Below are positions 1 through 64,000 of a stretch of DNA of 64,000 nucleotides, in pieces; positions within the stretch are counted from its first letter, which is position 1, and each line of letters begins with the position of its first letter. Both the position numbers and the translations under genes were made by a program. This stretch comes from Rubellimicrobium thermophilum DSM 16684 (GTDB lineage Bacteria; Pseudomonadota; Alphaproteobacteria; Rhodobacterales; Rhodobacteraceae): assembly GCF_000442315.1 (NCBI RefSeq), contig NZ_KE557320.1, positions 583,606-647,605 of the forward strand. The letters run 5' to 3'. The notes beneath the pieces are model-generated. The model made no database searches. It was not told the origin of the DNA and saw only the letters and a program-made list of their open reading frames with translations.

Positions 1-2852
1 CCGCGCGCTGCGCGGGCCGCGCGCCCCGCCCAGGCAAACACGTAGAAGACCTCCGTCTCGCCGGTCATGACAGGCGTCTCGGGCATCGTCCCCGGCAGGT
101 CCGGTGCCGAACCCGGTATCTCCGCAGGCATCCCGCCCGGCATCTCGGAGGGCGCCTCGGGCGGGGTCTCCGCTGGCGTGTCGCCGGGAAGCTCTGCCGG
201 TGGGGCAGGGGGGGCCTCGCCGGGGGTCTCGCCCGGCAGCTCCGCCGGCTCGGGCTGCGGCTCCGGAAGCGGCTCGGGCGGCAGGTCGGGCTCTGGCATC
301 TCCTGCGGCTCGCCGGGCGGCAGGTCGGGTTCGCGCGGGGGATCCTCGACGGGGGCGGGATCGGGCCGGTCCGGTTCGGCCGGAGGCGGCTCCGGCACGG
401 GGGCGGGATCGGGCGTCTGCGCCTCGGGCGCCGCCGCGGCGCGGGCGCTGGCCGCTTTGGGCATGCGGAGCTTCGGCCGCTCGCCACGCTGGGCGCGGTA
501 GCCCAGCCCCTCCATCAACTTCGCGAACTGTTCGAGCGACAACCCCGTGATCGACAGCATCTCGGGCGCGGCCTCGAATCCGGCCCGGCTGTCGCGCTCG
601 CGAAGCAGGTCGGCCAGGCGTTCGAGCATGTCGATGCGGATCGCCCGTTCGCCGGCTGCGCGGAAACCGGCCATGGCCCAGAACCCGGCGGGATGGCTGC
701 CCTGGGCGGGAAGGGTGACATGGCCGGGCGGCGGAGCGGGAGGAAACTCCTCGAGCCCCTTCCACAGCGACCACAGGACAAGGCGCAGCCGCGTTGGCGC
801 CGGCTTGAGCAGCGCCGGCAGGAAGACCGTGAACTGGCCGAGCCGCACCGCATGGCGCCTCAGGGCGGCCCGCGCCTCGGCATCGAGCGCGCGCACCTCC
901 TCGGCCACCTCGCTGCGCGGAATGATGCCGAAATGCTCGCCCAGACGATAGGCGAACCCGCGCGCAAGCGGGGGCATCGCCTCGTCCTTCTGCAGGGCGA
1001 TCAGCGGCTCCATGGCCGAGGCGATCCGCCGGTCCATGAAATGCTGCAGCCGCCGCTGCACCTTCTGGGCGATCTCCGGCCCCGCTTCCTCGTCCACGAA
1101 GGCGACGATCTCCGGCTTCAGCGGATCGGCGCCGCGGGCCAGCCGTCCCACCGCCTGATCGCCCCACATCAGGCCGCCCTGTTCGGTGAAGTCGATCTCG
1201 CTGTCGGGGGCGTTGTAGAAGCGGTCTGCCCGCAGGGAGAACTGGGGAGCCAGCGCCTGCACTGCCGCCTGACGCAGCGTGCGCGCCTCCTCGGGATTGG
1301 CGGGGCGCTCGGCGCGAAAGCGGAAGCCCTCGAGCCGCCCGACGGGATGCCCCTCGACCGTCACTTCGCCCTTGTCGCTCACCTCGGCCAACAGGACCTC
1401 CTTCTGCCTCAGCCGGCGGGCGAGCGTGCTCGTCCGCTTGTCCACGAACCGTTCCGTCAGCGCCCGGTGGAGCGCATCCGACAGCCGGTCTTCTACAGCG
1501 CGGGTTTCCTCGCGCCAATGGGCCTCGTCGGGGACCCAGCCCCGGCGCTGTGCCACATAGGTCCAGGTGCGGATATGGGCGAGCCGCCGCGACAGCGTGT
1601 CGATGTCCCCCTCCGTGCGGTCGATTCGCCGCACGGCCTCTGCGATCAGGGGTTCGGGCACGCTGCCGCGCTGATGGAGATGGGTGTATATCGTGCCCAG
1701 AAGCGCGGCATGTTCCGTGCGCGAGATGCCGCGGAAATCCGGGATCCGGCAGACATCCCACAGCAGCCGCACCGAGGGGCCGTCCGAGGCGCGCGCCGCC
1801 ACCTCCGCATCGCGGGCCAGCAGGCGCAGCGCGGCCAGATCGTCGCTTTCCCGCACCCGGCCGAGCCAGGGATTGTCGCTCTGTTCCTCGAGCGACCGGA
1901 TCAGGCTGTCGATGCTGCCGAAACGCAGCCGCGAATTGCGCCATTGCAGACGCGTGACGGGGCGGAAACTGTGGGTCTCGATGGCCTCGACGACATCCGG
2001 GGAAAGCTCGGGCGCCTCGCCGGTGACGCCGAAGGTTCCCTGCGCAAGATGCCGGCCCGCCCGTCCTGCGATCTGGGCCAGCTCGTCGGGCCGCAGCTCG
2101 CGCATCCGCTGGCCGTCGAACTTCACCAGACTCGAGAAGGCGACATGCCCGATGTCGAGATTGAGTCCCATGCCGATCGCGTCGGTCGCGACCAGGTAAT
2201 CGACCTCGCCCGCCTGATAGAGGGCCACCTGCGCATTGCGCGTGCGGGGGGACAGCGCCCCCATGACCACCGCCGCCCCGCCGCGCATGCGCCGGATGTA
2301 TTCGGCGATGGCATAGACGCTCTCGATGGAGAAGCCGACGATGGCCGACCGTTCGGGCAGGCGCGCGATCGTCTTCGGTCCCGTATAGCTCAGGGTAGAG
2401 AAGCGCTCGCGCGACAGGAAGGTGACACCTGGCACCAGCGCGGCGATGGCGCTGCGCATCGTGGCGCTGCCCAGGAACAGCGTCTCCTGCAGGCCGCGGG
2501 CATGCAGCAGCCTGTCGGTGAAGACATGGCCCCGCTCGGGATCGGCACAGAGCTGGATCTCGTCCACGGCCAGGAAATCCGCGCCCATTCCCTCGGGCAT
2601 CGCCTCGACGGTGCAGACCCAGTACTGCGTCCGCTCCGGGACGATCCGCTCCTCGCCCGTCACCAGCGCCACGACCGACGGACCCCGCAGCCGGACGATG
2701 CGGTCATAGACCTCCCGGGCCAGAAGGCGCAGCGGCAGCCCGATGATCCCCGTGCGATGCGCGAGCATCCGCTCGATGGCGTAATGGGTCTTGCCGGTGT
2801 TGGTCGGGCCGAGGACCGCGGTCACGCGGGGCCGGTCGGGCATCATGGTCAT
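1..2852 (-). CDS. Suv3/MgpS-like DEAD-box helicase, cut by left edge
   Basis: The reading frame is open from the ATG at 2852 to the window edge, so the C-terminus is missing. Motif I GPTNTGKT is at residues 15-22 and the DEIQ box, typical of the Suv3 RNA-helicase branch, starts at residue 97. Further on come SAT, an ATDAIGMGLNL segment and QIAGRAGR, the usual C-terminal helicase motifs. About 950 codons are visible, near the usual length of the rhodobacterial homologs. Between about 490 and 70 lies a linker very rich in Pro and Glu, followed by ETEVFYVFAWAGR, the start of the conserved tail. The role is inferred to be ATP-dependent RNA unwinding or remodelling; the substrate is unknown. It follows the TPR gene on the same strand with a 24-bp gap, so the two may be co-transcribed. 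Confidence 0.85.
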   Translation of the reverse strand, partial: MTMMPDRPRVTAVLGPTNTGKTHYAIERMLAHRTGIIGLPLRLLAREVYDRIVRLRGPSVVALVTGEERIVPERTQYWVCTVEAMPEGMGADFLAVDEIQLCADPERGHVFTDRLLHARGLQETLFLGSATMRSAIAALVPGVTFLSRERFSTLSYTGPKTIARLPERSAIVGFSIESVYAIAEYIRRMRGGAAVVMGALSPRTRNAQVALYQAGEVDYLVATDAIGMGLNLDIGHVAFSSLVKFDGQRMRELRPDELAQIAGRAGRHLAQGTFGVTGEAPELSPDVVEAIETHSFRPVTRLQWRNSRLRFGSIDSLIRSLEEQSDNPWLGRVRESDDLAALRLLARDAEVAARASDGPSVRLLWDVCRIPDFRGISRTEHAALLGTIYTHLHQRGSVPEPLIAEAVRRIDRTEGDIDTLSRRLAHIRTWTYVAQRRGWVPDEAHWREETRAVEDRLSDALHRALTERFVDKRTSTLARRLRQKEVLLAEVSDKGEVTVEGHPVGRLEGFRFRAERPANPEEARTLRQAAVQALAPQFSLRADRFYNAPDSEIDFTEQGGLMWGDQAVGRLARGADPLKPEIVAFVDEEAGPEIAQKVQRRLQHFMDRRIASAMEPLIALQKDEAMPPLARGFAYRLGEHFGIIPRSEVAEEVRALDAEARAALRRHAVRLGQFTVFLPALLKPAPTRLRLVLWSLWKGLEEFPPAPPPGHVTLPAQGSHPAGFWAMAGFRAAGERAIRIDMLERLADLLRERDSRAGFEAAPEMLSITGLSLEQFAKLMEGLGYRAQRGERPKLRMPKAASARAAAAPEAQTPDPAPVPEPPPAEPDRPDPAPVEDPPREPDLPPGEPQEMPEPDLPPEPLPEPQPEPAELPGETPGEAPPAPPAELPGDTPAETPPEAPSEMPGGMPAEIPGSAPDLPGTMPETPVMTGETEVFYVFAWAGRAARAAR

Positions 2853-2876
2853 CGGGCGGCGTCCCCCGCACCAGGA

Positions 2877-3437
2877 TCAGAGGCTGCGCCCTTCCAGCTC
2901 GAGCGCGAGGCGGGCCGCCTGCATCTCGGCCGCGGCATCCTGCGGGTTGATCTCGGTCACCCGACGCCAGACTTCAAGGGCCTCCGCCCGCATGCCGATC
3001 TCCTCGAGCAGAACGGCCAGCCCCTTCATCGCCTCCCAGTGATTCGGGTTGAGCGTCAGCGCCGCGCGCAGATCGTCGATGGCCGGGCCGGCCAGGCCGA
3101 TCTGGTAATAGGCGGCGGCGCGGGCGGCATGGGCCTCGGCAAAGGTCGGATCATGGTCGATGGCGGCGGTCAGATGCTCGATGGCGGCCTGCCAGTCCCC
3201 GCGCGCCAGGGCGTCCTGCCCGCGCCGCAGAAGCAGATCGATCGCGGCCGATCCCGATTGCGACCACAGCGCCTCGATCTCACGCTCCACCAGGGCGGCG
3301 GCATGGGGGGTCTCCGCCGCGCGGAGCTGCGCCAGAAGCTCGGCCTCGCGGTCCTGCGCGGGCGCCGGCAGGGCTAGGGACAGCCAGAGCGCCGCCGACG
3401 TGACGGCATGTTGGACGAAGGGGACGGACAGCCGCAT
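2877..3437 (-). CDS. Exported tetratricopeptide-repeat protein
   Basis: 186 codons from the ATG at 3437, chosen because GAGGA lies just upstream and because the N-terminus MRLSVPF...LSLALPAPAQ then forms a good signal peptide with cleavage after AQ. A longer reading to 3512 exists but lacks a ribosome site. The mature part is helical and holds about three TPR units (GQDALARGDWQAAIEHL, AAYYQIGLAGPAIDDL, LAVLLEEIGMRAEALEV). TPR proteins act as protein-interaction scaffolds; a periplasmic location is inferred from the signal peptide. The partner is unknown. It lies directly upstream of the helicase gene on the same strand. Confidence 0.75.
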   Translation of the reverse strand: MRLSVPFVQHAVTSAALWLSLALPAPAQDREAELLAQLRAAETPHAAALVEREIEALWSQSGSAAIDLLLRRGQDALARGDWQAAIEHLTAAIDHDPTFAEAHAARAAAYYQIGLAGPAIDDLRAALTLNPNHWEAMKGLAVLLEEIGMRAEALEVWRRVTEINPQDAAAEMQAARLALELEGRSL

Positions 3438-3510
3438 ATCCTCACAGTAGCGGGCCGGCGTGCCGCCGCACAGGGGGCCCGGCATCACGATGAACGGAAG
3501 GACGGCAGCC

Positions 3511-3801
3511 ATGAGCGCAGTGATCGATCAGGCGGTGACGGAACTGAACCAGCGGCTCGGGGGGCGCGGTTTCGACGGGACGGCGCGTTTCGTGCTGACA
3601 GGAGAGGGCAGCATCCTGCTCGATGCCGCTGGTGCACGCGCGGGCGAGGGCGAGGCCGATGTCACGCTCACCGCCGCGCCCGAGGTCTTCCGCGACATCC
3701 TCTCGGGCGAGACCTCGGCCACCGCCGCCTTCATGACCGGCCGGCTTCAGGTCGATGGCGACATGGGCGCGGCCATGCGGCTGGCCTCGGTCCTGTCCTG
3801 A
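3511..3801 (+). CDS. SCP2 sterol-carrier domain protein
   Basis: 96 residues starting at MSAVIDQA, preceded by GGAAGGA. The sequence shows the compact SCP2 pattern: an N-terminal helix, a central strand ending in GEGSILLDAAGA, then VTLTAAPEVFRDILSG and the C-terminal TGRLQVDGDMGAAMRLASVL, where the motif GRLQVDGDMG is the family signature. Such small bacterial SCP2 proteins are thought to bind lipids or acyl chains, but no enzymatic role is established. It is divergent from the TPR gene (73-bp gap) and is followed at once by an alpha/beta hydrolase, which suggests a small lipid-related operon. Confidence 0.85.
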   Translation: MSAVIDQAVTELNQRLGGRGFDGTARFVLTGEGSILLDAAGARAGEGEADVTLTAAPEVFRDILSGETSATAAFMTGRLQVDGDMGAAMRLASVLS

Positions 3802-3806
3802 CGACC

Positions 3807-4769
3807 TTGCCCGCGCTTCTGCACAGACCGGAGCCGGAAGGGGCGCCGCTTCACGAGAGGATCGCGGAAGGTCCGCCGGGGGGACGGGCGGCATGGATCG
3901 CCGCCGATGACGGCGTTCGCCTGCGCGCCGTGCACTGGGTGCCGCCGGATCCCCGCGGAACGGTGCTGATCTTCACCGGCCGCACCGAATATGCCGAGAA
4001 ATACGGCCCCCTTGCCGGCGATCTGGGGCGGGCCGGCCTTGCCGTCCTGACGATCGACTGGCGGGGGCAGGGGCTCTCGGCGCGGCTGCGGCCGGGCCGG
4101 ATGCTCGGTCATGTGGGGCGCTTCACGGATTATCAGCGGGATGTGGCGGCTCTGATCGCCCATGCAGAGGCCCTCGGCCTGCCGCGCCCGTGGTTCCTGC
4201 TTGCGCATTCGATGGGCGGGGCCATCGGATTCCGCGCCCTGTGCGAGGGTCTGCCTGTCCGTGCGGCCGCCTTCACGGCCCCGATGTTCGGCATCCGCAT
4301 GACCGGCGCCACCCGGTCGCTGGCCTGGGCGATCACCTCGCTGGGCCGCGGCGCGGGGCTGGGCCATCTGCTCACCCCCGGACAGGCGCGGCTGACCTAT
4401 GTCCTGATGGCCGACTACGAGGGCAATGCTCTCACGAGCGATCGCGCCACATGGGACTGGCTCCGCCGCCAGGTGACCGAGGTGCCGGACCTCGCCCTCG
4501 GCGGCCCGACACTGCACTGGCTGAACGAGGCCCTGCGCGAAGGGCGGCGCCTGATGGCGCTGCCGCCGCCGGCCGTTCCCGCGCTCGGCCTGCTCGGCAG
4601 CGAGGAGATGATCGTGGATCCCGACCGCATCCGGCACCGTTTCGCCGACTGGCCGGGGGCCCGTCTGATCGAACTGCCCGGCGCCCGGCACGAGCTGCTG
4701 ATGGAGGCGCCGCCGATCCGTGCCGCATCCCTGGCCGAGATCCTTGCGCTGTTCGACGTCCGGGGCTGA
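3807..4769 (+). CDS. Alpha/beta hydrolase, lysophospholipase-like
   Basis: About 320 residues. No ATG fits, so the TTG at 3807, 5 bp after the SCP2 stop, is taken as start; this is uncertain. The fold is clear: TVLIFTGRTEYAEKYGPLAGDL, then LTIDWRGQGLSARL, the nucleophile elbow LLAHSMGGAIG (Ser in GHSMGG position), an acidic residue near GSEEMIVDPDRI and the C-terminal His in GARHELLMEAP. This is the PldB/monoglyceride-lipase type of serine hydrolase, inferred to cleave lysophospholipids or monoacylglycerols. Coupling to the SCP2 gene supports a lipid role. The exact substrate cannot be read from the sequence. Confidence 0.8.
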   Translation: MPALLHRPEPEGAPLHERIAEGPPGGRAAWIAADDGVRLRAVHWVPPDPRGTVLIFTGRTEYAEKYGPLAGDLGRAGLAVLTIDWRGQGLSARLRPGRMLGHVGRFTDYQRDVAALIAHAEALGLPRPWFLLAHSMGGAIGFRALCEGLPVRAAAFTAPMFGIRMTGATRSLAWAITSLGRGAGLGHLLTPGQARLTYVLMADYEGNALTSDRATWDWLRRQVTEVPDLALGGPTLHWLNEALREGRRLMALPPPAVPALGLLGSEEMIVDPDRIRHRFADWPGARLIELPGARHELLMEAPPIRAASLAEILALFDVRG

Positions 4770-4837
4770 GGCCGACTTTCCAGGATAGGGGCGGATCGGG
4801 GGCTGTTGCGCAGCCGTCCGCTGCACCGTTCGCGGCC

Positions 4838-4853
4838 TTAACGGATCGTCAAC
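4838..4853 (+). promoter_or_regulatory. CtrA-like box, one mismatch
   Basis: TTAA-N7-TCAAC, one base off the CtrA consensus TTAA-N7-TTAAC. It lies in the gene-poor stretch after the hydrolase gene. No clear target gene starts within 100 bp on either strand, so function is doubtful. Confidence 0.3.
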
Positions 4854-4902
4854 CTTTCCCGGTGCAGGCTGACCGCATGATCACCCGCACAGGAGAGGCC
4901 GA

Positions 4903-4924
4903 CGAATCACGACCGAATCACGAC
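4903..4924 (+). repeat. 11-bp perfect tandem repeat with GANTC sites
   Basis: Two adjacent copies of CGAATCACGAC (4903-4913 and 4914-4924). Each contains GAATC, a GANTC site of the kind methylated by the alphaproteobacterial CcrM enzyme. Confidence 0.7.
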
Positions 4925-5128
4925 CCATCCGTTCCGCCCCGTGTGCCGGCGCCCGGACGGCCGGGTTCCGGCCTCTGCCCCCCTCTCTTCCCCTGCCCGA
5001 ATCGCGGCCTGCCAGGGCCGCCCGATTCTCTCATGGAGAACCCCGCAGCCATGCCATGGACCGCAATGCCGAAGGCTCTCCTCCGCTCCGGCCAGAGGGG
5101 GGGTGCGGGCCGCCCGTCGCTGCACCTT

Positions 5129-5485
5129 TCAGAGAGCGGCGGTGACGATGATCTCCACCCGGTAGTCCGGCGCGGCCAGCCTGGCCTCTCCGGTCCAGCG
5201 GGCGGGGGGATTGGCAGGGTCCACCCACTGGTCCCAGACGGCGTTCATGGCCGCGAAATCGGCGATGTCGGCCAGCCAGATCTGTGCAGTCAGCAGCCGC
5301 GCCTTGCTGGTTCCAGCCAGCGCCAGAAGGCGGTCGATCTCGGCCAGAACGGCGCGGGTCTGCTCCTCGACCGGGGCGCCCGGCGCGCCGACCTGTCCGG
5401 CCAGGTAGACGATGCCGCCATGCAAGACGGCCTGGCTCATGCGCGGGCCGGGTTCGATGCGGGTGATGCTCTGGCTCTGGGTCAT
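5129..5485 (-). CDS. RidA/YjgF family protein
   Basis: 118 residues, the normal size for the family. The start ATG at 5485 has AAGGGA upstream. The segments VYLAGQVG, EEQTRAVLAEIDRLLALAGTSKARLLTAQIWL and FAAMNAVWDQWVDPANPPAR match the RidA fold; the Arg in PPAR is the residue that binds imine or enamine intermediates in deaminating members. RidA proteins hydrolyse reactive 2-aminoacrylate-type intermediates, or act in other subgroup roles. The subgroup is not certain. It stands alone, with a tRNA gene upstream on the same strand. Confidence 0.9.
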   Translation of the reverse strand: MTQSQSITRIEPGPRMSQAVLHGGIVYLAGQVGAPGAPVEEQTRAVLAEIDRLLALAGTSKARLLTAQIWLADIADFAAMNAVWDQWVDPANPPARWTGEARLAAPDYRVEIIVTAAL

Positions 5486-5559
5486 GATGGGTCCCTTCGT
5501 GAAGGCGCGGCCTCCCTAGAGGGACCGATGCGGAAGGGGAAGAGGCGGAAGGAAAAGAC

Positions 5560-5633
5560 TGGAGCGGGCGAAGGGAATCGAACCCTCGTCGTAAGCTTGG
5601 GAAGCTTCTGCTCTACCATTGAGCTACGCCCGC
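5560..5633 (-). tRNA. tRNA-Gly (anticodon CCC)
   Basis: Read on the minus strand it begins GCGGGCGTAGCTCAATGGTA and ends CGCCCGCTCCA. The acceptor stem is GCGGGCG/CGCCCGC, the D-arm GCTC/GAGC, the T-loop TTCGATT, and the anticodon loop TTCCCAA gives CCC. The 3' CCA is encoded. The outermost anticodon-stem pair (G27-A43) is a mismatch, which could be real or a base error. Confidence 0.95.
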
Positions 5634-5731
5634 CTCGCGCGCTTCAGGTAGCGGCTGGCGGGGCGCGCGTCAAGCTGCCGCCCGGTTCTGCGGCGCCTGC
5701 GATCCGGGTTGCGTTCAGGCGTCGGCCGCGA

Positions 5732-11079
<5,348 letters not shown>

Positions 11080-11083
<4 letters not shown>

Positions 11084-12370
11084 GCGCGCGTCCTCAGCCG
11101 GGCGGCATGGGCGCCGACGCAGCGTCCCTGGGCGAGGCCGTTCTCGTTCGCGGCCCGGAAATGGATACCGCCATAGAGGCGCGACATCGCGGCTTCCTCG
11201 GCGGCAGCCCGGAAGGAGGGGAAGCGGCGAGGGGGCAGGCCGTCGTCCTCGTGGGTGCGGTCGCTGAAGGGGTAATTCTCGCCGAAGAAAGCGGTCAGCA
11301 CCTCGGCGGCGGCACCCGACAGGGTGGAATGGCCCGAAGGGTATTCCGGGAAGGGCGGGGTGATGAGGAGCGGTTCCCAGTCCGGGTCGAGATGCGCGCG
11401 GATATAGGTCACCGGGCGCAGGAGGTTGTACCGATACTTGCCGTCCCAGCAGGCGATGAAGGCATCAGCCATGGCCACCGACAGGACGGCCAGCACCTCG
11501 GCGCGGCGCACCGCATCGGCGCCCGCGGCCTCGAGGACCTGTTCGGCGATCCGGATCCAGTGACCGGGCGGCGTGGGGGAAAGCATCGGGTCGTCGGACC
11601 AGAAGCGGGCGATGAGGCGCTGTTCCTCGGTGAGGGTCCGCGACACGGTCAGCACCTCTTCGGCTTGGGCGCGGAAGGCCGATCCGGGTTCCTCGCTGTA
11701 GGCGGGCGGGGGCGGCAGGTCGCAGGCGTCGGCCGCCGGCACCGCGAAGGGCCGGTTGCGTCCCCATGCAGGGAGGAGCGGAGCCTGCTGCTGAACGATA
11801 TGGCTCGTGGGGACCCAGTCGCCCGGCTTCGTCGGGGGGGCGCCAGTCATGGGGAAAGCCCATGTTCTCGATGTCGTGCCCGCCATCGTTGCGCGCCCAT
11901 TCGAGGATGTGCTGCGCGATCCTCTCGCCGATGGCGCGGCTCCGGGCGGCTGCGGCGGGGTCCAGCCCTTCGGCCGTTTCCCGGGTAAGGCGCTCGGCCA
12001 TGGCCGTCATCGCCCGCTGCCCGGTCGGGCCGGTATTGGCGAACAGTTCGGCCATCGCGGTGGCCATCGCCGCCTGAAGCGCGGCGGCGCGATCCGGCGG
12101 CGCCTCGGCCGGCAGCGGCCCGAGGTCCCGGAGCTGCCCTGCCAGCGACCGCAGCGTCGGATCGCCTGCGGCCATCGTCTCCCATGCGGCGACATAGAGA
12201 TAGGCAAAGGCCCGGCTGGCCACGGGGGGCGAATAGGTCGGCGTGTGTCGGACGAGCTCCAGCACCAGACGGGTGTTGAGCGAGAGCACCTCCTCCGGGG
12301 ATGGTCCGGCCCGGAGCGCGGGCGCGACGACGAGCGCAGCGATCACGGCAAGGACACGGACAAGTCTCAT
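11080..12370 (-). CDS. Vanadium haloperoxidase/PAP2-superfamily protein, with one frameshift
   Basis: About 429 residues once repaired. The start ATG at 12370 follows GGGGGGAAG and begins a signal peptide (MRLVRVLAVIAALVVAPALRAG). The vanadate or phosphate site residues are present: KYRYNLLRP (Lys and Arg seven apart), PEYPSGHSTLSGAA (His) and SRLYGGIHF (Arg and His). This matches vanadium-dependent haloperoxidases and related acid phosphatases; which activity applies cannot be decided. The frame breaks in a run of seven G at 11834-11840. With six, the protein reads WRPPTKPGDWVP and is continuous. It is followed by the coupled CRTAC1 gene. Confidence 0.85.
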
Positions 12371-12490
12371 GGCGATCTTCCCCCCTTGCGGAAGATTGAG
12401 CATTCCGCATCGGATGAAGGCAAGAGGCGCCCTTTCGTGCCCGGCCATGGCGCGCTAAGCCCGTCGGGCCTGACGGAAGGAGAGGAGCCG

Positions 12491-13411
12491 ATGTCCGACA
12501 GCCCCCTGCGCATCGCCTGCATCGGCGAAACGATGATCGAACTGTCCGGCTTCGATCCGGGCGCCGGACGGCTCGATGTCGGCGTGGCGGGGGACACGCT
12601 CAATACCGCCATCTATCTCGGCCGGGCGCTCGGGAGCCGGGCCGAGATCCGTTATCTGACCGCGCTGGGCGATGATCGCTTCTCCGACCATATCCTCGCC
12701 GTGATGACACGCGAAGGCCTTGTCACGGACGGTGTCGCACGCCTGCCCGGCCGGCTTCCCGGTCTCTATGCCATCTCGGTGGACGAACGGGGCGAGCGCA
12801 GCTTTGCCTACTGGCGGAACGAATCGGCGGCACGGGACATGTTCGGACCGGGGGGAATCGGTCTCGATTCACTGGTCGGTCATGATGTGCTGCTGCTGAG
12901 CGGGATCACGCTTGCCATCCTGCCGCCTGTCCATCGCGAGGCCTTGATCGCGGCCTGTGCTGCGGCAAAGGCGGCGGGGTGCATCGTGGCCTTCGATACC
13001 AATTATCGCCCCCGCCTGTGGCCGGACGAGGTGACTGCCCGTGACGTCTTCGACCGCATGTGGCGGGCGACGACCGTCGCGCTTCCCTCGCGCGATGACG
13101 AGGCACGCCTGCATCCCGGAGAATCGGTCGAGGCGCTGTTCGCGCGGCTGGCCGCAGCCGGAGTGCGGGAGATCGCACTCAAGGACGGTCCGGCGGGACC
13201 CCATCTGTGGGACGGACAGGCGCTGCCCCGCGACCGCTATCCGCCTGCACCGCGCGTCGTGGATACCACGGCTGCAGGCGACGGGTTCAATGCGGGCTAT
13301 CTGGCTGCCCGGCTGCAGGGCGCATCCGTGCCGCAGGCGGCGCAGGCGGCCCATGCACTGGCGCTGCGCATCATCGGGCACAAGGGCGCCATCCTGCCCG
13401 CCGATGCGTGA
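12491..13411 (+). CDS. kdgK: 2-keto-3-deoxygluconate kinase-like PfkB sugar kinase
   Basis: 306 residues from the ATG at 12491, with AAGGAGAGGAG upstream. PfkB features: IGETMIELSG at the start, GDTLNTAIYLGRAL sugar-binding region, LLSGITLAILPP, and the C-terminal DTTAAGDGFNAGYLAA motif containing the catalytic Asp (family norm DTxGAGD; here Ala for Gly). The overall pattern resembles KdgK, which phosphorylates 2-keto-3-deoxygluconate in the Entner-Doudoroff or uronate pathway. No other uronate genes adjoin, so the substrate is an inference. Confidence 0.8.
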   Translation: MSDSPLRIACIGETMIELSGFDPGAGRLDVGVAGDTLNTAIYLGRALGSRAEIRYLTALGDDRFSDHILAVMTREGLVTDGVARLPGRLPGLYAISVDERGERSFAYWRNESAARDMFGPGGIGLDSLVGHDVLLLSGITLAILPPVHREALIAACAAAKAAGCIVAFDTNYRPRLWPDEVTARDVFDRMWRATTVALPSRDDEARLHPGESVEALFARLAAAGVREIALKDGPAGPHLWDGQALPRDRYPPAPRVVDTTAAGDGFNAGYLAARLQGASVPQAAQAAHALALRIIGHKGAILPADA

Positions 13412-13440
13412 TGGTGGAAAATCGACCTTGCGAGGGGGGT

Positions 13441-13515
13441 TGGCTCCGGCGGCAGGGATCGAACCTGCGACCAATTGATTAACAGTCAACTGCTCTACCG
13501 CTGAGCTACGCCGGA
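13441..13515 (-). tRNA. tRNA-Asn (anticodon GTT)
   Basis: On the minus strand it begins TCCGGCGTAGCTCAGCGGTA and ends CGCCGGAGCCA. The acceptor stem is TCCGGCG/CGCCGGA, the anticodon loop CTGTTAA gives GTT, the T-arm is GCAGG-TTCGATC-CCTGC, and the 3' CCA is encoded. It lies 29 bp after kdgK, in the opposite direction. Confidence 0.97.
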
Positions 13516-13646
13516 ACGCGGGACGGCCTATAGCAACCCTTCGGAGCAGCGTCCAGAGGGTGCGGCCGAAGGTGACGCATGGTTCGCCGGGCGGATGCCG
13601 TGGCCGGATGCTTTTGTCCGGTCCTCTCCCGGTCTAGCCTTCGGGA

Positions 13647-14959
13647 ATGATCCGCCGCTGGCTTCATGACCGCATGCCCCGTTCGCTGCTCGTCCGGGCG
13701 GCGCTGATCCTGCTGCTTCCGCTGGTGCTGCTCCAGATCATCGTCTCCATCGGCTTCGTCCAGCGGTATTACGAGGATGTCACACGCCAGATGACCGCCA
13801 CGCTGGTCCTGGAGCTGGCCTTTCTCTCCGATCTCGCCGCGCGGGCCCCCGATGTCGCGGCCGCACAGGAGAGCGTCCGTTCGGTGGCCGAACCGCTCGG
13901 TCTGGCGGTGACGCTGCCGGCGGCCGACCCCCCGCGCCAGGCCGTGGATCCCTGGGATCTGCAGGGGCAGGCCATGGCCGCCACGCTGCGTGCCGGCCTG
14001 CCGGCCCTGATGGCCGTGGCAAGCAGTCCGCCGCCGGGCGTGTCCGTCTGGCTCGAGACGCCCCACGGCACCCTGCAGGTGGACTTCCCGCGCCGCCGCG
14101 TTTCGGCCGCGGCGCCGCATCAGCTTCTGGTGCTGACGATCGGAACCGGGCTTCTGCTGGCGGCGATCGCCTGGATCTTCCTGCGCAACCAGATGCGCCC
14201 GATCAAACGTCTGGCCGAGGCCGCGACGGCCTATGGCCGGGGACGGATCCTGCCCTTCGTCCCTCCGGGGCGACAGAAGTGCGCGCGGCCGGCGCCGCCT
14301 TCCTGGACATGCGCGCGCGGATCGAACGCCAGACCCAGAGCCGCACGGCCATGCTCGCCGGCATCAGCCATGATCTGCGCACACCGCTGACGCGGCTGAA
14401 GCTCGGTCTGTCGATGATCGAGCACGAGGATATCCCCGACCTGCTCCGCGATGTGGACGCCATGAGCCGGATGGTGGATGGCTTTCTGGACTTCGCCCGA
14501 AGCGAGGCAGAGGACCGGGTCGAGCCCACCGCGCTGGGACCTCTCGTCGCCGAGGTGGTCGAGACCTTCCGCCGTCAGGGACATGATGTGGAACATCCTG
14601 CACCGGATGATCCGGAAGGGCCGCTCCTGGATCTGCGCCCGTTGGCCATCCGCCGCGCGCTCGAGAATCTCCTGGCCAATGCCTGCACCTATGGCAGGCA
14701 TGTGCGAGTGACGCTCTCCTTCGGGGAGAAGGCTGTCCGGATCACGGTGGAGGATGACGGCCCCGGCATTCCCCCCGAACGGCGCGAGGAGGCGATCCGC
14801 CCCTTCGTCCGTCTCGACGATGCCCGCAACCAGGATCGCGCGGGTGTGGGGCTCGGACTGGCCATCGTGGCGGATATCGCGCGCGTTCATGGGGGCGCGC
14901 TGCGGCTGGGCGAAAGCGGGATGGGCGGCCTTCGGGCCGATATCGTCCTGGCGCGTTAG
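13647..14959 (+). CDS. EnvZ-type sensor histidine kinase, with one frameshift
   Basis: About 437 residues after repair. A first membrane span is at residues 13-32 (VRAALILLLPLVLLQIIVS), followed by a periplasmic sensor region, a second span near LLVLTIGTGLLLAAIAWIFL, and a HAMP-like segment RNQMRPIKRLAEAATAYG. Then come the H-box GISHDLRTPLTRLK, N-box NLLANACTYG, G1 VEDDGPGIP and G2 GVGLGLAIV. The frame breaks at the G run 14267-14270; one more G restores PPGATEVRAAGAAFLDM. No response regulator adjoins, so it is an orphan kinase of unknown signal. Its stop overlaps the stop of the convergent sulfotransferase-like gene. Confidence 0.88.
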
Positions 14960-15564
14960 GCCGTCCCCTGTCTGCCCGCCATGGCCCAGACGGCGAATTC
15001 CTGCGGACGGGCCGCGCGCAGCCGCGCCTCGGTTGCCGGGGATAGGGCAATCTCCATCGCGGGCGATTCATTGAGACGCGGCAGATCAAGCCGCAGCCCC
15101 AGCCTTTCGGACAGGAAGGCATGCAGCCGTTCGGGCTCTTCATAGCGGAACAGATGGGTGACGCCCTGCGTGCCGTCCTCGTTGAGGACATAGCGGGCCT
15201 GCTGTCCGACCTGCGCGAAGGGGGCAGGCCGGTCCTTGCAGTATTCCTCCACGAAGGCATCGAAGGTCATGCCTCGCGTGCTGTTGGGCCGGCCGGCGAT
15301 GTCGTCCCTTGTGCGATAGCGGAACCAGCTTCCCAGCCAGCTCACCGGTTCGCGCAGCACGGCAACGGTCTCGAAATCCGAGGCTCCGCCGGCGGCCAGC
15401 AGCGGCTCGATGAAGCGGCGATAGCGATAGAGGGGCGAATGCTTGATCTGCGGCGGGTCGCGCAGCACGAGCGCGGCACGCGGCGCCAGTGCGCCTTCGA
15501 GCGCGGTTGTGCCCGTCTTGGGCACGGCGAGCAGCACCAGCCGCTCCTTCCAGAACACGAGCAC
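14956..15564 (-). CDS. Sulfotransferase-like P-loop protein
   Basis: 202 residues. The start is GTG at 15564 with AGGAGAAG upstream. The N-terminus LVLLAVPKTGTTALEGAL matches the PAPS-binding loop of sulfotransferases (PKxGTT). VAVLREPVSWLGSWFRYR fits the second conserved element, where Arg and Ser contact the 3'-phosphate. Homologs in Rhodobacteraceae are often misnamed gamma-glutamyl kinase. The acceptor is unknown. A perfect CtrA box lies 49 bp upstream of the start, which makes cell-cycle control likely. Confidence 0.7.
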   Translation of the reverse strand: MLVFWKERLVLLAVPKTGTTALEGALAPRAALVLRDPPQIKHSPLYRYRRFIEPLLAAGGASDFETVAVLREPVSWLGSWFRYRTRDDIAGRPNSTRGMTFDAFVEEYCKDRPAPFAQVGQQARYVLNEDGTQGVTHLFRYEEPERLHAFLSERLGLRLDLPRLNESPAMEIALSPATEARLRAARPQEFAVWAMAGRQGTA

Positions 15565-15612
15565 GCGGTCTTCTCCTGCGACAGATTGCTCCCTCCTGCC
15601 GAAGGGGCAGCG

Positions 15613-15628
15613 TTAACCCCGTGTTAAC
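15613..15628 (+). promoter_or_regulatory. Perfect CtrA box
   Basis: TTAA-CCCCGTG-TTAAC matches the CtrA consensus TTAA-N7-TTAAC exactly. It sits between the sulfotransferase-like gene (start 15564, minus) and the recA promoter (-35 at 15664), so it could control either. Confidence 0.6.
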
Positions 15629-15663
15629 CATGCTCTGGCAGGATGCTTCAAGGTCGATTCGTC

Positions 15664-15692
15664 TTGATTTGTTCGCGTTTCGGTCCCATATC
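15664..15692 (+). promoter_or_regulatory. Probable recA promoter
   Basis: TTGATT at 15664-15669, 17 bp, then CATATC at 15687-15692. The -35 is good and the -10 only fair. The SOS box follows 8 bp after the -10, where bound LexA would block RNA polymerase. Confidence 0.45.
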
Positions 15693-15700
15693 GGGGTCTG

Positions 15701-15715
15701 GAACAGATCAGGAAC
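15701..15715 (+). promoter_or_regulatory. SOS (LexA) box of recA
   Basis: GAAC-AGATCAG-GAAC, an exact alphaproteobacterial LexA site (GAAC-N7-GAAC, equal to GTTC-N7-GTTC on the other strand), 50 bp before the recA start. Confidence 0.85.
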
Positions 15716-15765
15716 GAAACGCCTGATTGCCGTCATGGGGGCGGCCGTGCAACAAGGGGCCAGAC

Positions 15766-16848
<1,083 letters not shown>

Positions 16849-16870
16849 AGTCCGGCTAGCCCCTGCGCAT

Positions 16871-16904
16871 GGGCGGAGCCTTGTGGCTCCGCCCCGTTCT
16901 TCTT
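16871..16904 (+). terminator. Intrinsic terminator of recA
   Basis: GGGCGGAGCC-TTGT-GGCTCCGCCC forms a perfect 10-bp stem with a 4-base loop, followed by CGTTCTTCTT. It lies 22 bp after the recA stop. Confidence 0.85.
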
Positions 16905-16930
16905 GACATGACGGGGTCAGACGACGGGGG

Positions 16931-18101
16931 TCAGAAGCGGTAACCGATTCGCATGCCCACCGTGAGGGCGTCGTTGCCTTCGAACACGGCGCCCACCTGT
17001 TCGGTCGAGGAGTCGCCCAGCCGCGTGTAGCGCACCGCCCCCGTCACCTCGAGGGCGTCGCTCACGTAGTAGGTTCCCGTCACCTGGAGTCCGAGCTGCC
17101 CGTCCACCGGCGACAGGTTGGAGACCCCGCCTTGGCCCGTCACGGGGTCGTAGTCGCTGGCGATCCCCGGCTCGTAGATGATCGAGGCGGAGGCGGCGAA
17201 CTGATCGGTGAAGCGGCGGCCGAGGCCGATCGTGTAGGTCGTGTAGTCGCCTTCATAATCCACGACGGGGCGGCCCGTCAGATAGGCGGCCCGTCAGATA
17301 GTTGTCGAGCTCGATCACCGTCTCGGACCATTCCGCCCAGCGGATCGAGCCGAACAGCAGCGTGTTCGCCGCAATGCCGGTGCGGAAGTCGAGATTGATC
17401 GACCGGGGCATCGTGTAGCGTGTCGTCCCCGTGCCTGACATGGTGCCGAGGGGGGACGACACCGTGTAGCGGTAATCGTTCTCGAAGCTCAGTTCCGAGG
17501 AATAGGTGAGCGCCACGCGCAGCGCGATCTCGGGCTTCTCGTAGGCGGCGCCCACGACAAAGCCGATGTCCCGGTCGGGATCGAAACTGGCCTCGTAGGT
17601 GGCGAAGACCGGACCTGTGGCGGTGATCGCGGCGATCGAGCGGACGAACAGGTCGGCGTCGACCTGCACCATCCGCGCCCCGGCATGGATGCTGAAGTTG
17701 TCGTTGAGGCGGTAGCGTCCCAGAGCCGTGATCCCGCTCGACTCGAAGGACGCGCGCGACCCGGCGATGGGGTAGGTCGGGTCCGCGTCGCCATAGTCCG
17801 CATCTGCGCCGAAGGGCTGGTCGTAGATGACGGCAAAGGAAAGCTGTTCGTTGACGTCGAACTTGCCCGACACCACGCCCTGCCCGAAGGCTTCGGCCGC
17901 ATTGCCCGACCGGCTTGTGCCGAAGGGGGTGCTGTGCGTGCCCTCGACCGTAGGCATGGTGTAGCCAAAGCTCAGCTCTACATAGTTGCCCGGCTCGAAG
18001 AGAGCTGACACAGGCTGCGCGGATCGATCGAGGGCCCCTGCCAGAACCGACGATGCGGACAACGCCAGCCATGTCGGTGCGCCCAGCCATATGCGAAGCA
18101 T
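16931..18101 (-). CDS. FadL/OmpP1-type outer-membrane transporter, broken by a 16-bp duplication
   Basis: About 384 residues after removing one repeat copy. The start ATG at 18101 follows GGAGGAAATC and begins a signal peptide (LALSASSVLAGA). The mature protein is rich in alternating strands and ends in RIGYRF with a terminal Phe, as in outer-membrane barrels; the region VELSFGYTMPTVEG and the barrel pattern resemble FadL-type channels for hydrophobic compounds. A 16-bp perfect tandem duplication at 17269-17300 shifts the frame after DNYLTGR. With one copy the reading is DNYLTGRPVVDYEGDYTTY. This may be a true recent mutation or an assembly error. Confidence 0.75.
17269..17300 (+). repeat. 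16-bp perfect tandem duplication
   Basis: GGCGGCCCGTCAGATA occurs twice back to back (17269-17284 and 17285-17300) inside the FadL-like gene. Sixteen is not a multiple of three, so the duplication breaks the frame. Confidence 0.9.
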
Positions 18102-18154
18102 GATTTCCTCCCCATCCCGCAAGGGTTGTTTTGAGAAGAAACATCACGGCCCTG

Positions 18155-19063
18155 TCAGGAGGGCGTCAACTTCGACGCTGCGTCACGGTGGGTCAGGCCC
18201 CGGCGACCGCCCTGCAGCGTCAGGGTATTTCCCCCCAGGATCAGCGCCGCCCCCAGGAATACCGCCGCATCGAGCGGCTCGGCATAGAGGATCCAGGCGA
18301 CGATGGCGATGACGGGCAGGCGCAGGAAGTCCATCGGCATCACGACCGAGGCGGGCGCCGCCCCCAGCGCCGAGGTGAGGCACAGATGCGCCGAAAGCCC
18401 CGTTGCCCCGATCACCAGCAGCCAGGGGATCTGCGCCGCTTCGGGCATGGTCGGCCAGGTCCCATCCCATCCCACCGTGACGGCCGAGAAACCGAGCTGC
18501 ATCAGGTTGAGCCAGAACAGGACCGCGACGACCGGCTCGGTCCGCGTGAGGCGCCGCGTGATCAGGGAGGTCAGCGCGAAGAACAGGGCACAGGCCAGCC
18601 CCGCCGCCAGACCGGGGCCGTGCAGGCCCGAAACGCCGGGTCGCACCACGAGCAGAACCCCAGCAAAGCCGATCAGCCCGCCAAGAAGCTTTCGCCGTGT
18701 CAGTGCTTCCCCGGCCAGCAGAGGCGCAAGCAGGATGACCCAGAGGGGCGAAGTGAATTCGAGGGCGAAGACCTGTGCGAGCGGCAGCAGCGTCAGCGCA
18801 TGAAGCCATGTGACCTGTCCGCAGAAATGGAGCAGGTTGCGCAATCCGTGCAGGCCCATCCGTCGCGGTCGAGCGGCTGCCATCCGCCCCGTCGCGGCGA
18901 GAAAGAGCGTGACCGCCGCCAGGCCGATCGCACTGCGGAACAGCATGATCTCGAAGGCATCGAAGGTGGCGGAGACCTCGCGCACCCCGACGGCGAGGAG
19001 AGAGAAACTCGCGATGGCACCGGTCATCCAGAGGGCCGCTGCCGTCGTGCCGCGGAGCCTCAC
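18155..19063 (-). CDS. EamA/DMT-family transporter
   Basis: 302 residues with about ten hydrophobic spans and two related halves, the EamA pattern of the drug/metabolite transporter superfamily. GTG at 19063 is chosen because it overlaps the stop of the upstream dehydrogenase gene (GTGA), implying translational coupling. The N-terminus is [20 protein letters not shown]. The half-ends LEFTSPLWVILLAPLLAGEALTRRK and MDFLRLPVIAIVAWILYAEPLD are typical, with an acidic residue after the fourth span. It is inferred to export a small metabolite across the inner membrane; the substrate is unknown. Confidence 0.85.
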   Translation of the reverse strand: MRLRGTTAAALWMTGAIASFSLLAVGVREVSATFDAFEIMLFRSAIGLAAVTLFLAATGRMAAARPRRMGLHGLRNLLHFCGQVTWLHALTLLPLAQVFALEFTSPLWVILLAPLLAGEALTRRKLLGGLIGFAGVLLVVRPGVSGLHGPGLAAGLACALFFALTSLITRRLTRTEPVVAVLFWLNLMQLGFSAVTVGWDGTWPTMPEAAQIPWLLVIGATGLSAHLCLTSALGAAPASVVMPMDFLRLPVIAIVAWILYAEPLDAAVFLGAALILGGNTLTLQGGRRGLTHRDAASKLTPS

Positions 19064-20052
19064 GCCGTCACCAGAACCTTGACCTCGGAGGGGCCCGGCA
19101 CTTCGGACAGAACCGCGGGGAGCTCGTCGAGTCCGATCTCGCGCGTGACCAGTGGCCCCGCCCGCACCGCGCCCGAGGCAAGAAGCGCCAGCGCGCGCCC
19201 CTGGGTGAAGGGGTTGAGGAAGGCGGTCCGCAGCGAAACTTCGCGGAAGAGCCAGTCGAAGGGTTCCCAGCTCACCGTCTCGCCCGCCGGCATGACGCCC
19301 AGGATCACCGCCCGTCCGCCCCGCGCGGCAAGGCGCGGGGCCTCGCGCGCCGTTTCGGCCACCCCGGCGCATTCGAGGACGCAGTCCGCCCCCTTCGGCC
19401 AGGCCGCACGGGCTTCGGCGGCATCGGCGACGGTCTCTGCACCCAGATCCTCTGCGATGCGCCGCCGATGAGGCGAGCGTGTGGCCAGCATCACCTCGCC
19501 GCCTGCAAGGCGGGCGAGCTGGACGCAGAGCAGACCGATCACGCCCCCGCCCAGAACCAGAACCCGTTCGCCCGGCTGGATGGCGGCGATGTCGATCGCA
19601 TGCAGGCAGCAGGCCAGGGGTTCGGCCAGGGCGGCATCGCGCAGGGACAGGCCTGCGGGCAGATGCAGGGCCCGATGGGCGGGAAAGGCGCAGAGCTCGC
19701 CGAAGCCGCCGTCCCGCCCCACGCCGACCGCAACCAGCCGCTCGCAGAGATTGACGCGGCCCATGAGGCAGGCTGCGCAGCCCCCGCAGGCGATGTTGGG
19801 GTCGCAGGCCACGCGGTCGCCGATGGCATGGCTCGACACGCCCTCGCCCAGAGCGACCACCTCGCCCGAGAATTCATGCCCCAGCGTGACAGGCGGGCGG
19901 CAGGGGAACTCTCCCTTCAGCAGGTGCCGGTCGGTTCCGCAGATGCCGGCATGGGCGACCCGGACAAGAACCTCACCCGGTTCCGGTTCCGGCTCGGGCG
20001 TGTCGAGGACCGCGAAGCGGCCGACCGAGAGGAGGCGACCGGCCCGCATCAT
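19060..20052 (-). CDS. Zinc-dependent MDR dehydrogenase (sorbitol/threonine-dehydrogenase type)
   Basis: 330 residues. Catalytic zinc ligands are GICGTDRH (Cys) and [10 protein letters not shown] (His, Glu). The structural zinc Cys cluster is in [21 protein letters not shown]. The Rossmann motif is [19 protein letters not shown]. This fits medium-chain dehydrogenases acting on polyols or L-threonine; the substrate is not resolved. The start ATG at 20052 overlaps the guaA stop (ATGA), and its own stop overlaps the EamA start, giving a coupled guaA-dehydrogenase-transporter set. The link with guaA may be only positional. Confidence 0.88.
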
Positions 20053-21635
20053 TCGAGCTCGATCGTGCCGGGGGGCTTGGATGTCACGTCATAGAACACG
20101 CGGTTTACTCCCCTCACCTCGTTGATGATACGGGTGGCGGTCTCGGCAAGGAAGCCCGGCTCGAAGGGGAACCAGTCGGCCGTCATGCCATCCACCGATG
20201 TCACCGCCCGCAGGCCCACGGCCCAGTCATAGGTGCGTCCGTCGCCCATCACGCCGACCGTCCGCATGGGCAGGATCGCCGCAAAGGCCTGCCAGATCCT
20301 GTCATAAAGGCCGTGCCGGCGGATCTGGTCGATGAAGACGGCATCCGCCTCGCGCAGGATCGCGAGCTTTTCCCGCGTCACGGCCCCGGGGCAGCGGATG
20401 GCGAGCCCGGGTCCGGGGAAGGGATGGCGGCCAACGAAGCTTTCGGGCAGGCCCAGCTCGCGCCCGAGGGCGCGCACCTCGTCCTTGAACAGCTCGCGCA
20501 GCGGCTCCACGAGCTTCAGCCCCATGCGCTCGGGCAGGCCGCCGACATTGTGGTGGCTCTTGATCGTCACCGATGGCCCGCCGGTGACGGAAACCGATTC
20601 GATCACATCCGGATAGAGCGTGCCCTGGGCCAGGAACTCCGCCCCGCCGGCGGCCTGTGCATGCTCCTGGAAGACCTCGACGAAGAGCCGTCCGATGATC
20701 TTGCGCTTGGTCTCCGGGTCCTCGACCCCCTCGAGTGCCGCGAGAAAGCGTTCCGATTCGTCGGCATGGACAAGGGGGATGTTGTAATGGTCGCGGAACA
20801 TGGTCACGACCTGTTCCGCCTCGCCCTTGCGCAGCAGGCCATGATCCACGAAGACACAGGTCAGGCGGTCGCCGATGGCCTCGTGGATGAGGACGGCGGC
20901 GACCGAGGAATCCACCCCCCCCCGACAGGCCGCAGATGACCCGTCCCGTCTCGCCCACCTGATCGCGGATGCGGGCGATGGCCTCCTCGCGGAAGGCGCC
21001 CATCGTCCAGTCTCCGCGAAAGCCGGCGATGCGCAGGAAGTTGCGGTAGAGGATCCCGCCATTGGGGGTGTGATGCACCTCCGGATGGAACTGCACGGCA
21101 TAGAAGTGCCGATCCGGGTCGGCGACGATGGCGAAGGGCGCGCCGGCCGATGTCCCGAAGACGCGGAAGCCGGGGGCGAGGCGACTCACATGATCGCCAT
21201 GGCTCATCCAGACCTGTTCGGGGCCGTTGCGGAACCAGCCTTCGAGAAGATCCAGAGGCTCGCCCGTGGATTGCACGAAGGCCCGCCCGAATTCCGCGCG
21301 ACCGTCGCCCCGCTCCACCTGCCCCCCCAGCTCCTGCATCATCGCCTGCTGGCCGTAGCAGATGCCGAGCACCGGCACGCCCAGTGCGAAGATCTCGCGG
21401 CGGGGGGAGGGGCGTACCCGGCGCATAGACCGAGGACCGGCCCGCCCGAGAGGATCACCGCCTTGGCGCGAAGGCCTTCAGGAAGTCGGGGGGTGACCGC
21501 ATGACAGGGGTGGATCTCGCAATAGGCGTTCAGCTCGCGCAGGCGGCGCGCGATGAGCTGCGTCACCTGGCTGCCGAAATCCACGATCAGGCAGCGGTCG
21601 TGCTGGGCGGGGGGCGTCGTCGCATCCTGGGTCAT
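20049..21635 (-). CDS. guaA: GMP synthase (glutamine-hydrolysing), with three frameshifts
   Basis: Converts XMP to GMP using glutamine and ATP. Start ATG at 21635. The class I amidotransferase domain shows [16 protein letters not shown], the nucleophile region [19 protein letters not shown] and [10 protein letters not shown]; the PP-loop ATP pyrophosphatase domain starts at [15 protein letters not shown]; the C-terminus ends [12 protein letters not shown]. Three single-base gains break the frame: near 21434, near 21405, and in a run of nine C at 20915-20923 (eight expected). They sum to three, and the last frame equals the first, giving about 527 residues. Sequencing error is the likely cause in this normally essential gene. 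Confidence 0.93.
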
Positions 21636-21780
21636 GGGCCGGGCATAGGCGCCGGACCGGGGGCGTGCAAGCGCTGCCCCTGTCCCCGCGATGTCGTTTT
21701 CCGCCCGCGGGTGGCGTATCCTCGCCCTTGTCGCGCTGCCGCCTCCGGTAGGAGGCCATCGAATGACTGGAGGACTCAGC

Positions 21781-23334
21781 ATGTCGGATGTCGCCGAAGC
21801 GGGAACGGGGCGCCGGGCGCGGGGGGGCGGCGGGGCCGCGCGCCGGGCCGAACGCAGTGCGCTGAGCATCGAGACCGCCCGGTTCATCGAGCGGCGCATC
21901 CCGAATTTCGAGGTGCTGAACGAGGAAGCCCTCGAGATCATCGAGCACAATGCCGAAACCGTGCTCGAGGAGATCGGCGTCAAGTTTGTGGAGAATCCCG
22001 CCGCCCTCGAACGCTGGAAGGCGGCCGGTGCCGACGTGAAGGGCGACCATGTCCGCATTCCCCGCGGCCTGGCGCGTCAGCTCTGCTCGACCGCGCCGTC
22101 CCGCTTCACCCAGCATGCCCGCAACCCCGCCCGCAACGTGGAGATCGGGGGGCGGAACCTGGTGCTGGCGCCGGTCTACGGCCCGCCCTTCGTGCGCGAT
22201 CTCGAAGGCGGGCGCCGCTACGCCACGCTCGCGGATTTCCGCAATCTGGTGAAGCTCGGCTACATGTCGAAATGGCTGCACCATTCGGGCGGCACCGTCT
22301 GCGAACCGACCGACGTGCCCGTGAACAAGCGCCATCTCGACATGCTGCTGGCGCATATGACGCTGTCGGACAAGCCCTTCATGGGGTCGGTCACCGCGCC
22401 CGAGCGCGCGCAGGACAGCGTGGACATGGCCTCGCTCCTCTTCGGGGCGGACTTCGTCCAGCAGAACACGGTGATGACGTCGCTCATCAACATCAACTCG
22501 CCGCTGGTGTTCGACGGCATCATGATGGGTGCGCTCGAGGTCTATGCCTCCAACAATCAGGCGACCATCATCTCTCCCTTCATCGTCGGCGGGGCGATGG
22601 CCCCCGTGACCGTCGCAGGGACGCTGACGCAGGTCCTGGCGGAGATCCTGGCCGGCGTCGCCTACAGCCAGCTCGTCCGGCCCGGCGCGCCGGTGATCGC
22701 CGGCGCCTTCGTGACATCCATCGACATGAATTCGGGCGCGCCCACCTTCGGCACGCCGGAGGCCTCGCACATCACCTACGGGGCGGGTCAGCTCGTCCGG
22801 CGCCTCGGCCTGCCCTACCGGAGCGCCGGGGCCTTCTGCGGCTCCAAGCTGCCCGATGCACAGGCGGCCTACGAATCGGCCAATTCGCTGAACATGGGCC
22901 TGCTGGCGGGCGTCAACTTCATGCTCCATGCCTGCGGCTGGCTGGAGGGGGGGCTTGTCTCCTCCTACGAGAAGTTCGTCATGGATGCCGACCAGCTCGG
23001 GATCCTTCACCATTTCGCGGCCGGCGTGGACCTGAGCGAGAACGGGCAGGGCCTGGACGCCATCCGCGAGGTCGGCCCCGGCGGCCATTACCTCGGCTGT
23101 GCTCATACGCAGGCCAACTTCAAGACGGCCTTCTGGCGGACCGAGCTTCTCGACTACAAGCCCTTCGAGACATGGGAGGAAGAAGGCGGGCGCGATACCG
23201 TGACCCTTGCCGCCGAGAGGGTGAAGCGGCTCCTCAATGCCTACCAGCCGCCGGCGCTGGACGAAGGCATCCGCGAATCGCTCGAGGCCTTCGTGGCACG
23301 GCGCAAGGAGTCGATGCCCGACGCCTTCGTCTAG
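21781..23334 (+). CDS. MttB-superfamily methylamine methyltransferase (non-pyrrolysine)
   Basis: 517 residues from [10 protein letters not shown], with GGAGG upstream. Conserved family stretches include [81 protein letters not shown] and [16 protein letters not shown]. The frame has no internal TAG, so this is a non-pyrrolysine member, like the glycine-betaine or proline-betaine methyltransferases. These transfer a methyl group from a quaternary amine to a corrinoid protein. The RamA-like activator in this window could serve the same system. No corrinoid protein adjoins. It is divergent from guaA and convergent with the DUF6477 gene. Confidence 0.9.
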
Positions 23335-23339
23335 GGCTC

Positions 23340-23645
23340 TCATCCCCGCACCGCCTGCAGACGCGAGGCCGCGCGCAGCAGCCGCGCCTCGCCTAGCAGC
23401 GCCGACAGCACCGCCACATGCCGCGCGGGGGAATAGTCGCCCGCGCCGTTCACCCTTGCCTGTTCGATGGCCGATTCGAGCTCGATCAGGCGCAGGATCG
23501 CCTCGCCGAAGCGGGGCGGGCGCTCGCCGCCGATGAGTCGGCACAGATGCAGGGCGCGGTCATAGCTTTCGGCCCCGAATCGCGCCGCGCTCACAAGGAG
23601 TCGGGGGCGGTTGATGGTGGCAATCAGTCCCAGAAGATCGTGCAT
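23340..23645 (-). CDS. DUF6477 family protein
   Basis: 101 residues, start ATG at 23645. The sequence is mainly helical (DRALHLCRLIGGERPPRFGEAILRLIELESAIEQAR) and matches the small DUF6477 proteins common in Rhodobacteraceae, whose function is unknown. It is divergent from the DUF6456 regulator, and the shared 236-bp control region contains CtrA-like and GANTC sites. Confidence 0.7.
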   Translation of the reverse strand: MHDLLGLIATINRPRLLVSAARFGAESYDRALHLCRLIGGERPPRFGEAILRLIELESAIEQARVNGAGDYSPARHVAVLSALLGEARLLRAASRLQAVRG

Positions 23646-23752
23646 CGGCCTGTCCCTTGCCCTGATGTGGCGCAGTGGTGGCGGAAGTGTGGCACAACCT
23701 TGGCGGGTGTTGCGCGAATCGGGGGAGGAGCGCGCGGTGCTGCAACGATTGG

Positions 23753-23808
23753 TTAAGATTCGGAAACCATTCTGCTGCTCAACCGGGTGATCTTAAGATT
23801 CCGGTAAC
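23753..23808 (+). promoter_or_regulatory. Paired CtrA-like/GANTC elements
   Basis: Two related elements: TTAAGATTCGGAAACC from 23753 and TTAAGATTCCGGTAACC from 23793. The second reads TTAA-N7-GTAAC, one base from the CtrA consensus; the first has a good TTAA half but a poor second half. Each holds a GANTC methylation site (GATTC at 23757 and 23797). They lie 74-130 bp before the DUF6456 start and 108-163 bp before the DUF6477 start. Confidence 0.45.
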
Positions 23809-23881
23809 CAATACAACCTCAGGTTGCCCCTGCGCCAAAGAGCCGTCAGGCCGCGGCGCCAAAGGGCAGGAGTGGCAGGAC

Positions 23882-24946
23882 ATGACGAAGGGAAAAGGGC
23901 TTCCCGCGCGGGAGCCGCAGACAGCAACGCGCAGCAGGCAGCCGGGAATGCCGGCTTGGGTGCCGGAAGCGGCACGCATCTATCTGGCCCATGTGGAGGA
24001 GGGGCGTTCGATCCGGGATCTCGCACGCGAGGCCCAGGTGCACCCTTCGACGATCCTGCGACAGGTGCGCCGGATCGAATCGTCCCGCGATGATCCCCTC
24101 GTGGACGAGGCGTTGCGCAGGCTGGCCGGATCGTCGCGCCCCCTTGCGTTGACCGATCCCGCGCTCGAACGCCGGGCGCTGCCGGCGCTGCGGCGCCTGG
24201 CCGAGCCGGATGCGGTCCTGGCCGTGGCCCGCGACATGGAAAACGGTGTCATCCTGCGCGAAAGGCCGGGATCCGATCCGGTGCGGCTTCATGTCCTGGA
24301 ACGGGGGGTGGCTGAATCGATGGCTCTGCGGGGCTGGATCGATTGCCCCGATCTCGGGGCGCGCATCCGCCGCTATCGCATCACCGGACCGGGGCGCGAG
24401 GCGCTGCGCCGGGCGCTGGCGGAGGACGCGATGGCCGCACGTGGCCTGGCCGAGGCGCCGACCCCCTTCCGCGGTCCCGAGAACGCATCGGACCCCCATC
24501 TGAGCCATCTGCGCCCGACGCTGGTCGAATCGCCCCTTGTGGCCCTGTCGAGGCGCCGCGACGGCGAAGGGCAGCCCTTCCTCTGTCGCGAACTCGTCGC
24601 CGCGGGCGAAAGACTGCGCGAGGATTACGACATTGCCGGCACCGGTCCCGCGTTCGACTGGGAAGGGGTGCTGCGCGATCTGGCCGAAGGCGCCCTGCCA
24701 GGTGCGCCCGAGCGCACCGGGCCGCTGGCTGCGCGCGGGCGCGTGCTCGCCGCGCTCAACGATCTCGGCCCGGGGCTGGCCGACGTGGCCCTGCGCTGCT
24801 GCTGCCTGACCGAGGGGCTCGAGCTCGTGGAGCGGCGCATGGGCTGGTCGCAGCGCTCGGGCAAGATCGTCCTGCGCATCGCGCTCCAGCGGCTGCGCCA
24901 GCATTATGACCTGCATCGTCCGGCTCCGGGACCGCTGATCGGATAG
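23882..24946 (+). CDS. DUF6456 helix-turn-helix protein
   Basis: 354 residues from MTKGKGLPAREP. A helix-turn-helix lies at about residues 34-60 (YLAHVEEGRSIRDLAREAQV, then HPSTILRQVRRIE). A long Arg- and Ala-rich middle follows, then the C-terminal DUF6456 domain, with LVALSRRRDGEGQPFL, ELVAAGERLREDYDIA and LRIALQRLRQHYDLH. This is a probable DNA-binding regulator of the alphaproteobacteria; its targets are unknown. The CtrA-like and GANTC elements upstream suggest cell-cycle control. A strong hairpin follows the stop. Confidence 0.8.
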   Translation: MTKGKGLPAREPQTATRSRQPGMPAWVPEAARIYLAHVEEGRSIRDLAREAQVHPSTILRQVRRIESSRDDPLVDEALRRLAGSSRPLALTDPALERRALPALRRLAEPDAVLAVARDMENGVILRERPGSDPVRLHVLERGVAESMALRGWIDCPDLGARIRRYRITGPGREALRRALAEDAMAARGLAEAPTPFRGPENASDPHLSHLRPTLVESPLVALSRRRDGEGQPFLCRELVAAGERLREDYDIAGTGPAFDWEGVLRDLAEGALPGAPERTGPLAARGRVLAALNDLGPGLADVALRCCCLTEGLELVERRMGWSQRSGKIVLRIALQRLRQHYDLHRPAPGPLIG

Positions 24947-24952
24947 GGAAGA

Positions 24953-24990
24953 CAGGGCCCGGCCCCGTCGTCGCACCAGGCCGGGCCCTG
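24953..24990 (+). terminator. Hairpin after the DUF6456 gene
   Basis: CAGGGCCCGGCC and GGCCGGGCCCTG form a perfect 12-bp stem around a 14-base loop, 6 bp after the stop. The T-run is weak (ACTTT), so it is a probable rather than certain terminator. Confidence 0.6.
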
Positions 24991-25045
24991 CATGGACTTT
25001 GCAGAGCGGCAGGGCTATCTCCGTCGCATGACGCGAGGGAGAGCC

Positions 25046-25996
25046 ATGCGCGACCTGACCGATCCCGCCTCTCGCCACCCCGAAAAGGCCCATCGCCCCG
25101 ATCAGGCCCAGCCGCGCAAGCCCGCCTGGATCCGTGTCAAGGCGCCCACCTCGCCCGGCTATCGCGCCACAGCGGCCCTCATGCGCGAACATCGCCTGAC
25201 CACAGTGTGCGAGGAGGCCGGATGCCCCAATATCGGCGAATGCTGGGCGCAGGGGCATGCGACCATGATGATCATGGGCGAGATCTGCACCCGCGGCTGC
25301 ACCTTCTGCAATGTCGCCACGGGCCGGCCCGATGCGCTCGACCCCTTCGAGCCGGGCCGCGTGGCCGATGCGGTGGCAAGGCTCGGTCTTTCGCATGTCG
25401 TCGTGACCTCGGTGGACCGTGACGACCTGCCCGATGGCGGGGCCGAGCATTTCGCCATGACGATCCGCGCCATTCGCCGCCGATCCCCCGGCACGACCAT
25501 CGAGGTGCTGGTTCCCGATTTCCTGCGCTGCGGGCCCGAGGCTCTCGAGACCGTCGTTGCCGCCCGGCCGGATGTGTTCAACCACAATCTCGAGACGGTG
25601 CCCGGCCTCTACCCGGAGGTGCGGCCGGGCGCGCGCTATTTCCATTCGCTGCGGCTTCTCCAGCGTGCCAAGGAACTGGACCCCGCCCTGTTCACCAAAT
25701 CCGGGATCATGGTCGGTCTGGGCGAGGATCGTCAGGCCGTTCTTCAGGTCATGGACGACATGCGGTCGGCGGATGTCGATTTTCTGACCATCGGCCAGTA
25801 TCTCCAGCCCACGCCCAAACATCACCGGGTGGACCGCTTCGTCACGCCCGAGGAGTTCGCCGCCTATGAGGCCGCGGCGCGCGGCAAGGGTTTCCTGATG
25901 GTCTCGGCCAGTCCGCTGACCCGCTCCAGCTATCACGCCGGAGAGGACTTTGCCCGGCTGCGGGCCGCCCGCGAGGCCAGGCTGGCCGCCCGCTAG
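25046..25996 (+). CDS. lipA: Lipoyl synthase
   Basis: 316 residues from [12 protein letters not shown]; the ATG at 25046 follows GAGGGAGAG. It inserts two sulfur atoms into octanoyl groups bound to lipoate-dependent enzymes, by radical SAM chemistry. The auxiliary cluster motif is [13 protein letters not shown], the radical SAM motif is [10 protein letters not shown], and the C-terminal [10 protein letters not shown] carries the conserved Ser ligand. The frame is intact. It stands as a single gene after the hairpin, and the next gene is convergent. Confidence 0.97.
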
Positions 25997-26086
25997 ACGC
26001 GACAGGCAAAACCGGCCGAGGCGATCCCCGTCCCGGGCCGCATTCGCCCCCGCATCCCCGGAAGACGCGATGCGGGCGGCGCGCCC

Positions 26087-28257
26087 CTATGCGGAGCCCA
26101 GGCGGATCACCGGCTCCATCCGGGTCAGCACATCATCCGGCAGATGACATTTCACCTGATGGCCGGGGGCAAGCCGGCGCAAGGGCGGCACGACCGTTTC
26201 GCACAGGGTGCCGGGGGGTTCGATCCCGTCGCGCGAGGGAACCTGCGCCTTGCGCGGGCAGCGCGTCTGGAAGGGACAGCCCGGCGGCGGGTTCATGGCC
26301 GAGGGGATCTCGCCCTCCAGCACGATATGCGTCTTTTCCACCTGCGGATCGGCGATCGGCACAGCCGACAGCAGCGCCTCGGTATAGGGGTGGTAGGGCG
26401 GGGCGAAGACCTGCTCGGTGGTGCCGATCTCGACCACATGGCCCAGATACATGACCAGCACCCGGTCCGACAGGTAGCGCACGATGGACAGGTCATGGCT
26501 GATGAACAGGAGTGTCGTGCCCTTCTCGCGCTGGATATCCATGAGAAGGTCGGTCACCGCGGCCTGCACCGAGACATCCAGCGCCGAGACGGGCTCATCC
26601 GCGATCACGACCTGCGCATCCCCGGCAAAGGCGCGGGCGATCCCCACCCGCTGCTTCTGCCCGCCGGAGAGCTGGCGCGGCATCCGGTCGGCAAAGGCGC
26701 GGGGCAGCTTCACCAGATCCAGAAGGCGGAGCATCCGTTCGCGCCGCTCTGCGCCCGACCGGCCCACGCCGAACACCTCGAGCGCGCGGATGATCTGCCG
26801 CCCCACGGTCATCGAGGGGTTGAGCGTGTCGAAGGGGTTCTGGAAGACCATCTGCAGGCGGCCGATGGTGGCCGGATCGCGCGCCTCGACAGGCTTGGAC
26901 TGCAGCTCCTCGTTCAGAAGGACCACGCGACCGCCTGTTGCCGTCTCGAGGCCCATCAGCACCTTGGCCAGGGTGGACTTGCCGCAGCCTGATTCGCCGA
27001 CGATGGCCAGCGTCTCGCCCGCGCGGGCCTCGAAGCTCAGGGATTCGTTGGCCTTGACGACGCGCGCCGCCCGGCTGGCAAAGGGGCCGCTGGCCGTGGT
27101 GTAATACTTGCGCAGATCCTCGACCCGCAGGACGACGTCGCCCTGTTCTGCGGGCGGGCGGGTCTGGACATCGGCGGGGGGGGGCATCCCAGTCGATCTC
27201 CTGCCAGCGCAGGCAGCGGGTGTCGTGCCGGTCCCCGCCCGGGCACGGGGGTCATGGGGATGTCCTGCGCGTCGCAGCGGCCCTGCTGGAAGTAGTCGCA
27301 GCGCGGCCCGAAATTGCAGCCCGGGGGACGTTCGTGCGGCAGGGGAAAGTTGCCGGGAATCGCCCGCAGCGGGCGGGCCGTCTTGTCCGCACCCGGCAGC
27401 GGGATCGAACGGAACAGCGCCTGGGTATAGGGATGGCGCATCCGCGTGAAGACCTCGCGCACGGTGCCCCGTTCCACGGCCTCGCCGGAATACATCACGC
27501 AGATGCGGTCGCAGGTTTCGAGCACGAGGCCGAGATTGTGGCTGATGAACAGCATGGAGGTGCCGTATTTCCGGCCCAGCTCCTTCACCAGTTCCACCAC
27601 CGCCGCCTCGACCGTGACATCCAGCGCTGTCGTCGGCTCGTCGAGGATCAGGAGCGAGGGCCGCGCCATCAGCGCCATGGCGATGACGATGCGCTGCTGC
27701 TGACCCCCCGAAAGCTGATGGGGATAGCTCTTCAGGATGCGCTCGGGATCCGGCAGGCGGACATCGCGCACGACCTCGAGCGCGCGCTCGCGCGCTTCCT
27801 GCTCGCTGGCGCCCTGATGAATCATCGGCACTTCCATGAGTTGCCGGCCGATCCTCATGGCAGGGTTGAGCGAGGCCATGGGCTCCTGATAGATCATCGC
27901 GATCTGGGATCCGCGGATGCCCCGCAGCTCCGCCTCGGACAGGGTGGCCAGGTCGCGCCCCTTGAAGCGGATCGCCCCCCCCACGATCCGTCCGTTGACC
28001 CCCAGATCGCGCATGATGCCAAGGGCGACCGTGCTCTTGCCGCAGCCTGATTCGCCGACTAGGCCGACCGCCTCGCCCGGCATCACCGTGCAGGAGAAGT
28101 CCATGACGGCCGGGATTTCGCGCAGACGGGTGAAGAAGGAGATGGAAAGCCGGTCGATCTCGAGCAGCGGCTCGGCGCCTGCGGCGCCGGAACCCGCGAT
28201 GCGGGGGGATGGGGCGGCAGGACCCGGCAGGCCGGCAGGGGGCATGGCGTCGGTCAT
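26087..28257 (-). CDS. Fused double ATPase of a peptide-type ABC transporter, with two frameshifts
   Basis: About 722 residues after repair, holding two complete ABC modules as in DppD and DppF joined. Module 1: Walker A GLVGESGCGKSTVALG, signature LSGGQQQR, Walker B SLLILDEPTTALD, ending in the peptide-transporter tail GCNFGPRCDYFQQGRC. Module 2: AIVGESGCGKSTLAK, LSGGQKQRVGIARAF, VVIADEPVSALD, ending GCPFQTRCPRKAQVPSRDG. The junction is broken by one extra base near 27233-27236 and one in the run of nine G at 27176-27184. Correcting both gives RHDTRCLRWQEIDWDAPPAD and a single frame. Energises import of peptides or related solutes with the three genes upstream. Confidence 0.88.
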
Positions 28258-28260
28258 CGG

Positions 28261-29712
28261 TCAGTCCTTCAGGGATTCTTCGCGCAGCCCGTCCGCGAGC
28301 AGGTTGAGCCCGAGCACCAGCGTCAGCAGCGCCACGGCGGGGACCAGAGCCGGATGCGGAAAGATCGACAGCAGCTGCCGACCGGCATTGATGGTGGAGC
28401 CCCAGTCCGGGCTGTCGGGCGGCAGGCCCAGGCCGAAGAAGCCGAGAGCCCCCAGCAGGATCGTCGTGTAGCCGATGCGCAGGCAGAAATCGACGATCAG
28501 CGGCCCGCGCGCATTGGGCAGGATCTCCCACAGCATGATGTACCAGGGGCGTTCGCCCCGTGTCTGGGCGGCGGCCACATAGTCGCGCGTCTTGATGTCC
28601 ATGGTCAGGCCGCGCACGATGCGAAAGACGGTGGGCGAATTGACGAACACCACCGACACGAAGACCACGAGCACCCCCGAGGGGATGTCGAACAGGTCGA
28701 ACCGTCCCATGAAATCGAGCGGCGTCCCCCGCTGGCTGATGAGCGACAGATAGAGCCATCCCAGTCCCGCGACGACGGCGGCGACGAGGATTGCGCCGCG
28801 CTTCGGGTCGGTGCGGAAGCGCGACCAGAGCAGGACGGCAGCGAACAGGATCGGGAACAGGAACAGCCCGGCGGCCATGTAGCTCGGCAGGCCGGTCTCG
28901 ACGATCTCGGGCGTCACCAGAAGATAGAACAGGAGGATCACCGGGAAGGCGAGGATCAGGTTGGCGATGAAGGACAGCGCGACATCGAGCCGCCCGCCCC
29001 GGTAGCCCGCCGGGAGGCCCAGGACGATCCCCACCATGAAGGCAAAGAGCGTGGCCAGGGGGGCGATCTGGATCACCGTCCAGCTTCCCATCACCATGCG
29101 CGAGAAGACATCCCGCGCGAGATTGTCGCCCCCCAGGAGGTAATGCGCGCCCGGTCCCCAGACCTCGGCATGGGGCAGGGGCACCCCCGGCGGCTTGTTC
29201 TTGAGGCCGGAGATGGCGGTCAGCGGCTCATGCGTGGCGATCCATCCGAACAGCCCGGCGAAGAGCGCCGTGTAGACCCAGAACATCACCAGGCCGAAGC
29301 CGATCATGCCCACCGTCGAATCGAACAGGCGTCCATAGAGGCCCAGCCGGCGCCGGAAGAGGAAGGACAGGGCAAAGGTCAGGGCCAGGGCGATCCAGAC
29401 GGGCAGGAAACGCCGCGAGATCGCCCCCACGATCCCGGCTTCGCCATAGGGCAGCAGCAGTCCGGCCAGGAGATAGCCGAGCAGGAGGAGAAGCAGGAGC
29501 GCCCCTGTCAGGCGGACAGCCAGAACGGCCCATCGGCGCGGCCGCTGCGACAGCCTGACTGTCCCATCCGGCTGAGGCAGCGGCCCGGACGCCGGAATGA
29601 ACATCCCCACGAGCAGGGAGGCCAGGACGGACAGGCCGAACAGTCCCGCCGCCACCCCGAGGAGCGGATCGAGCCATGTGCCGATGGGGCCGGTCCAGGT
29701 CAGCGGTTCCAT
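28261..29712 (-). CDS. Peptide-type ABC transporter permease (DppC-like)
   Basis: 483 residues, longer than a typical DppC (about 300) because of a long N-terminal part with several extra membrane spans (for example VRLTGALLLLLLLGYLLAGLL). The transport domain follows: LLGGDNLARDVFSRMVMGSW near the start, and the ATPase-contact EAA loop DYVAAAQTRGERPWYIMLWEILPN. It ends LLADGLREESLKD. Together with the 29725-30771 permease it forms the membrane channel. It ends 4 bp before the ATPase start. Confidence 0.9.
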   Translation of the reverse strand: MEPLTWTGPIGTWLDPLLGVAAGLFGLSVLASLLVGMFIPASGPLPQPDGTVRLSQRPRRWAVLAVRLTGALLLLLLLGYLLAGLLLPYGEAGIVGAISRRFLPVWIALALTFALSFLFRRRLGLYGRLFDSTVGMIGFGLVMFWVYTALFAGLFGWIATHEPLTAISGLKNKPPGVPLPHAEVWGPGAHYLLGGDNLARDVFSRMVMGSWTVIQIAPLATLFAFMVGIVLGLPAGYRGGRLDVALSFIANLILAFPVILLFYLLVTPEIVETGLPSYMAAGLFLFPILFAAVLLWSRFRTDPKRGAILVAAVVAGLGWLYLSLISQRGTPLDFMGRFDLFDIPSGVLVVFVSVVFVNSPTVFRIVRGLTMDIKTRDYVAAAQTRGERPWYIMLWEILPNARGPLIVDFCLRIGYTTILLGALGFFGLGLPPDSPDWGSTINAGRQLLSIFPHPALVPAVALLTLVLGLNLLADGLREESLKD

Positions 29713-29724
29713 CCGAGGGCCTTT

Positions 29725-30771
29725 CTAGGACAGCCGGATGCGCGGATTGAGCAGCGCATAGCCGATGTCGGAGACGAGCTGTGTCACCAGCACCACGAAA
29801 ACCGCCACGACCGAGATGCCAAGCAGCAGGTCGATGTCGTTGTTGGACGAGGCCTCGACCAGCGTCCAGCCGAATCCCTTGTAGTTGAACAGGCTTTCCA
29901 CGATCACCACCCCGGTCAGGAGCCAGGGGAACTGGAGCATGATGACCGTGAAGGGTGCGATCAGCGCATTGCGCAGAGCGTGCTTCAGCACCACCTTGGG
30001 GAAGCTCACGCCCTTGAGCCGCGCGGTGCGGATATATTGGGCGGTCATCACCTCGGCCATGCTCGCCCGTGTCATGCGGGCGATGTAGCCCATGCCATAG
30101 AGGGCGATGGTCATCACCGGCAGGGTGAAATTCGCGAAAGTTGCATCCTCCATCGCCGAGGTGGCCGAGCCGTTGAACCAGCGCAGCCCCACGGCCGAGG
30201 AGGTGAAGACCGCGATGAACACCACGCCCGAGACATATTCGGGTGTTGCCGTCGTCAGGATCGAGCCGGCCGAGAGCGCACGGTCGAGGCGCGAGCCCTC
30301 CCGCATCCCGGCCAGCACACCGATGACCAGCGCGCCGGGCACCATGACAACCAGCACCCAGAACATGAGCTTGCCGGTCAGCGCCAGTCCGCGCGCGACG
30401 ACATCGGCGACCTCCATCCGGAAGACGCGGGAATAGCCCCAGTCCCCCTGAAGGATTCCGCAGTAGCGGGGGGCCTGCTCCGGGGTCATCCCCGGCTGGA
30501 TGCAGCGGCCGCGGGTGATTCCGTCGCTGCCCTCGATCACCCATCCGGGCAGCACCCCCAGCCACTGCCCATAGCGCAGCAGGATCGGTTCGGCATAACC
30601 GTTCTTCTCGAGCCAGGATTCGACCTCGGCATCGGTGATCCGCGATCCGGCTTCGGACTTGGCCACCTTCTCGAGATTGGGTGCCAGATTGGTGAGCCAG
30701 AAGACGATGAAGGTCAGGCAGAAGGCCGTGACCAGCATCGTGAGAGTCCGGCGCAGGATGAAGACTGTCAT
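29725..30771 (-). CDS. Peptide-type ABC transporter permease (DppB-like)
   Basis: 348 residues, with six or more membrane spans. The N-terminus MTVFILRRTLTMLVTAFCLTF and the EAA-like loop YIRTARLKGVSFPKVVLKHAL are typical of DppB/OppB permeases. A periplasmic stretch of about 120 residues after the first span is longer than usual (SEAGSRITDAEVESWLEKNG region). It lies between the binding-protein gene and the second permease gene, all on the minus strand, as one operon. Confidence 0.9.
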   Translation of the reverse strand: MTVFILRRTLTMLVTAFCLTFIVFWLTNLAPNLEKVAKSEAGSRITDAEVESWLEKNGYAEPILLRYGQWLGVLPGWVIEGSDGITRGRCIQPGMTPEQAPRYCGILQGDWGYSRVFRMEVADVVARGLALTGKLMFWVLVVMVPGALVIGVLAGMREGSRLDRALSAGSILTTATPEYVSGVVFIAVFTSSAVGLRWFNGSATSAMEDATFANFTLPVMTIALYGMGYIARMTRASMAEVMTAQYIRTARLKGVSFPKVVLKHALRNALIAPFTVIMLQFPWLLTGVVIVESLFNYKGFGWTLVEASSNNDIDLLLGISVVAVFVVLVTQLVSDIGYALLNPRIRLS

Positions 30772-30851
30772 CGTGACACCCTCTCAGCCTGTTTCCGAGG
30801 GCGAATCGAGCGGCGCGCATGGCACGCCGCTCCGGTTCCGTTCCGCGCCGG

Positions 30852-32522
30852 TCAGGCCTGCTCGATCCACCACTTGTAGTGGTGATGTTCGAAGGTGGGA
30901 TGCTTTTCGGCACCATGCACCCCCGGGCGGGTATGGCGGAACAGCGACCGCCAGTAGGGCTGGATCAGGACCCCCTCGTCCAGCATGATCTGCTGGAGCT
31001 TGGCCATCACCTCGCGCCGGGCATCGGCATCGGCGATGGAGTTCGCCTCGGCCAGGAGGCGGTCGAATTCGGCATTCGAGAAGGCCGTCTCGTTCCAGGC
31101 GACCCCCGACTTGTAGGCGAGGTTCAGGACCTGCACGCCGAGCGGACGCATGTTCCATTCGGTGGCCGAGAAGGGATATTTCGTCCAGTCGTTCCAGAAG
31201 GTGGAGCCGGGCAGCACGGTGCGCTTCACCTTGAAGCCGGCATCGCGCATCTGCGCCGCCACGGCATCGCATGTCGCCGCCTGCCAGGAATCGTCGAGCG
31301 AGATCAGCTCGAACTCGGTGTCGCCGTGCCCGGCCTCGTCGAGCATCGCCTTGGCCGCGGCGGGGTCGGCCGGCTCGTTGATGCCGGGGGCGTATTCGGG
31401 ATGGATGGGGCAGACATGGTGGTTCTCGGCCACCTGCCCGAGCCCGTTGTAGCCCAGCTCCAGCACGACATTGTTGTCCACGGCCCTCTGGATCGCCTTG
31501 CGCACGGCGCGGTTGTCATAGGGCGGGGCTGCCTGATGGAAGCGCACGGCCAGCGTCGCGGCGGTGAGGGCCTCCGACTTCACCCAGCCGATGCTGTCAT
31601 AGATGTCGATGAAATCGCCGGTGGTCTGATAGTTGGCGTCGATCTCGCCGGATTCCGCGGCAGCGAGGACCGCGGCCGGATCGGTGCCGTAGTCGATATA
31701 CTCGATCCGGTCGAGATAGGGGCCGCCATAGACCGCCGTGCCCCACCAGGTATGGTTCGGGTTGCGCACCAGGACCTGCCGCACTCCGACCTCGTTGACC
31801 TCGGGCAGCCAGGCACCTGTGCCGATCGGGTTGGCGGCCGGATCCTCGCCGTTGTAGCTGCGATGGACGACGGCGGCGGGATAATCCGCCATGTTGACGA
31901 CAAGCGCGATGTCGGGGGCCGAGGCGTTGAGCTGCACCGTCAGGTCGTCGATGACCGTCACGGCATCCTCGCGCATCTGGTTCGTGCCGCCTTCCGCAAT
32001 GTCACGCAGCACGTCGAAGCGCGAGGCCATCGAATTGCCTTCGGCCGTGCCGTCGCACCAGCGGCGGAGGTTGTGGACCACATCCTCGGCGGTGAAGTCG
32101 TCGCCGTTGTTCCACTTCACCCCGGGGCGCAGATGCAGCGTCCAGACGGTGGCATCCTCATTGGCTTCCCAGCTCTCCAGAAGCATGCCGCGCAGCGATC
32201 CGTCGCGCTGGTACTCCACCATGTAATCGAGCCAACCGCGGCAGAAATTCGCGTGTTCCGACCAGTCCCATGTGCGGGGGTCCTTGGTCGGGCGCAGCTC
32301 CATCTGCATGCGCAGCGTCCCGCCATGGACCGGGGTCATGCCCTCCTGCGCTTGGGCCGGGGCGGGAAGGCCGATCAGCGCATAGGCGGCCGCAGCCGAC
32401 ACGCCGAGCCCGGTGGCCCGCGTCAGGAATTCGCGCCGGGACAGCAGGCCCGCCTGCACCTCCCGGGCATACATCAGCGCGGCTGGATGGATGGTTTCCG
32501 CGCTCCGCTTGACTCCGGTCAT
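30852..32522 (-). CDS. Family 5 solute-binding protein of the peptide-type ABC transporter
   Basis: 556 residues. The N-terminal [13 protein letters not shown] with a hydrophobic stretch and an AQA cleavage site indicates Tat export. The body has the DppA/OppA pattern: [49 protein letters not shown] and the C-terminal [14 protein letters not shown]. It would deliver peptides or similar compounds to the permeases. This is the first gene of the four-gene operon; an inverted repeat lies 127 bp upstream. The substrate is not resolved. Confidence 0.92.
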
Positions 32523-32648
32523 CGTCTCTCCCCTCTGGCAGCCGTTCTTGTTGTGCCTGTTGCGGGCCTTTCGGGCCCGTCCGCCGCATCCGGCCTGCGG
32601 ACGGCTCCATTGGGCACCGGGCAGGGGCGGGCGTCAAGGAACGGATTC

Positions 32649-32672
32649 GACGCTTTGGGGATCCGAAGCGTC
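32649..32672. repeat. Inverted repeat between miaA and the ABC operon
   Basis: GACGCTTTGG-GGAT-CCGAAGCGTC: a 10-bp stem with one G-T pair and a 4-base loop. It is 35 bp past the miaA stop and 127 bp before the binding-protein start. No T-run follows on the minus strand, so it could be an operator or a weak terminator. Confidence 0.5.
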
Positions 32673-32706
32673 ACTCTGGAGTGCCGAAGCGACATATGTC
32701 CCGATC

Positions 32707-33577
32707 TCAGGGAAGGGGAATGGATGCCCATCCTGTCATCCGGTTGCGGAACCAGGTGCGCTGTCGCTTGGCATAGAGGCGGCTTGCCTGAACGGCGGCA
32801 TCGCGTGCCTCGCGCAGGGACAGGCGCCCCTCCAGATGGGCGCGCAGCGGCGCGGCGCCCAGGGCCCGGAAGGCGGGGGCATTCTCGCGCCAGCGGGGCA
32901 GAAGCGCCTGCACCTCTGCCAGAGCGCCCTGTTCGAGCATGGCATCGAAACGGGCGGCGATCCGTGCATCAAGCCATGGCACGGCCGGGCGCAGGACAAG
33001 GGCCGTCGCCCGCGACAGGGGCAGCAGGGGCGGGGCGTCTCCGCCTGCCAGTCGGCCAGCCCGCGGCCCGTGGCGCGCAGCACCTCCCAGGCGCGCTGGA
33101 CGCGCGCCCGGTTGCGCCGGTCCAGTCCGTCGCGCGTGCGCGCATCGAGACCGGCCAGCAACCTGTCGAGCGGCAGGGCATCCGCTTCGGCCCGGATGGC
33201 GGGGGGGAATGGGCGGGATCTCGGCCAGGCCCTGCGTGAGGGCCGTGAAATAAAGCCCTGTTCCACCTACAAAGATCGGCCTTTGCGGGGCATCGACGAA
33301 GGCCGCGGCCTCGCGCAGCCAGTGGCCGACCGAATAGGGCTGCTCCATCGCCACATGGCCGAACAGCGCATGGGGGACGGAGGCCTCTTCCTCGGGCGAG
33401 GGGCGGGCGGTCAGGATGCGCCAGCCGTCATAGACCTGAAGCGCATCGGCATTGACGATCACGCCGCCCTGCTCCTGCGCCAGGCGCAGGGCGAGGGCGC
33501 TCTTGCCGCTGGCCGTCGGACCGGCGATCAGGACGGGGCGATCGGGGGGGATGTCGCGCAGCAGGGCAGCCTCCCAT
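32707..33577 (-). CDS. miaA: tRNA dimethylallyltransferase, with three frameshifts
   Basis: Adds the dimethylallyl group to A37 of tRNAs that read UNN codons. About 289 residues after repair. The P-loop is [18 protein letters not shown], then [43 protein letters not shown], and the end [12 protein letters not shown]. Frame breaks: seven G at 33544-33550 (six expected), which links the ATG at 33577 with its GGAGG to the body; seven G at 33201-33207 (six expected); and a missing base at GGGG 33032-33035. pyrH is divergent. Confidence 0.92.
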
Positions 33578-33636
33578 TGAAACCCTCCGCTCTTTGCTTC
33601 ATTGCGGCCCCCGGCGGAAGCGGGCAGGAGGCAGGC

Positions 33637-34389
33637 ATGGGCGACCTTCAGGGAACGGGCGTGGAGACGGAAACGCCGGTGCCGCGCTTCAGGCGGGTGA
33701 TGCTCAAGATCAGCGGCGAGGCGCTGATGGGCGATCAGGGCTACGGCCTGCATCCGCCGACGGTGGAGCGCATCGCGCGAGAGGTGAAGGCGGTCCGCGA
33801 CATGGGTGTCGAGGTCTGCATGGTCATCGGCGGGGGCAACATCTTCCGCGGCCTTCAGGGATCGGCCCAGGGGATGGAGCGGACCACAGCCGACTACATG
33901 GGCATGCTGGCCACCGTGATGAACGCCCTGGCCATGCAGTCCGCCCTGGAGGCCATGGGCGTGTTCACCCGGGTCATCAGCGCCATCCCGATGGACCAGG
34001 TCTGCGAGCCCTATATCCGGCGCCGCGCCGTCCGCCATCTGGAGAAGAAGCGGGTCTGCATCTTTGCCGCGGGCACCGGAAACCCCTATTTCACGACAGA
34101 TACGGCCGCAACATTGCGTGCGTCGGAAATGGGTTGCGAGGCGATCTTCAAGGGAACCAAGGTGGACGGGGTCTATGACAAGGATCCCAAGCAACACCCC
34201 GATGCCCGGCGCTTCGACCGGATCGGCTATACCGAGGTTCTGGCCCGGAATCTGGGCGTCATGGATGCCTCGGCCATCGCCCTGGCGCGGGACAACGACC
34301 TGCCCATCATCGTCTTCTCACTCGACGAGCCGGGGGGCTTCCGCGGCATCATCGAGGGGCGGGGCACCTACACGGTGGTGCATGGCTGA
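33637..34389 (+). CDS. pyrH: UMP kinase
   Basis: 250 residues from [12 protein letters not shown], with CAGGAGG upstream. Phosphorylates UMP to UDP. Conserved regions: [64 protein letters not shown] and [17 protein letters not shown]. The first 17 residues are a variable extension. It starts the envelope-related cluster; in many bacteria pyrH and frr are neighbours, while here an HTH gene lies between them. Confidence 0.97.
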
Positions 34390-34466
34390 AGGGCGCTCCC
34401 GAAGCTCTTGATCCGTCGGCCCCTGCACCGGATACTGGGCGTGGCAGGGTCGGCGGAGGAAGGGCC

Positions 34467-34853
34467 GTGACGACACTGAAGGAATTCGAGAAGGCGCTGC
34501 GTGAACAGGGGATGCGCCAGGCTCTTCGCATCCTGGAGCGGCTGCGCGAACAGGACCGCAAGGCGCGGTCCCCGGCGGCGGCGCCCCGCCGGGTGGCGGC
34601 GGTCCGCATGACGCCCGAACTGGCGCGGGAGGTTCTGCGACTTCATCGCCGAACACGGATGACCCAGCAGGAGATCGCCTTCGCGCTCGGCGTCAATCAG
34701 GGTCGCGTGAACGAAGTCATCAAGCACGGCAAATGGTTGTCGGGCGAAGCGGAGTCCCCGCCGGCGCGTCGGGAGGGCAGGGCGCGGGCCCGCGGCAAGG
34801 CGTCCGGCCCGCGGCGAGAGCCGCCATCGCCGCTCCAGTTGTCGCTGTTCTGA
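34467..34853 (+). CDS. Small helix-turn-helix protein between pyrH and frr
   Basis: 128 residues. The middle part holds a clear helix-turn-helix: MTPELAREVLRLHRRTRMTQ followed by QEIAFALGVNQGRVNEVI, with EIAFALGVNQGRVNEVI as the turn and recognition helix. The N-terminal 40 residues are a charged helix (FEKALREQGMRQALRILERL), and the C-terminus is basic and disordered, ending in LQLSLF. It has AAGGGCC upstream of the ATG. I do not recognise a named family. The place between pyrH and frr suggests a regulator or nucleoid-type protein, but nothing shows its target. Confidence 0.75.
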   Translation: MTTLKEFEKALREQGMRQALRILERLREQDRKARSPAAAPRRVAAVRMTPELAREVLRLHRRTRMTQQEIAFALGVNQGRVNEVIKHGKWLSGEAESPPARREGRARARGKASGPRREPPSPLQLSLF

Positions 34854-34966
34854 GGGCCGCTCCGGGGCAGGCGGCTGTCCGCCCGGACGGTTCCGCACCT
34901 ATACAAGAGCAGGAGGTTGTGCGTTAAGAGGCACGAACCCGCCACGATTACGGGACGAGCAGGACG

Positions 34967-35530
34967 ATGGCTGACGACTTCGATCTGGATACCGACGATC
35001 TCGAGCGGCGCATGGAGCGCGCGATCCAGGCCCTGCGGACGGAGCTGGCCTCCCTGCGCACCGGACGGGCCTCCGGCGCCATGCTGGAGCCGATCCAGGT
35101 GGAGGCCTATGGCCAGATGACGCCGATCAACCAGCTCGGCACGATCAACGTGCCCGAACCGCGCATGGTCACCATCAATGTCTGGGATCGCGGGCTGGTC
35201 TCCAAGGTCGAGAAGGCGATCCGCGATTCGGGGCTCGGGATCAATCCGCAGACCAACGGCACGATCATCATGCTGCCGATCCCCGAGCTGAACGAGGAGC
35301 GCCGCCGCGAGCTGACCAAGGTCGCCGCGGGCTATGCGGAACATGCGCGCGTTGCCATCCGCAATCTCCGCCGCGAGGGCATGGACAGCATCAAGAAGGC
35401 CCGCGCCAAGGGGCTGTCCGAGGACGACGCCAAGCTTTGGGAGGGCGAGGTCCAGGATCTCACCGACCGCTTCATCAAGCAGGTGGATCAGGTCCTCGAG
35501 GCCAAGCAGGCCGAGATCATGCACGTCTGA
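34967..35530 (+). CDS. frr: Ribosome recycling factor
   Basis: 187 residues, the family length. Splits post-termination ribosomes together with EF-G. Signature parts: [71 protein letters not shown]-like [18 protein letters not shown], and the C-terminal helix [34 protein letters not shown] precedes the start. The frame is intact. uppS follows after 17 bp. Confidence 0.98.
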
Positions 35531-35547
35531 GGCCGGGAGAGAACGAC

Positions 35548-36261
35548 ATGGAACCGACGCCGGGCCCGAGGCATGTGGCCATCATCATGGACGGCAACGG
35601 GCGCTGGGCGCAGATGCGCGGCCGGCCCCGCCATTCTCGGCCATCATGCCGGGGCGCGGCGCGTGCGCGAGATGTCGAGGCCTGTCCCGGTCTGGGCGTG
35701 CAGTATCTGACGATCTTCGCCTTCTCGACCGAGAACTGGAAGCGCACCCAGGCCGAGGTGGCGGGTCTGATGTCGCTGTTCCGCCGCTACATCCAGCGCG
35801 AGGCGCAGGATCTGCTGGAGGCCGGGGTGCGCGTGCGCTTCATCGGCGACCGCATCCGGCTCGATGAGAGGCTGGTGCAGCTCATGGACGATCTGGAGCT
35901 GCTGACCTCGCGCAATGACCGGCTGCATCTGACGGTTGCGCTCAATTACGGCGGCCGGGACGAGGTGACGCGCGCGGCGCGGCGGCTTGCCTACGAGATC
36001 GAGCAGGGCCGCCTGACCCACAAGGACGTGGATGCCGAGACGCTGGCCCGCTATCTCGATACCCATGTGCTGCCGGATCCGGATCTGGTGATCCGCACCT
36101 CGGGCGAGGCGCGCATCTCGAACTTCCTGCTCTGGCAGTCTGCCTATGCGGAATACGAATTCGTCGATACGCTCTGGCCGGATTTCACCGCCGCCGAATT
36201 CGCGCGGATCGTCGCCGCCTACAGCCGGCGCGAACGCCGCTTCGGGGCGGTCGGGGTCTGA
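35548..36261 (+). CDS. uppS: Undecaprenyl diphosphate synthase, with a compensated frameshift pair
   Basis: 237 residues. Makes the C55 lipid carrier for peptidoglycan and O-antigen. Conserved: HVAIIMDGNGRWAQMRGRPR with the catalytic Asp, YLTIFAFSTENWKR, and PDPDLVIRTSGEARISNFLLW. Between them the visible reading HSRPSCRGAARARD is wrong for the family. An extra A near 35633 and a missing base near 35673 produce it; undoing both gives RLLGHHAGARRVREI, the expected sequence. The overall frame is kept because the errors cancel, so the gene looks intact but is locally misread. Confidence 0.95.
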   Translation: MEPTPGPRHVAIIMDGNGRWAQMRGRPRHSRPSCRGAARARDVEACPGLGVQYLTIFAFSTENWKRTQAEVAGLMSLFRRYIQREAQDLLEAGVRVRFIGDRIRLDERLVQLMDDLELLTSRNDRLHLTVALNYGGRDEVTRAARRLAYEIEQGRLTHKDVDAETLARYLDTHVLPDPDLVIRTSGEARISNFLLWQSAYAEYEFVDTLWPDFTAAEFARIVAAYSRRERRFGAVGV

Positions 36262-36295
36262 GGCGTGACGGGGGCATCCGTCGGGGGTCCTCCAA

Positions 36296-37068
36296 ATGGG
36301 CGGATCTCCGCCCCGGGCGCTCTCGGCCGTGGCGATGATCCTGATCGGTTCGGCCTGCGTGATCGCGGGCGGCGTGTGGTTCCAGATGATCACGGTCTTC
36401 GTGACGGCCGTGATCGTCTGGGAGCTGTGGATGATGATCGAGCCCGACCGCCCCACACCGGGGATGCTGCTGGCGGCTCTGGTGGCGTCGGTCATGTCGG
36501 GCCAGCTGACGGTCCAGTCTTCCTGGGGGATGCTGCTCTTCCTGATCGCCCCGCTGGCCGGTCTGTGGGGCATCCGGCGCGAGCGGCTGATGTGGTTCGC
36601 CTTCTCGCTGGCTGTGCAGGTTGCCGGCTGGGGCCTTGTCATCTCGCGCAGGGGCATGGCTTCACCTGGCTGCTGTGGCTGATCGGCGTGGTCGTGGCGA
36701 CCGATGTGGGGGGCTATTTCGCCGGCCGCCTGATCGGCGGGCCGAAGTTCTGGCCGCTTGTGAGCCCCAAGAAGACCTGGGCCGGCACCGTTGCCGGCTG
36801 GATTCTGGCCGCGGCGGTCGGCCTGGCGTTCGACCTGTTCACCCGCGTCGGACCCGAGATCGTGCCGCTTTCGGTGCTGCTGTCCATCGCCTCGCAATGG
36901 GGCGACATCTCCAAGTCGGTCCTCAAGCGGAGGATGGGCGTGAAGGATTCGTCGAACCTGATCCCCGGTCACGGCGGCATGCTGGACCGCTTCGATGCCA
37001 TGCTGGGGGCATCGCTGTTCATGCTGGCGCTGAATCTGCTGTTCGACATGCCGGGGCTTGTGTTTTGA
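36296..37068 (+). CDS. cdsA: Phosphatidate cytidylyltransferase, with one frameshift
   Basis: Makes CDP-diacylglycerol from phosphatidate and CTP at the inner membrane. About 257 residues with seven or eight membrane spans. The family signature SKSVLKRRMGVKDSSNLIPG followed by HGGMLDRFD is intact, and SPKKTWAGTVAGW precedes it. One base is missing near 36648, after WGLVISR; restoring it gives QGHGFTWLLWLIG. The ATG at 36296 is used as start. A GTG at 36265 would also work if one more base in the CTCCG stretch near 36308 were an error, and would sit close to the uppS stop. The stop overlaps the dxr start. Confidence 0.92.
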
Positions 37069-38261
37069 GAACCGTCACCATCCTTGGCAGCACCGGCAGC
37101 ATCGGCCAGGCCACGCTGGATCTGATCAGCCGGCGCGAGGGGGATTTCGCGGTGGAGGCGCTGACGGGGGCGGGCAATATCCCCCTGCTGGCCGCCCAGG
37201 CGATCCGCCATCGCGCCCGGTTGGCCGTGACGGCGCGCGAGGATCTCCATGCCGATCTGAAGGCCGCGCTCGCCGGAACGGGGATCGAGACGGCGGCGGG
37301 CCCTGCGGCGGTGGCCGAGGCCGCCGCACGGCCCGTGGACTGGACGATGGCGGCCATCGTCGGGGCGGCGGGTCTGGTGCCGTCGCTGGCGGTGCTCCGG
37401 CGGGGGGGCACGCTGGCGCTGGCCAACAAGGAAACGCTGGTGGCGGGCGGGCCTCTGGTGATGGCCGAGGCCGCGCGGACAGGCGCATGCCTCCTGCCGG
37501 TGGACAGCGAGCATTCCGGCCTGTTCCAGGCCCTGCGCGGCGAGCGGGCCGAGGAGGTGGAGCGGCTGATCCTGACCGCATCGGGCGGGGCCTTCCGCGA
37601 CTGGCCGCTCCATCGCCTGCGCGAGGCCACGCCCGAGCAGGCTAGCACGCATCCCAACTGGGCGATGGGCCAGCGGATCACCATCGATTCCGCCTCGATG
37701 TTCAACAAGGCGCTCGAAATCATCGAGGCACATGTCCTGTTCGGCCTGCCCGCCGACCGCATCGAGGTGGTGATCCATCCCGAATCGCTCGTCCATGCGC
37801 TGGTGGGCTTTCGCGACGGCGCCCTGATCGCCCATCTTGGCGCGCCGGACATGCGTCATGCCATCGGTTTTGCCCTGAACCATCCGCTGCGCGAGGCGCT
37901 GCCGGTCGAGCGGCTCGATCTGGTCCGCGCCGGCCGCCTGACCTTCCGTGAACCCGATCCGGCGCGTTATCCCGCCCTGCGGCTGGCGCGGCTGGCCATG
38001 GAGCAGGGGGGGCTGATGCCCGCCGTGTTCAATGCCGCCAAGGAAGCCGCGCTCGATGCCTTTCTGGCCCGTGCGATCCGCTTCACGCAGATGGCAGAGA
38101 TCGTGGAACGCACGCTCGACCGTCTCTCTGGTGATGGACGGATGCCGCGCCTATGTCGCGCGGGCGAGATGCCGGGTCTCGATGACATCCTCGAGGCCGA
38201 CCGGCTGGGGCGCAAGGAGGCGGCCGCGCTGGCCGGTCGCATGACGAGGGAGGAGGCATGA
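37065..38261 (+). CDS. dxr: 1-deoxy-D-xylulose 5-phosphate reductoisomerase
   Basis: 398 residues. Second step of the MEP isoprenoid pathway, making the precursors that uppS uses. The TTG at 37065 overlaps the cdsA stop (TTGA), so translation is coupled. NADPH site TILGSTGSIGQATLDLI; catalytic region VDSEHSGLFQAL, LTASGGAFRDWPL, HPNWAMGQRITIDSASMFNK and AHVLFGLPADRIEVVIHPES. The C-terminus ends in RMTREEA. The frame is intact. Confidence 0.97.
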   Translation: MRTVTILGSTGSIGQATLDLISRREGDFAVEALTGAGNIPLLAAQAIRHRARLAVTAREDLHADLKAALAGTGIETAAGPAAVAEAAARPVDWTMAAIVGAAGLVPSLAVLRRGGTLALANKETLVAGGPLVMAEAARTGACLLPVDSEHSGLFQALRGERAEEVERLILTASGGAFRDWPLHRLREATPEQASTHPNWAMGQRITIDSASMFNKALEIIEAHVLFGLPADRIEVVIHPESLVHALVGFRDGALIAHLGAPDMRHAIGFALNHPLREALPVERLDLVRAGRLTFREPDPARYPALRLARLAMEQGGLMPAVFNAAKEAALDAFLARAIRFTQMAEIVERTLDRLSGDGRMPRLCRAGEMPGLDDILEADRLGRKEAAALAGRMTREEA

Positions 38262-38387
38262 GGACCGCTCGCGGCAGGACAGTCTGGGGGTTGCAGGGCC
38301 TCGGCAGGCCGATGGAGGGGCGGGGCGTCGGTCTCCGGCGGGATGTCCCTTGCGGCGCTTGCCGTTCCGGCATGGGGGAATGACCTG

Positions 38388-39721
38388 ATGGACGCCCTGA
38401 TCCCCAGCTTCGGCAATGCCGCGTTCACGATCGTCGCCTTCGTCATCGCCCTGTCGATCATCGTCGCGGTCCACGAATACGGCCACTACATCGTCGGCCG
38501 CTGGACCGGCATCCGGGCAGAGGTGTTCTCGCTCGGCTTCGGTCCGGTGCTTCTGGCGCGGACGGACCGCCACGGGACGCGCTGGCAGATCGCTGCCTTG
38601 CCTTTCGGGGGCTATGTCAAGTTCCTGGGGGATGCGAATGCCGCCTCGGTCGGCGGGGCCGAGCATCGGGTTCCCGAAGCCGAGCGGCGCCACACCATGA
38701 TGGGGGCGCCGCTCTGGGCCCGCGTGCTGACCGTGGCGGCCGGGCCTTTGGCCAATTTCCTTCTCACGATCCTGCTTTTCCTGGCCCTTATCCTGTCCCA
38801 GGGCCGCCCGAGCGAGCCGCTGACCGTCGCATCGCTGACGCCTCTGCCGCCGGCCTATGGCGCCGGCCTGCAACCGGGGGACGAGATCCTGGCCGTGGCG
38901 GGCCGCCCCCTGTCGGCGGCCGGGGGGCTGACGCCGGACAGCGCACCCCTGCCGGCAGAGCCGGTCGTCGAATGGACCGTGCGCCGCAACGGGCAGGAGA
39001 TGGTCGTGCCCGGTCCGCACCCCATTCCCAGCCTTGTGGGCGGGGTGAATCCCGGTAGCGCTGCCTGGGATGCCGGACTTCAGCCCGGCGATGTGGTGAC
39101 GGCGGTGGATGGCCGCCCTGTGGTCGCCTTCGATCAGCTGGCCGAGGCGGTGGCGGCTTCGGCCGGGGCGCCGCTGCGCCTCACCGTCTGGCGTGCGGGC
39201 GAGACGATGGAGTTCACCCTTCTGCCCCGCCGGACGGATCTTCCCCGGCCCGAAGGCGGGTTCGAGACGCGCTGGCTCATCGGACTGACGGCCGGAGATG
39301 TCTTTGTCCCCGTCACCGAGACTCCCGGTCTGGCCGAAGCCCTGGCGGCGGCGGTAGAGCGTCTGTGGTTCATCATCACCTCCTCGCTCTCGGGGATCGT
39401 GCACATGATCTCGGGCGCGATCAGCACCTGCAACCTCTCCGGTCCCGTGGGCATCGCCGAGACATCGGGCGCGATGGGCCTCGCAGGGGGATCGTGGCCT
39501 TCCTGGGCTTTGTGGCGGTGCTCTCGACGGCGGTGGGGCTGATGAACCTGTTCCCCATCCCGATCCTGGACGGCGGGCATCTCCTCTTCCATGCGTGGGA
39601 GGCGGTGACGGGCCGTCCGCCGGGGGATCGGGCGCTGCGGCTGCTCATGGCGGCCGGTCTGGCCGCGATCCTCACCCTGATGCTGTTTGCCGTCGCCAAC
39701 GATCTTTTCCTCTGTCCCTGA
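38388..39721 (+). CDS. rseP: RIP metalloprotease RseP, with one frameshift
   Basis: About 444 residues after repair. A zinc intramembrane protease that cleaves anti-sigma factors or signal peptide remnants. The ATG at 38388 (MDALIPSF) places the zinc motif HEYGH at residues 29-33; an earlier ATG at 38343 is possible. Two PDZ domains follow (YGAGLQPGDEILAVAGRPL; AWDAGLQPGDVVTAVDGRPV). The C-terminal motif NLFPIPILDGGHLLFH supplies the third zinc ligand. One base is missing in the G run 39486-39490; restoring it gives AGGIVAFLGFVAVLSTAVGL. Part of the envelope cluster just before bamA. Confidence 0.94.
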
Positions 39722-39787
39722 TTCATCCCCTCGGGGCCCTATTGCTGCCGCATTCCCCGGCCAGACATGACGGCACGGAGGGATGCC

Positions 39788-39928
39788 ATGAACGCGATCA
39801 TGAATCATTCGCGGGGCCTGGGGCTCCTGATGAAGCTCAACGGGGACCTGGTCCTGTATGGCCTGACGGTCCTCTTTGCGCTCTGCGCCGGGATCTATGT
39901 GGGCACCCTGGGCATGAGCATGGGCTGA
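39788..39928 (+). CDS. 46-residue membrane protein between rseP and bamA
   Basis: A short frame with a strong ribosome site (CGGAGGGATGCC then ATG). The product starts MNAIMNHSRGLGLLMKLNGD and has one hydrophobic span at about residues 20-40 (LVLYGLTVLFALCAGIYVG), ending GTLGMSMG. The positive N-terminal part suggests N-in topology in the inner membrane. I do not recognise a family. Its place between rseP and bamA, in the same direction, suggests a part in envelope maintenance, which is only inference. Confidence 0.65.
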   Translation: MNAIMNHSRGLGLLMKLNGDLVLYGLTVLFALCAGIYVGTLGMSMG

Positions 39929-40047
39929 TCGCCGCGCAGCGCCGTCTGCGGCCGGGCGCGGGGGGACGGCGAGGGGCCTTCGGCTTTTGACAAGCCCGCG
40001 CTCAGCCGCTACCGCTTGGGGGCAATGGGTTCAACGGGCGGGCGGTG

Positions 40048-42354
40048 ATGATGAGGGGATCACGCAGGGGCGCGTGGCGCGCAGCGGGTCTGCGCATGTC
40101 CGTTCTGGCGGCGGCTCTCCTTGTGGCGCCTCCGCTGGGGGCGCAGTCGTTCAGCTTCGGCGCTGTCCGGGTCGAGGGGAACCAGCGGATCGAGGAATCG
40201 ACCATCCTGGCCCGCCTCGGAATCTCGCGGGGGCAGACGGTCACGGCAGGCGAACTGAACGCCGCCGCCCAGCAGCTGCGCGCCTCCGGCCTGTTCGAGA
40301 CCGTCGAGGTCATCCCCCAGGGATCCACCCTGCTGGTGCGTGTCGTCGAATGGCCGACGATCAACCGCATCAGTTTCGAGGGCAATTCCGCCATCCGCGA
40401 CGAGGCCCTTTCGGCTCTCGTCGGCTCCGTGGAGCGGCGTGTCTTCTCTCCCACCCAGGCCGAACAGGATGCCGAGGCGATCGCCCGCGCCTATGCCGAA
40501 AGGGGCCGCATCAATGCCGTGGTCGTCCCGGCGATCATCCGCCATCCGGACAACCGCGTGGATCTGGTGTTCCAGATCGCCGAAGGCGGCATCACGGAGG
40601 TGGAGCGCATCTCCTTCGTCGGCAACCGCGCCTTCGGGGACCGCCGCCTGCGCGGCGTGCTCGAGACGCGCCAGGCCGGCCTGCTGCGCCAGATCATCCG
40701 GGCCGACACCTTCGTGGCCGACCGGATCGCCTTCGACCGCCAGGCCCTGACCGATTTCTACCGCTCCCGCGGCCATGCCGATGCCCGCGTGACCTCGGTC
40801 GATGTGAACCTGACCCGCGAGAGGGACGCCTATCTCATCACCTTCACGGTGGAGGAAGGCCAGCAGTTCCGCTTTGGCGAGGTGACCGTCACCTCCGCCA
40901 TCCCCGAGGCCGACCCCGCGCTGTTCCGCCAGGTCGTCCGCACCCGGCCCGGCCAGGTCTATTCCCCCCTGCTGATCGAGAACGACATCGCCCGGATCGA
41001 GAATCTCGCCATCCGTCAGGGCATCCCCTTCCTGCGGGTGGAACCGCGGATCACCCGCGATGACCGCAACCTTCTCCTGGCTGTCGAATATGCCCTCGTC
41101 CCCGGAGCGCGCATCTTCGTCGAACGCATCGACATCGAGGGGAACCGGACCACGCTGGATCGCGTGATCCGCTCCCAGTTCCGCACCGTGGAGGGAGACC
41201 CCTTCAACCCGCGCGAGATCCGCGAAAGCGCCAACCGCATCCGCGCGCTGGGTTATTTCGTGGATGCCGAGGTCGAGGCCCGTCAGGGCAGCGGACCCGA
41301 TCAGGTCATCATCGATGTCAATGTCGAGGAACAGCCCACCGGTTCGCTCTCCTTCGGCGCCAACTACTCGACCGATTACGGCCCCGCCCTGCTGGCAAGC
41401 CTGTCCGAGCGGAATTTCCTCGGCCGCGGGCAGGATCTCGCCTTCGAGCTGCAATGGGGCCGGGACAACCAGCTTTTCAGCTTCGACTTCACCGAACCCC
41501 AGTTCCTCGGCCGCGATGTTGCGGCCTCCATCGACCTGCTCTACCGCACCACCCAGCGCGCCAGCGCGCTCTATGATACCGACGTGTTCCGCTTCTCGCC
41601 CTCGCTCACCTTCCCGGTGAGCGAGCGCGGCCGGCTCGAGCTGCTCTATGCCCTCGACTACAGCGACATCACCAATGTGGACGATGAGGCCTCCGACATC
41701 ATCAAGGCCGAGGCGGCCGAAGGCGGGGTCCTGACCAACGCTCTGGGCTACACCTACAGTTTCGACACGCGGCGCGACAATCTCGAGACGCCGACCCGCT
41801 TCTTCTTCCGCTTCGGGCAGGAATTCGGCTTCGGCGACAGCAGCTTCATCCGCACCAGGGCTCTGGCCTCGGCCGAGACCCGCATCCTGGCCGAGGAAGT
41901 GACCCTGCGCGCCACGCTGGAAGGCGGATTGCTCGACTATTCCGAGGGAGCCAGCCGCGTGACCGACCGCTTCTTCCTCGGCTCGCGGGTGATGCGCGGC
42001 TTCGAACGGGGCGGCATCGGCCCGCGCGATGCGGACACCGATGATGCGCTGGGCGGCAATGCCTTTGCCGTCCTGCGGCTCGAGGCCGAGTTCCCCCTCT
42101 TCCTGCCCGAGGAATACGGCTTCTCCGGCGGGGCCTTCATCGATTACGGCTCGGTCTGGGATGTGGGGGATCTGCGGGGCGTGCCCGAGGACCGCGTCCT
42201 CTACAACGACTTCACGCCCCGCACCGTCGCCGGCCTGTCGCTGTTCTGGACCACGCCGATCGGACCGCTGCGCTTCAACTTCAGCCGTCCCATCGATGTG
42301 GAGGAATTCGACCGTCCGAACAATTTCGACATCACCGTCTCCACCCGGTTCTGA
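40048..42354 (+). CDS. bamA: Outer membrane protein assembly factor BamA
   Basis: 768 residues. The central pore of the BAM complex that inserts beta-barrels. Alternative starts are GTG 40045 and ATG 40051. Signal peptide ends near LLVAPPLGAQS. Five POTRA domains follow (for example FGAVRVEGNQRIEESTILAR, and RIFVERIDIEGNRTTLDRVI), then the Omp85 barrel with GGRGIGPRD-like RGGIGPRDADTDDALGGNAF and the end FDITVSTRF, with terminal Phe. The frame is intact. It overlaps the next start by one base. Confidence 0.97.
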   Translation: MMRGSRRGAWRAAGLRMSVLAAALLVAPPLGAQSFSFGAVRVEGNQRIEESTILARLGISRGQTVTAGELNAAAQQLRASGLFETVEVIPQGSTLLVRVVEWPTINRISFEGNSAIRDEALSALVGSVERRVFSPTQAEQDAEAIARAYAERGRINAVVVPAIIRHPDNRVDLVFQIAEGGITEVERISFVGNRAFGDRRLRGVLETRQAGLLRQIIRADTFVADRIAFDRQALTDFYRSRGHADARVTSVDVNLTRERDAYLITFTVEEGQQFRFGEVTVTSAIPEADPALFRQVVRTRPGQVYSPLLIENDIARIENLAIRQGIPFLRVEPRITRDDRNLLLAVEYALVPGARIFVERIDIEGNRTTLDRVIRSQFRTVEGDPFNPREIRESANRIRALGYFVDAEVEARQGSGPDQVIIDVNVEEQPTGSLSFGANYSTDYGPALLASLSERNFLGRGQDLAFELQWGRDNQLFSFDFTEPQFLGRDVAASIDLLYRTTQRASALYDTDVFRFSPSLTFPVSERGRLELLYALDYSDITNVDDEASDIIKAEAAEGGVLTNALGYTYSFDTRRDNLETPTRFFFRFGQEFGFGDSSFIRTRALASAETRILAEEVTLRATLEGGLLDYSEGASRVTDRFFLGSRVMRGFERGGIGPRDADTDDALGGNAFAVLRLEAEFPLFLPEEYGFSGGAFIDYGSVWDVGDLRGVPEDRVLYNDFTPRTVAGLSLFWTTPIGPLRFNFSRPIDVEEFDRPNNFDITVSTRF

Positions 42355-42992
42355 TGCGTGCCCTGGCTGCCGTCTTCGCCCTTGCGCTTGCGGCGATGCT
42401 GCCGGGGGGTGTCGCCGCGCAGGCGCAGGATGCGGCCCCAGCGCCGCGGCGGATCCAGAGCCCTGTCCTGACGATCGATGTCGAGCGCCTTTTCGCCGAG
42501 ACGCTCTTCGGTCAGCGCGTGAACGAGGATCTGCGCCGGCGGGGCGCCGCGCTCCAGGCCGAGAACGAACGCCTGACCGCCGAGTTGACGGCGCGGGAGC
42601 GCAGCCTGACCGAACGGCGCCCGACCATGGACCCGGAGGCCTTCCGCGCCGAGGCGGATGCCTTCGATGCGGATGTCCAGCGGATCCGCGCCGAACAGGA
42701 CGCCAAGGAGGCCGCCCTTCAGGCCGCCTTCGACGAGGAACGGCAGCGCTTTCTGGCGGCCGTGACGCCGGTTCTGGTGCGGCTGATGATCGAACGGGGG
42801 CCGTGGTCGTCATCGAACGGCGGGATGTCTTCCTCAGCGTGGGCCTTGTGGGACATCACCGATGACGCGGTGGCCGCGATCGACGCGGAGATGGGTGATG
42901 GCCGCGTGCCCCCGGAGGGGGCCGGCGCGCCGGCACCGGCCGCGGCAGAGAGGACGGACGGGGCAGCGTCCGGGGGCGCCGCGGCCGAGTGA
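42354..42992 (+). CDS. OmpH/Skp-family periplasmic chaperone, with a compensated frameshift pair
   Basis: 212 residues, with signal peptide (LAAVFALALAAMLPGGVAAQ). A long helical region (LRRRGAALQAENERLTAELTARERSLTERR) forms the Skp-type coiled-coil arms that hold unfolded outer-membrane proteins. The stretch GPWSSSNGGMSSSAWALW is out of frame: one G is missing at 42796-42800 and one is extra at 42850-42852. Undoing both gives GAVVVIERRDVFLSVGLVDITD, as expected for the family. The tail is Ala/Gly/Pro-rich. Sits directly after bamA, as is usual. Confidence 0.9.
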   Translation: MRALAAVFALALAAMLPGGVAAQAQDAAPAPRRIQSPVLTIDVERLFAETLFGQRVNEDLRRRGAALQAENERLTAELTARERSLTERRPTMDPEAFRAEADAFDADVQRIRAEQDAKEAALQAAFDEERQRFLAAVTPVLVRLMIERGPWSSSNGGMSSSAWALWDITDDAVAAIDAEMGDGRVPPEGAGAPAPAAAERTDGAASGGAAAE

Positions 42993-43078
42993 CGGCGAGT
43001 GACGGAAGGGGTCGCCTTGCGGGACGGGGGGGCTGTTGCTAGGCAGGCCGCGCCCGGATGGTGACATGGGAGAGAGGG

Positions 43079-43582
43079 ATGACGCAGGACGCAACGGTGC
43101 AGGACAATGCGGCGCCGGATCAGGGCCCCGTGACCGAGGCCGATATCCAGCTCATCCAGCGTATCCTGCCCCATCGCTATCCCTTCCTTCTCGTGGACCG
43201 CGTCCTTCGGATCGATGGGATCCGCAGCGCGCAGGGCATCAAGAACGTCACCATGAACGAGCCCCATTTCCAGGGGCATTTCCCCGGCGAACCCATCATG
43301 CCCGGTGTCACCATCATCGAGGCCATGGCCCAGACGGCGGCCGTCATGGTCGGGGCCTCGCTCGGGCTGACGGGGGGGAACCTGCTGATCTACTTCATGT
43401 CCATCGACAATGCGAAGTTCCGGCGCAAGGTCGTCCCGGGTGACCGGCTGGTGATGGATGTGACGACACTGCGGGGCAAGCCGGGCGCCCGGGTCTGGCG
43501 GTTCCGCGGCGTTGCCAGCGTGGAGGGCGAGCTGGCCGCCGAGGCGGAGTTCATGGCCATGCTCGACATGAAGGCTGTCTGA
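43079..43582 (+). CDS. fabZ: 3-hydroxyacyl-ACP dehydratase FabZ
   Basis: 167 residues from [10 protein letters not shown]; the ATG at 43079 follows GGAGAGAGGG, and a GTG at 43058 is less likely. Dehydrates 3-hydroxyacyl-ACP in fatty-acid elongation. Hot-dog fold with [18 protein letters not shown], catalytic His in [14 protein letters not shown] and catalytic Glu in [12 protein letters not shown]. The stop overlaps the lpxA start by one base (TGATG), so the two are coupled. The 3-hydroxyacyl-ACP pool is shared with LpxA. Confidence 0.97.
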
Positions 43583-44358
43583 TGCGCATCCACCCGACCG
43601 CCGTCGTCGATCCGGAGGCGCAGCTCGACACGGATGTGGAGATCGGCCCCTTCTGCGTCGTCGGGCCCGAGGTGTCTCTGGGCGCGGGGGTGGTCCTGAA
43701 ATCGCATGTCGTTGTCCAGGGCCGGACCGAGATCGGCGCCGGCACGGTCGTCTTTCCCTTTGCCGTTCTGGGTGAGATCCCGCAGGACCTGAAATATGCC
43801 GGAGAGCGGACGCGGCTTCGCATCGGCCGCAACAACCGCATCCGCGAACATGTGACCATGCATCCGGGCACTGCCGGGGGGGGCGGAGAGACGGTGATCG
43901 GCGATGATGGGCTCTACATGGCCGGCAGTCACGTCGCCCATGACTGCCGGGTCGGCAACGGGGTCATCATGGCCAATTCGGCGGCGCTCGCCGGCCATTG
44001 CGTTGTGGGCGACGATGTGCGCATCGGAGGGCTGGCCGGTGTGCATCAGTTTGTCCGCATCGGCCGGGGGGCGATGATCGGTGCGCTGACCATGGTGACG
44101 CATGATGTGATTCCCTACGGACTCGTGCAGGGCCCGCGGGGTGTGCTGGAGGGTCTCAATCTCGTCGGACTGCGTCGCAGGGGTCTTCCGCGGGAGGAGA
44201 TCGCGGCGCTGCGGGCGGCCTATGACCGGCTGCGCGACGGCGAAGGCACGCTGGCCGAACGGGCCGGGGTTCTGCGCGAGGATCCCTCTCCTCTCGTGCG
44301 CGAGATGGCCGCATTCCTGATGGCGGAATCGGGCCGCCAGTTCCTTGCCCCGCGATGA
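43582..44358 (+). CDS. lpxA: Acyl-ACP:UDP-GlcNAc O-acyltransferase LpxA
   Basis: 258 residues. First step of lipid A synthesis. N-terminal left-handed beta-helix of hexapeptide repeats (IHPTAVVDPEAQLDTDVEIG and onward), the catalytic His in AGSHVAHDCRVG, then LAGVHQFVRIGRGAMIGALT. The C-terminal helical domain begins near LNLVGLRRRGLPREEI. Four-base overlaps join it to fabZ before and lpxI after. Confidence 0.97.
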   Translation: MRIHPTAVVDPEAQLDTDVEIGPFCVVGPEVSLGAGVVLKSHVVVQGRTEIGAGTVVFPFAVLGEIPQDLKYAGERTRLRIGRNNRIREHVTMHPGTAGGGGETVIGDDGLYMAGSHVAHDCRVGNGVIMANSAALAGHCVVGDDVRIGGLAGVHQFVRIGRGAMIGALTMVTHDVIPYGLVQGPRGVLEGLNLVGLRRRGLPREEIAALRAAYDRLRDGEGTLAERAGVLREDPSPLVREMAAFLMAESGRQFLAPR

Positions 44359-45158
44359 TCGCGCTGATCGGCAATCCGGATCCGCTGACCTACAGCGTCG
44401 CCAGTGCGCTGCGTGCGCAGGGGCGCCCCGTGGTCATCTGCCGCCTTGTGGACCATGATCCGGAGGGCGACCTGCCGGGCGATCAGATCGCCTTCCGCAT
44501 CGAGCATCTGGGCACGCTGCTGGAGCGGCTGGTCGCCATGGGCGTGACCGAGGCCTGTCTTGTCGGGGCGGTCAGCCGGCCGCGCGTGGATCCGTCGCGG
44601 ATCGATGCTGCGACCCTGCCCCTGATGCCCCGGATCGCCGCCGCCATGCGCGAGGGGGATGACGGCGCCCTGCGTGCCCTGATCGCGCTCCTGGAAGAAA
44701 TGGGCCTGGCCGTGCGGGCGGCGCATGAACTTGCCCCCTCGCTGCTGCCCCCTGCCGGGGTTCTCAGCGTCGCCCGGCCCGCGCGGAGCCATGAAGCCGA
44801 TGTGCTGCGGGCCGAAGCCGTCCATCGCATCATCGCCCCTGCCGATATCGGTCAGGGCCTTGTCGTCCGCGATGGCCAGGTGCTGGCGGTCGAGGCGGCT
44901 CCCGGCACGGACTGGATGCTGCGCTCGCTCCGCGGTCAGGCCGAAGGGGCCGTGTTCTACAAGGCGCCCAAGCGCTGCCAGGATCGCCGCGCCGATCTTC
45001 CCGTCATCGGACCGGCTACCATCGACCGCGCGCGAGAGGCCGGGATCGCCGCCGTCGTCATCGAGGCAGGAGGCGTCATGATGCTCAACCGCGAGATTGC
45101 CGTTGCCCATGCCGATGCCGCCGGCATCGTCCTGTGGGTTCGTGAGCCGGGCCCGTGA
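44355..45158 (+). CDS. lpxI: UDP-2,3-diacylglucosamine pyrophosphatase LpxI
   Basis: 267 residues. Hydrolyses UDP-2,3-diacylglucosamine to lipid X; it replaces LpxH in most alphaproteobacteria. N-terminal domain MIALIGNPDPLTYSVASALR; C-terminal catalytic domain with DIGQGLVVRDGQVLAVEAAP, GTDWMLRSL and the conserved PKRCQDRRADLPVIGPATID and EAGGVMMLNRE. The frame is intact. Start overlaps the lpxA stop (ATGA). Confidence 0.96.
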   Translation: MIALIGNPDPLTYSVASALRAQGRPVVICRLVDHDPEGDLPGDQIAFRIEHLGTLLERLVAMGVTEACLVGAVSRPRVDPSRIDAATLPLMPRIAAAMREGDDGALRALIALLEEMGLAVRAAHELAPSLLPPAGVLSVARPARSHEADVLRAEAVHRIIAPADIGQGLVVRDGQVLAVEAAPGTDWMLRSLRGQAEGAVFYKAPKRCQDRRADLPVIGPATIDRAREAGIAAVVIEAGGVMMLNREIAVAHADAAGIVLWVREPGP

Positions 45159-45168
45159 GGGGGCTCCG

Positions 45169-46318
45169 GTGAGGCTGTTCCTCGTGGCAGGCGAACCGTC
45201 GGGCGATCGGCTCGGCGGGGCGGTGATGGAGGGGTTGCGCAGCCTCTGCCCCGGGATCGCCTTCGATGGCATCGGCGGCCCCGAGATGGCCGGGCAGGGG
45301 CTCCGCAGCCGCTTTCCGATGTCGGATCTGACCGTGATGGGCCTGGCGGAAATCCTGCCCCGCTATCGTCTCCTCCGCCGCCGCCTTGCCGAGACCATCG
45401 CCGCCGTCCTCGAGACCCGACCGGATGTGCTGCTGACCATCGACAGCCCCGATTTCGGCCTCCGTGTCGCCCGTGCGGTCAAGCGGGCCGGGGCGCCGAT
45501 CCGCTGCGTCCACTATGTTGCCCCCACGATCTGGGCCTGGCGGCCCGGCCGCGCGCGCAGGCTGCGGGGCGTCACGGATCACCTCCTGGCCCTGTTTCCC
45601 TTCGAGCCGCCGCTGTGGGAGGCCCAGGGCATTCCCTGCGATTTCGTCGGCCATCCCGCCGCGGCCGAGCCCGTCGCCACCGAAGAGGAGGCGCGCGCCT
45701 TCCGCTCGGCCTTCGGCCTGACCGGGAGGCCCCTGATCCTGGTCCTGCCCGGTTCGCGGCGCTCCGAGGTCCAGCGCCTTGCCCCCGCGATTCGGCGAGG
45801 CGCTTGCCCTTGCCGCGCGGCAGAGGCCGGATCTGCGCGCCGTCCTTCCCGTTGCGCCGGGGATGGAATCGCTGGTGGGCGAGGCCGTCGCGGAATGGCC
45901 CCTGCGGCCTCTGGTCCTGGCGCCCCGCACCGATCCCTTTGCCCGCAGCGTGCGCCGTGCGGCCTTTCGGGCGGCCGATGCGGCCCTTGCGGCCTCGGGC
46001 ACCGTCACGCTCGAGCTCGCTGCCGCCGGCACGCCCATGGTGGTGGGCTACGACTTCTCCTGGCTGACCTGGCAGATCATGAGGCGCATGGCGCTCATGG
46101 ATACGGTGACGCTTGTCAATATCGTCAGCGGAACGCGGAGCGTGCCGGAATTCCTGGGTCCGGCCTGCCGGCCCGGGCCGATGGCGCAGGCGCTTCTGGC
46201 CCTGCTCGAGACTCCGCAGGCGCAGGCCGAGGCGATGCAGCTCACCATGGAACGGCTGGGCCGGGGTGGCGAAGCGCCCGGACTGCGCGCGGCCCGGGCG
46301 ATCCTGTCCCGGCTCTAG
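45169..46318 (+). CDS. lpxB: Lipid-A-disaccharide synthase, with one frameshift
   Basis: About 382 residues after repair. Joins lipid X and UDP-2,3-diacylglucosamine. The GTG at 45169, 10 bp after the lpxI stop and behind GAGGGGG, gives [17 protein letters not shown]. Family parts: [33 protein letters not shown] and [18 protein letters not shown] in the first half; [20 protein letters not shown] and [16 protein letters not shown] in the second. One extra base near 45790 breaks the frame between RLAPA and FGEALALAA. Its stop overlaps the stop of mnmA on the other strand. Confidence 0.94.
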
Positions 46319-47457
46319 CCGGCCGCCCGGACCGTCCCGGCGATCCAGCCTCCGCCCAGGACGCGCGTGCCCTCGGTCGCGTAGAAGACGCAGGCCTGAC
46401 CCGGTGCAACCCCTTCCTCGGGAGAGAGCAGCTCCACCTCTGCGTCAGGCCCGGCGGGGCGCAGCAGGGCGGGCACGGGCTCGCGGGTGGAGCGGACGCG
46501 CGCCAGGATCTCGCGCTCGCCGTCCAGCGGCCCGTCGCCGAGCCAGTTCACCTCGCGCAGGCGGATGCTCCGTGTGAGCAGGGCCTCGCGCGGGCCGACG
46601 ATCACCTGCCTGCGCTCCGCATCGAGCCGGATGACGAAGAGCGGCTCTTCGAGCCCGCCGATGCCGAGGCCGCGTCTCTGCCCCACCGTATAGCGCAGCA
46701 CGCCGTCATGTCGCCCGAGCACCCGCCCATCGAGATGGACGATCTCGCCCGGCTCGGCGGCGCCGGGACGCAGCTTCTCGATCACGGCGGCATAGTTGCC
46801 CGACGGGACAAAGCAGATGTCCTGCGAATCGGGCTTGTCGGCAACGGGAAGGCCATGCTGCGCGGCCAGGGCCCGCGTTTCCGCCTTGGAGGCGAATCCC
46901 CCCAGCGGAAACCGCAGATAGTCGAGCTGTTCGCGCGTGGTGGAGAAGAGGAAATAGCTCTGGTCCCGTGACGGATCTGCGGCACGGTGCAGCTCGGCGC
47001 CGTGAGGGCCGGTTTCGCGGCGGATGTAATGCCCCGTGGCCATGCAGTCTGCGCCCAGGTCGCGGGCGACCTCCATCAGGTCGCGGAACTTCACCCGCTC
47101 GTTGCAGCGGATGCAGGGCACGGGGGTAGCGCCGCCGAGATAGCTGTCGGCGAATTCCTCGATCACGGCTTCCCGGAAGACGGATTCGTAGTCGAGAACG
47201 TAATGGGGAAAGCCCATCCGTTCGGCGACGCGCCGGGCATCATGAATGTCGCGGCCAGCGCAGCAGGCGCCCTTCCGGGCCAGTGCTGCCCCGTGGTCAT
47301 AGAGCTGCAGCGTCACCCCCACGACATCATAGCCTTCCTCCTTCAGCATCGCGGCCACGACCGACGAATCGACGCCGCCGGACATGGCGACGACGACGCG
47401 GGTTTCTGCGGGCGCCTTGGCGAAGCCGAGCGAGTTGAGGGCGGGGTCGAGGGGCAT
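46315..47457 (-). CDS. mnmA: tRNA 2-thiouridylase MnmA
   Basis: 380 residues from [14 protein letters not shown]; the ATG at 47457 has GGAGG upstream. Thiolates U34 of tRNA-Lys, -Glu and -Gln. PP-loop [18 protein letters not shown], first catalytic Cys in [13 protein letters not shown], second in [14 protein letters not shown], plus ATGHYIRRE. The frame is intact. Transcribed away from sciP; a perfect 21-bp palindrome lies 24 bp upstream of the start. Confidence 0.95.
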
Positions 47458-47480
47458 GCGCGCCTCCGGGCTTGGGGCAG

Positions 47481-47501
47481 GGGCATTTAGATAAAATGCC
47501 C
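47481..47501. promoter_or_regulatory. Perfect 8-5-8 palindrome upstream of mnmA
   Basis: GGGCATTT-AGATA-AAATGCCC is perfectly palindromic and unusually AT-rich for this genome. On the minus strand it holds TTTTATCTAAAT, which resembles a -10 region for mnmA. It fits an operator for a dimeric repressor, or a hairpin in the mnmA leader. Confidence 0.5.
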
Positions 47502-47601
47502 TGCGTTCACAAGGCCGATATTCACCCGATCTTAAGGATGTCCTGCGCAATCTGCCTTCAGCATGACCCATGAGCCGGATGACAGCACGAAGGGATGCGC
47601 G

Positions 47602-47904
47602 ATGTATCTTCGCAAGGTCGAGGGGCCGCGCGCGGTGGCGTTGCCCGATGGAACGACGATGACGCGGGCGGATCTGCCGCCGCCTGATACGCGCCGCTGG
47701 GTCGCCTCGCGCAAGGCGGCCGTCGTCAAGGCGGTGGCTTGCGGTCTGATCTCCCGCAGCTTTGCGCTGGAGACCTATGCGCTCAGCGAGGAGGAGCTGT
47801 CCGAATGGGAGCGGGCGGTCGAACGCCATGGCGTGGGGGGTCTGCGGACGACATGGCTGCAACGCTATAGACAACTTGAAGTAGAAAACGGTTCGTCTTC
47901 TTAA
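47602..47904 (+). CDS. sciP: CtrA inhibitor SciP (DUF1153)
   Basis: 100 residues from [20 protein letters not shown]; the ATG at 47602 follows GAAGGGATG. The core [20 protein letters not shown] and [20 protein letters not shown] form the helical DUF1153 domain that, in Caulobacter, binds CtrA and blocks its recruitment of RNA polymerase. It lies 68 bp before ctrA in the same direction, the usual order in Rhodobacteraceae. The stop codon is close to a CtrA-like box, so the gap holds the ctrA promoter. Confidence 0.92.
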
Positions 47905-47907
47905 ACG

Positions 47908-47923
47908 GTAACGTGTTGTTAAC
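47908..47923 (+). promoter_or_regulatory. CtrA-like box before ctrA
   Basis: GTAA-CGTGTTG-TTAAC, one base from the consensus TTAA-N7-TTAAC, 50 bp before the ctrA start. It fits autoregulation, as known in Caulobacter. Another TTAA lies at 47901. Confidence 0.55.
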
Positions 47924-47972
47924 CTTTTGGCGCTAAGGCTGGCGCAAGGCTCGAAGAACAGGAGAACCTGGG

Positions 47973-53199
<5,227 letters not shown>

Positions 53200-53271
53200 G
53201 GGCAGGGCGCTCATGGCCCGTCCTGCCCCGGCAATCTCAAGGATCCGGTTGACGCGCAGGCCACGCACGAT

Positions 53272-53286
53272 GTTCACACAAAGTTC
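53272..53286 (+). promoter_or_regulatory. SOS (LexA) box before the 33-residue protein
   Basis: GTTC-ACACAAA-GTTC matches the alphaproteobacterial LexA site exactly (the same class as the recA box on the opposite strand). Its right end abuts the -35-like TTGACC at 53287. The next gene, a 33-codon frame, starts 64 bp further on. Confidence 0.75.
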
Positions 53287-53316
53287 TTGACCTGCTGTCC
53301 TCATTGTGAGAACAAT
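53287..53316 (+). promoter_or_regulatory. Probable promoter of the 33-residue protein
   Basis: TTGACC at 53287-53292, 18 bp, then AACAAT at 53311-53316. The -35 is strong; the -10 matches four of six bases. The SOS box touches the -35, where LexA would prevent polymerase binding. Confidence 0.45.
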
Positions 53317-53349
53317 ATAGCAACGAAGAACGATCAGGTGAGGAACAGG

Positions 53350-53451
53350 ATGGACCGTCTCCCGATCTCCCTCATGGTTGCCGATGCAGTCGGCCTTGTC
53401 TCGCTGGTGGCGCTTCTCGTTGCGGCCCTCTACCTCCCTGCGATCTTCTGA
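53350..53451 (+). CDS. Candidate SOS-induced 33-residue membrane protein
   Basis: A 33-codon frame with ribosome site GAGGAAC just upstream. The product starts MDRLPISLMVADAVG and is then almost wholly hydrophobic (LVSLVALLVAALYLPAIF), enough for one membrane span from about residue 12 to 31. It lies behind an exact SOS box and a promoter-like sequence. Small SOS-controlled inner-membrane proteins are known elsewhere: SidA of Caulobacter (29 residues, blocks division) and TisB of E. coli (a membrane toxin). I see no sequence likeness to either; a similar damage-response role is inferred from layout and shape only. Confidence 0.6.
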   Translation: MDRLPISLMVADAVGLVSLVALLVAALYLPAIF

Positions 53452-53775
53452 CCCCTGCCTCGCGCTCCCGTGCCGGCACCGCCCCTGCCTCTGTCCCGCA
53501 GGGATCGCCCGCCCCCGGTCTGCCCCCGGGGATGCGGTTGCGGTGGCCGGAGTCCCGTGCGGGATCGCGCACTTGGTCCGCCGTGCCTCATCGGGCCGGC
53601 GGCCCTTTTCTTTCCGGTCGGCCTTTCGCGGGTCCATCCCGATCGCCGGTCCCGTGCATGCTGGCGCGCGGCTTTCCGGCCGGGCCTCCCGGGCTTCGAC
53701 GTCCGTCCCGCCCGCCTGCCTCCGCTCGCCCCCGCCCCTCCGGCCCTCCGGCCCCCCCGTCCGTCCGGCGGCCTG
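53452..53775. other. Gene-poor 324-bp stretch
   Basis: Very C- and G-rich sequence between the small membrane-protein gene and the convergent NifU-like gene. Open frames exist but consist of low-complexity Pro/Arg/Ala with no ribosome site. No gene, tRNA or clear terminator is seen. Confidence 0.5.
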
Positions 53776-54237
53776 TCAGCCTTCCTTGGCCGCGCGGGGC
53801 TGGCCCAGCGCTGCTTCCACGGCCTCGAGCGTGGCCTCGATCGCCAACATGACCGAGGCATGGCGGTTCGGATGATCCCGCGCGGGCAGCAGCGCCTCGA
53901 AGCCGTCCCAGGGCGCGGAGGGCGGGGGCGCGCCGTCCTTCAGCATGGCCCGCAGGCCGTCGCGCCCCTGCCGCACCTCTTCGACCGTGCGACCGACGGC
54001 GACCCCACCGACGACGGCCGCCGCCGCCTGGCCCAGCGCACAGGCGCGCACTTCCTGCGCGAAATCGGCGATGCGGTCTCCTTCCATCCGCACCTCCACC
54101 GAAACCGTGGATCCGCAGAGGGGCGAACGCCGTCTCGCCGCTCCGTCCGGTGCGGCAAGCCGGCCGATTCGCGGCACATCCGCCGCCAGCGCCAGCAGGC
54201 GCTGGGAATAGAGATGGAGCAGATCGCGGTCGGACAT
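53776..54237 (-). CDS. NifU/SufU-like iron-sulfur scaffold protein
   Basis: 153 residues. The fold of the IscU/NifU family is suggested by [18 protein letters not shown] and [14 protein letters not shown], each with a conserved Cys (Cys41 and about Cys66), as in the first two scaffold ligands. The third ligand Cys near the C-terminus is not present; the end is [21 protein letters not shown]. It may therefore be a diverged member of uncertain activity. It is divergent from hisI. Confidence 0.75.
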
Positions 54238-54307
54238 GGCTGGCCTCTGCTGCCGGCCGATCCTAGATAGGCCTGCTTGTGCCGCTTGCCAATGGAAAGG
54301 CCTGCCG

Positions 54308-54640
54308 ATGCTCGATCCCGCCGCGCTCCGCTATGACGACAGAGGGCTGATTCCTGCCATCGCGCAGGATCATGCGACGGGAGAGGTGCTGATGCTCGCC
54401 TGGATGAACGAAGAGGCGGTGCGTCGCACCCTGGACACGGGGGATGTCACCTACTGGTCCCGCTCGCGCGGGGCCTTCTGGATCAAGGGAGAGACATCGG
54501 GCCATCGCCAGCGCCTTGTCTCGATGCGGGCCGATTGCGATGCCGATGCGCTGCTGCTCCTTGTGGATCAGACCGGACCGGCCTGCCATACCGGCGCGCG
54601 GAGCTGCTTCTTCCAGGCGATGGGTCCGGAGGGGCTATAG
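54308..54640 (+). CDS. hisI: Phosphoribosyl-AMP cyclohydrolase
   Basis: 110 residues from [14 protein letters not shown]. Third step of histidine synthesis. Conserved: [39 protein letters not shown], metal and catalytic residues in [20 protein letters not shown] and HTGARSCFF. It stands alone, without other his genes. Its stop overlaps the stop of gluQRS (TAG on both strands). Confidence 0.96.
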
Positions 54641-55477
54641 GCCGACCATCCGACGGATGTCCTGCGGCGTCGCGCCGTCCTCGCGGAAGCGGCGTATTGC
54701 CCTTGCATCCTCGCGCTTGGCCAGGCGCCGCCCGGTCTTGTCCCGGATCAGGCGGTGATGGTGATAGACGGGTGTGGGCAGCCCCAGCAGGTGCTGGAGC
54801 AGGACATGAATGGGGGTCGCGTCGCGCAAATCCTCGCCCCGGGTGACATGGGTGATACCCTGCGCCGCATCGTCCACGACAACAGCCAGGTGATAGGCGG
54901 TTCCGAAATCCCGCCGCGCCAGGACGACATCCCCCACCGTTCGCAGCATCCAGGCTGGGTCGAGACGCTGTCGGCCCGGCAGGGTTCCGGTCTCTTCCCA
55001 TTCCGCTTCCGCTGCGATTCCCTCGATCGCGCGCGCCATGTCGAGCCGCAGGGCAACCCCCTCCGGCAGCGGACCCGTCCGGGGTTCTCCGCGGCATGTG
55101 CCGGGATAGACCACACCGTCCGGCCCGATCAGCGGCGCCCCCTCCTGCGGGGCGCTCGCCGCAGCCAGGATGTCACGCCGCAGGCAGCGACAGGGATAGA
55201 GCAGCCCCCGCGCCCAGAGTCGTCCCAGCGCCTCGCGATAGAGTGTCAGCCGCGCGGACTGGTGCAGCGGCGGTTCATCCCAGGACAGGCCGAGCCAGCG
55301 CAGATCCTCCTCTGCCAGGGCCTCCCATTCGGGGCGGGAGCGCTGGCGGTCGATATCCTCCCAGCGTAGCAGGAAGCGGCCGCCTGCCTTCCGTGCCATG
55401 TCATGGGCCAGGATCGCCGCGAAGGCATGGCCGAGATGCAGCGGTCCGGTGGGAGAGGGGGCGAAGCGCGTTCTCAC
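54635..55477 (-). CDS. gluQRS: Glutamyl-Q tRNA(Asp) synthetase
   Basis: 280 residues, the size of this truncated GluRS paralog without an anticodon domain. It attaches glutamate to queuosine-34 of tRNA-Asp. GTG at 55477 gives [20 protein letters not shown] with the HIGH-like motif PLHLGH. Further: [28 protein letters not shown] and CRGEPRTG around the zinc-type region, [20 protein letters not shown], and [11 protein letters not shown] in the KMSKS position. GTG overlaps the end of trmFO (GTGA). Confidence 0.93.
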
Positions 55478-56831
55478 TCCGCCGCCCGTGCCACGCTGCC
55501 CGCCAGCCAGGCCGTCCAGTCCGCCTTGGCGCGATCGGTATAGCCCTTGTAGCGGTCCGCGCGGCCCCGCCGTCCGCCGCGGGCCTCCTCCAGGGGCGGG
55601 AAGAGGCCGAAATTGACGTTCATCGGCTGGAAGGTCCGCGCATCCGCCCCGCCCGTGATGTGGTTCAGCAGGGCGCCGACGGCCGTGGTCGGGGGACGGG
55701 GGGCAGGGTTTCGCCCTTCGCCTCCGCTGCAGCCAGACGCCCGGCCAGCATCCCCATGGCGGCCGATTCGACATACCCCTCGACCCCCGTGATCTGCCCG
55801 GCAAAGCGCAGCCAGGGCCGCAGGCGCAGACGCATCGCCCCATCAAGCAGGCTGGGCGAGTTGATGAAGGTGTTGCGGTGGATGCCCCCCAGCCGGGCGA
55901 AGGCGGCATTCTCCAGCCCGGGGATGAGGCGGAACACCTCCACCTGCGCGCCATGCTTCATCTTCGTCTGGAAGCCCACCATGTTGTAGAGCGTGCCCAG
56001 CGCGTTGTCGCGGCGAAGCTGGACGACGGCATGGGGCTTCTCCTGCGGGCGATGCGGATTGGTCAGGCCCACGGGCTTCATCGGCCCGTGGCGGAGCGTG
56101 TCGCGCCCGCGTTCGGCCATCACCTCGATGGGCAGGCAACCGTCGAAATAGCCGGCTGTCTCGCCCTCGCGGAAGGGGGTCTTCTCGGCGGCGAGAAGGG
56201 CATCGACGAAACGCTCATACTCCTCGCGCGTGAGGGGACAGTTGATGTAGGCGGTGCGTTCCTCCTCGGTCTCGCCCTTGTCATAGCGGGACTGGCGCCA
56301 GCAGATGCTCATGTCGATCGTGTCGGCATGGACGATGGGGGCGATCGCGTCGAAGAAGGCGAGCTGCTCGGCCCCCGTGACCTTGCGGATGTCCTCGGCC
56401 AGCGCCCCGGAGGTAAGCGGCCCCGTGGCCACGATCCAGCGTCCGCTGTCGGGCAGCGCCGTGATCTCCTCCTCGATCACGGTGATGAGCGGATGGGCCC
56501 GCACCGCCGCGGTGACAGCTTGGGCAAAACCCTCGCGGTCCACGGCCAGGGCCCCTCCGGCCGGCAGGCGGTGACGGGCAGCCATCTCCATCACCAGGCT
56601 GCCGGCGGCCCGCATCTCCCAGTGCAGAAGGCCGACGGCGTTGTGTTCGTCATCGTCCGACCGGAAGGAGTTGGAGCAGACCATCTCGGCCAGAAGGCCC
56701 GTGCGGTGGGCAAAGGTGCCGACCTTGGGTCGCATTTCGTGGATGACGGCGGGCACGCCGGCACGGGCGCAGGCCCAGGCGGCCTCCACCCCGGCCATGC
56801 CGCCGCCGATGATGTGGACGGGTTCGGTCAT
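55474..56831 (-). CDS. trmFO: Folate/FAD-dependent tRNA(m5U54) methyltransferase TrmFO, with one frameshift
   Basis: 452 residues after repair. Methylates U54 of tRNA with methylene-tetrahydrofolate. Start ATG at 56831 ([20 protein letters not shown], the FAD motif). Other parts: [37 protein letters not shown], and [15 protein letters not shown]. One base is missing in the G run 55691-55695, which makes a false stop after RPRPSAPC. Restoring it gives [20 protein letters not shown] and [20 protein letters not shown], the standard C-terminus, ending at the gluQRS start. This gene is thus full length. Confidence 0.94.
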
Positions 56832-56880
56832 GCCCCGCATGTAGCCCCCTCCGCCCCCCCGAGGGAAGCGCGGCGCGGGA

Positions 56881-57231
56881 TCAGATCAGCGCGATCCGCT
56901 CGCGCTGGGTAGGGTCGGGGTAGGGGCGATAGAGGCCGGCCTCTGCCCGCGCGATCATCTGATGCATCCGGTCATAGAGGCGTTCGCCTTCGTCATCCGC
57001 ATCGGCAAGGGCGGCGAAGGCGCCGTCGAGCTGGGCCATGCCGTCCACCTCGATCTCGAGCAGGAAATCCGGATGCGGCCCGGCGGCCAGCCCGAACTTG
57101 CGCCGCAGCAGCCGCCAGGATCGGATCGCGCCACGGGCCCGCAGTCGTTCCATCCAGGCTTCGCAGGCACCGGCGAAGGCCAGGGCCTTCGCGCCATCCC
57201 GCAACTCGATCATGCAGTGATAGAGATTCAT
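56881..57231 (-). CDS. DUF6614 family protein
   Basis: 116 residues from [20 protein letters not shown]; the ATG at 57231 follows GGGAGAG, and the longer reading to 57372 lacks a site. The fold looks like a small alpha-beta dimer protein ([40 protein letters not shown], then [20 protein letters not shown]). Homologs of this kind are found in Rhodobacteraceae and have no known function. It lies between trmFO and an outer-membrane protein gene, all on the minus strand. Confidence 0.75.
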
Positions 57232-57289
57232 CCGGCTCTCCCGTCTTCCTCTGGCAGGAGAGCATGGATTCCTTGCGATTCGGTTGATG

Positions 57290-58003
57290 TCAGAAGCCGG
57301 GGATGACCTCGAGGATCCCCCGCGAGCCGAAGGTTGTCCCTCCCTTCGCCCCGATGCCGACCCGAGCGCCAAGGCTCAGATAGGTTTCGCCCTCTCCGTC
57401 CGAGGAGAGATGACCCAGTTCGCCATAGAAGGTGGGGCCGAAGCCCAGGCTGTATTCCGCCCCCAGCCCGATGCGCGTGGCATCCGCCTCTCCCCCCAGC
57501 CGACCGAAACGTGCTGTCGCGGCCAGCCCGTCGACCGGCATCATGCCGGCCAGATCGAAACGCCCCTCGGCCAGCAGAAGCGTCGCGCGATCGCCCTCGC
57601 CGTCCACCATGCCGATTGCGGCCTGCGCCGCAAGGCCGCCGAAATCGCCGGCGGCCTCGAGGCCCAGACCATTCGCGGAGTCGTTCTCGAAACTGTCGCG
57701 GGCGAGATAGGCACCGACCGTCGCAAAGCCCAGTCCATCCCAGAGGCCATGGATCGTCACATTGCGCCCGTCCATGTCCAGCCCCCGCCAGCCGTGATAG
57801 GACAGGTCCGCAGCGACGCCGAAACCGGGGCCGATCCCGAATTCCAAGGCGCCGCGATAGCGGATCTCGCCAAGGTCGAGATCGTCCGCGAATGCGAGGA
57901 TGCCGGTAGAGACCTCGGCCCCCGAAAAGCCCTGTGCGCTGGCGGTTCCCGCCGCAAGGCTGACCAGAACTGCCACCGCCCCGGTGCGCAATGCGTGCGT
58001 CAT
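57290..58003 (-). CDS. Outer-membrane beta-barrel-like protein of unknown function
   Basis: 237 residues, with signal peptide (RTGAVAVLVSLAAGTASAQG). The mature protein alternates short strands and Gly/Asp turns (LGEIRYRGALEFGIGPGFGV, ATRIGLGAEYSLGFGPTFYG, ETYLSLGARVGIGAKGGTTF) and ends in Phe, like an outer-membrane barrel of about ten to twelve strands. I do not recognise a named family. Confidence 0.65.
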   Translation of the reverse strand: MTHALRTGAVAVLVSLAAGTASAQGFSGAEVSTGILAFADDLDLGEIRYRGALEFGIGPGFGVAADLSYHGWRGLDMDGRNVTIHGLWDGLGFATVGAYLARDSFENDSANGLGLEAAGDFGGLAAQAAIGMVDGEGDRATLLLAEGRFDLAGMMPVDGLAATARFGRLGGEADATRIGLGAEYSLGFGPTFYGELGHLSSDGEGETYLSLGARVGIGAKGGTTFGSRGILEVIPGF

Positions 58004-58149
58004 GCTCGTGCCCTCATCTCCACGGCAGCCTTGACCGGCCGCACTTTCGTCATGGGGCCAGTGTGGTCCGAAGGACCCAGCGACGCAAGCCTGTGCCCCC
58101 GAAGTGGGCGGTTCCCCGCCGGGGCCTGTCTGGCGGGCGGGAGGGGGGC

Positions 58150-60885
58150 TCAGCCCTCGGCCCCCTCCTCGGACTGTTCGGCCACCTTGGCGACGGACAC
58201 GACCTCGTCCCCGCCGGTATCGAAGACCCGGACCCCGCCCGCATTGCGCGACCGGAAGGGGATCCCTTCCACCGGCACGCGGATCGACTGACCCCCTTCC
58301 GTGACCAGCATCACCTGATCGGCGGGATCGACAGGGAAGGCGGCCACGATACGGCCCACATCGCGCCCGCGCCGTTCGCTCAGATCCATGGCCCGCACGC
58401 CCTGACCGCCGCGGCCCCGGACCGGATAGTCATGGGCCGATGTCAGCTTGCCCATCCCGCGTGAGGTGACGAACAGGATCAGCTCCTCGGCGGCGGACAT
58501 CTCGGCATAGCGGTCCTGAGAGATGACGCCGGCGGTCACGGCCTCCTCCTCCTCGGGGTTGGCGGATTCGGGATCCTCGGTCTCGGTGTCGCCCATGATG
58601 GCGCGGCGCATCTTGATATAGGCTGCGCGTTCCTCGGGCGTGGCCTCGAAATGGCGGATGACGGCCATGCTGACGACGTGATCCGTCTCGTCCTGGAGGC
58701 GGATGCCGCGCACACCGGTCGAATCGCGCCCCTTGAAGACGCGCACCTCCGTCGCGGCAAAGCGGATCGCCCGCCCGTGATCGGTCACGAGGAGGATGTC
58801 ATCCTCCTTCGAGCAGATCGCCGCATTGACGAGGCGGGTCTGCCCCTCGAGCTTCATGGCGATCTTGCCGTTGCGCATGACATTCACGAAATCCGACAGG
58901 GCGTTGCGCCGCACATCGCCGGTGGATGTGGCAAAGACGATCTGCAACTCGTCCCAGTGGTCCTCGGGGCGGTCGACGGGGACGATGGCCGCCACCGTCA
59001 CGCCCTGGGCGATGGGCAGCAGGTTGACAAGGGCCTTGCCCTTGGAGGTCCGCCCGGCCAGCGGCAGCCGCCAGCACTTGAGCTTGTAGACCATGCCGTC
59101 GGTGGTGAAGAACAGCAGCGGCGTGTGGGTATTCGCCACGAAGAGGCGCGTGACCACGTCCTCTTCCTTGGTCTGCATGGAGGTCAGCCCCTTGCCGCCG
59201 CGCCGCTGGGCCCGGAATTCCGAAAGCGGGGTGCGCTTGATCCAGCCGCCCTGGGTCACGGTGACGACCATGTCCTCGCGCTCGATCAGGTCCTCGTCCT
59301 CGAGATCGCCTTCCCACTCCACGATCTCGGTCCGCCGCGGGACGGCGAAGAGGTCGCGCACCTCGCGCAGTTCGTCGGCGATGATCCCCATGATCCGCTC
59401 GCGCGAGGCGAGGATGGCGAGATAGTCGCCGATCTTCGCCGCCAGCGTCTCGAGCTCGTCGGTCACCTCGCGCACGCCGAGCTGCGTGAGCCGCTGGAGC
59501 CGCAGATCGAGGATGGCCTTCGCCTGTTCCTCGGACAGGTTGTAGGTGCCGTCCGTGTTGAGCGGATGCAGGGGATCGTCGATGAGGCGGATATAGGGGG
59601 CGATGTCCTGGGCGGGCCAGCGCCGCTCCATCAGCCTCGAGCGGGCCTCTGCCGCATCGGCCGAGGAGCGGATCGTGGCGACCACCTCATCGACATTCGA
59701 CACGGCCACGGCCAGACCGCACAGGATATGCGCCCTTTCGCGGGCCTTGCGCAGCTCGAAGGCGGTGCGGCGTGCCACGACCTCCTCGCGGAAGGCGAGG
59801 AAGGCGGTCAGGAACCCCCGCAGGGTCATCGTCTCGGGCCGCCCGCCATTGAGCGCCAGCATGTTGCAGCCGAAGCTCGTCTGCATCGGCGTGAAGCGGT
59901 AGAGCTGGTTCAGCACCACATCCGGCGTCGCATCCCGCTTGAGTTCGATGACGACGCGCACGCCCTGCCGGTCGCTCTCGTCCTGGACATGGGCGATGCC
60001 CTCGATGCGCTTCTCGCGCACGGCTTCGGCGATGCGATCGATCATCGCCGACTTGTTGACCTGATAGGGGATCTCGTCCACGACGATGGCACTGCGCCCG
60101 CGGATCTCCTCGAAATGGGTCCGGGCCCGGATCGTCACCGATCCGCGCCCCTCCAGATAGGCCTTGCGCGCCCCGGAGCGGCCAAGCAGCAGCCCCCCCG
60201 TCGGGAAATCCGGCCCCGGCACATGCTGGATCAGATCCTCGGATGTCAGGTCCGGGTCCGCGATCAGGGCCAGCGTCGCATCGATCACCTCGCCGAGATT
60301 GTGGGGTGGGATGTTGGTCGCCATCCCCACGGCGATGCCGCCTGCCCCGTTGACCAGCATGTTCGGGAAGCGCGCCGGCAGGACGGTGGGTTCGCGGTCC
60401 TTGCCGTCGTAATTGTCCTGGAAATCGACCGTGTCCTTGTCGATGTCGGCGAGCATGAAGGCCGCCGGCCGGCCCATGCGGACCTCGGTATAGCGCATCG
60501 CGGCGGCCGGATCGCCATCCATGGAGCCGAAATTGCCCTGCCCGTCGAGCAGCGGCAGCGACATCGAGAAATCCTGCGCCATCCGCACCAGCGCCTCGTA
60601 GATCGCGCTGTCGCCATGGGGATGGTATTTCCCCATCACGTCGCCGACGGGGCGCGCGCTCTTGCGATAGGGCTTGTCATGCGTGTTCCCCGTCTCGTGC
60701 ATGGCATAGAGAATCCGCCGGTGCACGGGCTTGAGCCCGTCGCGGATGTCGGGAATCGCCCGGCTGACGATCACGCTCATCGCGTAGTCGAGGTAGGAGG
60801 TCTTCATCTCCTGCTCGATCGACACGGTCGGCCCGTGCGGGGTCTTCGCATCGGGCGCCTGGGGTGTGTCCGGCCGGTCGCTCAT
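58150..60885 (-). CDS. gyrA: DNA gyrase subunit A
   Basis: 911 residues from [12 protein letters not shown]; the ATG at 60885 is chosen over 60939 because homologs start near here and a promoter lies between. Introduces negative supercoils with GyrB. The catalytic Tyr is Y132 in [11 protein letters not shown]. The quinolone-region [13 protein letters not shown] has Ser at the E. coli Ser83 position and Glu at the Asp87 position. C-terminal pinwheel blades include the GyrA box QRRGGKG. An acidic stretch ([15 protein letters not shown]) lies in the C-terminal domain. The frame is intact. Confidence 0.98.
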
Positions 60886-60921
60886 CTGGGGGAGCCTGCT
60901 CAAGATATGGGGGATGACCCC

Positions 60922-60949
60922 TATATAAGCCCCCTGCATATGGGCGCAA
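60922..60949 (-). promoter_or_regulatory. Probable gyrA promoter
   Basis: On the minus strand, TTGCGC (60944-60949), 16 bp, then TATATA (60922-60927), 36 bp before the chosen gyrA start. The -10 is strong for this GC-rich genome. Confidence 0.5.
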
Positions 60950-61070
60950 TGGTGCCGCCGCGGCTGCTGTCAGCAATCAGGAACGACTGATAACAAACTG
61001 TTTTCATTGATTGTCAAGGAAATCATGCTGGAATGGGGTCATCGAGTCCCCCATCCCCAGGGAGAGGCCC

Positions 61071-61350
61071 ATGACACCGAGACCGACCTCCGAGACGGAG
61101 CTGATGCTCAAGGGCTATGGCCTGACCACGGCCGAGTTCTTCTATCGCATGCCCGATTACCGCAACGTCCTCAACAGCTTCATCTGGCAGGACTACGACA
61201 TCGCCCCCGATCATCCCCGCCTGTTCGAGTTCATCGAATTCTGGCAGCGCGAGATCGAGGGGCCGCTGCATTCCGTCCGCTTCACGCATCGCCGGATGAT
61301 CTCTCCCGGGCCGCTGGACGAATGTGGTGGGAGAGTTCCGCTACCACTAG
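61071..61350 (+). CDS. Usg family protein, with one frameshift
   Basis: 92 residues after repair, the family size. The start MTPRPTSETELMLKGYGLTT follows AGGGAGAGG. Then AEFFYRMPDYRNVLNSFIWQ, FIEFWQREIEGPLHSVRFTH and the end RWTNVVGEFRYH. One extra G at 61308-61310 shifts the frame after RRMISPG; removing it gives the expected tail and stop at 61348-61350. The function is not established; the old name links it to tryptophan or aspartate-semialdehyde genes by position only. The downstream gene is convergent. Confidence 0.85.
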
Positions 61351-61430
61351 GGGCGCGCCGGCAGGCCGGCTCTGCTCCGTCCCCCGCGCCCCGAGGCGGG
61401 GGGCGGCGCGGTCACCAGGGCTGGCGCGCC

Positions 61431-62316
61431 TCAGGCCCCGCTTCGCCGCGCGACGAAATCCACCAGATGGGGCACATAATCCTCCGGCCCCCCGCCGCCC
61501 TGCGGCAACGGCCTCGACATAGCTGTTCTTCACCGCACTGGCGAGGGTCGTGGGCACGCCTGCCGCGTTCGCCATCGCCTCCAGATAGCGCAGGTCCTTG
61601 GCTGCATTCGACAGGGTGAAACGGTGCGCCTCGCGGTTCCCCTCCAGGGCATAGCCCATGAAGGTCCGGTAGAAGGCGCAATCCATCCGCCCGTCGCGGA
61701 TCACCGAATCGAAGGCGGCGACACCGATTCCCGCCTTGCGCGCAAGGGCCAGCGCCTCGGCATAGAGTGCGCCATAGCCGAGGCTGATGAAATTGTTGAT
61801 CAGCTTCATCCGGTGCCCGGCCCCCGGCCCGCCGACATGCAGGATCCGCGCGGCAAAGAGGCGCAGGATCCTCTCGGCACGGGCCAGGTCGCGGTCCTCG
61901 GCCCCCATCATCACGTCCAGCGTGCCCTCCCAGGCCTCCTTCGGCGTGCGCGAGAGCGGCGCATCGACCAGGCCGATCCCGCGTGCCCGCAGCATCGCGC
62001 CCAGTCGGTCGGTGGAGACCGGATCCGAGGTGGAACAGTCGATCACCAGCGATTCGCCTGACCGCAGGCCGGGAAGCAGGCCGCCGACCGTCTCCTCGAC
62101 CTGGGGCGAGCCGGTCAGACAGAGCACCACCACATCGGATCGCTCGGCCAGCTCGGTCAGGGTTGCGGCCTCATGCGCGCCCCTGGCCACGAGGTCGTTC
62201 ACCGCCTCGCGCCGCCGATGCGCGATCACCGTCAGGGGATGCCCCTTGGTCAGGATGTTGTGGGCCATCCCATGCCCCATGAGCCCCACGCCCACGAACC
62301 CGACCCGCTCGGCCAT
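61431..62316 (-). CDS. 3-hydroxyisobutyrate-dehydrogenase-like oxidoreductase, with one frameshift
   Basis: 294 residues after repair. Start ATG at 62316 with GGGAGGA upstream: MAERVGFVGVGLMGHGMAHN carries the NAD-binding motif GxGxMG. Then VIDCSTSDPVSTDRLGAMLR, DAPLSRTPKEAWEGTLDVMM, and GPGAGHRMKLINNFISLGY with the catalytic Lys. One extra base in the C run 61488-61493 breaks the frame near the end; removing it gives GPEDYVPHLVDFVARRSGA and the stop at 61431. It reduces or oxidises a beta-hydroxyacid; the substrate is unknown. Confidence 0.87.
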
Positions 62317-62397
62317 GCCATCCTCCCTCTGTTCCTCGGCGGGGATCATGAGGGCACGGCGCGGGAAAGGACAGACCGGCCATGGGGGCGGCTGTCG

Positions 62398-62413
62398 TCA
62401 ACGGTTTCTTAAC
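62398..62413 (+). promoter_or_regulatory. CtrA-like box, one mismatch
   Basis: TCAA-CGGTTTC-TTAAC, one base off the CtrA consensus, 82 bp upstream of the oxidoreductase start and in the 218-bp gap before the ornithine cyclodeaminase stop. The TTAAC half is followed by CTTTTC, as at the ctrA site. Confidence 0.3.
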
Positions 62414-62534
62414 CTTTTCATGCGATGACAGGGGCAGGGCGGTGCAATCCGCGATTCGCCCGCCGATTCATCCGCAGCCTTTTCAGAAGGGAGGGGCCGT
62501 CATGACTGTCGCATCGCCGGCCCCTTGCCGGTTC

Positions 62535-63626
62535 TCAGGGTCTTGCCCGCATCAGCATGCCGAACAGGTCGCGCGGATCGTCGGGATCCGCGATCATGTC
62601 GAGCCGGTCGTAGAGGCCTGTCTCCATCGCCCTGGCCCGCACATAGACGAGGGCCGAGAAATCCTCGATCGCGAATCCCACGCTGTCGAACAGCGTGATG
62701 GCATCGCGCGACCGCCGTCCCGGCTTGCGTCCGGCGATGACCTCCCACAGCTCCGTCACGGGGTGATCGGGGGGAAGCTGCTGGATCTCGCCCTCGATCC
62801 GTGTCTGCGGCGGATACTCCACGAAGATGTCGGATCGCAGCAGGATCTCCCGCGCAAGCTCGGTCTTGCCGGGGCTGTCACCGCCGACGGCATTGATATG
62901 GATGCCGGGGCCGACCATGTTGTCGCTCAGGATCGTGGCGAACTTCTTGTCTGCGGTCACGGTGGTGACGATCTGGGCACCCAGGATGGCCTCTTCGGCG
63001 CTGGCGCAGGGGATGACGCGCAGATCCCGGTTCCGAAGGTTGCGCACGGCCTTGTCGGTGGCGGCGGGGTCGATGTCCCACAGGCGCACTTCCTCGATGC
63101 CGAGCAGGGCCCTGAAGGCCAGGCACTGGAACTCGCATTGCGCGCCGTTGCCGATCACCGCCATGACCTTCGACCCTTCGGGGGCCAGGTGCCGGGCGGC
63201 CAGGGCGGACATCGCCGCGGTGCGCAGTGCGGTCAGGATCGTCATTTCGGACAGCAGCACCGGATAGCCCGTGTGCATGTCGGCCAGCAGCCCGAAGGCC
63301 GTCACCGTCTGCAGGCCAGAGCGGCTGTTGATCGGGTGTCCGTTGACATATTTGAAGCCATAGACCTCGCCGTCCGTGGTCGGCATGAGCTCGATCACGC
63401 CTTCTGCCGAATGGGCGGGGATGCGTTCGCGCTTCTCGAAGCTCTCCCAGCGGCGGAAATCGTGCTCGATCGCCTCGGCCAGGTCCCGCAGCATCGTCTC
63501 GAGGCCGATGCGATGGACAAGGCGCATCATGTTCTCGACGCTGACAAAGGGGATCAGCGCCTTGTCGGAGGGGGCGGGGCGGTCGGTCTGCGGGGCGGCG
63601 GCGGGCATGGGCTGGTGCATCGTCAT
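62535..63626 (-). CDS. Ornithine cyclodeaminase
   Basis: 363 residues; GGAGAGACGC precedes the ATG at 63626. Converts L-ornithine to L-proline and ammonia with NAD as recycled cofactor. Family parts: IPAHSAEGVIELMPTTDGEV, YGFKYVNGHPINSRSGLQTV, LTALRTAAMSALAARHLAP, VMAVIGNGAQCEFQCLAFRA and HINAVGGDSPGKTELAREIL. It follows the arginase gene with a 15-bp gap on the same strand, so arginine is likely degraded to ornithine and then proline. Confidence 0.95.
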   Translation of the reverse strand: MTMHQPMPAAAPQTDRPAPSDKALIPFVSVENMMRLVHRIGLETMLRDLAEAIEHDFRRWESFEKRERIPAHSAEGVIELMPTTDGEVYGFKYVNGHPINSRSGLQTVTAFGLLADMHTGYPVLLSEMTILTALRTAAMSALAARHLAPEGSKVMAVIGNGAQCEFQCLAFRALLGIEEVRLWDIDPAATDKAVRNLRNRDLRVIPCASAEEAILGAQIVTTVTADKKFATILSDNMVGPGIHINAVGGDSPGKTELAREILLRSDIFVEYPPQTRIEGEIQQLPPDHPVTELWEVIAGRKPGRRSRDAITLFDSVGFAIEDFSALVYVRARAMETGLYDRLDMIADPDDPRDLFGMLMRARP

Positions 63627-63641
63627 GCGTCTCTCCGGCTG

Positions 63642-64000
63642 TCAGGCGTGGGATCGGGTGGGGCGGTCGAAGATGCGCCGCCCGAACAGCGATGCGGCCA
63701 GGTCCACCATCACGCCGGCGGTCCGCCCGCGTTCGTCGAGGAAGGGGTTCAGCTCCACGAGATCGAGCGAGGTCACAAGGCCCGAATCGCAGAGCATTTC
63801 CATCACCAGATGGGCTTCGCGCAGGGTGGCTCCGCCGGGCACGGTGGTGCCGACGGCCGGGGCGATGGCGGGGTCGAGGAAATCGACATCGAGCGAGACA
63901 TGAAGCATGCCGTTGGCGGCTTCGACGCGCGTCAGGAATTCGGCCAGGGGCGCGCGGATGCCATGTTCGTCGATATGGCGCATGTCGTACAGATGCACCT
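63642..64000 (-). CDS. rocF: Arginase, cut by right edge
   Basis: Only the C-terminal 119 codons or so are in the window; the frame is open to the edge. Hydrolyses arginine to ornithine and urea. The manganese and substrate motifs HVSLDVDFLDPAIAPAVGTT and VPGGATLREAHLVME are the third and last conserved arginase blocks, followed by DLVELNPFLDERGRTAGVMV. It is the first gene of a pair with ornithine cyclodeaminase. Confidence 0.92.
   Translation of the reverse strand, partial: VHLYDMRHIDEHGIRAPLAEFLTRVEAANGMLHVSLDVDFLDPAIAPAVGTTVPGGATLREAHLVMEMLCDSGLVTSLDLVELNPFLDERGRTAGVMVDLAASLFGRRIFDRPTRSHA

Follow-up and report, generated by a model that had tools for sequence, protein, structure and literature searches.

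The recA gene in the 64-kb window (the whole stretch of DNA analysed here) probably has two stacked promoters: a distal CtrA-type promoter (P1) and, closer to the gene, an SOS promoter (P2) under LexA control. The SOS promoter is probably an ordinary one, and the CtrA-type promoter above it is conserved and probably functional. Four features read from sequence support this arrangement: the motifs themselves, their conservation, their geometry, and the loss of the CtrA-type box together with ctrA.

Direct reading of the region 15600-15770, with each element verified by coordinate, placed the recA control elements as listed in Table 1. The sequence-only reading had placed TTAA-N7-TTAAC, GAAC-N7-GAAC and the promoter-like pair TTGATT/CATATC upstream of recA; all are present, the last with a spacer of 17 bases. 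It had missed two elements, the operator O1 and the hexamer CAGGAT. Sequences related to TTGATT/CATATC occur at the equivalent place in most of the relatives displayed, and a strict scan of 15300-16000 for sigma-70 promoters and terminators flagged nothing, TTGATT/CATATC included. LexA-type operators overlap P2, O2 as an exact match and O1 with one mismatch. Farther upstream, a histidine kinase is seemingly split over the overlapping frames 13647-14390 and 14279-14959, with the HisKA and HATPase domains found only in the second; this possibly reflects a frameshift or an assembly error.

Table 1 Features of the recA and ctrA control regions (window coordinates).
Feature	Position	Strand	Basis
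CtrA-type box TTAACCCCGTGTTAAC	15613-15628	+ (also readable on - strand, 15612-15627)	Pattern match and conserved position at recA
-10-like hexamer CAGGAT of proposed CtrA-type promoter P1	15639-15644	+	Offset conserved in relatives
-35-like TTGATT of LexA-controlled promoter P2	15664-15669	+	Sequence
Second LexA-like operator O1, GTTCGCGTTTCGGTC (GTTC-N7-GGTC), within P2 spacer	15671-15685	+	Sequence
-10-like CATATC of P2	15687-15692	+	Sequence
LexA operator O2, GAACAGATCAGGAAC (GAAC-N7-GAAC)	15701-15715	+	Exact match
recA, ATG at 15766; open frame from TTG 15727	15766-16848	+	NCBIfam TIGR02012, 572.6 bits
Divergent gene, product begins MLVFWK	14956-15564	-	No Pfam or NCBIfam match
CtrA-type box upstream of ctrA, GTAAC-N6-TTAACC	47908-47924	+	Sequence
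-10-like AAGGCT upstream of ctrA	47935-47940	+	Starts 27 bases after box start
ctrA, response regulator	47973-48692	+	NCBIfam NF045991, 422.9 bits (cut-off 350)

The box at recA, which reads on both strands as GTTAAC-N5-GTTAAC, is not a chance occurrence. The full TTAA-N7-TTAAC occurs at one place only in the window (shuffle mean 0.00). The genome from which the window comes (3,163,144 bases, 88.85% complete) contains 16 forward and 16 reverse matches to the box pattern, with many sites counted once on each strand, whereas reversing the pattern gave 0 and 1. No site in this genome fitted a guessed, longer version of the pattern.

In the comparison across relatives that the sequence-only reading had proposed, the box proved to be conserved at this position, so the refuting outcome named there, lack of conservation, did not occur. 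Its relaxed form, TAAAC/GTAAC-N6-TTAACC, was matrix-positive at recA in 69 of 80 CtrA-bearing genomes of the family; this second sample comprised the 80 least RecA-similar CtrA-bearing genomes among the matches listed, from 182 such genomes. Removal of two duplicates of first-sample loci left 67 of 78. The first sample, the best 80 relatives among the matches listed and largely the training set of the matrix, gave 72 of 80 recA loci, and 71 on repeat because some loci sit at the threshold. The matrix was trained on 66 first-sample rows and scored against per-sequence shuffles (p <= 0.01). It replaced an 8-of-9 rule, which missed clear sites such as GTAAC-N6-TTAAT, and the switch was made after the 8-of-9 results were known. 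Under that earlier rule, a box match was found in 1 of 29 genomes of other families, with 1.0 expected (30 genomes from 30 families of the same class, a subset of 57, of which 29 were readable). Four first-sample loci (L045, L052, L091 and L116) lacked the box in the profile step and belong to genomes with a ctrA match.

A profile built from 72 non-redundant rows, drawn from the 79 of 87 rows with a box-like match, reads CGTAAAC-N6-TTAACC followed about ten bases on by an A-rich hexamer, with little conserved farther upstream. The box columns of this profile are conserved partly through the selection of rows, whereas the flanks and the position were unselected; the reverse-strand locus L120 was left out of the profile rows and included in later counts. 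The usual left half-site in the family is TAAAC, a departure from TTAAC. Because the left half-site varies, a search requiring both motifs exactly, with the gaps bounded, was too strict; it matched 5 of 147 relatives, the window's own genome among them.

The spacing downstream of the box is constrained as well. Beginning 26 or 27 bases after the start of the box, 66 of the 69 box-bearing CtrA-bearing genomes have a hexamer whose second base is A and whose sixth is T; no other pair of adjacent offsets between 18 and 39 reached more than 10 of 69. In the first sample, 73 of 79 rows have this hexamer at one of those two offsets, versus at most 12 elsewhere. A rise in hexamers at offsets 40-44 corresponds to the P2 region. 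Among 29 oriented boxes in the window's own genome, 11 have the hexamer at those two offsets, recA and comEC included, and no other offset has more than three. Such a fixed distance between box and hexamer fits a promoter that has its -35 region under the box, and passages of one study report activating CtrA sites at the -35 region in C. crescentus (PMC6180460). The spacing between the box and P2 is also narrow, with 48-52 bases from the box start to the TTG of P2 in 60 of the 70 rows in which it was located (9 of 79 rows were unlocated). This would suit class I activation, in which box-bound CtrA acts on P2 from a distance and no separate promoter exists. We regard that arrangement as unlikely, since nothing in it would call for the constant placement of a -10-like hexamer relative to the box in 66 of 69 genomes, and since the P2 spacing spreads over five bases, with outlying values between 33 and 74.

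Gene assignment, which covered part of the box matches in the genome, placed some CtrA-type boxes upstream of genes in keeping with a CtrA regulon: comEC (Pfam Competence, L009), comF (L281, recognised by eye, with the box form GTAAAC-N6-TTAACC), and a PAS protein (L021) that we read as DivL. Further matches adjoin genes that have no obvious connection, such as a glycosyltransferase (L001). A perfect box at L003 (contig 3 of the genome, 1501-1516), one base different from the 16-base recA box, stands upstream of a terminase-led cluster that we read as a gene transfer agent (GTA); the -10-like hexamer is absent at the expected offset there. Some boxes lie within near-identical repeated DNA (L014 and L026, 97% over 382 bases; L011 and L029, 99.7% over 603 bases), as if copied around the genome, and the locus L030 overlaps L029. 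The sequence GATTC, a GANTC site, occurs close behind the boxes at L006, L011, L014, L016, L022, L026 and L029, near the expected -10. GANTC is the target of CcrM.

The box could alternatively serve the divergent gene and merely adjoin recA, as the sequence-only reading had also considered, labelling that gene sulfotransferase-like. The label finds no backing in Pfam or NCBIfam, but the alternative itself is a real one, since the gene is a common neighbour of recA: it adjoins recA in 61 of 80 first-sample and 61 of 80 second-sample loci (detected through tblastn or a permissive N-terminal pattern). The window's box can be read both ways, and in the first sample the box accompanies recA in 59 of the 61 loci with the divergent gene versus 13 of the 19 without it. 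Congeners point the other way. In five of six, the divergent gene was not found in the stretch examined, although the window's histidine kinase was matched, and all five keep the box, which argues that the box belongs mainly to recA. The box likewise stands without the divergent gene in the 13 first-sample loci and in 16 second-sample loci, the latter being only those pre-picked by a weaker box rule and hence not a rate. Moreover, the strong TTAACC half and the -10-like hexamer face recA, and the opposite reading offers no such hexamer. A box that drives the divergent gene is therefore disfavoured, and we consider this explanation improbable.

Scattered losses of ctrA amount to a natural experiment on the CtrA regulon as a whole. 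Of 198 family genomes, 16 gave no CtrA match at 1e-60. These 16 and the genomes of L085, L089 and L090 (19 in all) were re-searched at 1e-12, and six were set aside: G013, G221 and G264, which hold partial ctrA pieces only, and G015, G040 and G230, which are 82, 74 and 71% complete. In the remaining 13, the best matches were response regulators whose identity did not exceed 36%. Of these genomes, eleven are 91-100% complete and lie scattered over the RecA tree; for the other two, completeness is not stated.

The box was present at recA in 2 of the 13 CtrA-less genomes (G231 and G248, both well completed) versus 69 of 80 CtrA-bearing ones (Fisher 7e-7, kinship ignored); over all 19, it was present in four, with G013 and G230 added. 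The LexA operator was kept in 9 of the 13, and among genomes keeping it, the box was found in 1 of 9 CtrA-less versus 64 of 75 CtrA-bearing genomes (Fisher 1.4e-5, kinship ignored). The cruder 8-of-9 rule gave a weaker contrast, 53 of 80 versus 3 of 13 (p 0.005). On the RecA tree, the ctrA-less label of the 13 genomes requires 10 changes against 84 other rows, among which ctrA was checked for seven first-sample loci, and at least 6 of these changes are forced by well-supported branches. G265 and G266, for instance, form a group with L048 (98/73), which carries the box. These comparisons suggest that the sampled lineages without CtrA have mostly also lost the CtrA-type box at recA.

AT-richness or genome reduction is frequent among CtrA-less genomes, and of the 11 without the box, 3 also lack the LexA operator, so general decay contributes to box loss. 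The box was nevertheless found in 20 of 25 of the CtrA-bearing upstream regions of lowest GC (0.37-0.47), and 5 of 13 CtrA-less upstream regions have a GC content below 0.37; low GC accounts for the loss only if it acts below the GC range of the CtrA-bearing sample. The CtrA-less genome G231 (L135, 100% complete) inverts the usual picture, having the box at recA and neither LexA operator.

The joint loss would also be expected if the box were read by a regulator other than CtrA (CenR, Fnr/Dnr, or an OmpR-type protein) that disappeared along with ctrA, and CtrA-less genomes may have lost further regulators. The cited parts of one study suggest FnrL binding adjacent to recA in R. capsulatus, describe overlapping Crp/Fnr and CtrA control at recA of D. 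shibae, and indicate that a Dnr/Fnr site can share the TTAAC half (PMC7232146). Against this, what is conserved at recA is a direct repeat in the form typical of CtrA, the same as at ctrA itself, and the CenR motif TGA-N8-TGA, as given for R. sphaeroides in the passage cited, is absent from the box (PMC9275681). CenR itself was ruled out as the reader of the recA box by this motif, TGA being found by eye on neither strand. Overall, a reader other than CtrA seems to us quite unlikely.

The LexA operators are more widespread than the box. The O2 form, GAAC-N7-GAAC, is present in 77 of 80 CtrA-bearing recA upstream regions of the family, and the O1 form, GTTC-N7-G[ATG]TC, in 51 of 80. In the window, GAAC-N7-GAAC occurs twice, with 0.87 occurrences expected; this is not significant by count alone, and the operator owes its weight to where it sits and how well it is conserved. 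Eight Paracoccus loci (L054, L069, L070, L072, L076, L077, L097 and L102) have a CtrA-type box and GAAC-N7-GAAC at recA, with the box placed farther upstream and a spacer devoid of the GTTC operator. The wide distribution of the operators, together with the 11 of 80 CtrA-bearing genomes of the second sample that lack the box, would accord with an ordinary SOS promoter alone, the upstream element being a relic or a product of chance. Such an account is very improbable given the conservation of the box, its placement, its joint loss with ctrA, and the chance-level matching in other families.

We therefore return to two stacked promoters and propose a plausible mode of action. At P1, the TTAAC-N6-TTAACC box would cover the -35 region (about -38 to -23 from the predicted start), CAGGAT would serve as the -10 element, and transcription would start near 15651. 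With the box and hexamer so placed, phosphorylated CtrA would recruit RNA polymerase at P1. P2 would act as the SOS promoter, repressed by LexA at O1, between its -35 and -10 elements, and at O2, just beyond its start. An active CtrA relay would then raise recA alongside GTA, competence, and other CtrA targets, and DNA damage would raise it separately. CtrA binding, activity of P1, and any effect of LexA on P1 transcripts are what we infer from the arrangement. Of the earlier proposal that recA is controlled by both the cell cycle and DNA damage, dual control through CtrA and LexA is supported by conservation, placement of the -10 element, and co-loss with ctrA, as far as sequence comparison can tell. 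For the cell-cycle part, "CtrA regulon" is the safer wording, since the sources, as far as cited, name motility, GTA, competence, and quorum sensing as CtrA targets in this family.

Control of recA by LexA and a lower recA transcript in a D. shibae CtrA-relay mutant are already in print. According to the cited sections, lexA and recA were among the most lowered genes in D. shibae lacking chpT, with the drop in recA listed under loss of chpT but not of cckA (PMC7232146), and lexA, recA, and comECFM have been named as CtrA-controlled (in part of PMC8116508). The mostly open-access passages surveyed on CtrA with recA or LexA made no mention of a CtrA site at recA. The stacked promoters would supply a cis-acting explanation for the transcript drop in the D. 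shibae mutant, if D. shibae has the box. LexA has moreover been reported, in the passages cited, to repress cckA in R. capsulatus (PMC6473078, PMC6363796), which would join gene exchange and damage repair in a loop running from CtrA through RecA, LexA, and CckA back to CtrA. We tentatively entertain a fuller proposal, possible though somewhat short of probable, in which recA belongs directly and ancestrally to the CtrA regulon through a CtrA promoter of its own set on the SOS promoter, this loop is closed, and LexA on O1 and O2 is also able to block transcripts from P1. On this fuller proposal, cells making or taking up GTA DNA would raise their recombinase without DNA damage. The stacked promoters make it testable whether a gene-exchange programme can set the level of recombinase independently of damage.

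The proximal part of this control region is reminiscent of an alphaproteobacterial SOS promoter. The recA gene of R. sphaeroides reportedly carries two motifs, GTTC-N7-GATC and GAAC-N7-GAAC, in work attributed to Fernandez de Henestrosa in 1998, and we know of no upstream CtrA-type element in that work. Both genes have two LexA-like operators, O1 and O2 here, round one promoter, and the upstream CtrA-type element is the extra feature of the present recA. Genes with dual sites offer a second comparison. In D. shibae, binding-site prediction put CtrA and LexA sites together at lexA, Dshi_1127, and others, as in the control region described here, whereas recA was given a LexA site alone, with no CtrA site named in the cited part of that study (PMC6473078). 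As for CtrA-activated promoters, the quoted sections give the R. capsulatus ctrA promoter site as GTAAC-N6-TTAAC, the same form as the box at ctrA in the window, and the CtrA-bound site at the gafA promoter as TTAAC-N6-GTAAC (PMC6363796). These promoters and that of R. sphaeroides fla2, as far as the cited passages describe them (PMC6363796, PMC6180460), share with P1 a site of the GTAAC/TTAAC-N6-TTAAC type; unlike them, the gene here is recA, and a second, LexA-controlled promoter lies within about 50 bases.
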